This document shows, piece after piece, positions 1 to 55,523 of a stretch of 55,523 nucleotides of DNA. The stretch comes from Chromatiales bacterium. Its GTDB lineage: Bacteria > Pseudomonadota > Gammaproteobacteria > JAGRGH01. Numbering within the stretch: the stretch's first letter is position 1; the number at the start of each line of letters is the position of its first letter. The notes beneath the pieces are model-generated. The model made no database searches, was not told where the DNA came from, and was given only the letters and a program-made list of their open reading frames with translations. The DNA is taken from contig JAGRGH010000007.1 in NCBI GenBank assembly GCA_020445605.1, positions 1 to 55,523 on the forward strand, given 5' to 3'. The position numbers were made by a program, and so were the translations under genes.

Positions 1-33
1 CTTGTACGTCGTTCTCGGACCTGGTCTTGGCAT
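1..33 (-). CDS. IS3-family-like transposase OrfA, N-terminus only (runs off the window)
   Basis: Only the first 11 codons are present (MPRPGPRTTYK), read leftwards off the edge. An AGGAGT ribosome site lies at 41-46, seven bases before the ATG, so this is a real translation start. The N-terminus resembles from memory the helix-turn-helix OrfA of IS3-type elements. A short imperfect palindrome (CCAC..GTGG, 67-80) lies just outside the gene and may belong to the insertion-sequence end. The rest of the element is outside the window, so the family assignment is tentative. Confidence 0.5.
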   Translation of the reverse strand, partial: MPRPGPRTTYK

Positions 34-60
34 CTCAAACACTCCTGAAGGGTTAGTTCA

Positions 61-86
61 GGGTGTCCACTAAACCGTGGGAACTA
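61..86. mobile_element. Probable terminal segment of the IS element
   Basis: Between the transposase start and the first recognisable base of repeat family A lies a stretch containing CCACTAAACCGTGG. The left arm of the repeat, intact in other copies, is missing here. This suggests that the insertion sequence landed in, or recombined with, the end of the repeat. The exact boundary cannot be fixed from one end. Confidence 0.4.
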
Positions 87-243
87 TCAATTCTCATTTC
101 AACGGCCTGTTAGCGCGAGACAGGGACGTCTCGCCCGAAAATCAAACATGCAAGTGTTTGATTTTCGTGAGCAACCGAAAACCACGCTTTTCGGTTGCGA
201 CGTTGAAAAGGCCATGGATGGGCCTTTTTCAACAAACTGCTAG
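87..243 (+). repeat. Dispersed hairpin repeat family A, copy 1 (left end truncated)
   Basis: It shares with five other copies the order: ATTTCAAC arm; 7-bp stem GCGAGAC/GTCTCGC (115-134) with loop AGGGAC; a CGAAAATC hairpin; an AACCGAAAA/TTTTCGGTT hairpin; and GTTGAAAAGGCC with loop ATGGATG closing on GGCCTTTTTCAAC. The right edge is CTAG at 240-243, which supplies the TAG stop of rnfH on the opposite strand. The left arm is lost at the IS junction. Confidence 0.9.
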
Positions 244-518
244 GCAGCGCCCTGCTTCTCGGCACGCTTGCGCCGCTGTTCCCGCGGGTCCGCAATCAGG
301 CCCCGGTACAGCTCCACGCGATCACCGTCTTCTAGCACGCGCGACCAGTCGACCCGTTCGCCAAACACGCCGACGGGCGTCTCGCCAATGGATATTTCGG
401 GAAACTCGGTGCGGATCCGGCTCTTGCTCACGGCATCGGCCACGTTCGCGCCGTCCGGCAATTCCACGACGAGCATGAGCTGGCGCTCGGGCAGCGCGTA
501 GACGACCTCGATCCGCAT
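240..518 (-). CDS. rnfH: RnfH family (UPF0125) ubiquitin-like small protein
   Basis: A 92-residue protein with the RnfH/RatB family pattern: an N-terminal IEVVYALPERQ strand, EFPEI in the middle and the GDRVELYRGL motif near the end, then a basic tail. The fold is beta-grasp and the cellular role is unsettled. Its ATG shares one base with the ratA stop (TGATG), so the two are translationally coupled, the usual pairing downstream of smpB in gammaproteobacteria. The TAG stop lies inside CTAG at the edge of repeat A copy 1. bamE, often found nearby, is not seen; the IS-like sequence lies there instead. Confidence 0.9.
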   Translation of the reverse strand: MRIEVVYALPERQLMLVVELPDGANVADAVSKSRIRTEFPEISIGETPVGVFGERVDWSRVLEDGDRVELYRGLIADPREQRRKRAEKQGAA

Positions 519-949
519 CAGCCGTAGACCACACCCGCCCGGCGCACGAAGGCATCGACCATCGCCTCGACCAGGCTGCGAAACAGCGGCGCGAACGCGG
601 TGGCGAGAAACCGGCTGGAGAACTCGAATTCCAGGCTCAGGGTCACCTTGCTGCCCTGCCCGCCGACCGGATCGATCTGCCAGTAGCCGTCGAGGCGCGA
701 AAACGGGCCGTCGACCAGTTCGATGTCCATGCGACCCGGCGGACGGATGCGGTTACGCGTGGTGAAGTGCCGACGGATCGGGCCCTTCGCGACGTCGATG
801 CGACCGACGACCTCCTCGGCTGTGCGCGAGAGCTGCCGCGAGGCGACGCAGCCCGGCAGGAACTCGTGGTAACGATCCACGTCGGCGATCAGTTCGAACA
901 TCTGCTCCGGCGTATGGCCGACCAGTGCGCTGCGCAGGATGCGTGGCAC
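518..949 (-). CDS. ratA: RatA-type START-domain protein (ribosome association toxin / coenzyme Q-binding family)
   Basis: A 143-residue single-domain SRPBCC/START protein. It shows the family pattern of an early FELIADVDRYHEFLPGC segment, KGPIRR and GPFSRLDGYW in the middle, and a long C-terminal helix. E. coli RatA was described as blocking 70S subunit association, and mitochondrial relatives (Coq10) bind ubiquinone, so the physiological role is ambiguous. The start is GTG (949), four bases after the transporter stop, so it is probably co-transcribed with that gene and coupled to rnfH. It lies opposite smpB in the conserved smpB-ratA-rnfH neighbourhood, with a transporter gene inserted between. 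Confidence 0.9.
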   Translation of the reverse strand: MPRILRSALVGHTPEQMFELIADVDRYHEFLPGCVASRQLSRTAEEVVGRIDVAKGPIRRHFTTRNRIRPPGRMDIELVDGPFSRLDGYWQIDPVGGQGSKVTLSLEFEFSSRFLATAFAPLFRSLVEAMVDAFVRRAGVVYG

Positions 950-953
950 GAAT

Positions 954-2309
954 TCAGATCAGGCCAATGGCGTGCAGGAACACCAGCAGCACGGCGAACG
1001 GCGCCACATAGCGCGCGAGGATCATCCACATGCGGTAGCTGATCTCGTGGCCGGCCTGGTCGAATTCCTGCTGGCTGACCCGCGGCGAGAGCACCCATGA
1101 ACTGAACACGGCGATCAGCACGCCGCCGAGCGGCAGCAGGATATTCGCCGTCACGTAGTCGAGCAGATCAAATATCCCTTTGCCGAACAGGGTGTGTTTT
1201 TCCCAGAGATTCAGCGAGAGCAGCGCGGCGACACCGATCGTCCAACTGATCAGGCCCGCGATCGAGGTCGCCTGCACACGGGTGAGGTCGAACTTCTCGA
1301 CCATCCACGCGGAAACCGGTTCGAGCAGGGAGATCGCCGAGGTCAGTGCCGCGAACACCAGCAGCGCGAAAAAGCCGACCGCGAACACGCTGCCGCCCGG
1401 CATCTGGCCGAATGCGACCGGCAGTACCTTGAAGATCAGGCCCGGCCCCTGGGTCGACGCGAGTCCGAATCCGAACACCAGCGGAAAGATCGCCAGCCCG
1501 GCGAGCACGGCAACGACTGTGTCGGCCGCGGCGATGATCAGCGACATGCGCGGGATGGACGCGTCACGGTCCAGATACGAGCCATACATGAGCATCGCGC
1601 CCATGCCGAGGCTCAGGCTGAAAAACGCCTGACCCATGGCATCGAGCACCGAGCGCGCGGAGACCTTCGACCAGTCCGGCGAGAACAGATAGTCGACCGC
1701 GGCACTGAAATCACCCGTGTTCGCCGCATAGCCGACCAGCAGCACCAGCAGGATGAACAGCGCGGGCATCATCCAGCGCACGGCGCGTTCCAGGCCCGCC
1801 TCAACGCCTCGCGCGACGATGAACACGGTCAGCGCCATGAAGATCGTGTGCCAGGCGAGCAACCGCTCGGGATCGCCCACCAGCGCACCGAACATCGCAT
1901 TGGCGGCCTCGAGGCTGATGCCCTGAAACACACCGGCGCTGGCACGCACGGCGTAGGCCAGGGTCCAGCCCGCGACCACGGCATAGAACGACAGGATCAG
2001 AAAGCCCGACAGCGTGCCCATCCAGCCGATCGCGACCCACAGCCCGGTCTTGCCCTCGGCGGCGGAGATCTCGCGCAGGGCGTTGATCGGGCTCATGCGC
2101 CCGCGCCGGCCGAGCATGACCTCGGCCATCATGATCGGGATGCCGATCGCCAGCACGCAGGCGAGGTAGATCAGCACGAACGCGCCGCCGCCGTTCTCGC
2201 CGGTGAGATACGGAAAGCGCCAGATGTTGCCGAGCCCGACGGCCGACCCGGTCGCCGCGAGCACGAACGCCCAGCGGCTGGACCACTGCCCGTGCATGGT
2301 GCTTGCCAT
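954..2309 (-). CDS. Sodium-dependent transporter, neurotransmitter:sodium symporter (SNF) family
   Basis: A 451-residue inner-membrane protein with about 12 hydrophobic segments. TM1 carries the family signature [16 protein letters not shown], whose unwound glycines form the Na+ and substrate sites in LeuT-type carriers, followed by NGGGAF. It should import amino acids or related small molecules with sodium; the substrate cannot be read from sequence. I chose ATG 2309 (MASTMHGQW) over a longer open frame because it gives the normal N-terminus, with GGAG about nine bases upstream. It is divergent from smpB (about 107 bp apart) and sits directly upstream of ratA-rnfH. Confidence 0.92.
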
Positions 2310-2403
2310 CGTCAAATTGCTCCGGCCTGAGAAACCACGGCCATTCTCGCCAAATCGAAGCGGGTCGAACAAGCTGGCTGATCGTTGCGGCCGGGGCGGC
2401 GGG

Positions 2404-2409
2404 TACAAT
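2404..2409 (+). promoter_or_regulatory. -10 hexamer TACAAT placed for a leaderless smpB mRNA
   Basis: TACAAT ends exactly six bases before the smpB ATG (2416), so transcription would start at or next to the start codon. No Shine-Dalgarno sequence precedes the ATG. The -35 region is poor (ATCGTT at 17-bp spacing). The same arrangement recurs at 6436-6441 and 44387-44392. Confidence 0.5.
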
Positions 2410-2415
2410 TCCGCG

Positions 2416-2904
2416 ATGGGAACCGCGAACGAAAAGAAGAAGGGTGCGGGTGGATCCACCATCGCGCTGAACAAGCGGGCGCGCCACGAGTACTTCATCG
2501 AGGAGCGCTTCGAGGCCGGACTCGCCCTGACCGGCTGGGAGGTCAAGGCCCTGCGCGCTGGACGCGCACAGATCAGCGACGCCTACGTGCTGCTGCGCGA
2601 TGGCGAGGCGTATCTGTTCGGTGCGCACATCAATGCGCTGGCGTCGGCCTCCACGCATGTCGAAACCGATGCACAGCGCACCCGCAAGCTGCTGCTGCAC
2701 CGGCGCGAACTCGACCGTCTGACCGGTGCGGTGGAACGCAAGGGCTACGCGCTGGTCGCGCTCGCGCTGTACTGGAAGGCGGGCCGGGCGAAGATCGAGA
2801 TCGGCCTCGCCCAGGGCAAGAAGCTGCACGACAAACGCGAAACCGTGCGTGACCGCGACTGGGCGCGCGATCGCGAGCGGCTGCTAAAGCACAAGTCGCG
2901 CTGA
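2416..2904 (+). CDS. smpB: SsrA-binding protein SmpB
   Basis: A 162-residue partner of tmRNA in trans-translation. It delivers charged tmRNA to stalled ribosomes and fills the decoding centre. Typical blocks are [32 protein letters not shown] and AYLFGAHI. The basic C-terminal tail (KKLHDKRET to the end) is the part that occupies the mRNA channel. The ATG at 2416 removes a long unrelated N-terminal extension of the open frame. The tmRNA gene itself is not in the window. A -10 hexamer ends six bases upstream, suggesting leaderless translation. Confidence 0.97.
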
Positions 2905-2979
2905 GCGTTCAACCCAGGCCATCCGCGCGGTTGCATGCCGCGCGCCTGAACCACTGCCAAGTGCCTGTCCACGCTATGG

Positions 2980-3150
2980 CTGAGCAGGCTGTTGAGATTC
3001 TCATTTCAACAGTCTGCTCTAGCGAGACAGAGACGTCTCGCCCGAAAATCGAACACACAAGGGTTTGATTTTCGTGAGCCACCGAAAACCGCGCTTTTCG
3101 GTTGCGATGTTGAAAAGGCCATGGACGAGCCTTTTCCAACAACCTATTAG
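2980..3150 (+). repeat. Dispersed hairpin repeat family A, copy 2
   Basis: A full-length copy downstream of smpB in the sense direction. It has all five hairpins. The second loop reads AGAGAC instead of AGGGAC, so the GGA core is lost here, whereas the last hairpin keeps ATGGA. The edges are degenerate relatives of CTAG (CTGAG, TTAG). The rest of the 300-bp gap 2905-3204 shows only a GC-rich inverted repeat (GCGCGG/CCGCGC) just after smpB. Confidence 0.88.
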
Positions 3151-3204
3151 GGCTGCAACGCTGCGCCAAGCGTGGCGCGAACAGGCCAACCTGCCACGAC
3201 GCGC

Positions 3205-5454
3205 TCAGCCCGCCGCGCGATACGGCACGGACGCGGCCCGGCCATGGGCTGCGACCCCGTCGACGAAAAATCCCTGCGCCGCGTGGAAGCGGTGTTCACG
3301 CACCATTTCGAGCAGCTCCCGCGTTTCAACGCCTTCGGCGACGGTGCGGTAGCCGCAACCCCCGACGATGTCCACGAGCTGTTGCACGATCCAGCGCTGG
3401 CGGTTCTCGGAGCCCAGCTGCCGGACCAGCGACGAATCGAACTTGACGATGTCGACGGGCATGTCGGCGAGATAGCCTAACGAGGAGTATCCCGTGCCGA
3501 AATCGTCGAGGGCGACGCGCCAGCCGGCCTCACGCAGCCGCTCCAGCGAGCGTGCGGCGACATCGAGCTGTGGAATCAAAACGGATTCAGTGATTTCGAC
3601 CAGCATCGGCCGGCGCATCTGGCCGACGAGTTCGATCAGCATGGCCTCGACCTGGTCGTCGAGCAGTCCTGGACCGCTGATGTTGATCCCAACTCCGACG
3701 CCGTCGGGCAGTGCGCCGGCCCTGAGGTCCGAACTCACCCGCGCGACCACGGCACGGTCAAAGTCGACCTCCAGACGCCGTGCCGCGATCACCGGCATGA
3801 AGTGGTCGGGCCGATAGCGCCGGCCCGCGTGGTTCAGCCTGGCCAGCGCCTCGTGATAGTGGATGCGCGAATCGTCCAGCTGCAGGACCGGCTGATACTC
3901 CATTTCGATGTGTGCCGGATCCGCGATGGCATCGTAGATCGCCGTGCCGATATCGCTGGCGACCAGATGGCTGCCGCCACTGCTTTCGAGTTCGTGCGAA
4001 TACTCGCAGACCGGCGGACGACCGGGCCGTTTCGCCGCGAACATCGCGATATCCGCGCGGGCGCGCAGTTGCGACAGCGCATCGCGATCGCCGGCCGGCG
4101 CCGCCGCGATGCCGACACTGAGCCGTACCGGCTCAAACACACCCTGGGAGACGAAATCCAGCGCGCGCACGGCTTCAAGGCATTGCTGCGCGATCCGCAG
4201 CGTCTGCGGGCCATCAAGGTCGAACAGCAGTGTGATGAATTCGTCGCCACCGAGCCGGTACAGGCGACCACGCTGATCCAGCGCCGCATCAATCGCATTG
4301 GCCAGGGCGCGCAGCAGCGCGTCGCCGACATCGTGGCCGTAGGTGTCGTTGAAACTCTTGAAGCGATCACAGTCGAACAGCATGCACTGCACGATGGAAA
4401 ACCGGTCGTTGCGTCCATCCAGCAGTTCGAGATAGTCCTCCTCGAACGCGCGCCGGTTGTGACAGATGGTCAGCTCGTCGCGGTAGATCATCTCGCGCAG
4501 TTCGACGTTGGCGCCGGCGAGGTCGCGTTGCGCCCGATCGAGCCGCGCGTGGTAATCGAGCATCGAGCGACGCACCTTTTCGAGTTCCGCCAAGGGCAGT
4601 TCCGCGCTGCGATGGAGCATGTCCTCGGTACTGCCGCCCAGATTCAGGGCATCGATCTGACTGGATAGCCGGCGTGCGGGCAGCACGACGAACCAGCGCA
4701 GCAACAGGGCGAAGATGACGCCGGCTAGCGCAACTGCGGCGCCGATCTCGATGATTGAGCGGACGACGACGTGTGTCACGTCGCGCCCCTGGGTGTGTGC
4801 GCGCGGGACGAATTGGGTGTTGGCAGCGAGTTCGGCCACCGCCAGCGACACGTCCGGCGCAAGCACGACGCGCAGCGAATCCGCATCGATGTAGTCGAAG
4901 CGGCGCAGCGAACGCAGGGCGTCGATCACGGGTGCCTGAACCACGACCCAGCCGATCGCGGCGCCGTCCGGACCCGTCAGTTGACCGGCGTCGATGAATT
5001 CCGCCACGCCGCGTGCAAGGCGCACGCGCGGAAACGGAATCGAAAGATCGATCTCCGAGCCGGGCGCGCGGACGCCCTTTTGCAGAGGCTGGCCGGTCGC
5101 GGAGTACAGCTCCACGTTGCGTATCCAGTCCGGTGTGCGCCAGGTCGCCATCGCCCGGCTCTCGTGCCAGTAGGCGTAATACACCGGGTCGGCGAGTTGC
5201 TGGCGTACCTCGTCCCAGGCCAGCAGTTCGGCAACGGCATGACTGCTGCGCCCGGTCAGTTCTTCGATCGCCGAACGCAGTTCCGCACGCTGTACCGCCT
5301 GCTGATCGGCGCGGGCCTGACGTTCGACCTCATCCAGCCGCTGCGTGATCAGCAGCCACAGCGCAGCCACGAGCAGCACCAGTATCGCGACAAAGCCGGC
5401 CACCAGGGTGGTGACCGACAGGCGCTTCTCCCATGGTCCGCTGTCGTGACTCAG
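3205..5454 (-). CDS. Membrane GGDEF-EAL protein (cyclic-di-GMP synthesis and/or hydrolysis)
   Basis: About 749 residues: a short basic N-terminus, TM1, a periplasmic sensor region of about 190 residues, TM2 (SIIEIGAAVALAGVIFALLL), a linker, a GGDEF domain and a C-terminal EAL domain. The cyclase motif is intact (RLGGDEF, about residue 400) but no RxxD inhibitory site precedes it. The phosphodiesterase motifs are also intact (HEALAR, EITES, LDDFGTGYSS, KFD, EGVET). Either activity is possible. The only ordinary start in frame is GTG 5403, which begins inside TM1 without a ribosome site. CTG 5454 overlaps the stop of the upstream hydrolase (CTGA), has GGAG seven bases before it, and restores a basic pre-TM segment; I prefer it. 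Confidence 0.88.
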   Translation of the reverse strand: MSHDSGPWEKRLSVTTLVAGFVAILVLLVAALWLLITQRLDEVERQARADQQAVQRAELRSAIEELTGRSSHAVAELLAWDEVRQQLADPVYYAYWHESRAMATWRTPDWIRNVELYSATGQPLQKGVRAPGSEIDLSIPFPRVRLARGVAEFIDAGQLTGPDGAAIGWVVVQAPVIDALRSLRRFDYIDADSLRVVLAPDVSLAVAELAANTQFVPRAHTQGRDVTHVVVRSIIEIGAAVALAGVIFALLLRWFVVLPARRLSSQIDALNLGGSTEDMLHRSAELPLAELEKVRRSMLDYHARLDRAQRDLAGANVELREMIYRDELTICHNRRAFEEDYLELLDGRNDRFSIVQCMLFDCDRFKSFNDTYGHDVGDALLRALANAIDAALDQRGRLYRLGGDEFITLLFDLDGPQTLRIAQQCLEAVRALDFVSQGVFEPVRLSVGIAAAPAGDRDALSQLRARADIAMFAAKRPGRPPVCEYSHELESSGGSHLVASDIGTAIYDAIADPAHIEMEYQPVLQLDDSRIHYHEALARLNHAGRRYRPDHFMPVIAARRLEVDFDRAVVARVSSDLRAGALPDGVGVGINISGPGLLDDQVEAMLIELVGQMRRPMLVEITESVLIPQLDVAARSLERLREAGWRVALDDFGTGYSSLGYLADMPVDIVKFDSSLVRQLGSENRQRWIVQQLVDIVGGCGYRTVAEGVETRELLEMVREHRFHAAQGFFVDGVAAHGRAASVPYRAAG

Positions 5455-6362
5455 TTACGTTCTCCGCTGAGCATGGACAGGACCGTGTCGTGCAGTTCGA
5501 ACTCGTGGCTGGCGTCGAAGAAATGGTCCGCGCCGGGAATCACCGTTGCGTTGGCACCGCCCGCAGCCAGGCGCTCGGCCCAGTCCGGACCGACCCGCCC
5601 GTCGTCCCCGGCCATGATGACATCCACGCCCACCCCGGGAATCGACAGCAGCTTCAGGAGATCGGCGACGGTCCAGTCCGCGTACGACAGGAAACTTTCC
5701 GGCGTGGCGACCAGCCGGTCGCAGAACGACAGCCGATAACGGAACAGACTCTCCGCGCGGCGCCCCATGCGCGCCGAGGCAGCCCCGCGCAGCGCCAGAA
5801 AGCCCGGCCGCTCGGTCTCGACCCGCGGGTCGATCAGGCTCAGCAGAATCAGACGCGAAACCCCCTGTTGCGGTTTCCCTTCCATGAACTTCAGCACGTT
5901 GAGAGAACCGAAGCTGTGGCCGATCAGCACGACTTCGGCATGCCCGCGCGACCGTAGCCAATCGACCCAGACACCGATCTCGCGGGAGTCCGCACCCAGT
6001 TCGTGGGCATGAATGGCATCGCAGGCAAGGCTCTGGCGACGATCGGATACGCGCAGCGAAAGATTCGGTGTGAGTACCGAATGGCCCGCCTCGGCGAGCG
6101 TCTCGGCGAGTCTTGTGACCGTTGGGAACGAATAGGTCTGATACAGGCCGTGAACGATCACGACTGCCGGTCGCGCCGTTCCGCGCCCCCAATGGGCGGC
6201 GTTCGCCCGAATGCCGGCGGCGACCTCGAGATTGACGATCTCCTGCGCACGCGCGGTCCCGTGCCAAGTGTTGGCAGCGAGGACGAACAGCACGACGAAC
6301 CACGGTGCAGGGCGTTTCACGATCGTCGCAGGCGCAGGCAGAGTCAATGATTGATCCATCAA
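5451..6362 (-). CDS. Exported alpha/beta hydrolase
   Basis: 303 residues. The N-terminus has a hydrophobic stretch ending ...GTARA, consistent with a signal peptide or anchor. The fold shows an oxyanion HG loop (IVHGLYQTYSF), the nucleophile elbow GHSFG, and a late histidine (GADHFFD), with candidate acids in between, so a Ser-His-Asp serine hydrolase is expected. The substrate is unknown; an esterase or peptidase is most likely. It lies directly upstream of, and overlaps by four bases, the GGDEF-EAL gene, suggesting one transcript and coupled translation. ATG 6359 is an alternative start one codon downstream. Confidence 0.8.
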   Translation of the reverse strand: MMDQSLTLPAPATIVKRPAPWFVVLFVLAANTWHGTARAQEIVNLEVAAGIRANAAHWGRGTARPAVVIVHGLYQTYSFPTVTRLAETLAEAGHSVLTPNLSLRVSDRRQSLACDAIHAHELGADSREIGVWVDWLRSRGHAEVVLIGHSFGSLNVLKFMEGKPQQGVSRLILLSLIDPRVETERPGFLALRGAASARMGRRAESLFRYRLSFCDRLVATPESFLSYADWTVADLLKLLSIPGVGVDVIMAGDDGRVGPDWAERLAAGGANATVIPGADHFFDASHEFELHDTVLSMLSGERN

Positions 6363-6435
6363 CGATAGCGCAAAACCCGCGGTTGCGGGGCCGACGCCGC
6401 CCGGCCGGCCGCGGACGACGCGATGGAACTGTATA

Positions 6436-6441
6436 TATAAT
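6436..6441 (+). promoter_or_regulatory. -10 hexamer TATAAT placed for a leaderless radical SAM mRNA
   Basis: A perfect TATAAT ends exactly six bases before the ATG at 6448, and no Shine-Dalgarno sequence is present. Transcription is expected to begin at or next to the start codon. The -35 element is not recognisable. Confidence 0.55.
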
Positions 6442-6447
6442 CAGTGG

Positions 6448-7521
6448 ATGCCGACCACCGCTCGACCCACCAAAGGCCGCGGCGCAACCGCCAATCCGGC
6501 CAGCCGCTACCGGATGACCGCCGTGGACCCGGTCGATGACGGGTGGCCAGCCGCGGACTCGCCGGAGGCATCCGTCAGAACGACCGTGACGGCCGATCCC
6601 GCCCGTTCGGTGCTGAGCTTCAACACCTCTCCCGATGTACCGTTCGACCGGTCCGTCAATCCGTATCGGGGCTGTGAACACGGCTGCATCTACTGCTACG
6701 CGCGGCCGTCCCACGCCTGGCTGGAGCTTTCCCCGGGCCTCGACTTCGAGACCCGGCTGTTCGCCAAACACGATGCCGCCAACGTACTCGCGGCGGAACT
6801 GCGCCGCCCCGGCTACCAACCCGCGCCGATTGCCCTGGGTGCAAACACCGATTGCTGGCAGCCCGTTGAACGCGACCTGCGCATCAGCCGCGCAGTCCTG
6901 GAACTGCTGCACGACTGCGGCCACCCCGTCACGATCGTCACAAAGTCCAGCGGCATCGAGCGCGATGTGGATCTGCTCGCGGCCATGGCAGGGCGCAATC
7001 TCGTACACGTCGCCGTCAGCGTGACGACGCTCGACCCCGAACTCGCGCGTCGCATGGAACCGCGCGCCGCCGCGCCATGGCGACGGCTCGAAACAATCCG
7101 GCGACTGTCACAGGCCGGCATTCCGGTGCACGTACTCGTGGCGCCGGTCATTCCCGCGCTGAATGAGCCGGAAATCGAGTCAATCCTCGAGGCTTGCGCG
7201 CAATCTGGCGCTGCGGCCGCCGGCTACGTGACGATCCGGCTGCCGCTGGAGGTCAACACCCTGTTTGCGCAATGGCTCAACGAGCACTACCCGGACCGTG
7301 CGCGGCGTGTGCTGCATGGGATCGAATCCCTGCATGGTGGCCGGCGCTACGACCGGCGTTTTGGTCACCGCCAGCGTGGCAACGGCGAGCGCGCGAAAAT
7401 CATCGCAAAAAGGTTCGAGATCGCAATGCGTCGCCATGGTCTGGGGTCGGAACTGCCGCGACTCGATCTCGGCCAGTTCCAGCCTCCGCCCGCGTGCGGC
7501 GATCAGCTGAACCTGTTCTAG
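6448..7521 (+). CDS. PA0069-type radical SAM protein (SplB-like)
   Basis: 357 residues. The radical SAM cluster motif is seen as NPYRGCEHGCIYCYARP, with three cysteines in CxxxCxxC spacing binding a 4Fe-4S cluster that cleaves S-adenosylmethionine. It is preceded by the family-typical LSFNTSPDVPFD. The TIM-barrel part continues with ALGANTDCWQPVE and ITIVTKS-like strands. The family resembles spore photoproduct lyase in its core, but its reaction in non-sporulating bacteria is not established. It converges with mazG (16-bp gap). The N-terminus is Arg/Thr/Pro-rich and disordered. Start at ATG 6448 fits the leaderless promoter. Confidence 0.9.
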   Translation: MPTTARPTKGRGATANPASRYRMTAVDPVDDGWPAADSPEASVRTTVTADPARSVLSFNTSPDVPFDRSVNPYRGCEHGCIYCYARPSHAWLELSPGLDFETRLFAKHDAANVLAAELRRPGYQPAPIALGANTDCWQPVERDLRISRAVLELLHDCGHPVTIVTKSSGIERDVDLLAAMAGRNLVHVAVSVTTLDPELARRMEPRAAAPWRRLETIRRLSQAGIPVHVLVAPVIPALNEPEIESILEACAQSGAAAAGYVTIRLPLEVNTLFAQWLNEHYPDRARRVLHGIESLHGGRRYDRRFGHRQRGNGERAKIIAKRFEIAMRRHGLGSELPRLDLGQFQPPPACGDQLNLF

Positions 7522-7537
7522 GGCCTGCGTCGGCTGC

Positions 7538-8290
7538 CTATTCGGTGCGAGCCTTCGCCCGTCGCCACGCGGCATCCACGGCAAGCGGATCATCAACGTC
7601 GAACGGCGCGGCCTTGCATTGCGCCTCAACCGCGCGTGCGCGTTGCTCGAAACGCATATTGGCCGCGCGCAGCAGGGCCTCCGGATCATGTCCCGCCCAG
7701 CGCGCCATGTTCACCATCGTAAACAGGATGTCGCCAAGTTCCCGCCCTTCTGCCGCGGCATCATTCGCCGCACCGAGTTCGGCCAACTCCTCGTCGAGCT
7801 TTTCGCGAACCTCAGCCGCGCTCGACCAGTCCAGCCCGAGCCGTCGGGCGCGCTTTTGCAGCTTCGCCGCGCGGGTCAGCGCCGGCAGCGAAACCGGAAT
7901 GTCGGCAAACAGGGAGGCATCGCCGCGCTCTGCGAGCTTGAACGCTTCCCAGCGTTCGGTCTGCTCGTTGGCATCGGCAACCACATCGTCGCCAAACACG
8001 TGCGGATGGCGGCGGCGCATCTTCGTGACGATCGCAGCGACGACATCGGCGAATGCAAATGTGCCCTGCTCTTCGGCCAGCCGCGCGTGGAAAACCACCT
8101 GAAACAGCAGGTCTCCGAGTTCCTCGCGCAAGGCGTCAGGATCACCGCGTTCGATGGCGTCGGCAACCTCGTAGGCCTCCTCGATCGTATACGGCGCGAT
8201 GCTGGCGAAGTTCTGTTCGAGATCCCACGGGCAACCGCCTTCGGGATTGCGCAGGCGCGCCATGAGGTCCAGAAGTTCGGTGATCGGCAT
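7538..8290 (-). CDS. mazG: Nucleoside triphosphate pyrophosphohydrolase MazG
   Basis: 250 residues with two tandem MazG domains. It hydrolyses (d)NTPs to monophosphates and pyrophosphate, housecleaning aberrant nucleotides and in E. coli lowering ppGpp. The N-terminal domain shows the opening LMARLRNPEGGCPWD, then EEAYEVADAI and EELGDLLFQVVFHA, the acidic metal-binding helices. The second domain repeats this as EELAELGA and ELGDILFTMVNMARW. I chose ATG 8290 (MPITELLD), which matches the family start; the open frame continues 30 codons upstream without supporting features. A 20-bp perfect palindrome lies 63-82 bases upstream. Confidence 0.95.
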   Translation of the reverse strand: MPITELLDLMARLRNPEGGCPWDLEQNFASIAPYTIEEAYEVADAIERGDPDALREELGDLLFQVVFHARLAEEQGTFAFADVVAAIVTKMRRRHPHVFGDDVVADANEQTERWEAFKLAERGDASLFADIPVSLPALTRAAKLQKRARRLGLDWSSAAEVREKLDEELAELGAANDAAAEGRELGDILFTMVNMARWAGHDPEALLRAANMRFEQRARAVEAQCKAAPFDVDDPLAVDAAWRRAKARTE

Positions 8291-8343
8291 GGACGGAAAC
8301 CGGGCAGAAGCGTGGTACTGGATACCATCGCTGGGCGACGACC

Positions 8344-8378
8344 GCAAAACGGCGACGCGGGCGCCCGCGTCGTTTTGC
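8344..8378. other. Long GC palindrome upstream of mazG
   Basis: A perfect 20-base palindrome, CGACGCGGGCGCCCGCGTCG (8353-8372), is flanked by GCAAAA on the left and TTTTGC on the right. It lies between the small minus-strand gene ending at 8517 and the mazG start. It could be an operator, an intrinsic terminator with a weak U tract, or a small mobile hairpin; the sequence does not decide. Confidence 0.5.
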
Positions 8379-8516
8379 AACGCACGCTAACACGCGAGAG
8401 ACAGGATGTCAGGCCCACTGAACACCCCGGTGGAGCCTGCGTTGCTGAACGCCCGCCGTCACGTCAGGGCAAGATTCAGAGCCCCCGCTGGATCGGGTCA
8501 GACACAAGACGGTGCT

Positions 8517-8756
8517 TCAAGCGGTGAGTGCATGCAGCGGAGGACGCCGCGGGGCGCGGGCATTGGCGGCGCGCACCTGCTCGCAGATCCGGGCCTGCTC
8601 GTCTTCACCCAGCGCAAACAGCTGGCGCAGGCTGGTGATACGGTTCGCCGCCAGAACCGATGCGAGCACATCGCCATCAAAGCCCGTGCCAGGCAGGCGC
8701 CGGCGGACGATCAGATACAGTAGATTGCAAAGTGCCTCATCGGGTGCTGCGGCCAT
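8517..8756 (-). CDS. Hypothetical protein, 79 residues
   Basis: A small soluble protein beginning MAAAPDEALCNLLYLIVRRR and ending in an Arg/Pro-rich tail. The start is well supported: GGAGGAAG lies seven bases before ATG 8756, and codon use matches the neighbours. It contains a segment resembling short regulatory helices (VLAANRITSLRQLFALGEDE) but I recognise no family. It is on the same strand as mazG with a 226-bp gap, within which the long palindrome lies. Confidence 0.65.
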   Translation of the reverse strand: MAAAPDEALCNLLYLIVRRRLPGTGFDGDVLASVLAANRITSLRQLFALGEDEQARICEQVRAANARAPRRPPLHALTA

Positions 8757-8935
8757 CGCGGTGCTTCCTCCGGTTGAATTCGTCTTGTATGCCACCAAGT
8801 TATCCGCCGTTTATGACACGGTGGTGACAGTTATCGTTCCAACCTTATGAAAAGAAATGAACTTTTTCAAGGGCCGCCGGCACTTACGCGGCGCGGTCCG
8901 GATCACATGGCCCCCGTCTCGGACCACCTGCGCAA

Positions 8936-9571
8936 ATGACCACGACGCTGGCCAACCGCGGCGGCACGCCGCCGATCGTACTGGGGCTGGTGATCGCGAA
9001 CGTCGCGGTATTCGCGCTACAGATGTTCGCCGGGGTGGGTTTCACGAAGGCGTTCGCGCTGTGGCCCTGGGTCTCGGTCAGCAGCGGGGCCGGGGGCGTC
9101 GGGCCGACCCTGTTCGCGCCGTGGCAACTGGTGACCTATGCGTTCTTGCACGGCGGCCTGCTGCATCTCGCCTTCAACCTGTACGGGCTGTGGTTCTTCG
9201 GCCAGCATATCGAGGCGGTCTGGGGTGCGCGCCGGTTCGCGATCTTCTATGCGGTGTGCGTGATCGGCGCGGGGATCGTGCAGCTCATCGTCGCCACCAA
9301 CAGCGGCGAGCTCTATCCAACGGTTGGCGCGTCCGGCGGGGTCTTCGGAGTGTTGCTGGCGTTCGGGCTGATGTATCCGAATGCGCGGCTGATGTTGCTG
9401 TTTCCACCAGTGCCGCTGCAGGCCAAGTACTTCGTGCTGATCTACGCGGGGCTGGAACTGTGGCTCGGGGTCACGGGCACCGCCGAAGGCGTGGCGCATT
9501 TCGCGCATCTGGGCGGCATGCTGTTCGGCCTGCTGCTGATCGTCTACTGGGGAACCTTGGGGAGGCGCTGA
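8936..9571 (+). CDS. Rhomboid family intramembrane serine protease
   Basis: 211 residues with six predicted membrane segments. The catalytic serine is in TM4 (GASGGVFG) and the histidine in TM6 (HFAHLGGMLFG), the Ser-His dyad of rhomboids. HGGLLHLAFN in TM2 carries the conserved His/Asn that form the oxyanion site. It cleaves membrane proteins within or near their transmembrane helices; substrates are not predictable. The N-terminus is short and cytoplasmic with no extra domain. It converges with the next minus-strand gene. Confidence 0.93.
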   Translation: MTTTLANRGGTPPIVLGLVIANVAVFALQMFAGVGFTKAFALWPWVSVSSGAGGVGPTLFAPWQLVTYAFLHGGLLHLAFNLYGLWFFGQHIEAVWGARRFAIFYAVCVIGAGIVQLIVATNSGELYPTVGASGGVFGVLLAFGLMYPNARLMLLFPPVPLQAKYFVLIYAGLELWLGVTGTAEGVAHFAHLGGMLFGLLLIVYWGTLGRR

Positions 9572-9651
9572 TCGGTCCGTGCGGGATTGCCGGCTGCGCG
9601 TCCCGGCGCCCCAGATAACGCTGAACAGATCAGCGCCAGACCCGCGCGACG

Positions 9652-10128
9652 TCAGTGGTGCGTGTGCGAGACCCGCGGTTCGACATCCAGCGGCGTCTCC
9701 TCGACGACCGCACCGCGCCGCACGCGTTTGCCGATGACCACACAGGCGCGTGCAAAGGCGTTCTCGGCCTCGGCGGCGCACCAGTCCCACTCGTGTCCTG
9801 AACCATGCACGGCAGCATGCCAGTGGGCGGTGATCCAGACCTCGCCAAGGCGCAGTTCGACCGTCCAGTCATGCCAGGTGGTGCCGTCCGGATCATCGTC
9901 CTCGACGAATTCCAACTCCACCAGGCGACAGAGGTTTCCGGTCAGCGCGTCCTCGGTGGAGATTTCGGACAGCACCAGTTTCGGATCAACGCAACTCTCC
10001 CAGCCGGTGTGGACCGAGTGGGCGGTCGTATACAGCGCGTGAATCAGGCCACGCGGGCTGATGCTGACGTGCAGCAGGGCATCCCAGTCCGGGTCGAGTT
10101 CGGATTCGGGGTCTTCTTGCAGTTCCAT
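9652..10128 (-). CDS. Hypothetical acidic protein, 158 residues
   Basis: A soluble protein with an acidic N-terminus (MELQEDPESELDPDWD) and a His-rich end (SHTHH). It has many Trp residues in the second half (TWHDWTVELRLGEVWITAHWH) and no signal peptide. Length, codon use and placement support a real gene, but I recognise no family. The fold looks alpha/beta and single-domain. It stands alone between the rhomboid gene (convergent) and the cytochrome. Confidence 0.6.
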   Translation of the reverse strand: MELQEDPESELDPDWDALLHVSISPRGLIHALYTTAHSVHTGWESCVDPKLVLSEISTEDALTGNLCRLVELEFVEDDDPDGTTWHDWTVELRLGEVWITAHWHAAVHGSGHEWDWCAAEAENAFARACVVIGKRVRRGAVVEETPLDVEPRVSHTHH

Positions 10129-10235
10129 GATCTGAATGGGCGAAAGCGGGGCTGCCAGCGTCAGCAGGCATGATCACACGTCGGCGCCGACGCGGCAATG
10201 ACAGGCGTGCAGTCGCGCCCGCCCACGGCCAGCGC

Positions 10236-10268
10236 CGAAACGAAAGACGCCGGCCGCAGGCCGGCGTC
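10236..10268 (-). terminator. Rho-independent terminator after the cytochrome c gene
   Basis: A ten-base stem GACGCCGGCC/GGCCGGCGTC with a three-base loop (10246-10268), followed on the minus strand by a T-rich run (TTTCGTTT). It lies about 50 bases past the cytochrome stop. Confidence 0.8.
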
Positions 10269-10317
10269 GTCGTCGGTGGTCACGCCGGCGCCGTTGCGGG
10301 CGGGCCAGCCCGGATGC

Positions 10318-10626
10318 CTACTGGGCGCTGAGATAAGCGCCCATATTCGCGACATCCGCGTCGGAAAGCATCGAGGACATCGCCTGCATCGTCCCATTCT
10401 TGCGCGTTCCGCTCTTGTAGTCCGCCATGGCCTGGGTGAATGCGACCGCGGGCATTCCGGCCAGCGGCGGGTTGGACGGGGCGGCGCTCTTTCCACCCGG
10501 GCCGTGACAGCCCGAACAGCCCTTGCCGTTGTAGGCGGCCTCGCCGGCGGTGGCATCACCGGCGATGACCGGGACGGCGAACGAAACAAGCGCGCCTGCG
10601 AGCGCGGCTTTGAAAATGGCCTTCAT
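10318..10626 (-). CDS. Small periplasmic class I c-type cytochrome
   Basis: 102 residues. A cleavable signal peptide (MKAIFKAALAGALVSFAVPVIAG) precedes one heme-attachment motif CSGCH and a GPGG loop. Several methionines near the C-terminus (GTMQAMSSML) supply the axial ligand. This is the size of cytochrome c553/c5-type electron carriers. It should shuttle electrons in the periplasm; the partner oxidase or reductase is not in the window. ATG 10626 has GAGGATC about six bases before it. It is monocistronic and followed by a clear terminator. Confidence 0.9.
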   Translation of the reverse strand: MKAIFKAALAGALVSFAVPVIAGDATAGEAAYNGKGCSGCHGPGGKSAAPSNPPLAGMPAVAFTQAMADYKSGTRKNGTMQAMSSMLSDADVANMGAYLSAQ

Positions 10627-10744
10627 GGGGGATCCTCGTCTGGTTGGGTGATGCGTGGCGGAGACCCCGCCACGTTGCTGCAGTTTTGACTGCACCGGCA
10701 CGGGCTCATTGGGCCGGGCGGTCGGAATTGATGATTGTTTACAA

Positions 10745-10897
10745 CTAAAACTCTGATCAATTCAGAGTTTCCCGTGGCACAGGGACGTGCCACCATTTTC
10801 AATGTGCCTAAGCCATTGAAAATATAAGAAAACGAAAAACCGCGCTTTTTCGGGCTCAAAGCTCTGTTAATCCAGGATGGATTAATCAGAGCTTCCC
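10745..10897 (+). repeat. Dispersed hairpin repeat family B, copy 1
   Basis: It begins AAAACTCTGATCAATTCAGAG and ends ATTAATCAGAGCTTCCCC. Inside are a 7-bp stem GTGGCAC/GTGCCAC with loop AGGGAC (10774-10793), a CATTTTCAAT/ATTGAAAAT hairpin, an AACGAAAAA...TTTTTCG hairpin, and a terminal stem GTTAATCC/GGATTAAT with loop AGGAT. The hairpin order parallels family A although the stem sequences differ. Confidence 0.85.
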
Positions 10898-11050
10898 CAA
10901 GCTCTGATGCCGGCAAGCCAAGCTGCCGCAGGCATGAAAACAAAAGGGGTGGTCACCTCGCATTCTCCAAATCGCGCAGGCCCGCAGCCATGGAAAACGG
11001 TGGCACATCCCTGTGCCGCTGGAAACGCCTGACTGGATCAGGGTTTCGAT
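10898..11050 (-). repeat. Dispersed hairpin repeat family B, copy 2 (inverted, degraded)
   Basis: Abuts copy 1 head-to-head. Read on the minus strand it keeps the hairpin GGCAC/GTGCC with loop AGGGAT, so the ten-base core reads ACAGGGATGT, plus TTTTCCA and AAGCTCTGAT ends. The middle has diverged. It lies immediately downstream of the DUF302 gene in the sense direction. Together the two copies fill the 436-bp gap 10627-11062. Confidence 0.65.
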
Positions 11051-11062
11051 CGGGCATGCGCG

Positions 11063-11569
11063 TTACAGATCGCCGTTTACGCCCGCGCCGACGATGCTGT
11101 AGATGTTGTTGCGAACGGTGGCACCCAGGCCCTGAAGCTCGCCGGGCAGCGCCACCTGTCCGAGCATCTGGTCCATGTTCAGCGTGATCAGCCAGTTCTT
11201 GCCGTCCTTGTCCTCGACCAGGGCGATGCGACATGGCAGAAAGCTCGCGAAAACCATGTCGTGTTCGACCATGCGTTTGGCGATCAGCGCATCGCAGAAC
11301 TGATAGATTTCCATGCGCCGGGCGTCCTCGCCCATTGCCTTGACCTGTTCGGACAGCGGCATGTGCGCGACCAGCTTGAAGTTCAGCGTGTTGGCACGCA
11401 GCTTCATGGAATCAATCGCATCCTGCGCACTGATGCCGTCGGCGAGCGGACACTGGATCACCGACAGTTCGCGCATCTGACAGCTCTCGGGTAGCGCGAT
11501 CATCTCTTCTGCAACCACGTTGGTTGCGGCGGCACCCAGCAGGACGGCCGCAATCAGTGCATTTTTCAT
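11063..11569 (-). CDS. Exported DUF302-like protein
   Basis: 168 residues. A signal peptide (MKNALIAAVLLGAAATNVVA) is followed by a compact alpha/beta domain containing LNFKLVAHMPL, IYQFCDALIAKRMVEHD, FLPCRIALVED and ITLNMDQML. This resembles the DUF302 pattern of a pair of strands around a 'C.. PCRI' core. The function is unknown. Two to three cysteines in the mature protein could form a disulfide. ATG 11569 has GGAGGAG about nine bases upstream. It is apparently monocistronic. Confidence 0.7.
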   Translation of the reverse strand: MKNALIAAVLLGAAATNVVAEEMIALPESCQMRELSVIQCPLADGISAQDAIDSMKLRANTLNFKLVAHMPLSEQVKAMGEDARRMEIYQFCDALIAKRMVEHDMVFASFLPCRIALVEDKDGKNWLITLNMDQMLGQVALPGELQGLGATVRNNIYSIVGAGVNGDL

Positions 11570-11710
11570 GGGATACAACTCCTCCTCAGGGTCGTGAATT
11601 CTTGAATTTTGGGCAGCCGAGTGTAGCAGAGCCGCCACGCACTACGACCGCAGATCAACACACGCCGACCCGCCGGGCAGGCGTTTCACACAGTGGACGA
11701 CCGCCGACCG

Positions 11711-11923
11711 TCAGGTCGCAATCCGCAATGCAACCCAGACCAGCCCGACGATCAGCGCGATGAACGCGACCGTAAACACAATGCCGACCACAATGAACTG
11801 GCCGGCGCGGCCGCGCTCGAAGTCCCGGCGGCGCTTTTCGTCGCTCTGCACGCCAAACCACGCGGAAACGACGCTGGCGAAGACCTGCAACAGGGTGGGT
11901 GGGGACTCAGGGGCCTTTGACAT
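11711..11923 (-). CDS. DUF2970 family small membrane protein
   Basis: 70 residues: a short hydrophilic N-terminus, the conserved amphipathic segment LLQVFASVVSAWFGVQSDEKRRRDFERG, and one C-terminal transmembrane helix (FIVVGIVFTVAFIALIVGLVWVALRI). This is the DUF2970 pattern found in many beta- and gammaproteobacteria; no function is known. It faces away from the Rpf cluster, with repeat A copy 3 immediately upstream of its start. Confidence 0.85.
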   Translation of the reverse strand: MSKAPESPPTLLQVFASVVSAWFGVQSDEKRRRDFERGRAGQFIVVGIVFTVAFIALIVGLVWVALRIAT

Positions 11924-11931
11924 GCCGACAT

Positions 11932-12100
11932 TCTAACAGGCGATTGAAATTCTCTTTTCAACGGCCTGTTAGCGCGAGACTGGGACGTCTCGCCCGAAAA
12001 TCGAACATGCAAGTGTTTAATTTTTTTGAGCAACCGAAAACAGCGCTTTTCGGTTGCGACGTTGAAAAGGCCATGGATGGGCCTTTTTCAACAACCTGCC
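11932..12100 (+). repeat. Dispersed hairpin repeat family A, copy 3
   Basis: A full-length copy between the DUF2970 gene and the RpfG-like gene, in the sense direction of the latter. The second hairpin keeps the GCGAGAC/GTCTCGC stem with loop TGGGAC, and the last hairpin keeps ATGGATG. The edges are TAACAGG and CAACCTGCC, that is, degenerate CTAG ends. The remaining 288 bp before the next gene show no gene or clear promoter. Confidence 0.88.
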
Positions 12101-12388
12101 AATTCAACCAGGCGCCCGCTGACCGGGTTCGAGCCTGCCGGGCGGCGGACCGCCCCGCGAAAGCAAACCTCTCTCCCACAGGCCAGCGCCCCCCCCGCCC
12201 GGTCGCGACGGCCGCCGTTGCACACGCAACACACCGACGTGCCATCGGTTGCCTGCCGCACGGTCCCGACCGACACGGCGACGGGCAATGAGCTAGACTC
12301 GGACTCCCGACCACCGCCCGCTCCGCGCCCGGGGCCGCGCGTCGGCAGAACATCGCCGGAACACGTTTTCACAAGGAGCAGCCAGGCC

Positions 12389-13459
12389 ATGCCCAATGCC
12401 GTCATCATCGACGACCAGGCGACCAGTCGAATGATCATCGAGGAACTCGTGCGCAGCATCGGCAACGACGTCGTTCCGGTCGTGTTCGAGAGCCCGTCCG
12501 AGGCACTCGCCTGGATCAAGGGCAACCCCACCGACCTGATTCTGGCCGACTACAAGATGCCCGAGATGGACGGCGTGCGGTTTTGTTACTGGCTGCGCCA
12601 GATTCCGGGCTGCGCGGACATCCCGATCATCGTGATCACCTGTGTCGAGGACCGCTCCGTGCGCTATCGCGCGCTGGAGGCCGGCGCGACGGATTTTCTG
12701 ACCAAGCCGCTGGATCATCACGAATGCCGTGCGCGCTGCCGCAACCTGCTGGCGCTGCGCCACCAGCAGAAGATCGTCAAGGAGCGCGCGCGCTGGCTGG
12801 AGCGGCGCGTCGAGGAATCCACCGCCGAGTTGCAGGTGCGCGAATACGACACGCTTGCGCGCCTGGCGCGCGTCGGCGAGTACCGTGACGAAACCACAGG
12901 CAACCACGTTCTGCGCATGGCACGCATCGCGCGCCTGATTGGCGGTGAGCTCGGGCTGAGCGAGACGGAACTCGACATCCTCGAGCGGGCGGCCCCGCTG
13001 CATGACATTGGCAAGATCGGCATCCCGGATGCGATCCTGCTCAAGCCGGGTCCGCTGACTGACGAGGAGTGGGTGATCATGCGCAAGCACAGCCGGATCG
13101 GCCACGAGATTCTCAAAGGCAGCCCATCGATCTATCTGCGCACCGGCGCGGAAATTGCGCTCCGGCATCACGAATGGTTCAACGGCCAGGGCTACCCGGA
13201 CGGCCTGCGCGGTGAGGAGATCCCCCGTTATGCGCGCATCGTCGCGGTCGCCGATGCGTTCGATGCGCTGACCAGCGAGCGCCCGTACAAGCGCCGCTGG
13301 CCGGTAGAGGACGCACTGAAATTCATCAACGAGGAGCGCGGCCGGCGGTTCGATCCGGAAGTCGTCGACGCCCTGAACGCCCGCACCGCGCAGGTGATCG
13401 GCGTGATGCACGAGTATCCGGACCACCCGGCCGCCGGCATCGGCAAACTCGCACGCTAA
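12389..13459 (+). CDS. rpfG: RpfG-like response regulator with HD-GYP cyclic-di-GMP phosphodiesterase domain
   Basis: 356 residues. The N-terminal receiver has the acidic pair DD (8-9), phospho-acceptor D54 (ADYKMP) and K106 (TKP), so it looks fully functional. A coiled linker (about 125-155) leads to an HD-GYP domain with HDIGKIGIPD (205-214), HHEWFNGQGYPDGL (260-273) and VADAFDALT, all metal and catalytic residues present. It should hydrolyse cyclic-di-GMP when phosphorylated. ATG 12389 with AAGGAG upstream replaces a longer open frame that runs into the repeat. The next gene starts five bases after its stop and the DSF synthase follows, the basis for the rpfG name. No sensor kinase is present. 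Confidence 0.9.
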   Translation: MPNAVIIDDQATSRMIIEELVRSIGNDVVPVVFESPSEALAWIKGNPTDLILADYKMPEMDGVRFCYWLRQIPGCADIPIIVITCVEDRSVRYRALEAGATDFLTKPLDHHECRARCRNLLALRHQQKIVKERARWLERRVEESTAELQVREYDTLARLARVGEYRDETTGNHVLRMARIARLIGGELGLSETELDILERAAPLHDIGKIGIPDAILLKPGPLTDEEWVIMRKHSRIGHEILKGSPSIYLRTGAEIALRHHEWFNGQGYPDGLRGEEIPRYARIVAVADAFDALTSERPYKRRWPVEDALKFINEERGRRFDPEVVDALNARTAQVIGVMHEYPDHPAAGIGKLAR

Positions 13460-13464
13460 CCAAC

Positions 13465-14676
13465 ATGGATGACCCGTCGCCGCGTGTTGCGTTCGTGCGC
13501 ACCGCAGCCATCGCCAACGATCATGTGCTGCCCGCGCTGCGCAGCTGGAACCTCCAGCTTTCCGAACACGTAACCGCACTCGGCGCCGCGGCGGCGCTGA
13601 TCGGAGATCGTTCCACGGCGCCGAAGGTCGCACTCATTGACGAGCGACTCATGGACCTGCCGGCGGAGTGGATCGCTCGCCAGTTCCGCGCCGACCCGGA
13701 CCTGGGCGAGGTGCGCCTGGTGCTGCTCGCCGCGCCGCAGTCAGACGAGGAGCGCACCGACACCGACCTGTTCGACGCCATCGTGCGTGCTCCGATCGCC
13801 AAGACCGCGCTGTACGCCGCCGTCTTTGCAAGCGGTTCCACGCAGCGAGCGGCCGAACGCGGCAACGTGCTGTCCTTGCGTCGCCCCAACACCGCCGCGA
13901 CGGCCTGGTCGATCCTAGTCGTCGACCATGATCGCGCTCGCAGCCACACCCTGACGCGCGGCATCGAGGCGGACGGCCATCGCGTATTTCAGGTCGACTC
14001 GGTCGATGCCGCCGTCGAAGTCGTTCTGGAACACGGCTTCGATGCCGTGGTGCTCGCCGAGGCCCTCGAATCGCGCCTGCTGCGGCTGCTCGTGCAACGA
14101 CGGTCCAGCCGCCGGGGCGACGCGCTGCGACCACTGTTTTTTGTTCTGCGTGACGCGGCACCGAACCCACCGCGCGCCGGTGTCGCGGAACAGGTCGACG
14201 GCGAGCTGCGTTCTCCGTATCGCCCCGCAACCTTGCTCGCCGCCATCGCCGCCGGCGTGGAACGCCGCGCGCGCGATGCATGGGCCGTTCAGGGCCGTGC
14301 CGCCATCGAACAGGGTGACCGGATCATCGCGGATATCGACCCGAACCGACTGCGAGAACTCGCCGCGCTGGGAAGCGATTCGAACTTTCTGAACGACCTG
14401 TTCGACAGCTTTCTGGCCGAGGCCGACGACCTGCTCGCGGATCTGCGCGCGGCGCCGGTAGCGCGGGAAGCAGACCGGACGCGCGACCTCATCGAGAGCC
14501 TCGGCGCAACGGCGGCCAGCGTCGGCTGCATGCGAGTCTGGGATACCTGTCTGCGTGCGCATTCGGCGGTCGGCACCGAAGCATTCGCCGATGCGCTGTT
14601 GCAGATTGAACTGGCCTACACACTGGCGCGCGGGGCAATCCGGCAGCTGGCCCGACACCCGGCCACCGGCGCCTGA
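13465..14676 (+). CDS. Degenerate REC-REC-Hpt protein, likely regulatory partner in the DSF cluster
   Basis: 403 residues with three domains that keep the fold but lose the chemistry. Residues about 7-125 resemble a receiver (VALIDERL strand) but the switch lysine region reads RAPI. Residues about 148-275 begin SILVVDHDRA like a receiver, but the phospho-acceptor strand reads DAVVLAEAL and the lysine position RSPY. Residues about 290-395 resemble an Hpt bundle (FLNDLFDSFLAEADDLLADL), but the segment normally holding the histidine reads LIESLGATAASVG. It starts five bases after rpfG and precedes rpfF. By position it replaces RpfC, whose receiver and Hpt it resembles, but it has no kinase or membrane part. 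A binding or scaffold role is inferred. Confidence 0.7.
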   Translation: MDDPSPRVAFVRTAAIANDHVLPALRSWNLQLSEHVTALGAAAALIGDRSTAPKVALIDERLMDLPAEWIARQFRADPDLGEVRLVLLAAPQSDEERTDTDLFDAIVRAPIAKTALYAAVFASGSTQRAAERGNVLSLRRPNTAATAWSILVVDHDRARSHTLTRGIEADGHRVFQVDSVDAAVEVVLEHGFDAVVLAEALESRLLRLLVQRRSSRRGDALRPLFFVLRDAAPNPPRAGVAEQVDGELRSPYRPATLLAAIAAGVERRARDAWAVQGRAAIEQGDRIIADIDPNRLRELAALGSDSNFLNDLFDSFLAEADDLLADLRAAPVAREADRTRDLIESLGATAASVGCMRVWDTCLRAHSAVGTEAFADALLQIELAYTLARGAIRQLARHPATGA

Positions 14677-14782
14677 CAGGCCGTTGCAAAGGCCTCGCAC
14701 GTTCGAACCCAACCGCCCCGGCAGCACACGGCATCCCAGGTTCCAGCGGGCCATGCAGATCGCACATTCATGCCGGCCTTCA

Positions 14783-14957
14783 GGGAAGCTCTGATCAATC
14801 CATCCCGAATTGCCAGAGCGGCACGTCCATGTGTCGCGGGAAGCTCTGAATTTTGCAGCGTCTCCTTGGCCGATGAAGATGCAGGCAATGCAAAAACCCC
14901 CGATATTTCAGCCGCCGAGCCCTGACGACCGTTGAAGGATTGATCTGAGCTTCCATA
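14783..14957 (-). repeat. Dispersed repeat family B, copy 3 (inverted, composite)
   Basis: The end near 14783 carries GGGAAGCTCTGATCAATCC on the plus strand, and the end near 14957 carries the inverted counterpart (GATCTGAGCTTCC). Read on the minus strand it contains ACATGGACGTGCC, a loop-ATGGAC hairpin with weak stem pairing, and CGGGATGGATTG. The middle (14857-14930) is unlike other copies. It lies between the REC-REC-Hpt gene and rpfF, antisense to both, and accounts for most of the 446-bp gap. Confidence 0.75.
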
Positions 14958-15122
14958 GGCAACTTGCTGGCAAAACACGGAAGTTTCACAACAAAACTGC
15001 TATTTTCGGCTTACACCCAATGGCCCGCGGGTTTTGCGGGCACTTTGCCTACGATCCAGTGGCGTCGGAAGTCGCCGGATCAACACAGCCCAATCGTTAG
15101 CAGGATTCAACGGAGAGCCCCA

Positions 15123-15995
15123 ATGAGCATGATTCAGCCCCTGACCCGCAGCACCCGGCCGACCCGCCTGGTGGTGGAAACCGATACCAACGGCCGCGCC
15201 GACTGGCTGCGTCTGCACTACGACGAACGCCCGTGCATGACCGAGTCCATCGTCAACGAGATGGCCGAACTGGCGAAGGAACGCAATCGCCCCGGCGCGC
15301 TGAACGCCGCGCGCTTTCAGGTGTTCACCTCAACGCACCCCGAGGTGTTTTCACTGGGCGGCGATCTTGAGCTGTTCGCGCAATGCATTCGCACGCAGGA
15401 CCGCGACCGACTCGAACGCTACGCAAACCGCACGATCGATCTGATTCATGCGACCGCCAGCGGATCCGGCGACCATCCCGTCGAGTCGATCGCCGTCGTT
15501 GCCGGCATCGCACTGGGTGGCGGTTTCGAATCGGCCCTGGCCAACCACATGATCATCGCCGAGGAACGCGCACGCTTCGGCTTTCCCGAATGCACCTTCG
15601 GCATGTTCCCGGGCATGGGCGGCTACAGTTTCCTGAGCCGGCGCGTCGCACCGGGCATCGCACGCCGCATTGTCGCATCCGGCAAGATCTACACCGCACG
15701 CGAGATGTTCGAACTTGGCGTGGTCGATCTGCTGGTCGCCGACGGCGAGGGCGAACGCGCCGCGCGCCGCTATCTCGACCAGCAGGCGCAACGCGGCGAC
15801 AGTGGTCGCTGGCTGAGCCGCGGGATCGCTGCGGCACATCCGGTGACACGCTCGGAACTCGATCACGTCGTCGAGGTGTGGATCGAAACCGCCATGCAGC
15901 TGGAACCGCGCAACCTTCGCCTCATGGACTATCTGGCAACCAACCAGCGCCGGCGCTGGATCGAACAGCCGGTGGCGCTGGCGGCTTCTGCCTGA
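15123..15995 (+). CDS. rpfF: RpfF-type DSF synthase (crotonase superfamily)
   Basis: 290 residues, the length of Xanthomonas RpfF. The enzyme is a bifunctional acyl-ACP dehydratase/thioesterase making cis-2-unsaturated fatty acid signals. The substrate pocket motifs are SLGGDL (77-82), LGGGFESAL (131-139) and FGFPECTFGMFPGMGGYSFL (152-171). The two catalytic glutamates correspond to E136 and E156, with the same 20-residue spacing as E141/E161 of RpfF. This separates it from ordinary enoyl-CoA hydratases. ATG 15123 (MSMIQPL) has GGAGAG five bases upstream. It lies downstream of the rpfG pair and is followed by an acyl carrier protein gene. Confidence 0.9.
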   Translation: MSMIQPLTRSTRPTRLVVETDTNGRADWLRLHYDERPCMTESIVNEMAELAKERNRPGALNAARFQVFTSTHPEVFSLGGDLELFAQCIRTQDRDRLERYANRTIDLIHATASGSGDHPVESIAVVAGIALGGGFESALANHMIIAEERARFGFPECTFGMFPGMGGYSFLSRRVAPGIARRIVASGKIYTAREMFELGVVDLLVADGEGERAARRYLDQQAQRGDSGRWLSRGIAAAHPVTRSELDHVVEVWIETAMQLEPRNLRLMDYLATNQRRRWIEQPVALAASA

Positions 15996-16102
15996 GGGGC
16001 GTTTCTTCCGGATACGGCATAAGATAGGGCTGCCGGTGGCCGCGGGGCACGGTCACCGGCAAAACCGTTCACCCCTGTGGCCGTACGCAAGGTGCATGCC
16101 CT

Positions 16103-16345
16103 ATGAGTACAAACAGTCTTCAGGCCGTCGCCGGCGCAATCGCGCGCCAGAAGATGATCGACGCCTCGACCATCCGCCCGGACACCACGCTGGAGGAACT
16201 CGGCGTGTCCTCGCTTGACGTGACGACCATCGCGTTCGAACTCGAAGAGGAATTCAACCTCTCGATCCCCAATGAGGCACTGGACGGCCTCACCACCGTG
16301 GCGGATGTCGTCACCCGGCTGAACGGACTGCTCGACGAGCGTTGA
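16103..16345 (+). CDS. Acyl carrier protein next to the DSF synthase
   Basis: 80 residues. The phosphopantetheine site is GVSSLDV with the modifiable serine at residue 37 (SSL in place of the usual DSL), followed by the acidic helix IAFELEEEF that docks partner enzymes. It is not the fabD-fabG-acpP copy, as no fatty-acid synthase genes are nearby. It lies 107 bases after rpfF on the same strand with no terminator between, so it may supply or receive the acyl chain used by RpfF. The ribosome site is weak (AAGG). Confidence 0.88.
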   Translation: MSTNSLQAVAGAIARQKMIDASTIRPDTTLEELGVSSLDVTTIAFELEEEFNLSIPNEALDGLTTVADVVTRLNGLLDER

Positions 16346-16441
16346 CGGTCTTGCGCCGGACACCGTCATGGCGGCGGTGCGGCCTAGGGCCGCGGTCCAT
16401 CCCGCGACGGCAACGCATGACTCGTTTCGAATACGTCGGCG

Positions 16442-19400
16442 TCAGCGTTCCGCAGCTTCAGCCCAGGCGGCTGCGATCCGTGCCGGCGAAACCTTCTCCG
16501 GTGCGCCGACCTCCTGTGCAAACACCTGAATCCGGTAGGACTCCACCAGCCAGCGGCGCGGGTCATCCGGCGCTGGCACCGTAACGGGTACCGCGTTCGC
16601 AAACTGCGCATACCGTTCGCGGTCACGCAGTGGATTCTGCCGGCGTTTTTCGATGCGCTTTTCCAGCGCCGCAAGGTAACGCGGCAGTTCAACGAACCGC
16701 TCCAGCGGGGTCACGGAAACGAAGCCGCGGTAGACCAGCGCGTTCAGCTGCCGGTCCATGTCGAGCCAGGCGGGGTCGGAAGTCTCAGCCGGCGCGCGTA
16801 GTGCGACGCGAATGCGATGCGCGGCACCGAGCATCACGCCAACACGTTGCGCCAGTTCGCGCGCCGCACCGGCCAGCCGCGGCGCGCCGGCTTCGAGCGC
16901 CGCGCCAAACGCCTGTGCGTCGCGAATCACCGCAGCGCCTGTGAAACAGCTCTGCTCGATCGCGCGCGCGGTCAGCGCGCGGCGCAGACCGGCGGCATCG
17001 AGCGGCAGCGGTTCGCGCTCCGGCAACGCCGGCAATGCGTGATACGGCAGCCATTCGCGATCGAACTCCGCCAGGCCGCGGTCGATCGCGCGCGCGGTGG
17101 CACCGAGTTCGCGGCGCGCGAGTGCGATCAGCCCGGCGCGGTGCGCGCGCGATGCGCCGATTGCGCTTGGCAACACGTCCAGATCGACGGCGCCGTCGGC
17201 GCGCGCGATCAGTGCCGGATAACCGGCCAGACCCTGGCCGAGGTCCACACGTTCCGGCAATGATCCAAAGTCCCACTGCGCGATTCCCGCGCGCGTGAAC
17301 TGCCTGCGTGCAACCGTCGTGAACGCCTCGCCGGCGGCCGATCCCAGCCGGTGCTTGAGCGCAATGAGATCGCGCGAGCCTTGCAGATCGCGTCCCTGTT
17401 CGTTGATGACACAGAACCGCGGCCGCAGCCAGTCCGGCAACGCGCCGAAGTCGATCGCGGCCTCGGTCAGCTCGATGTCGGTCTCGCGCCGCACCGCGGC
17501 GACCAGCCAGCGTGCGACGCACGCGGCAGGCGGCGTGGATACCGCCAGCAGCGAACGCGCGCGGTCCGGCGCTGGCCCCAATGAACGACGCACCGCCTTC
17601 GGCAATCCACGCAGCAGTGCGGTCACGAGTTCCAGCTGCCAGCCCGGGACGATCTCGGCGCCGACGGAGTCGGCCACGAGCGGCAACGCGGCCAGCGGAA
17701 ATCTGACCGTCAACCCGTCGTCGTCGGCGCCGGGGTTGTAGCGGTAGCTGAGTGCGAGCGATGTGCCTTCAACCGTCACCCGATCCGGGAACCGCGCGTC
17801 GATACCATCAGCCAACCCAGGGTCGAGCCAGTCGGCCAGCGTGAACCGCAGACGTTCGCCCTGCGGGTCGCCCGCGGCGTTCAGCCACGCCACCAGGCCC
17901 GGCGCATCGTGCACATCATCCGGCAGCCGCAGGGCGTAGACGTCCGCGATTTTCTGCGGTGAAGGCGTGATCTCCGGTCTGCGCAGGCGCTCACCGAGCG
18001 CCTCGATCCCGGCGAACAGTGCGCGGTTCGCGGCGTGGAAGGTCGGCAGCCGCGCCGGCAGGTCGCCGGCCAGCACTTCGTCGATGAAGATTCGCCTTGC
18101 ACCGGCCGCATCGTGGCGCGCGAAATCCCCGCCGGGTCGCATGCCGAGCACCAGCTGGCCGTAATGGCGCCGCTCGCGACACTCGACCCGACCGCTGCGT
18201 TCGTTCCAATGCGGGTCGACCCATTCGCTGCGTATCCGCTCACGCGCGATCTGTTCGATCCAGCGCGGCTGCAGACGGGCGACGATCGCTGCCCGCACCT
18301 CGTGGGTCTGCACGAGTTCGGCGGCGAACACCCATGGCGGCGGCTTGCCCGCCAGTGCGGACTCCGGCGCGAGCCGGAACTGGCGGCCGCTCATCGCACG
18401 GTACAGGCCGTCGTGATCCAGCCTGCCGACCGTGTCACTGAATCCGGTCAGCAGTGCCAGATGCAGGGCCTCGTCCGGGCGCCGCGCCGCCGCCGCATTG
18501 ATCCAGCCGAGTTCGCGGACCACGCGCCGCAACTGCCGATGTACGTCGCGCCATTCCCACAGCCGCGCCAGCGAAAGAAAATTGCGCTGACACCAGTCAC
18601 GCAGCTCGGCGTTGGTGTGATGCACCCGCGCGGACTCGAAGCCATCCCAGAGTTTCAGCCAGCCGACAAAATCCGAGTGTTTTTCGGCGAACTGCGCATG
18701 CGCCTCGGCCGCGGCCTTGCGCGCGTGCTGCGGCCGCTCGCGCGGGTCCACGACCGACAGCGCCGCGCAGATGATCAGCGCCTGATCCAGCACCCCGCGC
18801 GCATGCGCCTCGTACAGGATGCGCCCGACGCGCGGATCGACCGGCAGCCGCGCCAGTGCACGGCCGATGTTCGTAAGCCGGCCACCGCGATCGAGCGCAT
18901 GAAGCTCGACCAGCAGCCGCTCGCCGGCGGCGAGTGCGCTGGGGTCGGGAACGGTCGGAAACGCGAACGCCGCCGGTTCCTGCACGCCGATCCCGTGCAA
19001 CTGCAGGACCACCGCCGCGAGATTGCTGCGAGTGATCTCCGGTTCGGTAAACCGCGGCCGGCGCGCAAAGTCGTCGGCGTCATACAGGCGCACGCATTCG
19101 CCCGGGGCGATGCGCCCGCACCGACCGGCGCGCTGGTTCGCGGCGGCCTGCGCAATCGGTTCCACCGGCAGCCGCGCAATCCGCGAGCGCGCGGAAAACC
19201 GGGCGATTCGCGCCAGTCCCGTATCGATGACCCAGCGCACGCGCGGCACGGTGATCGAGGTCTCCGCGACGTTCGTTGCGACCACGATCCGGGCACGCGA
19301 TTGCGGATTGAAAACCCGCTGCTGTTCGATGGCCGGCAGGCGTGCATACAGCGGCAGGACCTCCACGCGCGGACCCAGCGCACGCGACAGCGCACGCGCC

Positions 19401-20296
19401 GTATCCCGAATCTCACGCTCGCCCGGCACGAACACCAGCCCGTCGCCGCCGCGCCCGGCGAGCAGGCGTCGCGCCTCGGCCACGATTGCCGCGGCCGTTT
19501 CCCGCGCATCCGCCAGCGGCGCATGGCGGATGTCGACGGGATACGAACGCCCGGGCACCTCGATCACCGGGGCACCGCCGAAGAAATCCGCGAACTGCTG
19601 TGGATCGATCGTCGCGGAGGTGATCAACACGCGAAGATCGTCGCGTCGTTCGATCAACCCGCGCAGATGTCCAAGCAACAGATCAATGTTGATCGAACGC
19701 TCATGGGCCTCGTCGATGATGATGGTGTCATAGGCGACCAGCGCACGGTCGCGCTGCAGCTCCGCAAGCAGAATGCCGTCGGTCATGAGCTTCACGCGGG
19801 TCAGCGCCGAGGTCGCATCCTCGAAACGCACCTTGCAGGCAACGGCATCGGTCCCGGCGACGCCGAGTTCGCTCGCAAGCCGTGCCGCGACACTGCGCGC
19901 GGCAATGCGTCGCGGCTGGGTGTGACCGATCCAGCCACCGCGCCCCCGCCCGGCGGCCAGACAGAGCTTCGGCAGCTGGGTGGTCTTGCCCGATCCGGTC
20001 TCGCCGCAGATCACGACGACCGGATGCGCGCGTACCGCTTCGATGATCGATTCGCCCGCGCCACAGATCGGCAGGTCCGGCGGGCAGCCGAGATCCAGCG
20101 GCAATGCCAGGCGCGCGCGCTGCGCACTGAGCGCGGCGTCCGCCTCGCGGCGGATGGCGGCCAGCAGATCGGCGCGCCGGTCCGACGGCTGACGCGCCGC
20201 CTCGCGCAGGCGGTGTGCGAACCGCCTTGCATCGTCCGCGCGCAGCTCGGCCAGCCGTTCGGGTTCCAGCCAGGGACGGGGTTCGGACTCGGGCAC
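16442..20296 (-). CDS. hrpA: ATP-dependent RNA helicase HrpA (DEAH box)
   Basis: About 1284 residues, close to the E. coli 1300. Helicase motifs are in order: GETGSGKTTQ (Walker A), TQPRRIAA, IIDEAHERS (DEAH), ITSATID, then the second RecA domain with VFVPGEREI and QRAGRCGR, the winged-helix/ratchet region, and the long HrpA-specific C-terminal part (DUF3418). It unwinds RNA and in E. coli processes fimbrial mRNA and resolves stalled ribosomes. The start is uncertain: GTG 20296 places Walker A about residue 98, as in E. coli; the open frame extends to GTG 20377, inside the inverted-repeat element, adding 27 residues. A TACAAT at 20347-20352 on this strand could be the -10. Confidence 0.93.
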   Translation of the reverse strand: MPESEPRPWLEPERLAELRADDARRFAHRLREAARQPSDRRADLLAAIRREADAALSAQRARLALPLDLGCPPDLPICGAGESIIEAVRAHPVVVICGETGSGKTTQLPKLCLAAGRGRGGWIGHTQPRRIAARSVAARLASELGVAGTDAVACKVRFEDATSALTRVKLMTDGILLAELQRDRALVAYDTIIIDEAHERSINIDLLLGHLRGLIERRDDLRVLITSATIDPQQFADFFGGAPVIEVPGRSYPVDIRHAPLADARETAAAIVAEARRLLAGRGGDGLVFVPGEREIRDTARALSRALGPRVEVLPLYARLPAIEQQRVFNPQSRARIVVATNVAETSITVPRVRWVIDTGLARIARFSARSRIARLPVEPIAQAAANQRAGRCGRIAPGECVRLYDADDFARRPRFTEPEITRSNLAAVVLQLHGIGVQEPAAFAFPTVPDPSALAAGERLLVELHALDRGGRLTNIGRALARLPVDPRVGRILYEAHARGVLDQALIICAALSVVDPRERPQHARKAAAEAHAQFAEKHSDFVGWLKLWDGFESARVHHTNAELRDWCQRNFLSLARLWEWRDVHRQLRRVVRELGWINAAAARRPDEALHLALLTGFSDTVGRLDHDGLYRAMSGRQFRLAPESALAGKPPPWVFAAELVQTHEVRAAIVARLQPRWIEQIARERIRSEWVDPHWNERSGRVECRERRHYGQLVLGMRPGGDFARHDAAGARRIFIDEVLAGDLPARLPTFHAANRALFAGIEALGERLRRPEITPSPQKIADVYALRLPDDVHDAPGLVAWLNAAGDPQGERLRFTLADWLDPGLADGIDARFPDRVTVEGTSLALSYRYNPGADDDGLTVRFPLAALPLVADSVGAEIVPGWQLELVTALLRGLPKAVRRSLGPAPDRARSLLAVSTPPAACVARWLVAAVRRETDIELTEAAIDFGALPDWLRPRFCVINEQGRDLQGSRDLIALKHRLGSAAGEAFTTVARRQFTRAGIAQWDFGSLPERVDLGQGLAGYPALIARADGAVDLDVLPSAIGASRAHRAGLIALARRELGATARAIDRGLAEFDREWLPYHALPALPEREPLPLDAAGLRRALTARAIEQSCFTGAAVIRDAQAFGAALEAGAPRLAGAARELAQRVGVMLGAAHRIRVALRAPAETSDPAWLDMDRQLNALVYRGFVSVTPLERFVELPRYLAALEKRIEKRRQNPLRDRERYAQFANAVPVTVPAPDDPRRWLVESYRIQVFAQEVGAPEKVSPARIAAAWAEAAER

Positions 20297-20363
20297 AGGG
20301 ACTTGCGGATCGACGCTATACTGCGCGGCCTTGCGCCGCGGCAACGATTGTACGGGCGCCTCA

Positions 20364-20653
20364 GGGCCTGTTCGCACTCATCCGATCGCCGCTGTTGCCC
20401 CTGAAAAATCGCCAATCAAGGCACGAGGAAAGAAGTTTGGACATTCCAGATGTACGACGAGTGACAGCGAGCGTCGGCTTTTCAGGGGCCACCCCAAGGT
20501 TCAAACTTCAATCTGACTGAATGGGCCGTGCGCATTTTTTCGTATGACCGCGTTGTCATTCGCTCACATAGCGTGGCTATGCCACACTCATTCCGCCTTG
20601 CCATACGAAAAAATCCGTACGGCAGCGGTGACCGGATGAGTGCGAACAGGCCC
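20364..20653. mobile_element. MITE-like inverted-repeat element (family C) between hrpA and dapC
   Basis: A 290-bp non-coding element with 32-bp imperfect terminal inverted repeats. The outer 22 bases, AGGGCCTGTTCGCACTCATC and on, are identical at both ends, then differ at two positions. A second internal inverted repeat (ATTTTTTCGTAT at 20534-20545, ATACGAAAAAAT at 20603-20614) lies in the right half. The right edge reads CTAG and the left TCAG. It has no transposase and would need one in trans. It lies 15 bases before the dapC start. Confidence 0.85.
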
Positions 20654-20668
20654 TAGCGACCCACCGAT

Positions 20669-21856
20669 TTGAATCCGGCCCTAGATCGACTCCAGCCCTA
20701 CCCGTTCGAGCGACTGCGTGCGCTGTTCGCAGGCGCGCGTCCGCCCGCGGAACTCGCGCCGATCCGGCTGTCGATCGGCGAGCCTCAACACCCGACGCCG
20801 ACGGCAATCCTCGCCGCCTTCGGGCAGGCGCTGACCGGCATCGCGCACTACCCGGTCACGCGCGGCGAACCGGCGCTGCGTGAAACCTGCGCGGCCTGGG
20901 CCAGCCGCCGCTTCGGACTGTCGCGGGCGCTGGACCCGGAACGCGAGGTCCTGCCCGTCAACGGCACGCGCGAGGCGCTGTTTGCGATTGCGCAGACCCT
21001 CGTTGACGTGCGTGCGCGGCCGCTGGTGGCGATGCCCAATCCGTTCTATCAGATCTATGAGGGCGCGGCCCTGCTCGCGGGCGGCACCCCGTACCTGCTG
21101 CCGAACGACGGCGCTGGGCGCGTGGACCTCGCCGCGGTCCCGGCCGCGGTCTGGGACCGCGTGTCGCTGGTCTATCTCTGCTCGCCGGCCAACCCGGCCG
21201 GCCATGTGCTGAGTCTTGCGCAACTGACGCCGGCGCTGGATCTCGCCGACCGACACGGGTTCGTGGTGTGCGCGGACGAGTGCTATTCGGAGATCTACCC
21301 CGACGAAGCCGTTCCGCCGCCGGGCCTGTTGGCGGCCTGCGCGCGCAGCGGGCGCGACGGCTACGAACGGGCGCTGGTGTTTCACAGTCTTTCCAAACGC
21401 TCCAATGCGCCCGGGCTGCGCTCGGGTTTCGTCGCCGGCGACGCGAAGCTCATCGAGGCATTCCACCGCTACCGCACCTACCACGGCTGCGCGATGCCGC
21501 CGCCGCAGCAGGCGGCCTCCATCGCGGCCTGGAACGACGAGGCCCATGTGGTCGGCAACCGCGCCATGTATCGCGCGAAGTTCGCCGCGGTGCTCGACGC
21601 GCTCGGCGGCTGCCTGGACGTGGGCCTGCCCGAGGGCGGTTTTTATCTCTGGCCGCGCACGCCCGTGGACGACGAGCGCTTCGCGCGCGAACTGTATGCG
21701 CAAAAGCACGTGAGCGTGCTGCCCGGGCGCTATCTGTCACGTCCGATCGACGGTGCGGACCCCGGCGCCGGCCGCGTGCGCATCGCGCTGGTCGCGCCGA
21801 TCGACGAATGCGTCAGCGCCGCCAAGCGCATCCGTGAATTCGTACACTCTTTGTGA
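20669..21856 (+). CDS. dapC: Succinyldiaminopimelate transaminase DapC
   Basis: 395 residues, fold-type I PLP aminotransferase. It converts N-succinyl-2-amino-6-oxopimelate to N-succinyl-LL-2,6-diaminopimelate using glutamate. The PLP lysine is in HSLSKRSNAPGLRSGF; AMPNPFYQIYEGA, LCSPANPAG and CADECYSE are family blocks. The opening MNPALDRLQPYPFERLRAL is the usual DapC N-terminus, read from a TTG start at 20669; no in-frame ATG or GTG gives it. The start follows the inverted-repeat element by 15 bases, so any native promoter has been displaced or replaced. It is first in dapC-dapD-dapE. Confidence 0.93.
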   Translation: MNPALDRLQPYPFERLRALFAGARPPAELAPIRLSIGEPQHPTPTAILAAFGQALTGIAHYPVTRGEPALRETCAAWASRRFGLSRALDPEREVLPVNGTREALFAIAQTLVDVRARPLVAMPNPFYQIYEGAALLAGGTPYLLPNDGAGRVDLAAVPAAVWDRVSLVYLCSPANPAGHVLSLAQLTPALDLADRHGFVVCADECYSEIYPDEAVPPPGLLAACARSGRDGYERALVFHSLSKRSNAPGLRSGFVAGDAKLIEAFHRYRTYHGCAMPPPQQAASIAAWNDEAHVVGNRAMYRAKFAAVLDALGGCLDVGLPEGGFYLWPRTPVDDERFARELYAQKHVSVLPGRYLSRPIDGADPGAGRVRIALVAPIDECVSAAKRIREFVHSL

Positions 21857-21881
21857 ATACTGACCCAGTTCCGAGGAATCC

Positions 21882-22703
21882 ATGAACGATCTGCAATCGA
21901 TTATTGACGCCGCATTCGAACGCCGCGGCGAAATCACGCCCCGCTCTGTCGACACCCCGGTGCGCGAGGCCGTGCTCGAAGCCGTCGATCTGCTCGATCG
22001 CGGCGAGATGCGCGTCGCCGAAAAGATCGACGGCCGGTGGCGCGTGAACGAATGGCTGAAGAAGGCCGTGCTGCTGTCGTTCCGCATCCAGGACAACACG
22101 ATGCTCAAGGGCGGCTTCACGAACTACTACGACAAGGTGCCGCCGAAGTTCGCCGACTACAACTCGCGCCAGTTCCGCGAGGGCGGCGTGCGCGTGGTGC
22201 CGCCGGCCAGTGCGCGACGCGGCGCCTACATCGCGCCAGGCGTCGTGCTGATGCCGTCGTATGTGAACATCGGCGCGTATGTGGATTCCGGCACCATGGT
22301 CGACACCTGGGCCACCGTCGGATCGTGCGCGCAGATCGGCAAGAACGTGCACCTGTCCGGCGGCGTTGGCATCGGCGGTGTGCTGGAACCGCTTCAGGCC
22401 GCACCGACCATCATCGAGGACAACTGCTTCATCGGCGCGCGCTCCGAAGTGGTCGAGGGCGTGATCGTCGAGGAAGGCTCGGTGATTTCCATGGGCGTCT
22501 ACATCGGCCAGAGCACGCGCATCTACGATCGTGAACGCGACGAGGTCATCTACGGCCGCATACCGGCCGGTTCCGTCGTCGTCTCCGGCAACCTGCCTTC
22601 GAACGACGGCAAGTACAGCCTGTACTGCGCGGTGATCGTCAAACGCGTCGATGAAAAGACCCGCTCGAAGGTCGGCATCAACGAACTGCTGCGCTCGATC
22701 TGA
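21882..22703 (+). CDS. dapD: 2,3,4,5-tetrahydropyridine-2,6-dicarboxylate N-succinyltransferase
   Basis: 273 residues, the standard length. It transfers succinyl from succinyl-CoA to tetrahydrodipicolinate in lysine and peptidoglycan-diaminopimelate synthesis. The N-terminal helical part ([32 protein letters not shown]) is followed by left-handed beta-helix hexapeptide repeats ([40 protein letters not shown]) and the C-terminal [28 protein letters not shown] precedes the ATG. It lies 25 bases after dapC and 14 before dapE. Confidence 0.97.
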
Positions 22704-22717
22704 ACGCCGGCGCAAGC

Positions 22718-23851
22718 ATGGATTCCACACTGGAACTGGCCGCGGAACTCATACGGCGCCAGTCGGTTACGCCCGCCGACGAAGGCTGCCAGCAGGCGCT
22801 CGGGGATCTGCTCGCCGAGGACGGTTTCACGGTCGAGCACCTGCGCTTCGGCAAGGTCGACAATCTGTGGGCGCGCCACGGCACCGACGGGCCGCTGGTG
22901 GTGTTTCTCGGGCATACCGATGTCGTGCCGACGGGCCCGGCCGAACGCTGGAGTTCGCCGCCGTTCGAGCCGACCCTGCGTGACGGCATTCTTTACGGTC
23001 GCGGCGCGGCGGACATGAAGGGCTCGGTCGCGGCCTTCGTGCTGGCGGCCGGGGACTTCGTGCGCGCAAACCCGAATCATCCGGGCTCGGTCGCGGTACT
23101 CCTGACCAGCGACGAAGAAGGCCCGGCCACCGACGGCACGGTGCGGGTCGTGGAAACCCTGGCCGAACGCGGTGAGCGGATCGACTACTGCATCGTCGGC
23201 GAGCCGTCCTCGCGCGAACGGCTTGGCGATGTCATCAAGGTCGGCCGGCGCGGCTCGCTGGGCCTGCGCATCGTCGTGCACGGCACCCAGGGCCATGTCG
23301 CCTACCCGCACCTGGTCGACAACCCGATCCACCGGCTGGCGGCGATCCTCGCCGACCTCGCCGCCGAGCGCTGGGACGACGGCGAAGGTCCGTTCCCGCC
23401 GACGAGCTTTCAGGTCTCCAACCTGCACGCCGGCACGGGCGCGGACAACGTCGTGCCCGGCACCGCCGAGGCGCTGTGCAACTGGCGTTTCTCCACGGCG
23501 CTGGACGAGGGCCGGATCCGGGCCCGGGTCGAAGCGATCGCGGCACGGCACGCGGAGTCGGTCGACTGGCACTGGCGGCTCTCGGGTCAGCCGTTCCTGA
23601 CCCGCGGCGGGCGCCTGGTCGAGGCCGTGGCGGGCGCGGTGCGGTCGGTCGCCGGCATCGATCCGGAACGCTCCACGGCCGGCGGGACCTCGGACGGCCG
23701 TTTTGTGGCCCCGACCGGGGCCGAAGTCGTGGAACTCGGCCCGGTCAACGCCTCGATCCACAAGATCGACGAACACGTGCGCGCCGAGGATCTCAGCGCC
23801 CTGCGCGGCATGTATCTGGCCGCGGTGACGGAACTGCTGTCGAAGAATTGA
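22718..23851 (+). CDS. dapE: Succinyl-diaminopimelate desuccinylase DapE
   Basis: 377 residues, M20 dizinc hydrolase releasing succinate from N-succinyl-LL-diaminopimelate. Zinc ligands are visible in GHTDVVPTGP, YGRGAADMKG and the general-base pair DEEGPA, then GEPSS and, near the C-terminus, NASIHKIDEHV. The dimerisation lid lies in the middle (about residues 180-290). It completes the succinylase branch with dapC and dapD in one operon with short spacers. The transcript probably ends in the AT-rich region before 23960, though no clear hairpin terminator is seen there. Confidence 0.96.
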   Translation: MDSTLELAAELIRRQSVTPADEGCQQALGDLLAEDGFTVEHLRFGKVDNLWARHGTDGPLVVFLGHTDVVPTGPAERWSSPPFEPTLRDGILYGRGAADMKGSVAAFVLAAGDFVRANPNHPGSVAVLLTSDEEGPATDGTVRVVETLAERGERIDYCIVGEPSSRERLGDVIKVGRRGSLGLRIVVHGTQGHVAYPHLVDNPIHRLAAILADLAAERWDDGEGPFPPTSFQVSNLHAGTGADNVVPGTAEALCNWRFSTALDEGRIRARVEAIAARHAESVDWHWRLSGQPFLTRGGRLVEAVAGAVRSVAGIDPERSTAGGTSDGRFVAPTGAEVVELGPVNASIHKIDEHVRAEDLSALRGMYLAAVTELLSKN

Positions 23852-23958
23852 ACACCATCGGACCGGAAACCCCGCATCAGCGTCAAAATTTTTTACACTC
23901 GGGGCAGGCCGCCACCCCGCCTCGATCTCAACTCATTGTTTATTCTGAACATTTTTTT

Positions 23959-23975
23959 CTGGCACGGAAGTTGTA
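23959..23975 (+). promoter_or_regulatory. Sigma-54 (RpoN) promoter of the PEP-CTERM gene
   Basis: CTGGCACGGAAGTTGTA matches the -24/-12 consensus (YTGGCACGRNNNTTGCW) at all but one position (T for C in the -12 GC), with the required ten bases between GG and G(C/T). It lies about 53-69 bases before the ATG at 24028. AT-rich DNA upstream (ATTTTTTTACAC, ATTTTTTTCT) could hold an IHF or activator site. Confidence 0.75.
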
Positions 23976-24027
23976 TCTCTCCATCACAACGCGCTCGCGC
24001 GAAATTCACAACGCAAGGTAACCCGAG

Positions 24028-24729
24028 ATGAAAAAGCTCCACATCCTGTCCCTGCTTGCCGGTTCGGCCCTGCTCTGGTCGGCTGGCGCCAGCGCCCTGC
24101 TGATCGACGACTTCGCCACCGATCAGGCACTTAGTGTCCAGAACGGCAGCACGAACGGCCCTGCCGGCGGCAGCGTCGCTGGCCCGGGTATCTTGGGTGG
24201 CACGCGCAATGTGGTCGCGGATGCGACGGCGACCGGCCCGAGCTCCGCGTTCCTGGACGTCGTGGCCGGCTCCGGCGCGACCCCGCCGGGTTCGCTGAAC
24301 ATCAGCAATGCGACGGGCGTGAATGGCGTCGTCATCCTCACCTACGACGCGGCTGGAGCTGGGCTTGGCGGGGCTGACCTGACCGACGGCAGCGGTATCG
24401 GTTTCCAGGTCATCTCGATCGACCTCTCCGTATCCGTCCTGATTGAACTGACGGAAACTGCGGGGGCGGGTGGATCAACCGCTTCGCGCGTCGCCTCGTT
24501 TGCGGGTCCCGGTCCGGCGTCGTTCTCGTTCGCATCGTTCGCAAACATCGCGAACGTCGACCTGACGAGCATCGATCGCGTTCGGCTGACCTTCAGCAAT
24601 CCGGCCACGGCTTGGGACGGTGCGATTGACTTCATCTCGACCACGATCTCCGAGCCGAGCGCCATTGCGCTGTTCGGTCTGGGCCTGCTGGGTCTGGGCG
24701 CCGCGCGCATCCGTCGCGCCAAGGCCTGA
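24028..24729 (+). CDS. PEP-CTERM sorting domain-containing exported protein
   Basis: 233 residues. A signal peptide (MKKLHILSLLAGSALLWSAGASA) precedes a Ser/Thr/Gly/Ala-rich, low-charge region of about 180 residues typical of surface beta-sandwich proteins. The C-terminus is a PEP-CTERM tripartite signal: SEPSAIALFGLGLLGLGAARIRR, that is, a motif with SEP in place of PEP, a hydrophobic helix and basic residues. Such proteins are recognised by an exosortase and are linked to exopolysaccharide production; no exosortase gene is in the window. A sigma-54 promoter lies upstream and a strong terminator follows, so it is monocistronic. Confidence 0.85.
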   Translation: MKKLHILSLLAGSALLWSAGASALLIDDFATDQALSVQNGSTNGPAGGSVAGPGILGGTRNVVADATATGPSSAFLDVVAGSGATPPGSLNISNATGVNGVVILTYDAAGAGLGGADLTDGSGIGFQVISIDLSVSVLIELTETAGAGGSTASRVASFAGPGPASFSFASFANIANVDLTSIDRVRLTFSNPATAWDGAIDFISTTISEPSAIALFGLGLLGLGAARIRRAKA

Positions 24730-24760
24730 TCCAGAAAGCCTCCAGCTGGAGCTTTTGAAA

Positions 24761-24784
24761 GGGCGCCTTCGGGCGCCCTTTTTT
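24761..24784 (+). terminator. Rho-independent terminator of the PEP-CTERM gene
   Basis: Perfect stem GGGCGCC/GGCGCCC with TTCG tetraloop followed by six T residues; 32 bases after the stop codon. Confidence 0.95.
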
Positions 24785-24796
24785 ATGGCCGGGCGT

Positions 24797-25126
24797 TCAG
24801 GGTCCCGGAGCGGCGCTGGAACCCCGCCGCAGGCAGGCAGCCAGGGTCTCGGGCAACTCCTGTACCGCGCTGACCCGCACCGTCTTCTGCCGGCCGCGCA
24901 GACCACGCGCCAGTACAACGTTGCGCGGCGCAACGCCGAACAGCTCCGCGAGATAACGAACCACCTCGGCATTCGCGCGTCCGTCCACCGGCGGCGAAGC
25001 GATTGCCAGCTTCAGCCGCCCGCCGTGCAGGCCGGTCACCGCGGTTTTGCGCGCGCCGGGAACGACGTGCAGTTCAAGCACAAGGTCTCCGTGGTCCCGG
25101 CGCACCCAGCAAGCCTCAATGGCCAT
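24797..25126 (-). CDS. DUF167 (YggU) family protein
   Basis: 109 residues. Blocks typical of the family are LVLELHVVPGARKTAV, LKLAIASPPVDGRANAEVVRYLAELFGV, and VVLARGLRGRQKTVRV. Relatives are small single-domain alpha/beta proteins of unknown function, usually encoded near the YggT membrane protein, which is not seen here. I chose ATG 25126; GTG 25141 in the same frame would add five residues. It converges with the PEP-CTERM gene, whose terminator lies between them. Confidence 0.88.
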   Translation of the reverse strand: MAIEACWVRRDHGDLVLELHVVPGARKTAVTGLHGGRLKLAIASPPVDGRANAEVVRYLAELFGVAPRNVVLARGLRGRQKTVRVSAVQELPETLAACLRRGSSAAPGP

Positions 25127-25239
25127 CCGGCCGCCCCGCACTCACCCGGGACCTTCCGCGGTCGACCGCCGGTCGCCACACGGTAACCGCGTGGGGCGTT
25201 CTACAATGCCGTGCTTGTCGCGCCACAAAAGTCTGGTCG

Positions 25240-26151
25240 ATGAAATTCGCGTTCCGACCCTGTCTGCTCGCCGCGCTATGTGCCGCCACGGCATCACCGA
25301 CCGCGTCGGGCTCCGGCCCGGCGCCATTGCCCATCGCGGATATCCACCTGCATTACAAGTGGAACCAGGCCGAGAGCCTCAATCCGCAAGAGGCCTTGCA
25401 GCGCCTGCGTGCCAACCATGTCGTGCTGGGCGTGGTCATCGGCACGCCACCCGAGCGCGCGCTGGATCTCTCCGCACTCGCGCCCGACACGGTGCGTGCA
25501 TGGTATGGCCCGTATCGCACGCCGCGCGACTGGTCGCGCTGGTATCGCGACGAATCCCTGCCCGTGCGCGCCCGAGCGGCACTTGCCGGCGGGCGCTACC
25601 AGGGCATCGGCGAACTGCATCTGATCGGCGGCTTTGCGCCGCGATCCGAACACGCTGGTATCGCGGCGCTGTTTGAAGTCGCGGGCGAGTTTTCCGTGCC
25701 GGTGCTTGCGCATGTGGAGTTCGGCCGCGCCGACTATGTGATCGGCCTGTGCAGCGCCCATGCACGCACTCGCATCCTGCTCGCGCACGCCGGCGCCCCG
25801 ATGTCGGTCGCACAGGTGGCGCGAGCGCTCGAAGCCTGTCCGAACCTGTTTGTGGAACTGTCTGCACGCGATCCATGGCGTTATGGATCGAGCCCGATTG
25901 CCGACGAACAGGGTCGACTGCTGCCGGCATGGCGCGAGCTGGTGCTGAACCACGCGGATCGTTTCATGGTCGGGTCGGATCCGGTCTGGCCCGTGGACCA
26001 GCTGGATGCCTGGGACAGCGTGGATACCGGCTGGGATCGCATCGGGGATTTCCTGGACTTCCACCGTGGCTGGCTCGCCGACACTCCGGAGCCGGCGCGA
26101 TCGGATATCGCCTCGCGCAACGCCTTACGGCTGTTCGGCCTGGGCCCCTGA
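25240..26151 (+). CDS. Exported metal-dependent hydrolase (amidohydrolase superfamily)
   Basis: 303 residues. A signal peptide (MKFAFRPCLLAALCAATASPTASG) is followed by a TIM-barrel hydrolase: IADIHLHYKW supplies the HxH metal pair, LAHVEFG a further His, RILLAHAGAP another, and VGSDPVWP the barrel-end aspartate. The substrate is unknown. A periplasmic amidohydrolase of this type is uncommon. TACAAT at 25202-25207 is a plausible -10. Its last 27 bases overlap the end of the convergent MCE gene. A relative is encoded at the right edge of the window. Confidence 0.82.
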   Translation: MKFAFRPCLLAALCAATASPTASGSGPAPLPIADIHLHYKWNQAESLNPQEALQRLRANHVVLGVVIGTPPERALDLSALAPDTVRAWYGPYRTPRDWSRWYRDESLPVRARAALAGGRYQGIGELHLIGGFAPRSEHAGIAALFEVAGEFSVPVLAHVEFGRADYVIGLCSAHARTRILLAHAGAPMSVAQVARALEACPNLFVELSARDPWRYGSSPIADEQGRLLPAWRELVLNHADRFMVGSDPVWPVDQLDAWDSVDTGWDRIGDFLDFHRGWLADTPEPARSDIASRNALRLFGLGP

Positions 26152-29100
26152 AGCGGCGCGGCGGTCCGAAGCCACCGGCTCACCGATCAGCAGGGGAATC
26201 GACGGCGCCCACTCCAGCCACTCCGGCTCCGGACGTTCGTGCAAACGAAAGCTCGCGCCCTCGGCAACCTGCGGGCCCGGCTGTTCAGGTAACTCTGCAC
26301 CCTCGACTTCGCCCTTGACGGTCCCCGCGCCGCCGGGCGTCGCAAACGCCACTCCGCCGGCGGCAATGGTCTCCAGCGTGCCGGAGCGCAGCTTCAGCCC
26401 GCTGACCAGTCCGAACTCCACATCGAGCCCGCTGACGTTCCAGAACCTCGAGTTCTCGCGCACCAGCGCGACATAGGGCGCATCGATCCGCGCTGTGATC
26501 ACGACGCGATCACCAAGATCGCCGAGACTCACGGCCTCGACCGCACCAACGGCGATCTCACGGTACTGCACCGGATTGCCGACCCGCACCGAGCCGACAC
26601 GATCCGCTTCCAGCAGGACATGCAGCGCGCCAACCTGCGCGCCCGAAGCGTCCGCCCCGCCGACCACGAACCGGCGTTCTGGACTCCCCGGACCGGGCAC
26701 GAGCTCAAGGTAGGCGCCGGTGATCAGGGTGTCGAGATTCGCGACGCCGCCGAGCCCGATCTCGGCGGAAACCTCACGGAAGCGCGTACCCGTCCGGGCC
26801 AGGTGCGCGGCCTCGTCATACAGCAGGACCTGTGCACGCAGTGCGTCGCCAGCAAGCCGCAGTCGCTGAACACGGCCGACCCGGGCACCGCCATAGCGAA
26901 TCTCGGCCTTCGGTCCAATCCTGCTTTGCAGCGCGAGCCGCAGTTCGATGCTGGTGCCGCCGCGTTCGGCGGCCTCCGCGTCGTCGAACAGTTCGTAGAC
27001 GGCCGGCGTCTGACTCGTGCTCGGCGCGAGATCGGCAAATTCGATGCCGCCGCGCAAGATCGTGTCGGCCACCGCCGTACGCAGTTCGATGCCGTCCAGC
27101 CCGGCGCGGAACTCCACGGGCGCGATACGCCAGAACCGCGTTCGCGCCCCCACCTTGGCGGCATGGGCGGAGTCGATCGAAAGCAGCAGCCGCACCCCGC
27201 CGCCATCGGCCAGCTCGGCGCCGTCGACCCGGCCGACTTCTACGCCGAGGTGGCGCACGGGCGCGCCGCTGGCCAGTCCGTCGAGCGTGTCGGCCCGTAG
27301 CTCCACCCGGGTTGCGGTCGCGTGACCGGCGAACGCCGCGGCGCGATCGGGGTACAGTCGGAAGCGCTGGCCCGATGCCGCAGGCTCGCCACCGTCGCTG
27401 TCGAAGGAGATGGCGCCCAGCAGCAGCCCGGCGAGTGGTCCGCTGTGCCACTCGAACCCGGCCGTGCCAATCGACACCGAAGCCCCGCCGCTGACCCAGA
27501 AGCGCGAATCGGCACGTACGCGTTCGCGATGCGATGCGTCGATGTGCAGTTCCGTACGCACCTGCCCGGCGCGGTTCAGCCACGACCGCACGACCTCGCC
27601 GACCGCGACGCCGTGAAAGTAGACCGGCGCGCCGCGCGTGAGCGCAGGCTGTTCGTCGGACTCGAGCACGACGCGCAACACGGCGTCGGCATCGGCGCCG
27701 GTGCTCAATCGCCCGTCGGCATTGGCGGCACCGAAATCCTCGTAGAGGTGAAACCGCCGCCGCTCGGCCGGCAGCACACCGTTCGCCGTCCGTCGATACG
27801 CGGGCGTCTGAAACTCGATTCCGCCGGCGAGCAGGTCGGCGACCGATGGCAGGCTCACGTCGAGACCGCGTGCGGTGAGGTCGATGGCGGTACGTCCCCG
27901 GCGCCAGAAACGGGTGTCGGGATGCACGAGATCGACGTAGGCCGGGTCGATGTGCACGTCGACCAGAATCCCCTGCCGGTCCTGGTCGAGTTCGACCTGC
28001 TGGACCGAACCGACCTTCACATCCCGATGCGTAACCGGGGCGCCCTGCGCGAGTGCGCCGACCCGCGGCGCGTCCAGCCAGAGCCGCAGGCCTGCCGCAT
28101 CGGCCGGCAGGCCCGGTGCGCCGGCCAGCGCGATGAAACTGCGTGTCGGCATGCCATCGCCCGGCTGGCCCGCGATATAGCGCCCGGCCAGCAGCGTATC
28201 GAAACCGCTGGCACCGGCCGCCGACAGCTCGGGCTTGACCAGCCAGAACTGCGTGCCGGTATTGAGCAGCGATTCGAAACGCGGATCGAACATCGCCTCG
28301 GCAAGCACTTCGGAAAGGTCGGGTCGATAGCTCAGGCGCTGCACGACACCGATGTCGATCCCGTTGATGCGAATCTTGGTCGTCCCGGCGACCAGTCCGT
28401 CGGCCCGCGCAAAGCGGATGGTCGCCGCAATGCCCACCGCCGCGGCCTCGACGCTCTCGTACAGCGGAAAACTCGCGCCCTCGGCAACCGGTTTGCCACG
28501 CTCGACCTCATCGGGATTGTGGAAGGCAATCCCGCCGATCAGCATCGATTCGATCGATTCGGTGCGAACCTTCACTCCGGAGAGCGAACCCTCGATCGCA
28601 AAACCCGAAACGTTCCAGAACCTGGACGTCGTTGTGACCAGGTGCTGGAAGCGCTGCTGGACAAAGACATCGATATGCACCTTGCGATCGTCGGCAAGCC
28701 GAACGCCGAGCACCTCACCGACGCGTATCTCCCGATACAGCAGCGGCGAGCCGACACCGATGGAACCCCGCTCGGCGGCGGTCAGTTCGATCCGCAGGCC
28801 CTCGTCGTAGATCAGATTTGGCGGGTCCTTGAGCGCAACGAAGTGCTTGCGCGGCTCGCCCTCGCCGGGGTGCACCGCTATGTAGTCGCCCGACAGCAGG
28901 GTCTCCAGGCCCGAGACACCGGCGACCGAGAGTCGCGGTCGCACGATCCAGAACCGCGTGTCGCTGCGCAGGGCATCGGCCATTTCGGCATGCAGTTCGA
29001 CTTCGACCAGCACCTTGCTGAGCGGCTCGTCCAGACGCACCGAACGCACCTTGCCGACCGCGACACCGCGGTACACCACCGCGGTCTTGTCCGCTTCGAT

Positions 29101-29280
29101 TCCATGCGCGGATTCGAACTCGATCGTCACGACCGGGCCGCGGGTGTGGTAGCCCGTGTACAGCAGCCATGCGGCGAGCACGACGGCCGCGAGTGGCACG
29201 GCCCAGACGAGGCCCAGACCGCGGCGTGCGCCGAGATCCGGCGACGGCAGCTCCGGTTCGTCGTCAGCGGGCACGGACAT
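26125..29280 (-). CDS. Intermembrane lipid-transport MCE protein with eight MCE domains (PqiB/LetB-like)
   Basis: 1051 residues. A single N-terminal transmembrane helix (VWAVPLAAVVLAAWLLYTGY) anchors a periplasmic chain of eight MCE repeats. Each ends in the block [T/S]RFW...G-L.TL..G.YIA or a variant; I count eight such RFW/RFR/QFW blocks. E. coli PqiB has three MCE domains and LetB (YebT) seven; both form tubes across the periplasm carrying phospholipids. The eight-ring form would be longer than LetB. It lies downstream of two PqiA-type genes, overlapping the second by 17 bases, so it forms a pqiA-pqiA-pqiB-like operon. The amidohydrolase gene overlaps its 3' end on the other strand. Confidence 0.92.
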   Translation of the reverse strand: MSVPADDEPELPSPDLGARRGLGLVWAVPLAAVVLAAWLLYTGYHTRGPVVTIEFESAHGIEADKTAVVYRGVAVGKVRSVRLDEPLSKVLVEVELHAEMADALRSDTRFWIVRPRLSVAGVSGLETLLSGDYIAVHPGEGEPRKHFVALKDPPNLIYDEGLRIELTAAERGSIGVGSPLLYREIRVGEVLGVRLADDRKVHIDVFVQQRFQHLVTTTSRFWNVSGFAIEGSLSGVKVRTESIESMLIGGIAFHNPDEVERGKPVAEGASFPLYESVEAAAVGIAATIRFARADGLVAGTTKIRINGIDIGVVQRLSYRPDLSEVLAEAMFDPRFESLLNTGTQFWLVKPELSAAGASGFDTLLAGRYIAGQPGDGMPTRSFIALAGAPGLPADAAGLRLWLDAPRVGALAQGAPVTHRDVKVGSVQQVELDQDRQGILVDVHIDPAYVDLVHPDTRFWRRGRTAIDLTARGLDVSLPSVADLLAGGIEFQTPAYRRTANGVLPAERRRFHLYEDFGAANADGRLSTGADADAVLRVVLESDEQPALTRGAPVYFHGVAVGEVVRSWLNRAGQVRTELHIDASHRERVRADSRFWVSGGASVSIGTAGFEWHSGPLAGLLLGAISFDSDGGEPAASGQRFRLYPDRAAAFAGHATATRVELRADTLDGLASGAPVRHLGVEVGRVDGAELADGGGVRLLLSIDSAHAAKVGARTRFWRIAPVEFRAGLDGIELRTAVADTILRGGIEFADLAPSTSQTPAVYELFDDAEAAERGGTSIELRLALQSRIGPKAEIRYGGARVGRVQRLRLAGDALRAQVLLYDEAAHLARTGTRFREVSAEIGLGGVANLDTLITGAYLELVPGPGSPERRFVVGGADASGAQVGALHVLLEADRVGSVRVGNPVQYREIAVGAVEAVSLGDLGDRVVITARIDAPYVALVRENSRFWNVSGLDVEFGLVSGLKLRSGTLETIAAGGVAFATPGGAGTVKGEVEGAELPEQPGPQVAEGASFRLHERPEPEWLEWAPSIPLLIGEPVASDRRAASGAQAEQP

Positions 29281-29884
29281 CGTTGTCCCACATCACGCGC
29301 GGATCGAACCGGCTCGCCGCAAGCATGGTCAGAATCACCACGGCCGCAAACGCACTCGCGCCGGTGCCGGCCGTGACGACGGCGATCTTGCCCAGGTCGA
29401 CCAGCGCGACCAGCAGCGCAATCACAAACACATCCAGCATGGACCAGCGACCGATCAGCACCGTGGCATTGTAGAGACGCGTGCGCAGACGTGGCGTGAG
29501 CCGCGATGCACGACGCAGCGAAAACAGCAGGATCATCAGCACAACGATCTTGGTCACCGGCACGACAATGCTGGCAACGAACACGATGCTGGCCACCGGA
29601 TACATACCGGAACGCCACAGCTCCACGACGCCGTCGATGATCGTGACCGGTTCGCCGCTGCCGAAACGCTGCATCGTCAGGATCGGCAGCAGGTTCGCGG
29701 GCACATACATCACGATCGCCGCGACCAGCAGCGCCCAGGTCGCCGCCTCGTGAGCCGGCTTGCGCAGGTGGATGGGCGCGCGACAGCGTGCGCACTTGTG
29801 CGGGTCGGCCGCATGCGGCTGCACGTGACCACAGACGTGGCAGCGCGACAGCGAGCGTGAGCGCGCAGTGACCGGTTCAGCCAT
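29264..29884 (-). CDS. Paraquat-inducible protein A (PqiA/LetA) domain, second half
   Basis: 206 residues. A zinc-ribbon-like N-terminus (CHVCG...CARCR) is followed by four membrane helices with PANLLPILTMQRFG and SGMYPVASIVFVASIVVPVTKI, both typical of PqiA. E. coli PqiA/LetA contain two such modules in one chain; here they are two separate genes. The pair would form the inner-membrane complex that feeds or receives lipid from the MCE tube. It overlaps the upstream gene by eight bases and the MCE gene by 17, so translation is coupled. ATG 29884 gives the family start. Confidence 0.9.
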   Translation of the reverse strand: MAEPVTARSRSLSRCHVCGHVQPHAADPHKCARCRAPIHLRKPAHEAATWALLVAAIVMYVPANLLPILTMQRFGSGEPVTIIDGVVELWRSGMYPVASIVFVASIVVPVTKIVVLMILLFSLRRASRLTPRLRTRLYNATVLIGRWSMLDVFVIALLVALVDLGKIAVVTAGTGASAFAAVVILTMLAASRFDPRVMWDNDVRAR

Positions 29885-30497
29885 GCGGGCGCGCAATGCC
29901 GTTCCAGGCGCTGTCGCGATCCTCGACGCGCTGCAGGGCAATCAGCACCACGAACAGCGCGCCGAGCGCAATCAGTCCGCCACCGACATGCACCGCCGCG
30001 AGATCGCGCAGCTTGATCATCGACACCATCACGCCGAGCAGATAGATCTCGAGCATGCCCCATTCCTCGATGCCATGCAGCACGCGCAGGGCGCGTGCCG
30101 ACTTGCGGCCGGTCCGCCGGCGCAGCACCGCCACGTTGACCAGCAGATGAACGCCAAGCTGCACCAGCGGCGCGATCAAACCGAACAGCGCCACCCACAG
30201 CGCGACATCCCAGTCGCCGTGCGCGAGCAGCGCCGCGACGCTCTCCGTCATGGAGACCTCGCGGGCGCGGCCCAGTGCGTCCAGACGCATGATCGGCAGC
30301 AGCACGGCCGGCCACCACAACATCAGGCCCGCGAACGACAACGCCACGGCACGCTCCGCCGCGCGCGGGCGGAAGCGATAGACCACGCTGGCACAACGCG
30401 GGCAGCGCGCAGTGTGCGCCTTCGCGGTCTCGACACGACCCACGATCAGGTCGCAGCCCGGGCAGGCGTGTGCGCGCGGCGTTACCGGATCGTCCAT
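29877..30497 (-). CDS. Paraquat-inducible protein A (PqiA/LetA) domain, first half
   Basis: 206 residues with an N-terminal zinc ribbon (CPGCD...CPRCAS), four membrane helices and PAVLLPIMRLDALG plus EIYLLGVMVSMIKLRDLAAV, as in the N-terminal module of PqiA. It is first of the three-gene lipid-transport operon. The open frame runs back into repeat A copy 4, but MDDPVTPRAHACPGCD (start 30497) is the natural beginning. The upstream DNA is the erpA terminator, so the operon promoter must lie between or within the terminator and repeat. Confidence 0.88.
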   Translation of the reverse strand: MDDPVTPRAHACPGCDLIVGRVETAKAHTARCPRCASVVYRFRPRAAERAVALSFAGLMLWWPAVLLPIMRLDALGRAREVSMTESVAALLAHGDWDVALWVALFGLIAPLVQLGVHLLVNVAVLRRRTGRKSARALRVLHGIEEWGMLEIYLLGVMVSMIKLRDLAAVHVGGGLIALGALFVVLIALQRVEDRDSAWNGIARPHG

Positions 30498-30504
30498 CAA
30501 GCCA

Positions 30505-30548
30505 CTAAAGCAAAAACCCCGTCGTGGCGACAAGCCACAACGGGGTTT
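30505..30548 (-). terminator. Rho-independent terminator of erpA
   Basis: A stem of AAACCCCGT/ACGGGGTTT with an inner GTGG/CCAC stem, followed on the minus strand by TTTTTGCTTT. It lies 230 bases past the erpA stop, with repeat A copy 4 in between. That places the repeat in the erpA 3' untranslated region. Confidence 0.85.
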
Positions 30549-30576
30549 CTTCAGAGCTCCGGCCGAATCGGTATCC

Positions 30577-30746
30577 CTAGCAGGTTGTTGAAAAAGGCCT
30601 CTCCATGGCCTTTTCAACGTCGCAACCGAAAAGCGTGGTTTTCGGTTGCTCACGAAAATCAAACACTTGCATGTTCGATTTTCGGGCGAGACGTCCCTGT
30701 CTCGCGCTATCAGACTGTTGAAATGAGAATTTCAACAGCCTGCTAG
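30577..30746 (-). repeat. Dispersed hairpin repeat family A, copy 4 (CTAG on both sides)
   Basis: The best-bounded copy: CTAG at 30577-30580 and 30743-30746 enclose a 162-bp core whose ends read CAGGTTGTTGAAAA and CAACAGCCTG. Read on the minus strand all five hairpins are present, including GCGAGAC/GTCTCGC with loop AGGGAC and GGCC with loop ATGGAGA. It is in the sense direction of the erpA transcript and upstream of its terminator. Confidence 0.93.
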
Positions 30747-30776
30747 CGGCCGTTCGCTGAAACGCGCGGCGGGCGA

Positions 30777-31193
30777 TCAGCCGCAGCCGCCACCGGATGA
30801 ACCGCAGGCCGAGCAGCCACCGCTGCCACCGACCGCCGCAAACACGTTGTTGAACACGAAGCTGGCCTGGCCCATGCCGCGGTCGACGAAGTCGATCTCG
30901 ACGCCGCGCAGGAAGTTCAGCGCGACCGCATCGACATAGACCTTGTAGCCTTCGCCTTCGAGCACGGCATCGTGTTCGTTGCGGCTGTCGGTGAAGGTCA
31001 TGCCGTAGCTCATGCCGCCGCAGCCCCCGCCCGTCACGAAGATGCGCACGGCTTCGATGTCGCCGTCGTCGACTTCGCGGAACAGTTCGGCGAGCTTGTC
31101 GGCCGCCGCTGGGGTGATTGCAATGTCCTCGTCGCCGAGGCGGGTTTCGAACACGGGGCTGGACGAAACCGGGGAAACTTGTGCAGTCTGCAT
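30777..31193 (-). CDS. erpA: Iron-sulfur cluster insertion/carrier protein ErpA
   Basis: 138 residues, HesB/IscA (A-type carrier) family. It delivers Fe-S clusters to apo-enzymes such as those of isoprenoid synthesis. Conserved cysteines are in RIFVTGGGCGGMSYGM and in a C-terminal CSACGSSGGGCG, which has more Cys and Gly than the usual GTCGCG. The N-terminal 22 residues are a variable extension. A GGAGGTC ribosome site precedes ATG 31193. It is divergent from thiD (107-bp gap). Its 3' untranslated region holds repeat A copy 4, then a terminator. Confidence 0.92.
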   Translation of the reverse strand: MQTAQVSPVSSSPVFETRLGDEDIAITPAAADKLAELFREVDDGDIEAVRIFVTGGGCGGMSYGMTFTDSRNEHDAVLEGEGYKVYVDAVALNFLRGVEIDFVDRGMGQASFVFNNVFAAVGGSGGCSACGSSGGGCG

Positions 31194-31299
31194 GGGATTG
31201 ACCTCCGCGACCTGTCGCCGCGATCAGTTGTTTACTGGATTGGTCGGAATTTTACACCGGCACGACCGCATACTCCATACGCACCCACCCGCCACCCTG

Positions 31300-32130
31300 A
31301 TGCCCGCCGAATCCCCCCGCGTGCCGCGCCGTCCCGTCGTTCTGGTGTTCGCCGGTCATGACCCGGGCGGCGGCGCGGGAATTCAGGCCGACATCGAGGC
31401 CATCGGCGCCATGGGCGCCCACGCCGCGACGGTGGTGACCGCGCTGACCGTGCAGGACACGGTCGGGGTCACGGCCATCGGCGCCGTGTCGTCCGAATCG
31501 ATTCGCGCGCAGGCTGGCGCCATCCTGGCCGACTGCCCGGTTGCCGCGATCAAGACAGGCCTGCTGCCGAGCGCCGAAATCGTGGAAACCGTCGCCGGAC
31601 TGGTGCGGGGTTGCGGAGTCCCGCTCGTGGTCGACCCGGTACTGCGCTCGGGCGCCGGCGACGCGCTGACCGATCCGGCCGTCGTTCGCGCACTCATCGA
31701 ACGGCTGCTGCCGCTCGCGACCATCTCAACCCCCAACGCGGCCGAGGCCTGTGCGCTGGCCGGTCTGCCGGCCGATCGGGCCGCAACAGCGGCGTCGGAC
31801 CTCAGCCGGACCGCCGGTTGCAGCGTGCTGCTGACCGGCGGGGACGTGATCGAATCCCCGGACGAGGTCGTCAACCGCCTGTTCGCAGAAGGCAGAGAGC
31901 GCCGCCAATGGCGCTGGCCACGCCTGCCCGGCGCCTATCACGGCTCCGGCTGCACCCTAGCCGCGGCGCTCGCGGCGCGGCTGGCGGCCGGGGATTCACT
32001 GGACGCAGCCTGCGAACTCGCACAGTCATTCACCGACCGGGCGCTAGGCGCGGCCTTTCGCAGCGGACGCGGTCAGCTCATACCGGGTCGCCGCGGCGGC
32101 GGTCCGGCAACGCCGTCCGGTTCCAGCTAG
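31300..32130 (+). CDS. thiD: Hydroxymethylpyrimidine/phosphomethylpyrimidine kinase ThiD
   Basis: 276 residues, ribokinase-like fold. It phosphorylates HMP and HMP-P in thiamine synthesis. Typical blocks: VFAGHDPGGGAGIQADIEAI at the start, AIKTGLL, VVDPVLRSGAG, TPNAAEA, and the anion-hole/catalytic region GAYHGSGCTLAAALAA. I see no thiamine riboswitch upstream. The TAG stop is the TAG of CTAG (32127-32130) at the left edge of repeat B copy 4. Confidence 0.93.
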   Translation: MPAESPRVPRRPVVLVFAGHDPGGGAGIQADIEAIGAMGAHAATVVTALTVQDTVGVTAIGAVSSESIRAQAGAILADCPVAAIKTGLLPSAEIVETVAGLVRGCGVPLVVDPVLRSGAGDALTDPAVVRALIERLLPLATISTPNAAEACALAGLPADRAATAASDLSRTAGCSVLLTGGDVIESPDEVVNRLFAEGRERRQWRWPRLPGAYHGSGCTLAAALAARLAAGDSLDAACELAQSFTDRALGAAFRSGRGQLIPGRRGGGPATPSGSS

Positions 32131-32284
32131 GGAAACTCTGAATTGTCAGAGTTTCCCGCAGCACATGGACGCGCTGCCATTTTCAACGGGTGTAACACGT
32201 TGAAAATGAAAGAAAGCGAAAAATCGCATTTTTTCGTTTTCTGCGCTCTGGCAATCTGGGATGGATTGATCAGAGCTTCCCTAG
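32127..32284 (+). repeat. Dispersed hairpin repeat family B, copy 4 (CTAG on both sides)
   Basis: A 150-bp core flanked by CTAG on each side, consistent with target duplication. The ends are GGAAACTCTGAATTGTCAG and GGATTGATCAGAGCTTCC. Inside are GCAGC/GCTGC with loop ATGGAC, TTTTCAAC/GTTGAAAA, GAAAGCGAAAAA/TTTTTTCGTTTTC and CAATC/GGATTG with loop TGGGAT. The left CTAG ends thiD and the right CTAG ends the convergent DUF3095 gene. Confidence 0.93.
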
Positions 32285-33519
32285 GAATCACCTGTCCGGG
32301 CCTGCAGCTGGCGCTTGAGCTCCATCGCCGCGCGCGTATAGGCCGCGCCGCGACCATCGATGAAATGCACGTGCGCGCGGTCGTAGTCCGAGATCATGCA
32401 GGTGACCAGCGAATGCGAACTGGTGTGCATGCCGTAGACGATACGCCCGGTGCGGCGTAATTCGTCCAGGTACTCGACCAGTTGCCCGCGCTGGGCAGGC
32501 GTGCCCGACACCATCATGCGCAACATGTCATCAAAGCGCTGAAAGTCCGTATGCTCAACCAGCCGCTCGCGATAGCGAGCCCAATCGGTCTGCCCGGTTC
32601 GCGTGCCACGATTCATAAGCCACCGTCCCACTGCAGTCAGGGCAAGCAGCTTCACGAAATAGAGCGCGCGCCGATACCACGGCAGCAGCCCCGCACGAAT
32701 GCGCACCTCGACGCCCAGCTTCGCCGGACTCGAGGACAGACGCATAGCGGATGGCTCAAGTGGACGACAGCGCTCGACGCATCCATAGATTTCGCGCAAT
32801 CGGGCAAGGATTTCGGCGTAGAGGTCGACATCGCGATCAATGACCTGCACCAACAGATTGACCACCTCCCCGCTCGGTGCGGGAATCTCGCCCCAGCGGC
32901 ATTCGAATCCTCGCAGGAGGTCGTCTTCAATCGGTCTGTCGCCAGCCGCACCCTCCGCAAGGAGATAGCGGCCCGCCGCGTCTTTGATCATGCGCTCGGC
33001 CGCGCTGAGACCGCGGCCACCAAAAATCGCCTGATCATAGTGCGCGCTCGGCGCGAAACGGCCGATCAGAACGTCATCTCCGTGTGCGCGAACGTCTGCA
33101 ATCGGCACAAAGCCGATGCGCAGTTTCAGCGCAAACCGGCGTTGCGCGATGGTCCGCGCCACGACCAATGCCTGCTCCACCCGCCCGCGCAGGTCGCCTG
33201 GAATACAAAATGAGGCGCCATCGCCGCCAAAGGTGTACGGAATCGGGATGCCCCGGCTCGCGTTGAGCGTGGCGACGATGGCTGCCGCACCGATGGCATT
33301 GACCTCGCGATAGCGTCCGGCTTCCACCGCTCGCGTGGAGTCGGCGATATCGGCGACGACGACCAGCCAGTCGTCCGGCAACGGCGTGAGCAGCGCCAGA
33401 TCGAGGAACGCATCAAACTCCGCGTGACCCGGAAGATCGCGGTAGAACCAGCGTGTGGTGCCGGCCGCCGCCACGCCGCCGGGCGGCTGTTGGTCAGCGT
33501 TCGACGAAGTTCCAGTCAA
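32281..33519 (-). CDS. DUF3095 family protein, adenylate/guanylate cyclase-like
   Basis: 412 residues. The N-terminal two-thirds resembles a class III nucleotidyl cyclase fold: VVVADIADSTRAVEAG fits the first metal-binding strand and IPYTFGGDGASFCIP the second, with LRIGFVPIADVR further on. This is the DUF3095 pattern; whether it makes a cyclic nucleotide is unknown. A hydrophobic stretch (LYFVKLLALTAVGRWL, about residue 300) may contact the membrane. The stop is the TAG of the CTAG at the repeat edge. It lies downstream of mtnA on the same strand with a 66-bp gap. Confidence 0.8.
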   Translation of the reverse strand: MTGTSSNADQQPPGGVAAAGTTRWFYRDLPGHAEFDAFLDLALLTPLPDDWLVVVADIADSTRAVEAGRYREVNAIGAAAIVATLNASRGIPIPYTFGGDGASFCIPGDLRGRVEQALVVARTIAQRRFALKLRIGFVPIADVRAHGDDVLIGRFAPSAHYDQAIFGGRGLSAAERMIKDAAGRYLLAEGAAGDRPIEDDLLRGFECRWGEIPAPSGEVVNLLVQVIDRDVDLYAEILARLREIYGCVERCRPLEPSAMRLSSSPAKLGVEVRIRAGLLPWYRRALYFVKLLALTAVGRWLMNRGTRTGQTDWARYRERLVEHTDFQRFDDMLRMMVSGTPAQRGQLVEYLDELRRTGRIVYGMHTSSHSLVTCMISDYDRAHVHFIDGRGAAYTRAAMELKRQLQARTGDS

Positions 33520-33585
33520 GGCAGAAATCCGAAAGGTGCGATCGGGCGCGATCCGGCATTTTGCGCCGCCCTGCCCGGCGCAGGC

Positions 33586-34674
33586 TCAGAGCCGCGCTCC
33601 GACCAAAGGATCGGGCAGCGCGAGGTGCGCGGCGATGGCCGCCGCGTCAGGCCGTTCGATTACGCCACGCTCGGTGACGATGGCGTCGACGAGCGCCGCC
33701 GGTGTGACGTCGAACACGGGGTTCCAAGCGCCGGCGCCGTCCGCGGCGATCCGCCCGCCACCCATGCAGCCCAGCAGCTCGTCGGCCGCACGCGTCTCGA
33801 TCGGGATGTCGGCGCCCGTCGGCGTGGCCGGGTCGATGGTCGAAACCGGCGCGGCCACCATGAAGCGCACGCCGTGGTGGCGCGCGAGCACGGCCAACGC
33901 ATAGGTGCCGATCTTGTTCGCGACGTCGCCGTTCGCGGCAATCCGATCGGATCCGACGACGACCCACTGCACCCGGCCCTGCGCCATCAGCGCAGCCGCC
34001 GCACCCTCGGCGATGAGGTCCACCGGAATGCCCTCCCGCACCAGTTCCCAAGCGGTCAGGCGCGCGCCCTGCAGCCAGGGCCGGGTCTCGTCGGCGAATA
34101 CGCGCTGGATGCGCCGGTCACGCCATGCCGAACGGATGACCCCGAGCGCCGTGCCGTAACCACCGGTCGCCAGCGCTCCGGCGTTGCAGTGTGTCAGCAC
34201 GGCCTGCGCCTCGCCGATCAGCTGCGCGCCGAAATCCCCCATGGCAAGGTTGGCCTGCAGGTCCTCGCCGTGGATGCGCCGGGCCTGCGCGTCGAGCGCA
34301 GCAAGCGGCGCGTCGTCAGAGCCGGCGAGAACCGCGCGCATGCGCGCGATGGCCCAGGCCAGATTCACCGCCGTCGGGCGGGCCGCGTTGAGTTCAGCAA
34401 GGGCCGGCGCCAGCGCCTCGCGCCAGCGGAGCGGATCGCGCTCGATTGCGCTTCGGGCCGCCAGCACAACGCCATAGGCAGCGGCAATGCCGATCGCCGG
34501 CGCGCCGCGCACGACCATGTCGCGGATTGCGGAAGCGACCGCCGCGCTGGATTCCAGCCGCAACCAGATCTCCTCGCGTGGCAGTCGCCGCTGGTCGAGC
34601 AGTTCCAGCGCGACGCCATCCCAGCGAATGGGCTGTACACCGGCGACATCGGTTGCGGTGATGGACTCGGTCAC
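33586..34674 (-). CDS. mtnA: S-methyl-5-thioribose-1-phosphate isomerase MtnA
   Basis: 362 residues. It converts MTR-1-P to methylthioribulose-1-P in methionine salvage. Family residues are visible: [13 protein letters not shown], the catalytic cysteine in [17 protein letters not shown], and the acid in [19 protein letters not shown]. The start is GTG 34674, with GGGGGAG seven bases upstream; the open frame extends further without support. Other salvage genes are not nearby. It is divergent from the DMT permease (90-bp gap). Confidence 0.94.
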
Positions 34675-34764
34675 TGAACTTCTCCCCCTGGGATCTGGTG
34701 CGGAACGACGCGAAACCGCACTACGGTTGCTATGATCGCGCGCCCTGCGGGCGACCGAAAGGCC

Positions 34765-35661
34765 ATGCCACAAATCGATCTGCGTCAGGCGGCGCTGCTG
34801 ACGGTGGCCGCCGAATTCTGCTTTGCCGCAATGGGCGTCGCGATCAAGAGCGTGTCCGCCGAACTCTCGACGGCCATGATCGTGTTCGTGCGCTCAGCCA
34901 TCATGATCGCCGTGCTTGGGCCGTGGCTGTCGCGCGCGGGGCAGGCGGGCCTGCGCACCCGGCGTCCCTGGCTGCATCTGCTGCGGGGGCTGGCCGGCGT
35001 CAGCGCGATGTTCTGCTTCTTCTACGCCATCGCGCATATTCCACTCGCCCAGGCCTGGCTGCTCAAACTCAGCGCACCGCTGTTCATTCCGCTGATCGCA
35101 CTGGCGTGGCTGCGCGAACCGGTCGGCGCGCGCGTTGCGCTCGCGGTTACGCTCGGCTTTGTCGGGGTGTACCTCGTGCTCGCCCCGGGCGGCGCTCAGG
35201 CCTCACCGGTTGCCTGGATCGCACTGGCCGGCGGTGCATTCGCGGCGGTCGCCAAGACCTCGATACGGCGGCTTTCTTCGACCGAACCGGCTGCACGCAC
35301 GGTGTTCTACTTCGGCGTCGTTTCGACCGTCGTTTCGGCGCCATTCGCGCTGAGCGACTGGACCGCACCGAGTCCAACCGGCTGGCTGTGGCTGGTGATG
35401 ATCGTTGCCTTCGCCACGGCCGGCCAGCTGTTGATGACCCGCGCGTTCGCGCATGCGCCCGCGGGCAGCGTGGGTCCGTTCGCCTACAGTTCGGTGGTGT
35501 TCGCGAGCCTCTGGGGCGATCTGCTTTGGGATGAAACGCCCGGACCCTGGACCATCGCCGGTGCTGCGCTGATCGTCGCGGCCGGCTGGGTGCTTTTGCG
35601 CTCACGCGGACCGCTGCGGCGCACGGTCGCGGAACCCGCACCGGGCAGCGGCGCGGTATGA
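34765..35661 (+). CDS. EamA/DMT-family permease
   Basis: 298 residues with ten hydrophobic segments in two EamA repeats. The first begins [20 protein letters not shown] and ends near [27 protein letters not shown]; the second ends [30 protein letters not shown]. The glycine-rich 'GxxLIxxG' ends are typical of drug/metabolite exporters. The substrate is unknown. TATGAT at 34731-34736 is a likely -10. ATG 34765 (MPQIDLRQ) is preferred over ATG 34732, which overlaps the promoter. Repeat A copy 5 lies downstream in sense. Confidence 0.9.
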
Positions 35662-35711
35662 ACCAAACCCGCCGTGGTGTGCGCCATGGAAACGCTGGCC
35701 CAGAAGGATTT

Positions 35712-35880
35712 TTAACAGACTGTTGAAATTCTCTTTTCAGCAGCCTGATATCGCGCGACAGGGACGTCTCGCCCGAAAATCGAACATGCAAGGCTCTGAA
35801 TATCGAGAGCAACCGAAAACCGGGTTTTCGGTTGCGATGTTGAAAAGGCCATGCACAGGTCTTTTTCAACGACCTGTCAA
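35712..35880 (+). repeat. Dispersed hairpin repeat family A, copy 5
   Basis: Full-length copy downstream of the DMT permease gene in the sense direction. The AGGGAC loop is kept on a slightly changed stem (GCGCGAC/GTCTCGC). The third hairpin has diverged (CGAAAATC...GAATATCGAG), and the last loop reads ATGCACAG, so the ATGGA core is lost here. The edges are TTAACAG and GACCTGTCAA. Confidence 0.88.
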
Positions 35881-35883
35881 AGA

Positions 35884-35965
35884 GACTCTGGAAACTTCAG
35901 AGTTTCCTTGGTGATCTAGGCTCCGACGAACCGGAATGACTTGATCAGAACTTCACGGGCAACAA
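35884..35965. repeat. Dispersed repeat family B remnant (copy 5)
   Basis: It starts with GACTCTGGAAACTTCAGAGTTTCC, the left terminal hairpin of family B, and ends near GACTTGATCAGAACTTC, the right terminal motif. The AGGGAC and GAAAAA hairpins between them are gone. It abuts repeat A copy 5 and runs into the end of the FkbM gene. Confidence 0.7.
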
Positions 35966-36738
35966 AGACGATCAAGCACCTTGCGCCATAAGGGACGGGG
36001 GCCCGTCGGACGCATGTGAATCGACCAGTAGCGCTCGTTGATCGAGCGGTAATCCTGCCATTGGAAGTCCAGTTCCGGGTTGATGTCGAGTTGGGGATAA
36101 TCCTTGAACAGGTCGGAACGCAGGAAAATGAGGTCGACCTGCCACAGCCGATCGCGATAGTAGCTGGGCTCGACGATGTCGTAGAGAACGAACCCGCGCT
36201 CGGCGAGATGTACCGCCCGCTCAATCAGTGCGGAAAGCGGGGCCTCGATCACCACGATGGAAGCATTGAGCAGGCTATCGGCCGCGCCATTCAGAATCGG
36301 GATTTCGTGGCCGTCTACATCGATCTTGAGCAGAAACGGCGTGGGCACCGGATGCTCTGACAGAAACGTGTCCAGGCGCGTCTGACGGACCGGTTTGCAC
36401 TCCACGACCCGGGAATCATCGGATTTCCCGACCGGCTTGTCACTGACCCGTGAGTGCGTAACGCGGTCGGAACCGTCGATCGACCGGCCGACCTGCCATG
36501 CATCGCCGTCCGTATCGGAAAGCGCGAGATGAAACAGTTCGTGCCTGATCGACGCGTAATTGTTTCGAATGACGTCGAAATAACTGTCGACGGGCTCGAA
36601 CAGATAGTGGGTCAGCTTCGGGAACGTCCGCATCAACGGGCGCGTGGCGCCCGCGATGCCGATATCAACGATGCTGGCGACCGGCACGCCGGCCCGGATG
36701 AGTGCATCCAGGCCGTTGTCCATGGTCGGACGTCGCAT
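35953..36738 (-). CDS. FkbM-family methyltransferase
   Basis: 261 residues, SAM-dependent O-methyltransferase fold. The SAM site is in VDIGIAGATRPLM and the FkbM signature in PFLLKIDVDGHEIPILNGAADSL, followed by EAPLSAL. FkbM-type enzymes methylate sugars, lipids or polyketides; the acceptor here cannot be predicted. The first SAM motif (VDIGIAG) has fewer glycines than usual. It lies 14 bases after pnp on the same strand, an unusual neighbour for pnp. ATG 36738 with AGGGA upstream was chosen; ATG 36723 is possible. Its 3' end touches a family B remnant. Confidence 0.82.
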   Translation of the reverse strand: MRRPTMDNGLDALIRAGVPVASIVDIGIAGATRPLMRTFPKLTHYLFEPVDSYFDVIRNNYASIRHELFHLALSDTDGDAWQVGRSIDGSDRVTHSRVSDKPVGKSDDSRVVECKPVRQTRLDTFLSEHPVPTPFLLKIDVDGHEIPILNGAADSLLNASIVVIEAPLSALIERAVHLAERGFVLYDIVEPSYYRDRLWQVDLIFLRSDLFKDYPQLDINPELDFQWQDYRSINERYWSIHMRPTGPRPLWRKVLDRLCCP

Positions 36739-36752
36739 GCGATTCCCTGGAG

Positions 36753-38837
36753 CTATTCGTTCACGGCCTTCATGGAGAGCCGGATGCGGCCCTGCTTGTC
36801 GACCTCGAGCACCTTGACGCGAACGACGTCGCCTTCCCTGAGCTTGTCGCTGACATTCTGCACGCGCTCTTCGGAGATCTGCGAGATGTGCACAAGGCCG
36901 TCCTTGCCGGGCAGGATCGTGACGAACGCGCCGAAGTCCATGAGCTTCGCGACGCGTCCCTCGTAGATCGTCCCGACCTCGACGTCGGCGGTGATGCGCT
37001 CGATGCGCGCGCGCGCGTCGTCCGCCGCACCCTTGTCCACGGATGCGATCGTGACCGTGCCATCGTCCTGCAGATCGATCTCGGTGCCGGTCTCCTCGGT
37101 GATCTGACGAATGGTCGCGCCGCCCTTGCCGATGACTTCGCGGATCTTTTCGGGGTTGATCTTGAAGGTCAGCATGCGCGGCGCCCATTCGGACATCTCG
37201 GCACGCGGCGTGGTGATCACACGATTCATCTGCTCGAGGATGTGCAGACGCGCGCGATGGGCCTGACCCAGGGCGGTCTCCATGATCTCGCGCGTGATGC
37301 CGTCGATCTTGATATCCATCTGCAGGGCATTCACGCCCTTCGCGGTGCCAGCAACCTTGAAGTCCATGTCGCCGAGGTGGTCTTCGTCACCCATGATGTC
37401 GGTCAGCACCGCGAACTGATCGCCCTCCTTGACGAGGCCCATTGCAACACCGGCAACGGGCGCGGAGATCGGCACACCGGCGTCCATCAGCGACAGGCTC
37501 GTGCCGCAGACCGATGCCATCGAGCTGGAGCCGTTCGACTCGGTGATCTCGGAGACGACGCGGATCGAGTACGGGAACGTCCCGGACTGCGGCATCACGG
37601 CCTGAATGCCGCGCTTGGCGAGTCGGCCATGGCCGATTTCGCGGCGCTTCGGCGAACCCACGCGGCCCGTTTCGCCGACGCAGTACGGGGGGAAGTTGTA
37701 GTGCAGCAGGAAGTACTCTTTGCGCTCGCCCTCGAGCGCGTCGATGATCTGTGAATCGCGCATGGTGCCGAGCGTCGTCACGACCAGGGCCTGCGTCTCA
37801 CCGCGCGTGAACAGCGCGGAGCCATGCGTGCGCGGCAGCACGCCGACGCGGATGTCGATCGGGCGCACGGTCTCGCGGTCGCGCCCGTCGATACGCGGCT
37901 CGCCGGCGATGACGCGACCACGCACGATGCGTTTTTCGAGCGACTCGATCGCCTCGCGCACGGTGCCCTCGGCCAGACCGTCGTCGCCCGCGCACAGCGA
38001 GGCAATCGCGGCATTACGAATCTCGGACAGCCGGCCCAGACGCTCGAGCTTGTCGACGATGCGATAGGCCGTCTCGATGTCGCCACGCACCGCGGCTTCG
38101 ATCCGATCGATCGCCGCCTGATCCTTTTCCTTCGCGGTCCAGGCCCAGGCCTGCACGCCGAGTTCAGCGCGCAGTTCGTTGATCGCGTTGATTGCCGTCT
38201 GCAACTGTTCGTGACCGAACACGACCGCACCGAGCATGACGTCCTCGGGCAGCTCGCGCGCTTCGGACTCCACCATCAACACGGCATGGCTGGTGCCGGC
38301 GACGATGAGGTCGAGATCCGACGTCTGCAGGTCCGTCATGGTCGGATTGAGCAGGTACTCGCCGTTGCGATAGCCAACGCGCGCCGCGCCGATCGGGCCG
38401 TTGAACGGCAGGCCGGAGATCGCCAGCGCCGCAGAAGTGCCGAGCATGGCCGGAAGGTCCGGATCGATGTCCTTGTTCAGCGACATGACGGTCGCGATGA
38501 CCTGCACCTCGTTCGTGTAGCCCTTCGGGAACAGCGGACGAACCGGACGATCAATCAGACGTGATGTGAGAATCTCCTTCTCGGAGGGACGCCCTTCACG
38601 ACGGAAGAATCCGCCCGGAATGCGGCCCGCGGCATAGGTCCGTTCCTGGTAGTCGACCGTCAGCGGGAAGAAATCGCGACCGGCGTCGGCGCTGCGCGAC
38701 CCGACCACGGTGACGAGCACCGAGGTGCCGTCCATGTCGACCATGACCGCACCGCTGGCCTGGCGTGCAATCTCGCCGGTTTCGATCGTGACGGTATGGG
38801 CCCCGAACTGGAATTGTTTGCGAATCGGACTTGGCAT
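36753..38837 (-). CDS. pnp: Polynucleotide phosphorylase
   Basis: 694 residues. A 3'-5' phosphorolytic exoribonuclease and component of the degradosome. It has two RNase PH domains ([20 protein letters not shown] in the first, the catalytic region [20 protein letters not shown] in the second), an alpha-helical linker, a KH domain ([15 protein letters not shown]) and a C-terminal S1 domain ([26 protein letters not shown]). The 5' leader has an AGACCGT/ACGGTCT hairpin 21-38 bases before the ATG. That would suit the RNase III/PNPase autoregulation known in E. coli, though the hairpin here is short. It follows rpsO, separated by a terminator. Confidence 0.97.
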
Positions 38838-38857
38838 GGTGATCGTTCCCGGCGAGC

Positions 38858-38875
38858 AGACCGTAATGACGGTCT
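38858..38875 (-). promoter_or_regulatory. Hairpin in the pnp leader
   Basis: Perfect 7-bp stem AGACCGT/ACGGTCT with a four-base loop, 21 bases upstream of the pnp start. By analogy with E. coli it may take part in pnp leader processing; that is inference. Confidence 0.5.
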
Positions 38876-38901
38876 AAGTGGATTTAATCTGGTACAGGCG
38901 C

Positions 38902-38929
38902 AAAAACGCCCGCGCTAAGCGGGCGTTTT
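38902..38929 (-). terminator. Rho-independent terminator of rpsO
   Basis: Stem AAAACGCCCGC/GCGGGCGTTTT with a short loop and a T run on the minus strand, 47 bases past the rpsO stop. Read-through would give an rpsO-pnp message, as in E. coli. Confidence 0.9.
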
Positions 38930-38975
38930 CTATGGAATTAGTGCTGAACTCGCGGCATGGTCTGGCGCGCGCCGT

Positions 38976-39245
38976 TTAGCGGCGCAGACCCAGACGGCCG
39001 ATCAGCGATCGGTAACGCTCGAGATCGCTGCCCTTGAGGTAGTCGAGGAGCTTGCGCCGCTGGTTCACGAGGCGCAGCAGACCACGACGGGAGTGGTGAT
39101 CCTTTTTGTGCTCGCTGAAGTGCGAGCCCAGATCGTCGATGCGCGCCGACAGAAGTGCAACCTGCACCTCCGTGGAACCGGTGTCACCCGGCGTGCGCGC
39201 GTACTGCGAAATGACCTCGGACTTGGCCGTGGCGGTCATGGTCAT
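38976..39245 (-). CDS. rpsO: 30S ribosomal protein S15
   Basis: 89 residues, the normal length. S15 is a primary 16S rRNA-binding protein that organises the central domain of the 30S subunit. Characteristic blocks: [57 protein letters not shown] and [15 protein letters not shown] 39245 (MTMTATAKS) with GGAG ten bases upstream was chosen; ATG 39239 is equally in frame. The usual truB and rbfA are absent; adk lies upstream instead. Confidence 0.97.
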
Positions 39246-39334
39246 GGGCGTAGTGCTCCGAAACCGTATCAATATCGAGCCGCGCATTGTATCCGCCGCG
39301 ACCCGGCCGGACAAGCCGGCACCCTGGAAGAACA

Positions 39335-39371
39335 AGAAAAAGGAAAGGCCGGGCGGATGTCCGGCCTTTCC
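39335..39371 (-). terminator. Rho-independent terminator of adk
   Basis: Stem GGAAAGGCCGG/CCGGCCTTTCC (39342-39371) with an eight-base loop, followed on the minus strand by CTTTTTCTTG. It separates adk from rpsO. Confidence 0.85.
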
Positions 39372-39408
39372 GAGATCGAGACAGAGCGTTGTGAGCCTCG
39401 TCCGTGAA

Positions 39409-40110
<702 letters not shown>

Positions 40111-40198
40111 TTATCGTGGCTCGCCCGGCGGGGCGGCCAGCCGGCATTTTCGATGGCGGAATAGCCGCGACTTATATGGCCGCGGAGCCACCGGGGCG

Positions 40199-40367
40199 CT
40201 AGCAGGCTGTTGAAACTCTTATTTCAACAGCCTGATATCGCGAGACAGGGACGTCTCGCCCGAAAATCGAACACCCAGGTGTTTGACTTTCGTGAGCCAC
40301 CGAAAACCGCGCTTTTCGGTTGCGATGTTGAAAAGGCCATGGATGGGCCTTTTCTACAACCTGTTAG
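40199..40367 (+). repeat. Dispersed hairpin repeat family A, copy 6
   Basis: Full-length. Left edge CTAG (40199-40202), right edge TTAG (40364-40367), which contains the dxs stop codon (TAA on the minus strand). All five hairpins are kept, including loop AGGGAC on CGAGAC/GTCTCG and loop ATGGATG. It is antisense to the flanking adk and dxs genes. Confidence 0.92.
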
Positions 40368-42241
40368 GACGCAGCCTCCAACCGTCCGTCGGCACGGCCC
40401 TGCGCGCCGGCGATCAGCCGCAGCAGGCCGGCCGCGTCGATCCCCACCGCGGCGCGCTGCTCGGCCTGGGTCGCGTGTTCAATGAAGGCGTCGGGCAGCC
40501 CGGCGTGCGCGACGGGCGTGCCGATTCCGGCCGCAGCCAGCCATTCGGCGACCGCGGAGCCCGCACCGCCCGCGATCGCGCCATCCTCGACGGTGACCAG
40601 GAGCGCGTGCGAGGCCGCGAGACCAGCGATCAGCTCGATGTCGAGCGGCTTGACGAAGCGCATGTCCGCCACGCTCGCATCGATGCGCTCGGCCGCCTCC
40701 AGCGCCGCGGCGAGCGGCGTACCGAAGGCGAGAATCGCAACACCGACGCCGCGCCGGCGGATGACCCCCTTGCCGACCTCAACACTGTCCAGCCCGGTCA
40801 CGGGTTCCACGCCGCTTGCACCGCCGCGGGGGTAGCGCACAGCGGCCGGTCCCACATGCCGGAAACAGCTCGACAGCAGCCGCCGCGACTCGGCCTCGTC
40901 CGACGGCGCCGCAATCACCAACCCCGGGATGCAGCGCATGAAACTCAGGTCGTAGGCGCCGTGGTGGGTGGCCCCGTCGGCGCCGACCAAACCCGCGCGG
41001 TCGATCGCGAAGGTCACGTCCAGGCCCTGCAGGCAGACGTCGTGGATGAGCTGGTCGTAGGCGCGCTGCAGAAAGGTCGAGTAGATCGCGACCACCGGTT
41101 TGTCACCCTCGCAGGCAAGGCCGGCGGCGAAGGTCAGGGCGTGCTGCTCGGCGATGCCGACGTCGTAGTAGCGATCGGGAAAGCTCTGTGCAAAGCGCTC
41201 CAGCCCTGAGCCCTCGCACATCGCCGGGGTGATCGCGACCAGCCGCTCGTCGGCCGCGGCCATGTCGCAGACCCAGTCGGAAAAGACGTTCGTGAAGGTA
41301 CGCCCGCCACCCTTCTTCTCGACCTTGCCGGAGGCGCGGTCGAACGGCGCGACGCCGTGATAGCCGCAGGGGTCCTGTTCGGCCGGGTCGTAGCCGCGCC
41401 CCTTCTGGGTGACGACATGCAGCAGGCGCGGTCCGCGCATCTCGCGCAGGTTCTCGAGGGTGCGCAGCAACAACGGCAGATCGTGGCCATCGAGCGGGCC
41501 GACGTAGTTGAAGCCGAGTTCCTCGAACAGCGTGCCGGGCAGCATCATGCCCTTGACGTGCTCTTCCCAGCGCCGCACCCACGCCCGCAAAGCAGGCATC
41601 GGCGCGAGCACGGTCTTGCCGCCCTCGCGCACGCGCCGGTAGAAGCGCCCCGCGAGCACCTTGGCGAGGTAGCGCTGCATGGCACCGACGTTCGGCGAGA
41701 TGGACATCGCGTTGTCGTTGAGGATCACGAGCATGTCGGTGTCGAGCACGCCGGCGTTATTCAGCGCCTCGTAGGCAAGGCCCGCGGTCATTGCGCCGTC
41801 GCCGATGATCGCGACGACCGGGCGGGCATCGCCACGTCGCGCGTGCGCGACGGCCATGCCGAGCGCCGCACTGATCGAGGTGCTGGAGTGGCCCGCGCCG
41901 AAGGTGTCGTAGACGCTCTCCTCGCGGCTCAGAAATCCCGCCAGCCCGCCGCGCTGGCGAATGCTCGCCATGCGTTCGCGCCGGCCGGTCAGGATCTTGT
42001 GCGGATAGGCCTGGTGGCCAATGTCCCAGACCAGGCGATCGTGCGGGGTTTCGAACACCCGGTGCAGCGCGATCGCGAGTTCGACGGTGCCGAGTCCCGG
42101 CGCCAGATGACCGCCGGTCCGGGCGACCGTCTCGAGCAAGAACTCACGCAGCTCCTGCGCCAGCGACTCGAGCGCGGACTCGTCCATGGCCCGCAGGTCG
42201 GCCGGTGAATCAACGGATTCGAGCAGCGGGTATGCCTTCAC
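40364..42241 (-). CDS. dxs: 1-deoxy-D-xylulose-5-phosphate synthase
   Basis: 625 residues. The first step of the MEP isoprenoid pathway: thiamine-diphosphate-dependent condensation of pyruvate and glyceraldehyde-3-P. Landmarks: [13 protein letters not shown], the ThDP motif GDGAMTAG...[24 protein letters not shown]-like [26 protein letters not shown], and in the transketolase half [18 protein letters not shown] and [19 protein letters not shown] 42241 gives the family N-terminus ([17 protein letters not shown]). The stop falls in the right edge of repeat A copy 6, which may have replaced the last codon or two. Confidence 0.97.
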
Positions 42242-42353
42242 GGCCGGGCGGTCCGGAGATGTCAGGGGATCGGATAAACCACAATTTTATCATGCGGGTT
42301 ACAGCATTCATGCCGGACTGGGCCCCCTGGCCGGCAGAATGCAAAACAACGCC

Positions 42354-42359
42354 TATACT
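42354..42359 (+). promoter_or_regulatory. -10 element of the Pro-rich exported protein
   Basis: TATACT, 33 bases before the ATG at 42393, with a GAGGAG ribosome site (42378-42383) between. The -35 is weak. Confidence 0.45.
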
Positions 42360-42392
42360 CGGATAACAAAAATAAATGAGGAGTGTACGTCC

Positions 42393-42920
42393 ATGCCATC
42401 CAGCCGACTCGCACGCTCGATGCTCTTGGCGGCCTGCATCTATATGCCGGTCGCGGAAGCGTTTTTCTGCTTCAGCTTCGGTACCGGGTCACGGTCGCGG
42501 CACTCGCACGCTCCGGCCGGCTTCGCGGCACCGGTGATGCAGGGCGGGCCGATGTCGCCCTGGATGGGGCCACCGCCCGGTGCGCCGATGGCATGGCAGC
42601 CAGCGCCAATCCCGCATGCCCCGTATGCCCCGCCGCCACAGCCACGCGCGGTGACCATGCCAAAACCTGCCTCGGTGGCGCCCATGCCTGCCTCGGCAAG
42701 ACCAATCACGGCGGAACCGAAGCCGGCGCAGGTGGCAATGCCAGTCAGCGAATCGCGCCCCGGCGTTCGCCCGACACCGGTGCGCCAGACCCCGCGCCCC
42801 GCGGAACTGATCCCGGTCGGAATGACGATCTCGCGTACACCGCCAGTCAGTGATTCCAAACCCCTCGCCGACGACTATGCCCCACCCCCGGGGCCCTATC
42901 TGCGCTTCCGGCCGGACTAA
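42393..42920 (+). CDS. Exported proline-rich protein of unknown function
   Basis: 175 residues. A signal peptide (MPSSRLARSMLLAACIYMPVAEA) precedes FFCFSFGTGSRSRHS, then a long Pro/Ala/Met-rich, mostly uncharged chain (GGPMSPWMGPPPGAPMAW, PHAPYAPPPQPRAV) with no globular motif. Low complexity and the aromatic start after the signal recall sulfur-globule and envelope coat proteins, but there is no firm match. GAGGAG at nine bases supports the start. It is divergent from dxs (about 150 bp) with its own -10. The following gap 42921-43144 shows no gene. Confidence 0.65.
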   Translation: MPSSRLARSMLLAACIYMPVAEAFFCFSFGTGSRSRHSHAPAGFAAPVMQGGPMSPWMGPPPGAPMAWQPAPIPHAPYAPPPQPRAVTMPKPASVAPMPASARPITAEPKPAQVAMPVSESRPGVRPTPVRQTPRPAELIPVGMTISRTPPVSDSKPLADDYAPPPGPYLRFRPD

Positions 42921-43144
42921 AACCGGCCCCAGAGCCCCCACGGTCGCAGCGGTCGCGCAATTTCGTTTCAGGCGAGGCACCCCAACCACGGTGCGGCGCT
43001 CGCCACGGCAGCGAATCGCATCGCGGCTGGCAGCGAAAATCGCACCGTCTCGGTTGCGCAGCCAGGATCATGGTGCCGAGCTTCTTGTTGCAGCGTTGGA
43101 CTAACCTGCAAGAACAGCCGTCGATTTTCCAGGGAGCAAGCGAC

Positions 43145-43795
43145 ATGTTTAATCGAACTCGAACATTCCTTGTTGTTTTTCTGATGGGCGTCAGCCCCGG
43201 CCTGCTGGCGGCCGGCGGGCCAGCCGTGACCGGTGCCAGTGGGGGAACGACCTTCATCAGCATAGATGACACCGACCAGACCCTGGGCTTCACCTTCGAG
43301 GCCAATGCGGATGTGGTGGTGACGGCGCTCGGCGTCGCGGATACCACTCCGGGCGACCCGCTGAGCCAGACCCACCAGGTCGGCCTGTGGACGGCCGGCG
43401 GAGTCCTTCTGGCATCCGCAACCGTACAGACCGACAGCACCCTGATTGGTGGTTGGCGCTACGTTTACATCCCGCCAGTCACGCTGCAGACCGGGCAGAC
43501 TTATGTCCTCGGCAGCGCCGTAACGAGCCCATATCTCGACCCGTACAACCGCGTGCCTGATGTGGGCTCGGTTTCGACCAACCCGAAGATCACGATCGGG
43601 ATCTCGGCGACAAACGATTCCGCTGGCGGGTTTTCATTCCCGCTCAACGTGAATGCGAGCTTCCTGGCAAGGCTCGGCCCGAACATGCTGATCGGCGCCT
43701 CGCCCGTGCCGCTGTCACCGCTCGCGCTTGCCGCAATCACCACATTCCTGGCGCTGGTCGGGCTCGTGGTCATCCGTCGGCGTTCCCAGGCATGA
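43145..43795 (+). CDS. Exported DUF4082-like protein with C-terminal sorting-like tail
   Basis: 216 residues. Signal peptide (MFNRTRTFLVVFLMGVSPGLLAAG), then a beta-rich DUF4082-like domain: TLGFTFEANADVVVTALGV, HQVGLWTAGGVLLASATV, GWRYVYIPPVTLQTGQTYVLG. The tail VPLSPLALAAITTFLALVGLVVIRRRSQA has a Pro motif, a hydrophobic helix and an Arg cluster, like the PEP-CTERM/IPTL-CTERM group of surface-sorting signals. The DUF4082 module occurs in surface and sugar-related proteins. ATG 43145 has GGGAGC upstream. A strong terminator follows, so it is monocistronic. Confidence 0.78.
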   Translation: MFNRTRTFLVVFLMGVSPGLLAAGGPAVTGASGGTTFISIDDTDQTLGFTFEANADVVVTALGVADTTPGDPLSQTHQVGLWTAGGVLLASATVQTDSTLIGGWRYVYIPPVTLQTGQTYVLGSAVTSPYLDPYNRVPDVGSVSTNPKITIGISATNDSAGGFSFPLNVNASFLARLGPNMLIGASPVPLSPLALAAITTFLALVGLVVIRRRSQA

Positions 43796-43842
43796 GACCG
43801 ATTTCGGAATGATTTCGGCCGGACTGAGGCCGGACCAAACAG

Positions 43843-43868
43843 AAGGCGGCCCATGGGCCGCCTTTTTT
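43843..43868 (+). terminator. Rho-independent terminator of the DUF4082-like gene
   Basis: Stem AAGGCGGCCC/GGGCCGCCTT around a short AT loop followed by TTTTTT, 48 bases after the stop. Confidence 0.92.
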
Positions 43869-43948
43869 CTCCGTCGGCGGGCAATCGATGCCGACACCCG
43901 GAACCCCGGTCTTCGGCACGATCGTCCCGCGTGCGGCACTGAATCTGC

Positions 43949-44380
43949 CTAGCGGTAGTCCGGCAGCAGATGCTGTTCGAGGTCGCCGGCATCGCGTTCG
44001 TGGATCGCAACGTCCCGGATGGATCGACCAAACACGATTGCTGCGTTGGGCTGGGCGCTGACCAGCGGATGCCAGCGTGGCAGGTCACGACCCTCGGCAA
44101 TCAGCCGATAGGCGCAGGACGCCGGCAGCCATGAGGCATCCGTCAGCACCTCGGGCGTGACGCGCACGCAGGCGGGCTGGCGCCGGCTTCGGTTCGGATA
44201 ATCGGTACAACGGCACGCATCGAGATCGAGCAGGTCGCAGCACACGTTGGTGTAGAAACGCTCGCCGGTGTCTTCGTCCTCGAGCCGGAACAGGCAGCAC
44301 TTCGCGCAGCCGTCGCATACCGATTCCCATTCCTCCGGCGTGAATTCCGACCAGTGCTTGTGTTTCCAGAAGGCCTGCAT
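43949..44380 (-). CDS. YcgN/UPF0260 family cysteine cluster protein
   Basis: 143 residues. Conserved cysteines: CDGCAKCC near the N-terminus, CCDLLDLDACRC in the middle and CAYRL after, the pattern of the UPF0260 family. It probably coordinates a metal or Fe-S cluster; function unknown. ATG 44380 (MQAFWKHKHW) is the family start; a TATACT hexamer six bases upstream suggests leaderless translation. The longer frame from 44407 overlaps that promoter. It is divergent from ettA (111-bp gap). Confidence 0.88.
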   Translation of the reverse strand: MQAFWKHKHWSEFTPEEWESVCDGCAKCCLFRLEDEDTGERFYTNVCCDLLDLDACRCTDYPNRSRRQPACVRVTPEVLTDASWLPASCAYRLIAEGRDLPRWHPLVSAQPNAAIVFGRSIRDVAIHERDAGDLEQHLLPDYR

Positions 44381-44386
44381 CGCGCG

Positions 44387-44392
44387 AGTATA
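44387..44392 (-). promoter_or_regulatory. -10 hexamer TATACT placed for a leaderless YcgN-type mRNA
   Basis: TATACT on the minus strand ends exactly six bases (CGCGCG) before the ATG at 44380, and there is no Shine-Dalgarno sequence. It is the third gene with this spacing in the window. The -35 is poor. Confidence 0.5.
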
Positions 44393-44491
44393 CGCGCGGT
44401 CCTGCATGCCCCCTTTTGCCGGATGCGTTGACCCCGGGCACGGCGTTCGCTAGCGTAGCCGGCCCGTTTTCCAACGCCTCTTAGCGCTGCA

Positions 44492-46156
44492 ATGGCCCAG
44501 TACGTTTACACGATGAACCGCGTCGGCAAGATCGTGCCGCCGAAGCGCCAGATCCTCAAGGACATCTCGCTGTCGTTCTTTCCCGGCGCAAAGATCGGCG
44601 TGCTCGGCCTGAACGGCGCGGGCAAGTCCACGCTGCTCAGGATCATGGCCGGGGTCGACACCGAGATCGAGGGCGAGGCGCGCCCGCAGCCCGGCATCAA
44701 GGTCGGCTATCTGCCGCAGGAACCGCATCTGGACGAAACCAAGGACGTTCGTGGCAACGTCGAGACCGCCATGGCCGACGTCACCGAGGCCCGCGCGAGG
44801 CTCGACGCCGTGTATGCCGCCTATGCCGAGCCGGACGCTGATTTCGACGCGCTCGCGGCCGAACAGGCGCGGCTCGAGAATCTGCTCGAGGCCAGCGGCG
44901 GTCACGAGATGGACCGCCAGCTCGAGATCGCCGCCGACGCGCTGCGCCTGCCGCCCTGGGAGGCCGATGTCGCAAAGCTCTCCGGTGGCGAACGCCGCCG
45001 CGTCGCGCTGTGCCAGCTGCTCCTGTCGAAACCCGACATGCTGCTGCTCGACGAGCCGACCAACCATCTGGACGCCGCGTCGGTCGCCTGGCTCGAACGC
45101 TTTCTGCACGAATATGCGGGCACCGTCGTGGCCATCACCCACGACCGCTACTTCCTCGACAATGTCGCCGGCTGGATCCTCGAACTCGACCGCGGCCGCG
45201 GGATTCCGTGGGAGGGCAACTACTCCTCCTGGCTCGAGCAGAAGGAAAAGCGCCTGGAGCAGGAGAAGCGCGAGGAGGTCGCGCACCAGCGCAGCATGAA
45301 ATCCGAACTCGAGTGGGTGCGCACGAACCCGAAGGGTCGGCATGCCAAGAGCAAGGCGCGCCTGCAACGGTTCGAGGAATTGCAGTCGCGCGAATTCCAG
45401 ACCCGCAACGAGACCAACGAGATCTACATCCCGCCGGGCCCGCGGCTCGGCGATCTGGTCATCGAGGCAAAGGGCCTGAAGAAGGGCTTCGGCGACCGGC
45501 TGCTGGTCGAGAACCTGAGTTTCAGCCTGCCGCGAGGCGGCATCGTCGGCGTGATCGGGCCGAACGGCGCGGGCAAGACCACGCTGTTCCGGATGCTCAC
45601 GGGCACCGAGCAGCCGGATGCCGGCGAAATCCGCTTCGGCGATACCGTGGACCTCGCCTATGTCGACCAGAGCCGCCAGTCGCTCGACGACAGCAAGACG
45701 GTCTGGGAGGAGATCTCCGACGGTCAGGACATCATCCGCATCGACCGTTACGAGATTCCGTCGCGCGCCTATTGCGGGCGCTTCAACTTCAAGGGTACGG
45801 ACCAGCAGAAGCGCGTCGGCGATCTGTCCGGGGGCGAGCGCAACCGCGTGCACCTCGCCAAGCTGCTGCGCTCCGGAGGCAACGTGCTGCTGCTCGACGA
45901 GCCGACCAACGATCTGGACGTGGAGACGCTGCGTGCGCTGGAAGAGGCCCTGCTCGCGTTTCCGGGCTGCGCGGTGGTGATTTCGCACGATCGCTGGTTT
46001 CTCGACCGCATCGCCACGCACATGCTCGCGTTCGAGGGCGACAGCCAGGTCGTGTGGTTCGAGGGCAATTACGCCGACTACGAGGAAGACTTCAAACGGC
46101 GCAACGGCGAGGACGCCAGCCAGCCGCACCGGATCAAGTACAAGCGGCTCGCCTGA
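44492..46156 (+). CDS. ettA: Energy-dependent translational throttle protein EttA (ABC-F)
   Basis: 554 residues, soluble ABC-F ATPase that binds the ribosomal E site and gates elongation according to ADP/ATP ratio. Two nucleotide-binding domains: Walker [10 protein letters not shown] and GPNGAGKTT, signatures [15 protein letters not shown] and [15 protein letters not shown], Walker [12 protein letters not shown] and [11 protein letters not shown]. The P-site interaction motif lies in the linker ([20 protein letters not shown], about residues 254-273). The EttA-specific start [19 protein letters not shown] is present. It is followed 11 bases later by the DUF815 ATPase. Confidence 0.96.
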
Positions 46157-46167
46157 CCGAGACCTTG

Positions 46168-47046
46168 GTGACCAACGACACGCCGCTGGAAGCGCTGTTC
46201 GAACGACTCGATACGCTGATCGCGCAACTCGAGCGGCTGCTGCCTGGCGAATCCGCGGACCCGGCCAGCGCCATCGCCAGCGGCGAAGCGCTGCGCTTCA
46301 CGCGTGAGGGTGCACGTCGAGCACTGCAGCCGGTGCGGCATCCGCATGCGATTGCGCTCGACGATCTGCACGGAATCGACCGGCAGAAGCAGGAACTGCT
46401 GCGCAACACCCGCCAGTTCCTCGCGGGACGACCGGCGAACAATGCGCTGCTCAGCGGCGCACGCGGCACCGGCAAGTCCTCGCTCGTGAAAGCGGTGTGG
46501 AACGAGTTCCGCGCCGCCGGTCTGCGCCTGATCGAGATCGCGAAGGACGATCTCGACGCCCTGCCGGCACTGCTGGATGCCCTGCATGGCCGCCCCGAAC
46601 GCATCGTGATCTTCGTTGACGATCTTTCCTTCGACGCGAACGAGGCAGACTACAAATCACTGAAGGCGATGCTCGATGGTTCGATCGCCGTGCCGCCGGA
46701 CAATGTGTTGCTGTATGCGACCTCGAACCGCCGGCATCTGCTGCCGGAATACCAGCGCGACAATGCCGACAGTCATCTCGTCGATGGCGAGATCCACCAT
46801 GGCGAGGCCGTGGAAGAGAAGATTTCATTGTCGGAGCGCTTCGGACTGTGGCTGAGTTTTCCGCCGGCCGGTCAGAAGCTGTATCTGGAGATCGTGCGTC
46901 ACTGGCTCGAGAAGCTGGCCCCGCAGTTGCAATTTGACAACGCCGCAGAGCAGGCGGCGTTGCGTTTTGCACTCGCGCGCGGCGGACGCAGCGGTCGCAT
47001 CGCCTGGCAGTTTGCACGCGACTATGCGGGACGCTTGCCCACGTAG
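46168..47046 (+). CDS. DUF815 family P-loop ATPase
   Basis: 292 residues. A Walker A GARGTGKSS (about residue 98) and a Walker B IVIFVDDLSFD place it among AAA-type ATPases. DGIDRQK-like LHGIDRQKQELLRNTRQF precedes the P-loop, and YATSNRRHLLPE and SLSERFGLWLSF are DUF815 blocks. Function unknown. The start is GTG 46168 (or TTG 46165); the open frame runs far upstream inside ettA but is a shadow there. It is closely spaced with ettA, so co-transcription is likely. Confidence 0.88.
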   Translation: MTNDTPLEALFERLDTLIAQLERLLPGESADPASAIASGEALRFTREGARRALQPVRHPHAIALDDLHGIDRQKQELLRNTRQFLAGRPANNALLSGARGTGKSSLVKAVWNEFRAAGLRLIEIAKDDLDALPALLDALHGRPERIVIFVDDLSFDANEADYKSLKAMLDGSIAVPPDNVLLYATSNRRHLLPEYQRDNADSHLVDGEIHHGEAVEEKISLSERFGLWLSFPPAGQKLYLEIVRHWLEKLAPQLQFDNAAEQAALRFALARGGRSGRIAWQFARDYAGRLPT

Positions 47047-47118
47047 GCCTTTCGCATGAAACTGTCGCGGAATCTGCATCCGCAGCCGCATCGGTTCACT
47101 CGAGACAGGATCGACAAC

Positions 47119-47712
47119 ATGCCCAGTTCATATGCGTTTCGTATCGCCACCGTGCTGGCGCTCATCACCCTCGCACCGGTCGCGCTCGCCCATCAGCAAG
47201 GCGCGGTGGATTCCGGCGCCTTGGTCAGCGGTTTCATGCATCCGTTCGGCGGCATCGACCACCTGCTCGCGATGCTCGCGGTCGGCATGTGGGGCGCGCA
47301 GCTGGGTCGCCCGGCACTGTGGATGTTGCCGGTCGCGTTCCCGATGCTCATGGCCGCGGGCGGCGTGCTGGGCATCGCCGGCATACCGTTCCCCAGCGTC
47401 GAACTGGGCATCGCGCTGTCGGTCGTCGTACTCGGCGCGGTGATCCTGCTGAACGCACGGCCTCCGCTCGCAATCAGTCTGGCGATCGTCAGCGGTTTTG
47501 CGCTGTTCCACGGCTACGCGCACGGCGTGGAGCTGCCGTCCCAGGCCGATCCCCTGCCCTACAGCTTCGGCTTCGTGCTCGCGACAGGCCTCATTCATCT
47601 GGCCGGCATCGCGATCGGCCTGATCACGCACCTGCCGCGCGGACTGGCGATGCTGCGTGCCGGCGGTGCGGCGATCGCCGCCACGGGCGTCTGGCTGCTG
47701 GTCGGGCTGTGA
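47119..47712 (+). CDS. HupE/UreJ family membrane protein
   Basis: 197 residues with a signal-like N-terminus and six membrane helices. The family motif HPFGGIDHLLAMLAVGMWGAQ is in TM1-2, and GFALFHGYAHGVE carries the conserved His pair. HupE and UreJ are thought to be nickel (or cobalt) permeases linked to hydrogenase or urease; neither enzyme is in the window. ATG 47119 with AGGA upstream was chosen. Its stop overlaps the next gene (GTGA). Confidence 0.88.
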   Translation: MPSSYAFRIATVLALITLAPVALAHQQGAVDSGALVSGFMHPFGGIDHLLAMLAVGMWGAQLGRPALWMLPVAFPMLMAAGGVLGIAGIPFPSVELGIALSVVVLGAVILLNARPPLAISLAIVSGFALFHGYAHGVELPSQADPLPYSFGFVLATGLIHLAGIAIGLITHLPRGLAMLRAGGAAIAATGVWLLVGL

Positions 47713-48314
47713 AACATCGTGCGGCGGCGCTCGCCGCCGCGTTCTACGCCGGCCCCGCCGCGGCACACCTCGGGTTCGCCGCGAACGATCTCTACTCCGG
47801 GCTGCTGCACCCGCTGCTGCACCTGTCCACGTTGTTGCCACTGGTCGCGCTGGTGCTGTGGCTCAGTCAGCGGGAGCCGCGGGAACTCACGCGCACCGCC
47901 CCCGCACTCTTGGGCGGAACCGGCGTCGGCATCGTGGCCGCGCTGTCTGAACTACCCGTTGCAATCCTCTCCGCCCTGCTGCTGCCGCTCGCACTGGCGC
48001 TGGGGCTGCTGCTTGCTTCGCGCGCGCGGCTTGCGTCGTTCATTGCGATTACGCTGGCCGCGTTCGTGGGCGTGGGCGAGGGCGTTGCAAACGTGGAGCC
48101 GGTGCGCGCACAGATCGCGAGCCCCATGCTCTACGGTTCGGGGCTGCTGCTCGTCATGGGGCTGGCCGTGTTGCATCCGGCCGCCCTGCTCGCGGGTCGC
48201 CGACAGGCCTGGATTGTGGTCGGCACCCGGATCGCCGGCAGCTGGATCGCCGCCGCCGCACTGCTGGTGCTGGTGCTGGAATGGAGCGGACGCCTGCCAG
48301 CCGCATCCGGCTAG
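47709..48314 (+). CDS. Second membrane protein of the HupE type, coupled to the first
   Basis: 201 residues with six or seven hydrophobic helices; N-terminal AAHLGFAANDLYSGLLHPLLHLSTLLPLVALVLWL resembles the HPL..L start of HupE-type proteins but the GIDH motif is absent. A GTG start overlaps the stop of the first gene by three bases, so the two are translationally coupled and may work as one unit. The substrate is unknown. Confidence 0.7.
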   Translation: MKHRAAALAAAFYAGPAAAHLGFAANDLYSGLLHPLLHLSTLLPLVALVLWLSQREPRELTRTAPALLGGTGVGIVAALSELPVAILSALLLPLALALGLLLASRARLASFIAITLAAFVGVGEGVANVEPVRAQIASPMLYGSGLLLVMGLAVLHPAALLAGRRQAWIVVGTRIAGSWIAAAALLVLVLEWSGRLPAASG

Positions 48315-48327
48315 TCCGCGGACCGTT

Positions 48328-48678
48328 TCAGCCCGGCGGCCAGCCCAGATGCCGGCCGGCGAGCAGGTGCAGATGGATGTGGAATACCGTCTGCCCGGCA
48401 TCCGCGTTGACGTTGAACACCAATCGATAGCCGGGTTCGGCACACCCCTCGTCGGCGGCGATACCCTGCGCCGCCAGCACCATCCGACCCACGAGTTCGG
48501 CATGCCGTGGCTCGACGTCGTTGATGGTCGCAATGTGCTCGTTTGGCACGATCAGAATGTGCGTGGGCGCCTTCGGATTGATATCGCGAAAGGCCGTGAC
48601 CCACTCGTCTTGGTACAGGGGCGGGCCGCCGAGGCTGCCGGCAACGATCTTGCAAAACAGGCAATTCGGGTCGTTCAT
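48328..48678 (-). CDS. HIT family (HINT/YcfF-like) nucleotide hydrolase
   Basis: 116 residues. The histidine triad is FHIHLHLL near the C-terminus; CLFCKIVAG at the start carries the cysteine pair; NPKAPTHILIVPNEHI and YRLVFNVNADAGQTV are HINT blocks. Members hydrolyse phosphoramidates such as AMP-lysine. It converges with the HupE pair and stands alone on its strand. Confidence 0.94.
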   Translation of the reverse strand: MNDPNCLFCKIVAGSLGGPPLYQDEWVTAFRDINPKAPTHILIVPNEHIATINDVEPRHAELVGRMVLAAQGIAADEGCAEPGYRLVFNVNADAGQTVFHIHLHLLAGRHLGWPPG

Positions 48679-48883
48679 GGGCTCTCCAGTTCACTCGTGT
48701 GGGCCAGATTCTAGTGTCCTGTCCCCTGCAACGCCCCGGAGCGACAGCCAGTCGCTCGCGCAGCACCGGACCGCCCAGGAGGCCAGGCAAAAGTTTTGTG
48801 CAATATTCACCTTTGGCTGTCCGCAGGACGTGCGCGCGTCCAGCATGAGCATCACCTTAGGCTCTCCCGCTCAGGAGACTGTG

Positions 48884-49291
48884 ATGAAACAGCCGATTTC
48901 CGCACTGATCCTTGCAATCGCGTCCATCGGCGCACATGCCAGCGACGATGACCCTTTCCTGGCCGAGCTCCGCGCCGAGGCTGCCAAGCTCGAGAACGCA
49001 ACCGAGATTCATTTCCGGGCCGATCAGGCACGGATGGAACAGGTTGCCCCGGTGGCAGCCGCCTGGGCACGCACGCGGGTCGCCGTCGAGCCCGCCGACG
49101 TGATGGCCTCCTACCAGCGTCCGCCGTTGAAATCCGCCCTGCGCGAGCGGTCAGGTAAGGACGCCGACCGGTTTGCCGAACTCGAGACCGAAGTCCGCGC
49201 GATGGTGTTCGCCGCATATGCGCAAGGCGCCAGCATCGAAGACCTGGCGCCGCTGATTGCCGAGATCGCCGGCACCGATTCCGGGGGCTGA
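48884..49291 (+). CDS. Small exported protein of unknown function
   Basis: 135 residues. Signal peptide (MKQPISALILAIASIGAHA), then a charged, mostly helical mature part (DDDPFLAELRAEAAKLENATEIHFRADQA..). It is Ala/Glu/Arg-rich with no cysteine pair and no family I recognise. AGGAG lies six bases before ATG 48884. It stands between the HIT and recR genes, both on the other strand. Confidence 0.65.
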   Translation: MKQPISALILAIASIGAHASDDDPFLAELRAEAAKLENATEIHFRADQARMEQVAPVAAAWARTRVAVEPADVMASYQRPPLKSALRERSGKDADRFAELETEVRAMVFAAYAQGASIEDLAPLIAEIAGTDSGG

Positions 49292-49318
49292 GTTCGGTTC
49301 ACAAGGGCCGCAATGAGG

Positions 49319-49909
49319 CTACAGGACGGTGCGGCCGCGCAGCGCCTGACTGAGCGTGCCACCGTCGACGAATTCGAGTTCGCCGCCCATCGGCACACCA
49401 TGCGCGATGCGCGTGGCCCGCACGCCGTGACCGTGGGCGAGATCAGCGATGTAGTGCGCGGTGGCTTCGCCCTCCACGGTTGAATTGGTCGCGATGATCA
49501 GCTCGGTGAGCCCACCCTCGGCAAGCCGTGCGTCGAGCTGATCGAGACCGATTTCGGCCGGACCGATGCCGTCGAGCGGCGACAGCCGGCCCATGAGCAC
49601 GAAGTAGCGCCCGCTGTAGGAACTGGTCGCCTCGATCGCCCGCACGTCGATCGGTGACTCCACGACACAGAGCAGGCCGTCATCGCGATTCGGGTTCGCA
49701 CAGAGCCTGCACACCGGCTCTTCACTGAGCGTGCGGCAGCGCTGGCAGTGGCCGATGCGCTCGACGGCGAGCTGGATCGTCTCGGCCAGCTGGCGACCGG
49801 CCGGACGCGCGCGTTCGAGCAGGTGGTAGGCCATGCGCTGGGCCGTCTTCGGACCCACGCCGGGCAGACAGCGCAGGGCCTCGATCAGGCGATCGAGCAA
49901 CGCGCTCAC
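49319..49909 (-). CDS. recR: Recombination protein RecR
   Basis: 196 residues. A ring-forming mediator that loads RecA in the RecFOR pathway. It has an N-terminal helix-hairpin-helix ([17 protein letters not shown]), a C4 zinc finger (CQRC...CRLC), a Toprim domain ([22 protein letters not shown]) and the Walker-like C-terminal tail. It is third of the conserved dnaX-ybaB-recR operon, 10 bases after ybaB. Confidence 0.97.
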
Positions 49910-49919
49910 GCGACGCCAA

Positions 49920-50237
49920 TCAGAACGGCAGTTTCAGGCCCGGAATATTCAGGCCCGAGGTCATGCCCGAGAACCGCTCCTGGGTCAGGCGTTCGATGCG
50001 TGCGGCAGCGTCGTTTGCCGCCGCGGTGACGAGGTCCTCGAGCATCTCGCGATCTTCCATCGCACCCGGCTCGATCGTCACGCCGAGGACCTGGTGACGC
50101 CCGTTCATGCGCAGCTTCACCATGCCGCCGCCGGACTCACCGGTGACCTCGGCATTCGCGAGTTCCTGCTGGGCCCGCTGCAGGTCTTCCTGCATCTTCT
50201 GGGCCTGTTTCATGAGATTGCCGAGACCGGCTTTCAT
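49920..50237 (-). CDS. ybaB: YbaB/EbfC nucleoid-associated protein
   Basis: 105 residues. The dimeric DNA-binding YbaB family: [20 protein letters not shown], then [20 protein letters not shown] and the C-terminal [17 protein letters not shown] 50237 with AGGTAA upstream was chosen. It is second of dnaX-ybaB-recR, 38 bases after dnaX. Confidence 0.97.
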
Positions 50238-50275
50238 GGCGTTACCTGCTTGGATTGGGGAGAAAGGGCCACGGG

Positions 50276-51886
50276 TCAGTCGTCGACGACCTCGACCGAG
50301 CCCGAAACGATACGAGCGCCCAGGGTCTGCTGCAACGCCTGTACGGTCGGGTCGGCGGCGACCGCCTGCTCGGCGCGGCTCTGGCGCTCGGCCGTCTGCT
50401 CGGCCTGCCGGCGGGCCGGTGTCGCAAGCGGCGCCTCGGCGGGTTGCAGCTGAAGCACAACCTCGCTGCCAAAGCGCTGACGCAGGGCCTGTTCGAGCCC
50501 GCCGCGCACGGTCGGCGTGGCCATGCGCACGCGTTCCGGGTCGATGACCAGGGTGATGCGCCGCCCCTCGCGACCGCCCCATACGCAATGCCGCGCGACC
50601 TCGAGCGCCAGCCCGCCAAGCCCCAGCTGCTCGAGCAGTTCGGCCCAGTCGGGTGGGTCGATGTCATCGATGGCCGGCCCGGATTGCACCGCTGCGGGTG
50701 GGGCGGACTGCGTACGCTCCGAGCGAATCGATGCTGGATCCGGTCTGGTCGGTCTGGCCGGCGTATGCGACGGTTCGGCTTCGGCCCGTGGCGCCACGCC
50801 ACCGGGGCGAAACGACAGCATGCGGATCATCAGCATGTCGAAACCCGAGTGCGGGTCCGGGGCCAGCGGGAGATCGCGGCGGCCAAGGATCGCAATCTGG
50901 TACCAGAGCTGAAGCTCCTGCGGATCGACCGCGGCGGCCAGCGCGACAAGCGCATCGCGCTCGGGCACGTCGCTGCCCAGCGCGCCGGGCACGGCCTGCA
51001 CCAGCGCCATGCGCTGGAGCCACATGGCCAGATCGCCCAGCAGCTCGGTGAAGTCGACCGTGCCGGACTGCGCGAGCTCGGCGCTCAGTGCCAGCACGCC
51101 CGGCGCGTCCGCGGCCGCCAGCCGCTCGATGAGCCGCCGCACCCGCTCCCCGGGCACCACGCCGAGCATGGATTCCACGTCGGCCAGGCGCACGCGCCCG
51201 GCGCCGAAGGCAATCGCCTGATCGAGCAGACTCAGGGCATCGCGAACGCTGCCGTCGGCGGCCTGCGCGAGGCGCTCCAGCGCGCTGGTCTCGGCCTCGA
51301 TGTCCTCGGCCTGGATGATCGTCGCCAGATGCTCGTGCAGCTCGCGCGGAGTCAGGCGCCGCAGACTGAAACGCAGGCAGCGCGACAGGATGGTCACGGG
51401 CAGACGCTGCGGATCGGTCGTCGCGAGCAGGAACTTCACATGCGGCGGCGGTTCTTCGAGCGTCTTCAGCAGCGCATTGAAGCTGTGATTGGAGAACATG
51501 TGCACCTCGTCGATCAGGTACACCTTGAAGCGGCCGCGCACCGGCGCGTAGGGCACGTTCTCGAGCAGCTCGCGCGTCTCGTCGACCTTTGTGCGGGAGG
51601 CCGCGTCAACCTCGATCAGGTCCACGAACCGACCCTCGGCGATCTCCGTGCAGCTCGTGCATTCGCCGCAGGGCGTCGAACTCACGCCGCGTTCGCAGTT
51701 GAGCGCACGCGCCAGAATGCGCGCGACCGTCGTCTTGCCGACCCCGCGCGTGCCCGTGAACAGGAAGGCATGATGCAGCCGATCGGAATTCAGTCCGTTG
51801 GTCAGCGCACGCACGACCGGCGCCTGCCCGACCAACTGATCGAAGCGCGCCGGGCGCCACTTGCGGGCAAGGACTTCGTAGGACAT
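50276..51886 (-). CDS. dnaX: DNA polymerase III subunit tau/gamma
   Basis: 536 residues, clamp-loader ATPase. Walker [10 protein letters not shown], the zinc module [29 protein letters not shown] and sensor residues in [19 protein letters not shown] are all present. The C-terminal part is Ala/Arg/Gln-rich and short compared with E. coli tau (643). No A-rich slippery heptamer is seen where gamma frameshifting would be expected, so tau only is likely. It is first of the operon, with SRP RNA and tRNA-Ser upstream. Confidence 0.96.
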
Positions 51887-51954
51887 GAGCGGGCGGTCAG
51901 CTGGCGCAAATCGGAAGTGGCCATCCTACCGCCGGGCGCCGGCGCCCGCACGAT

Positions 51955-52120
51955 TGATTGCATTGATCCGGCATGCCACCGGCACGGCGGGAACCGCGGC
52001 TCAGGGATGTGCCGCCGCGATCCAGCAGGCGCGCGCCGCGGATCACAGAGAAAAGAAAAAACCGCGCCGTTTCGTCTTTGTTGCGCTGGCAATCCTTCGA
52101 CGGATTGATCCGTGCATCCG
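51955..52120 (+). repeat. Dispersed hairpin repeat family B, copy 6 (diverged)
   Basis: Upstream of dnaX. It keeps GCGGCTC/GTGCCGC with loop AGGGAT, so the core reads TCAGGGATGT, plus AGAAAAGAAAAAACC...GTTTCGTCTTT and CTGGCAATCC...GGATTGATCC. The ends are degraded. It is antisense to dnaX and lies next to the SRP RNA gene. Confidence 0.7.
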
Positions 52121-52133
52121 GAATCGATGGCGG

Positions 52134-52238
52134 CGGCCGCGCCAGCCACACCCCGGCGCCCGAGTCCACTGCTGCGGCTGCTCCCTTCCGGGCCTGACCG
52201 GGTTCACAGCTTTTCGTCGCGGGGGGACCGACGCGGCC
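52134..52238 (-). ncRNA. ffs: Signal recognition particle RNA (4.5S, small bacterial type)
   Basis: About 105 nt on the minus strand. The conserved hairpin GGTCAGGCCCGGAAGGGAGC followed by AGCCGCAGCAGTGGACTCGGG is the Ffh-binding domain IV, with the GGAAGGGAGC loop typical of bacteria. Outer pairing GGCCGCG...CGCGGCC closes the molecule and was used for the ends. It guides co-translational targeting with Ffh. Confidence 0.9.
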
Positions 52239-52281
52239 ACCATGGACGCGGTGCGCGCAACACGCTTGCGCGATGATCGAA

Positions 52282-52371
52282 TGGCGGAGAGAGAGGGATT
52301 CGAACCCTCGATAGGCTTGCGCCTATACTGACTTTCCAGGCCAGCCCGTTCGACCGCTCCGGCATCTCTCC
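52282..52371 (-). tRNA. tRNA-Ser (anticodon GGA)
   Basis: 90 nt with the encoded CCA. Acceptor GGAGAGA/TCTCTCC, discriminator G, anticodon loop CTGGAAA (GGA, reads UCC/UCU), the long class II variable arm TATAGGCGCAAGCCTAT, and T-loop GGTTCGAATCC. Confidence 0.97.
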
Positions 52372-52507
52372 TGCAGTTGGACGGCTTGCACCGCCCCCGC
52401 CCCGACGACCGGCATGTCCCTTGGGATCGATGCGGGGCCGCTAAGACTAAAGCCAGCGCTACACTGCGCGCAAACCAAACGAAGGCGAATCCACGAGTGC
52501 CCGCCCC

Positions 52508-53035
52508 GTGGCGAGTCTGATCCTGCATCCCGAGCATGCCGATGACCTCCCGCGGGCGGACCTTGTGCGCATCGCCGCCGCGCTGGCGCTCGGCGGCGCC
52601 GATCCCGAACCGGGCTGCGTCCCCGTCGGCGCCGGATTCGTGGAGCACTTCACGCTGGTCGGCTGCGCGCCGGCGCTGGTCGACGCCGCCGGCGAACCCC
52701 TGTGCCTGCGGCTCGTGCGCGAGTCGCACGCAACGCTGCTGGCCGGGACCAACGCCGTCGCCCCACGCTGCCGCAACTGTAGGCACCGGTTTGGCGACTG
52801 GCGCGAACACCTGGAGCGCTGGCGCGCCGATCCGCTGGGCGAGTGGCCCTGCCCGGGCTGCGGCACGGCCCTGAACGCCGCACGCCTTGATTGGCGACAC
52901 CATGCCGGCGCGATCCGCGCCGCACTGGAGTTCGTGCCGGTTTTTCCAGGCGAGGTGCAACCCCAGTCGACGCTGTTCGCCCGGCTGCGCGAACTGAGCG
53001 GCAGAGACTGGGACTATTTCTTCCACGCGCCATGA
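52508..53035 (+). CDS. Zinc-ribbon-containing hypothetical protein
   Basis: 175 residues. A CRNC...CPGC pair (about residues 88-121) should bind zinc. The N-terminus MASLILHPEHADDLP and FHAP end are otherwise unremarkable; I recognise no family. The start is GTG 52508 with no clear Shine-Dalgarno; TACACT at 52460-52465 is a candidate -10. Its TGA overlaps the ATG of the next gene (ATGA), so it is translationally coupled to the MltF-like lipoprotein. Confidence 0.7.
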   Translation: MASLILHPEHADDLPRADLVRIAAALALGGADPEPGCVPVGAGFVEHFTLVGCAPALVDAAGEPLCLRLVRESHATLLAGTNAVAPRCRNCRHRFGDWREHLERWRADPLGEWPCPGCGTALNAARLDWRHHAGAIRAALEFVPVFPGEVQPQSTLFARLRELSGRDWDYFFHAP

Positions 53036-55134
53036 CGACCGGGCGCGCGGCGCAATTCGCATGCCTTTGCGTCTTTGCGCTGCTCGCCTGCGGCTGCGAT
53101 CGTCCGCCACCCGGCGGCACCGAACCCACGAGCACCAATTCCGGCGACGACCTCCTCGCGGGCATGCGCGGGAGCGGCCGGCTGCGCGCGCTGGCCGATC
53201 CGCTCGCAGTCGCGCAATGGACCGCCGGCAAACGCGACACACCGCTCACGCAGGAACTGACGGTGCTGGAGCGCTTCGCTGCGGTCCATGACGCGGAACT
53301 CGAGATCATTGCGGTCAAACGCAAGGCCGATCTGGACCGCGCACTGTTGGCTGGCGAGGGCGACATCATCGCCGCGCGCCATGCCGTCACCGGAGCGCGG
53401 CGCGAGCAGCTGGACTTCAGCGTGCCGTTCGAGCATCTCCAGACCGCGATCCTTGGCCCACCCGGCAGTCACAAGAGCGTCCATCCGAAGGAGCTGCGCA
53501 GGCACAGCATCGGCGCGATCGAGGCCAGCGCGGCCTGGGTGGATGTCGAGGCGGTTGCGCAGCAGTACCCGGGGATCGAACTGCTGCCGCTCGATGACCA
53601 GCTCGACATCGACGCACGGCTGAACCTGCTTGCCGATGGCGGCGTCGACCGGCTCGCCGAGAGTGCCGACGAATTTGCCGCCGCGGCGCCCGGGCATCCC
53701 GCAATCCGCGTCGTGCAGACCCTGCCGGGCGAACGGCTGGCCGCCTTCGCGATCCGCAAAGGGCAACCGGAGGCCCTGCTCGCGCTGGACCGGTTTCTCG
53801 AACGCGAACTGCTCGCGCGGGTCGAGCGCGAGCGATCGACCGGTGACCTGCCCGAGGTGCGCGCGCGCGGCAGCCTGCGCATCGCCCTGCGTGACGCGCG
53901 CGGACATCACTATCTGTGGAAGGGCGAGCAGCGTGGCTTTCAGTACGAGCTGGCGCACCAGCTTGCCGAGGCGCTGGACCTGCGCCTGGACGTCGTTCGC
54001 GCGCGCGACCGCACCGAGGCGCTGGCGATGGTCGCCGACGGTCGCGCCGACATCGTCGGCGGCCTGCTGCGCCCGCAGGCCGTGCCCAAGGGGCTGGCCG
54101 CGACCGCGCCGTATCTCTACGTGCAACCCAGCATCCTGACGCGTGCCGATGAACCGCGCCCCGAGTCGCTTGAAGTGCTCTCGGCACGCCCGGTGTTCGC
54201 GCGGCCCGGCACTCCGGTCTGGGACCTCCTGAAGACCGCGACCGCCGGCACCGATCTGCCACGCGCCGTGCTGGTGCCGATCGCGACCCAGTACACGCCA
54301 TCGCAGCTACTCGACCAGGTCGCCAGCGGCCAGATGCCGTTTCTGGTCAGCGCGGAGGCGTCCCTGGCCCTGCGCATGAGCGGGCGCACGGATATCGTCG
54401 AGACGCTGGAGATCGGCGAACAGGCCCGCTTCGTCTGGTACCTGCGCGCGTCGAACCCCGCGCTGCGCGAGGCGATCTCCAAATACTTCAGCCGCAGTCT
54501 GCGCGGCCTGGAATACAACCTGCTGCTGCAACGCTATGTGGAATCGCCGAACGACGACGTGGCCGGCGCACCGGAACACCCTGGCACCAGCGAGCTGTCG
54601 CCGTTCGATCGCGAGGTGCGGCGCTTCGCCACGCAGTATGGCTTCGACTGGCGGCTGATCGTCGCCCTGATGTTCGAGGAGAGCCGGTTCAATCCGCGCG
54701 CGAAGTCCTCGGCCGGCGCGCTTGGACTGATGCAGGTCCTGCCAGCGACCGCCGCGCAGTTCGGGATCGACGATCTGCTGGCGCCGGAGCGCGCCATCGA
54801 GGCCGGGGTGCGTTATCTCGACTGGCTGCGCGAGCGTTTCGAGCGCGATCTGCGCGTCGAGGACCGGCTGTGGTTTGCGCTGGCCTCCTACAACGCCGGT
54901 GTCGGTCATGTGCGCGACGCGCGCATCCTCGCGCGCCAGCAGGGACTGGACCCGGACCGCTGGTTCGGACAGGTCGAAAAGGCACTACGCCTGCTGGAGC
55001 AACCCAAGTTCGCCGAAAAGGCGCGCTACGGATACGTTCGCGGCGGGCAGACCGTGCGCTATGTGCGTGAAGTCCGCGCGCGCTATCACGCCTATCTGGA
55101 GTTTCTCGTCGCCGCCGAGGCGGACATTCGCTAG
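53032..55134 (+). CDS. MltF-like lytic transglycosylase lipoprotein with two solute-binding-like domains
   Basis: 700 residues. A lipoprotein signal with lipobox LLACG is followed by two tandem SBP_bac_3-like domains (about 45-290 and 295-530; the second begins VRARGSLRIALRDARGHHY) and a C-terminal SLT domain: the catalytic glutamate in ALMFEESRFNPRAKSSAGALGLMQV, then ATAAQFG and ALASYNAGVGHV. MltF has one SBP domain (518 residues in E. coli), so this is longer. It cleaves peptidoglycan glycan strands at the outer membrane; the SBP domains may sense muropeptides. Confidence 0.9.
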   Translation: MTTGRAAQFACLCVFALLACGCDRPPPGGTEPTSTNSGDDLLAGMRGSGRLRALADPLAVAQWTAGKRDTPLTQELTVLERFAAVHDAELEIIAVKRKADLDRALLAGEGDIIAARHAVTGARREQLDFSVPFEHLQTAILGPPGSHKSVHPKELRRHSIGAIEASAAWVDVEAVAQQYPGIELLPLDDQLDIDARLNLLADGGVDRLAESADEFAAAAPGHPAIRVVQTLPGERLAAFAIRKGQPEALLALDRFLERELLARVERERSTGDLPEVRARGSLRIALRDARGHHYLWKGEQRGFQYELAHQLAEALDLRLDVVRARDRTEALAMVADGRADIVGGLLRPQAVPKGLAATAPYLYVQPSILTRADEPRPESLEVLSARPVFARPGTPVWDLLKTATAGTDLPRAVLVPIATQYTPSQLLDQVASGQMPFLVSAEASLALRMSGRTDIVETLEIGEQARFVWYLRASNPALREAISKYFSRSLRGLEYNLLLQRYVESPNDDVAGAPEHPGTSELSPFDREVRRFATQYGFDWRLIVALMFEESRFNPRAKSSAGALGLMQVLPATAAQFGIDDLLAPERAIEAGVRYLDWLRERFERDLRVEDRLWFALASYNAGVGHVRDARILARQQGLDPDRWFGQVEKALRLLEQPKFAEKARYGYVRGGQTVRYVREVRARYHAYLEFLVAAEADIR

Positions 55135-55138
55135 GACC

Positions 55139-55523
55139 TTATGCAGACGCCGGATCACGCGCGAACAACGGCGCGCTTTCGAAGGTCCGCGCAGGGAAAC
55201 CGCGACCCTTCCAGACCAGCGCACGTTTGAGCACGAAGTCGAACAGGATCGGATTGTAGGCACGCAGATCCGTAAGAACGCCCGCGTGCTCGGCCGCCAG
55301 CAGTCCCGCATTCACCAGCCGGCGCACGATGATCAGCGGCGCCACGCCGGGCAGCGGAAAATCCGAGCCGTTGACCAACCGCCCGTCCCAGTCCTCGCGC
55401 TCGAGTATGCGCATCAGCCAGGGGTCGAAGCGGTTGATCTGCGGCATCGCGGAAATGTCTCCAAACACACGGCCGACATAGTTGGGTTCCTCCATGAGCC
55501 GTGCGAACAGCTCGAAATTCGCA
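55139..55523 (-). CDS. Amidohydrolase family protein, C-terminal part (runs off the window)
   Basis: 128 residues are visible and the frame continues past the end. FGDISAMPQINRFDPWL and the barrel-end LVNGSDFPLPGVAPL (Asp metal ligand) identify a TIM-barrel metal hydrolase. It resembles the exported amidohydrolase at 25240-26151 in its VGSD/NGSD block. It converges with the MltF-like gene, four bases apart. Confidence 0.75.
   Translation of the reverse strand, partial: ANFELFARLMEEPNYVGRVFGDISAMPQINRFDPWLMRILEREDWDGRLVNGSDFPLPGVAPLIIVRRLVNAGLLAAEHAGVLTDLRAYNPILFDFVLKRALVWKGRGFPARTFESAPLFARDPASA

Follow-up and report, generated by a model that had tools for sequence, protein, structure and literature searches.

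Two families of hairpin-rich repeats, A and B, recur in a stretch of 55,523 nucleotides from a Chromatiales bacterium (contig JAGRGH010000007.1), and the pair of inverted B copies at 10745-11050 raises the question of what such repeats are and what keeps a short loop constant on stems that differ between copies. This whole stretch is referred to as the window. The features located in it are given below; R1 denotes the covariance model introduced further on.

10748-10896, plus strand: family B element (left terminal inverted repeat hairpin, hairpins 1-3, right terminal inverted repeat hairpin), R1 core at 10774-10896
10774-10793, plus strand: hairpin 1, GTGGCAC-AGGGAC-GTGCCAC, with the loop at 10781-10786 fitting C-ANGGAN-G
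10861-10896, plus strand: hairpin 4 and right terminal repeat, loop AGGAT at 10874-10878
10899-11047, minus strand: degraded B copy, inverted and back to back with the 10748-10896 copy
14784-14864 (about), minus strand: short B form of about 82 bp, terminal hairpins and ATGGAC hairpin only
32127-32130: left target-site duplication CTAG
32131-32280, plus strand: complete B element, R1 core at 32158-32280
32281-32284: right target-site duplication CTAG
51996-52119, plus strand: strongly degraded B copy (R1 match, E 5e-5)
89-239, plus strand: family A copy, hairpin 1 GCGAGAC-AGGGAC-GTCTCGC
2997-3145, plus strand: family A copy
11948-12098, plus strand: family A copy
30581-30731, minus strand: family A copy
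35727-35876, plus strand: family A copy, diverged
40214-40363, plus strand: family A copy

The B copy at about 10748-10896 contains its parts in the order given by the original prediction, as borne out by sequence, profile match and folding, and the hairpin 1 loops AGGGAY/ATGGAC are present in families A and B alike. The full copy predicted at 32127-32284 is the element 32131-32280 between its CTAG duplications, with an ATGGAC hairpin whose stem has one mispaired base pair. An inverted partner had been placed at 10898-11050; a B copy does lie there, but it is degraded (71 bits with the B profile, 29.5 bits with R1). Its hairpin 1, GCGGCAC-AGGGAT-GTGCCAC, occupies 11000-11019 on the minus strand, where ACAGGGATGT, the sequence claimed as a CsrA core, was found. 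The interval 14783-14957, taken for a normal full copy, holds only the short form. At 51955-52120 the assignment to family B stands as a strongly degraded match, and the GCGGCTC/GTGCCGC stem cited from this copy is not compensated because it contains a T-T mismatch. For ordinary copies the R1 E-values, 1e-20 to about 1e-6, are beyond chance. No promoter-like site was found at the named copy (10748-10896), and the one terminator-like call there is no more than in shuffles. The strongly degraded copy at 51996-52119 directly adjoins an SRP RNA (52137-52233, minus strand) and a tRNA gene (52285-52371, minus strand), the whole group spanning 51996-52371.

The mobile nature of the repeats is absent from the original prediction. 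Families A and B are short non-coding mobile elements of the MITE type: they are about 150 bp long and multicopy, and full copies end in terminal inverted repeats and are flanked by exact 4-bp duplications, many of the form NTAN (e.g. CTAG, TTAA). Profile searches of the fetched stretches of this genome (G000; 3.36 Mb, 63 contigs) gave 89 B matches, 52 of them full length, and 47 A matches, 45 of them full length; R1 gave 131 matches at E up to 0.01, reverse-strand echoes included. The 4-bp flanks were equal in 48 of 84 elements of other genomes (shuffled partners 10.1), in 13 of 27 own B copies (shuffled 2.1) and in 7 of 19 own A copies (shuffled 3.0), ten B rows and three A rows being left out of this and the own-copy mutation analysis. 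In short forms of about 82 bp only both terminal hairpins and hairpin 1 are left, hairpins 2 and 3 being absent, and the ANGGAN loop was kept in six of the seven that were folded.

Composite and broken copies were also seen. The element at L249:3404-3565 is a chimera with a family A type left end and a family B type right end, and in L051 and L032 A-type and B-type elements or ends directly adjoin, as if inserted into or beside each other. Break points recur in the terminal hairpins (L142, L154, L166, L172, L326, L328, L334); many copies begin within the left one at about the same spot, and others end within the right one.

Insertion sequences of the IS5 type have a 4-bp YTAR target duplication and ends starting with GGAA. 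The elements described here resemble them in both features, and IS5-type insertion sequences are presumably the likely movers; the difference is that an autonomous partner was not found here. When the end pattern was followed in 12 genomes, no transposase was recognized by eye in the 12 fetched stretches, which yielded only further short or truncated elements. Whole elements had no match in the plasmid and phage collections. Weak plasmid matches to the element ends had been considered as a lead to the mover and were dropped, no transposase being seen near them. REP/REPIN elements are associated with a RAYT tyrosine transposase and a GTAG-type hairpin foot; the terminal repeats and exact 4-bp duplications seen here point away from this group.

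A hairpin 1 pattern scan of the contigs of 84,980 species yielded 115 stretches, a set biased in hairpin 1 by the search pattern itself. The titles listed among them are gammaproteobacterial MAGs, and the carriers listed include Sedimenticola, Halothiobacillus, Chromatiales, Thiotrichales, Porticoccaceae and Salinisphaerales. R1 was built from 15 elements of other genomes taken from this set. Since R1 contains no element of the present genome and nevertheless finds both families, A and B are one superfamily, and the suggestion that both be treated as one model was sound. R1 matched 69 of 369 Gammaproteobacteria genomes (E up to 0.001) and 44 of 398 genomes in a phylum-wide draw (E up to 1e-5), 42 of the 44 lying outside the Gammaproteobacteria, mostly in another class; its calibration was short and the E-values are thus rough. 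Copy numbers are lower bounds because only the best candidates per genome were scored. From the phylum draw a set of 22 elements was formed, one per chosen genome, 21 of them from other classes. The collection of 89 matches leaves out the own-genome L282, and the loop and end comparisons leave out the lowest 13 of the 89 (reverse-strand echoes, weak or partial hits). The sources for one analysis step were hand-chosen (n=99).

Reading from the left, an element consists of a terminal repeat that forms one hairpin with its own inverted copy, followed by hairpins 1, 2, 3 and 4, which make up the folded core. The loop of hairpin 1 has six bases, the tip of hairpin 3 reads AAA-Y-CRC-R-UUUU, and hairpin 4 contains the right terminal repeat. 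Stem covariation had been claimed from the copies in the window; stem changes there are few, but covariation is real once the copies of other genomes are added. The outcome that would have refuted the prediction, an alignment of the copies lacking covariation, did not arise. Among the 15 training sequences, 97.7% of cells are paired and 52 cells show two-sided changes (13.0 shuffled). In the alignment of 115 matches, 45 of 47 pairs have two-sided changes, with 1039 such cells against 251.9 +/- 20.6 in shuffles (0/500 as high) and 109-173 in slid controls. The 22 phylum-draw elements give 41 of 47 pairs and 240 cells (69.3 shuffled), with changes on both sides in all seven pairs of hairpin 1. 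Because the latter two alignments were fitted to R1 and lean towards the model, 73 elements of other genomes were also aligned with MAFFT without structure, and 7140 column pairs were compared with a tree-based null. Ten pairs passed E 0.05, all inside the proposed stems of hairpins 2, 3 and 4 and 95-100% canonical; the pairs of hairpin 1 did not reach the E 0.05 threshold in this test of 73 elements. The four-hairpin RNA core is under strong covariation and its structure is selected.

Left out of the early alignments were the own copies that had diverged most and any elements whose ends were broken or that contained inserts or duplications. In a first MAFFT alignment of all families hairpins 2-3 were misregistered and the fold was poor, and some hairpins were assigned wrongly by an anchor parser; the covariance model took the place of both. 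An intrinsic terminator was set aside as an explanation, there being no T-run after hairpin 3.

Several unrelated kinds of ends, four or more, flank the core. One kind reads GGAARCTCTGA; family A has CAGGCTGTTGAAA; L277 and L322, the only two such cases, have GAGGSTGTCGCAAA and what look like 5-bp duplications; and L351, L352 and L355 have ends resembling ATGATGACTTCG. Ends have been exchanged while the RNA core was kept. This bears on a first alternative, that the hairpins act as DNA, single-stranded or cruciform, and are read by a transposase or a host DNA-binding protein that recognizes the GGA loops, with CsrA uninvolved. Such a role would suit the position of both terminal repeats inside hairpins and the lack of an orientation preference relative to genes, and structured DNA is discussed for mobile and repeat motifs in the available text of PMC11109978. 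However, a core kept under at least four end kinds means that the choice of transposase lies with the ends and the loop persists regardless, and short forms without hairpins 2-3 as well as truncated copies exist. Nor does DNA structure predict that G-U events exceed A-C events. Among independent events the ratio in other genomes is 81:33 (p 8e-6), or 54:29 without G-U-rich pairs (p 0.008); in own copies it is 52:33, or 35:29 without those pairs (not significant). The excess favours the ANGGAN strand as the RNA, although G-U pairs are tolerated by the model. Together with the agreement of free and fixed loop positions with a CsrA site, set out next, this makes the DNA reading unlikely.

Published CsrA/RsmE sites are hairpins whose hexaloop reads ANGGAN with variable N (available text of PMC7652899 and PMC3791407), and the consensus (A/U)CANGGANG(U/A) is cited in the available text of PMC6849547. 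In hairpin 1 the stem is rewritten around a retained C-ANGGAN-G, so that the predicted pattern of fixed loops on changing stems is confirmed across genomes. In 52 elements of the Gammaproteobacteria draw, obtained with the full model and not with the loop pattern, the parsimony changes along the loop were A0 N16 G0 G1 A0 N19 and those of the closing pair C1/G0, with a column mean of 5.2. Of the 72 distinct Gammaproteobacteria elements 69 have ANGGAN, as do 18 of the 22 from the phylum draw; together with the C-G closing pair of the Csr/Rsm hexaloop the counts are 68/72 and 14/22. The loop of hairpin 4 keeps A(N)GGA(N): GGA occurs in 71/72 and 20/22, A(N)GGA in 63/72 and 20/22, which provides at least two GGA sites per RNA. 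As judged from sequence, the only loop positions that vary are the two that published RsmE/CsrA sites leave free. The position-by-position fit to the hexaloop agrees with the protein-binding reading of the original prediction and makes CsrA the predicted partner.

A structured RNA for another partner, either an unknown protein or the ribosome through a Shine-Dalgarno-like loop, with an accidental resemblance to CsrA sites, could account for the tip of hairpin 3 (e.g. 10830-10852 in the window). This tip is strongly conserved, nearly invariant with about one change at most A, C and T positions, and its conservation lies outside what CsrA binding or any CsrA rule explains. Yet the free positions of hairpin 1 are exactly those of the CsrA consensus, and the common loops ACGGAT and ATGGAT are not tolerated by a Shine-Dalgarno reading, which was set aside. 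Another partner is regarded as improbable, more so than the DNA reading.

Least probable of all, and very doubtful, is a neutral MITE in which palindromes are maintained by template-switch correction of imperfect hairpins, without selected function. The own copies would agree with it. They decay across all columns, the loop of hairpin 1 like the rest of the element, and within these copies the fixed loop positions carry no fewer mutations than random columns do (rank 0.40 for A, 0.12 for B). Nor do the own copies prefer the sense of flanking genes (48 sense, 63 antisense of 111 callable, p 0.18); they lie on the 3' side of a gene in 71 cases and on the 5' side in 40 (p 0.004), with gene strand calls that are rough (101 of 122 training segments called correctly). 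A regulatory role site by site was set aside in view of the missing orientation bias. Hairpin correction, however, leaves loop positions with 0-1 changes beside positions with 16-19 changes unexplained, as it does the conservation across classes and the presence of the same core under different ends.

If CsrA is the partner, carriers may be expected to possess it. One csrA was found in the present genome. In the phylum draw, csrA was present in 42 of 44 element-bearing genomes and in 178 of 354 others (p 7e-10), genomes that are not independent because most belong to one family; counted by genera, the figures are 19/19 with the element and 80/194 others (p 2e-7). Within the Gammaproteobacteria, where the counts compare the listing of element matches with that of csrA matches, enrichment was not significant, either among all genomes (61/69 element genomes, 252/300 others, p 0.46) or among those of good quality (58/61 and 222/253, p 0.11). 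Three good-quality element genomes of this class had no csrA detected.

The explanation that we consider probable is a superfamily of MITE-like elements, distributed phylum-wide, whose cargo is a selected RNA module that would bind CsrA. Some copies may be transcribed by read-through or from chance promoters, and each RNA would present two CsrA/RsmA sites in the manner of a Csr/Rsm sponge and bind CsrA. With dozens to more than 100 copies per genome, a dispersed pool of CsrA sites would result, which could titrate CsrA or tether it to neighboring transcripts. Selection could operate through effects of CsrA on the element's own transcript or on its cost. Since the own copies show no orientation preference and the loop decays along with the other parts of the element, the most likely target of selection is the mobile lineage and not the individual insertion.

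Sponge RNAs of the Csr/Rsm systems (CsrB, RsmY, RsmZ, RsmV) likewise have hairpins with A(N)GGA(N) loops and several sites per RNA; they come from a few dedicated genes, whereas the elements are scattered as mobile copies, each unit with two sites. In Rfam 15 no family reaches its cut-off over any element of the window or of ten other carriers. Closest among MITEs are QMITE1 and QMITE2 of Coxiella burnetii, described in the available text of PMC5896051 and of the review PMC10969869: like the present elements they are short, non-coding and multicopy, with terminal inverted repeats and direct repeats. Some QMITE copies give sRNAs. In that text QMITE1 is reported without orthologues elsewhere, whereas the RNA core described here spans many families and at least two classes; the present elements further differ from the QMITEs in their covarying core, several end kinds and two CsrA-type loops. 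CsrA did not come up in a term search of the two papers, and searches of the open-licence PMC literature yielded no account of CsrA sites within any bacterial repeat or MITE. The available text of PMC11109978 lists 250 mobile or repeat motif candidates, one of which could be this element.

Bacterial MITEs are usually regarded as inert debris. The same RNA, with rewritten stems and swapped ends in many bacteria, hints at mobile elements tapping a master regulator. Tentatively, and with slightly less than even confidence, the elements are proposed to be transposable RNA sponges: phylum-wide mobile elements with interchangeable ends around one RNA whose two hairpins would capture CsrA, a selfish element that would manipulate the post-transcriptional network of its host or supply parts to it, tandem amplification leading to CsrB-like arrays. 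If true, mobile DNA would be linked to a global regulator and new Csr/Rsm sponge RNAs could arise from it; a host carrying about 100 copies would be predicted to hold a large hidden pool of CsrA sites.

In single elements the loops of hairpins 1 and 4 are about 86 nt apart, which is beyond the bridging range of 10-63 nt between CsrA sites given in the available text of PMC7652899 unless folding brings the loops together. In one genome with tandem arrays, about 27 nt separate the last loop of a unit from the first loop of its successor, inside that range. These arrays (L293, L294, L295; genome G018) lack the left end and repeat the core with a period of about 124 bases; as many as three complete units follow one another, each with two GGA loops. 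In a permissive Rfam search a tandem array matched RsmV below threshold (17.6 bits against a cut-off of 100, E 0.26). In another genome, a 3.2-Mb single contig (G124; L259, L335, L336), the ends match 118 times forward and 122 times in reverse, pointing to about 120 copies; some of the scores are identical, perhaps indicating recent spread.

Follow-up and report, generated by a model that had tools for sequence, protein, structure and literature searches.

Non-autonomous insertion elements (MITEs) of bacteria are usually regarded as passive leftovers of IS elements. Other high-copy palindromic intergenic repeats include REP/BIME with their RAYT transposases, ERIC, NEMIS and the Correia elements, which fold as RNA within host transcripts. 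A structured regulatory RNA derived from a transposon is described in Salmonella, where the IS200 5′tnpA-derived sRNA has GGA motifs and CsrA binding has been suggested for testing (PMC12594629). The CsrA/RsmE consensus is CANGGANG presented in apical hexaloops (PMC4894983, PMC6849547), and TwoAYGGAY RNA (RF01731), which has two hairpins with AYGGAY loops, is a proposed CsrA binder (PMC4333381). Judged from its sequence and that of its homologues, the repeat described here is best read as an IS5-type MITE that probably carries a conserved, putatively two-site CsrA-binding RNA.

The window is a 55,523-nt stretch of a Chromatiales bacterium (contig JAGRGH010000007.1, positions 1–55,523), and all six copies of the repeat reported in the earlier note are present at their positions, the copy at 30577 on the minus strand and the other five on the plus strand. 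The reference copy (30577–30747, minus strand; 205 bits with R1, a first covariance model trained on 32 copies from this genome) is flanked by the target duplication CTAG (30577–30580 and 30743–30746) and contains five hairpins on the minus strand, located at 30711–30742 (hairpin 1), 30686–30705 (hairpin 2), 30653–30684 (hairpin 3), 30622–30649 (hairpin 4) and 30587–30618 (hairpin 5). Hairpin 2 has the loop AGGGAC (30693–30698, minus strand) closed by a C-G pair, such that CAGGGACG corresponds to CANGGANG, the CsrA/RsmE hexaloop (consensus from PMC4894983, PMC6849547); hairpin 5 has a second GGA loop, ATGGAGA (30600–30606, minus strand), and the hairpin 4 loop is CCACGC (30633–30638, minus strand; conserved form YCRCRY). 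The remaining five copies, also of this CAGG type and all on the plus strand, are at 66–243 (172.7 bits, lacking the left terminus), 2980–3150 (181.6 bits), 11932–12102 (184.5 bits), 35711–35880 (159.4 bits) and 40198–40367 (188.8 bits). As had been reported, the hairpin 2 loop is AGGGAC in four of the six, TGGGAC in the copy at 11932 and AGAGAC in the copy at 2980, where the GGA is broken, and five of the six have ATGGA in hairpin 5; the copy at 35711 has ATGCA instead (loop ATGCACA), with loss of the GGA.

The count of six is correct as far as it goes and is incomplete, with two well-kept copies and one decayed copy of a second subfamily (GGAA-type) having been missed in the window. These are on the plus strand at 10741–10902 (92.1 bits; hairpin 2 CAGGGACG, hairpin 5 CCAGGATGG), 32126–32286 (108.8 bits; a perfect CTAG target duplication and the hairpin 2 loop ATGGAC) and 51962–52125 (the decayed, weak copy; 37.9 bits), all scored with R2, a broader covariance model that adds second-subfamily copies. 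The two subfamilies coexist in the genome and R1 detects the GGAA-type only partly; in addition to 10741–10902 and 32126–32286, GGAA-type copies are found at loci L073, L116, L117, L131 and L136. Two neighbours of copies in the window are of separate interest. A strong intrinsic-terminator-like hairpin (AACCCCGTCGTGGC..GCCACAACGGGGTTT; 30513–30548) adjoins the reference copy, and ~12 bp separate the end of the decayed copy at 51962–52125 from a bacterial small SRP RNA gene (52137–52233, minus strand), with a tRNA gene beyond it (52285–52371, minus strand; both from Rfam).

The repeat is a MITE of ~165 bp that inserts into and duplicates YTAR sites. It has inverted-repeat ends, which read CAGGYTGTTGAAA.. 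in the six CAGG-type copies and resemble GGAARCTCTGAWTAA in the second subfamily. Perfect direct duplications of 4 bp, of the form YTAR, flank 19 of 69 copies compared with 6.35 in shuffles (0/5000), and the correlation between left and right flanks is confined to the two free positions of YTAR, Y and R; YTAR is the target-site duplication of IS5 (PMC10359306). Full-length IS5-family elements with GGAA-type termini occur in other element-bearing genomes (G303, G124, G261 and G021), with GGAA..CTCTGA/CGCTGA-like ends and, in G124 and G261, YTAR duplications, some of them perfect; both of the IS transposases tested match NF033581 (IS5 family). In G261 the variant CGCTGA, not CTCTGA, is common to IS and MITE, and at locus L160 of G124 a MITE directly adjoins an IS copy. 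Since the termini of the sister subfamily are found on full-length IS5-family elements, IS5-type transposases most likely move the MITE, and would do so into YTAR sites. For the CAGG-type, there is no PF01609 match in this genome and no convincing CAGG-ended IS among the loci examined, and its transposase partner may be lost or different in kind.

An origin from a RAYT/REP system was considered and rejected. Two RAYT-like Y1_Tnp genes (L031, G000:C51, and L032, G000:C49) are without linked hairpins, and the genome-wide search gives no element match beside either of them. Neighbouring, oppositely oriented copies meet or overlap close to their ends at three places (L117:5781–6105, L110:2501–2790 and L076:4436–4725), an arrangement that suggests insertion of one element into a YTAR site of another.

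A genome-wide covariance-model search with a copy count, as the earlier note had proposed, gives ~88 copies of the same family at E≤1e-12 in the 3.36-Mb, 63-contig genome (counted in the stretches around genome-wide matches), far beyond chance, and the family extends to other genomes. Of the 369 genomes of the class, 50 (from 40 of 272 genera) have matches to R1, and R2 finds the element also in other classes of the phylum. Copies per genome range from 3 to more than 100, with 107 matches in the complete chromosome G124. The R1-matched hosts, with loci taken from a pattern scan, include Sedimenticola, ‘Candidatus Muproteobacteria’, Methylothermaceae, Chromatiales, Thiotrichales and Lysobacteraceae, as well as a Marinobacter MAG and an Olavius algarvensis endosymbiont. 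Plasmid and phage records have no nucleotide match to the element. A full-length element (100 bits) is also present in a Nitrospirae MAG (L294; JACPZO010000052.1), reflecting either transfer or misbinning.

Folding of 30577–30747 yields the five hairpins that had been claimed, with a minimum free energy of −84.6 kcal/mol, far below that of shuffled sequences (z = −9.9; 0/200 shuffles). Across lineages the stems have been rewritten by compensatory change with pairing kept. Fifty-four of the 56 base pairs are doubly changed across 35 lineages and 95.8% of cells are still paired, at a mean stem identity between lineages of ~52%. The covariation score for the 35 lineages is 0.721, compared with 0.214 in shuffled and at most 0.137 in slid controls, on an alignment that is fitted to the model and so leans towards structure; unaligned copies folded independently by minimum energy have five hairpins in most cases.

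While the stems covary, the loops of hairpins 2 and 5 are kept across the 35 lineages, in agreement with the CsrA/RsmA-like character first proposed for them. Hairpin 2 is conserved across lineages as C-A-N-G-G-A-N-G, with lineage entropies of 0.37, 0.42, 1.47, 0.09, 0.15, 0.20, 1.75 and 0.48 bits at the successive positions, and its free positions coincide with the N positions of the published CsrA/RsmE consensus. The hairpin 2 loop contains GGA in 102 of 109 copies and in all 35 lineages, with the full CANGGANG in 93 of the 109. Hairpin 5 has a GGA loop in 102 of the 109 copies and in 34 of 35 lineages; by lineage majority, 16 have a CANGGANG hexaloop, nine have a CAGGANG pentaloop, nine have other GGA loops and one has none. 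Hairpins 1, 3 and 4 provide the comparison with other loops that the earlier note had suggested; their loops hold GGA in 2, 0 and 0 of the 109 copies respectively, and the opposite-strand triplet TCC has a single occurrence over all loops. Beyond the class, six further loci have the same pattern in both GGA loops. GGA hexaloops outside of known copies are few (stems of at least 7 pairs, in a background control that left out loci chosen for the motif), and many of those are further copies of the element. The element has a covarying fold carrying two predicted CsrA/RsmA sites, one in hairpin 2 and one in hairpin 5.

The level at which this conservation arises was examined with 69 copies of this genome by separating private variants (present in three or fewer copies) from shared variants (present in more), the latter being mostly passed on through transposition. 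Private mutations affect the GGA at 3.4% and other unpaired sites at 4.3% (p=0.51), and shared variants affect the GGA at 1.9% and other unpaired sites at 10.8%; the private-versus-shared ratio test gives p=0.0012, which is only a guide since shared variants, being inherited, do not count as independent. Stems behave like the GGA (2.2% shared variants). Low shared and ordinary private variation together indicate that the fold and the GGA are kept during propagation and released once a copy is fixed, with selection on the lineage that propagates and not on each copy. The earlier note had taken neutral-like variability of the loop bases as an argument against function; in this genome the loops vary to that extent in private mutations and do not in propagated variants.

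The foremost alternative to a CsrA-binding RNA is that the element acts as DNA: single-stranded DNA, arising by extrusion or during replication, would fold and be read by the transposase or by a host DNA-binding protein. All of the hairpins, including those with GGA loops, would then be kept for transposition itself, and the resemblance to CsrA sites would be coincidental. This explanation has several features in its favour, in that the element is mobile, its copies lie outside genes and on either strand, and selection on propagating lineages is as expected of a requirement for transposition. However, IS5-family relatives whose termini match lack the internal hairpins of the MITE, which are therefore dispensable for the transposase, and the loops fit an RNA-binding consensus down to its two free positions; we consider it unlikely. 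The suggestion in the earlier note of a structure kept only for transposition is therefore borne out with respect to mobility, the YTAR duplication and the IS5-type relatives, although transposition alone fails to explain CsrA-consensus loops with their free positions. Six IS leaders were also inspected, and no CsrA-type hairpins are evident in them.

Hairpin 4 has a conserved loop of its own, YCRCRY, and in almost every lineage this loop caps a stem whose tip is rich in A and U (30622–30649 in the window, and its homologues). CsrA gives no explanation for this loop, and we know of no binder for it. It is a reason to consider a functional RNA with another partner, in which the loops ANGGAN, YCRCRY and A(N)GGA would be read by a different protein, by ribosomes (the GGA being Shine-Dalgarno-like) or by another RNA. 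Against this, the hexaloop, the C-G closing pair, the A preceding the GGA and the free positions agree specifically with CsrA/RsmE, and a ribosome-binding motif would need no covarying stem with an apical loop, making a partner other than CsrA an improbable choice, behind action as DNA.

Common descent with recent horizontal transfer could in principle produce a passive MITE whose loops are functionless. Within one genome, pairing and covariation among copies are no greater than in shuffles and private mutations are uniform, both of which are compatible with such an element, although an absence of within-genome covariation is also what is expected of decaying copies. Between lineages the stems are almost fully rewritten with their pairing kept and the GGA constant, whereas descent without selection would change loops at the pace of stems, and a passive origin of the pattern is very improbable.

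By the gene calls of a simple ORF model, no copy in this genome overlaps a gene by more than 60 nt. Copies have no sense-strand bias relative to one-way gene pairs, either in this genome (16 sense and 30 antisense; p=0.054) or in other genomes (18 sense and 23 antisense), and are if anything antisense to neighbouring genes. The sense-strand bias expected if copies mark the host mRNAs carrying them was not found, and orientation lends no support to that proposal. For the 88 copies in this genome, convergent gaps are occupied more often than divergent ones (28 versus 11; p=0.009), and the 3′ end of the element points towards an opposing gene's end in 60 cases versus 27 (p=0.0005). This placement, and the resemblance of hairpin 5 to an intrinsic terminator, could be taken to mean a transcription terminator or REP-like boundary element near gene ends, but the bias is explicable by purifying selection against insertions into promoters, the terminator-like tip is missing in some lineages (e.g. 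the A/U-rich hairpin 5 of G130) and neither the GGA loops nor hairpins 2–4 are accounted for, leaving this the least credible explanation of all.

This genome encodes CsrA, as do 45 of the 50 element-bearing genomes; of the five in which it was not found, four are ≤90% complete. It is also present in 268 of the 319 genomes of the class without the element among the matches listed, a frequency too high for its presence to distinguish genomes with the element from those without, and it was set aside as a discriminator; it is permissive only. No conserved −10 or −35 motifs of a promoter inside the element are present in the few lineages checked by eye.

In the proposed mechanism RNA would be the acting molecule and CsrA its binder. 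The RNA of one strand would form a chain of five hairpins, of which hairpins 2 and 5 would present a GGA loop of the kind bound by CsrA/RsmA proteins. Because both carry GGA, one transcript would supply the pair of sites that a single CsrA dimer occupies, and with two sites per RNA transcribed copies would be expected to bind CsrA, acting as dispersed, mobile CsrA decoys or docking sites in the manner of CsrB and RsmZ. The fold and both loops would be selected in the lineage that is still jumping, with inserted copies mostly decaying neutrally, and binding would aid the spread of the element or its tolerance by the host. Titration of CsrA would be a benefit in trans, shared equally by all copies, on which selection could hardly act one copy at a time. 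The selection pattern would be more in keeping with a benefit in cis, and candidates include harmless landing in transcripts, protection from read-through transcription and control of transposition. The full proposal, a transposable element with a CsrA-binding RNA core that has spread over dozens of genera in several classes and is helped to survive by the binding of CsrA, is offered more tentatively, with a prospect of being correct that falls slightly short of even.

Over deep divergence, this MITE family keeps an RNA fold with two putative sites for a highly connected regulator. If CsrA binds them, genomes with 50–100 copies would hold 100–200 extra CsrA sites placed by transposition, and the family would be a natural example, open to testing, of how a mobile element wires itself into a global regulon; if true, it would also hint at a source of new CsrA-binding RNAs.

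Comparison with described RNAs reveals no gathering-level Rfam match for the element (the window and 12 loci), including to CsrB, CsrC, RsmX/Y/Z/V and TwoAYGGAY, and a search of the literature (exclusive of subscription papers and ISfinder) found no MITE with CsrA sites. Among the weak Rfam matches, TwoAYGGAY and RsmV (clan CL00106) are GGA-loop RNAs. The best element match to TwoAYGGAY scores 17.4 bits (cut-off 43), and hairpin 2 of L034 matches RsmV weakly, at 15.6 bits against a cut-off of 100. The element shares with TwoAYGGAY the GGA-type loops in two hairpins, putative CsrA sites in both, and differs in having five hairpins rather than two, transposon ends and different taxa. Like CsrB/CsrC and RsmX/Y/Z/V, it has GGA hexaloops (CANGGANG) at the apex of several hairpins, with at least two per RNA; however, each of those RNAs comes from a gene present once or a few times, with a regulated promoter and a terminator, whereas the element is a transposing repeat. 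The IS200 5′tnpA-derived sRNA is a transposase leader of one IS, in contrast to a non-coding element with the loops as its conserved core. REP/BIME, ERIC, NEMIS and Correia repeats also differ, in that the element has a YTAR duplication and IS5-type ends and is not a RAYT system. The closest relatives are IS5-family MITEs, which are likewise short and non-coding with inverted ends, a 4-bp YTAR duplication and many copies, and the GGAA-type termini are common to full IS5-family elements in other element-bearing genomes. An ordinary MITE, however, has only the ends of its parent, whereas this element has a covarying internal chain of hairpins with fixed loops, which is absent from the related IS and conserved across dozens of genera. 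No Rfam family or paper describing the element was found; its kind, the IS5-type MITE, is known, and it is the conserved RNA core that is new.
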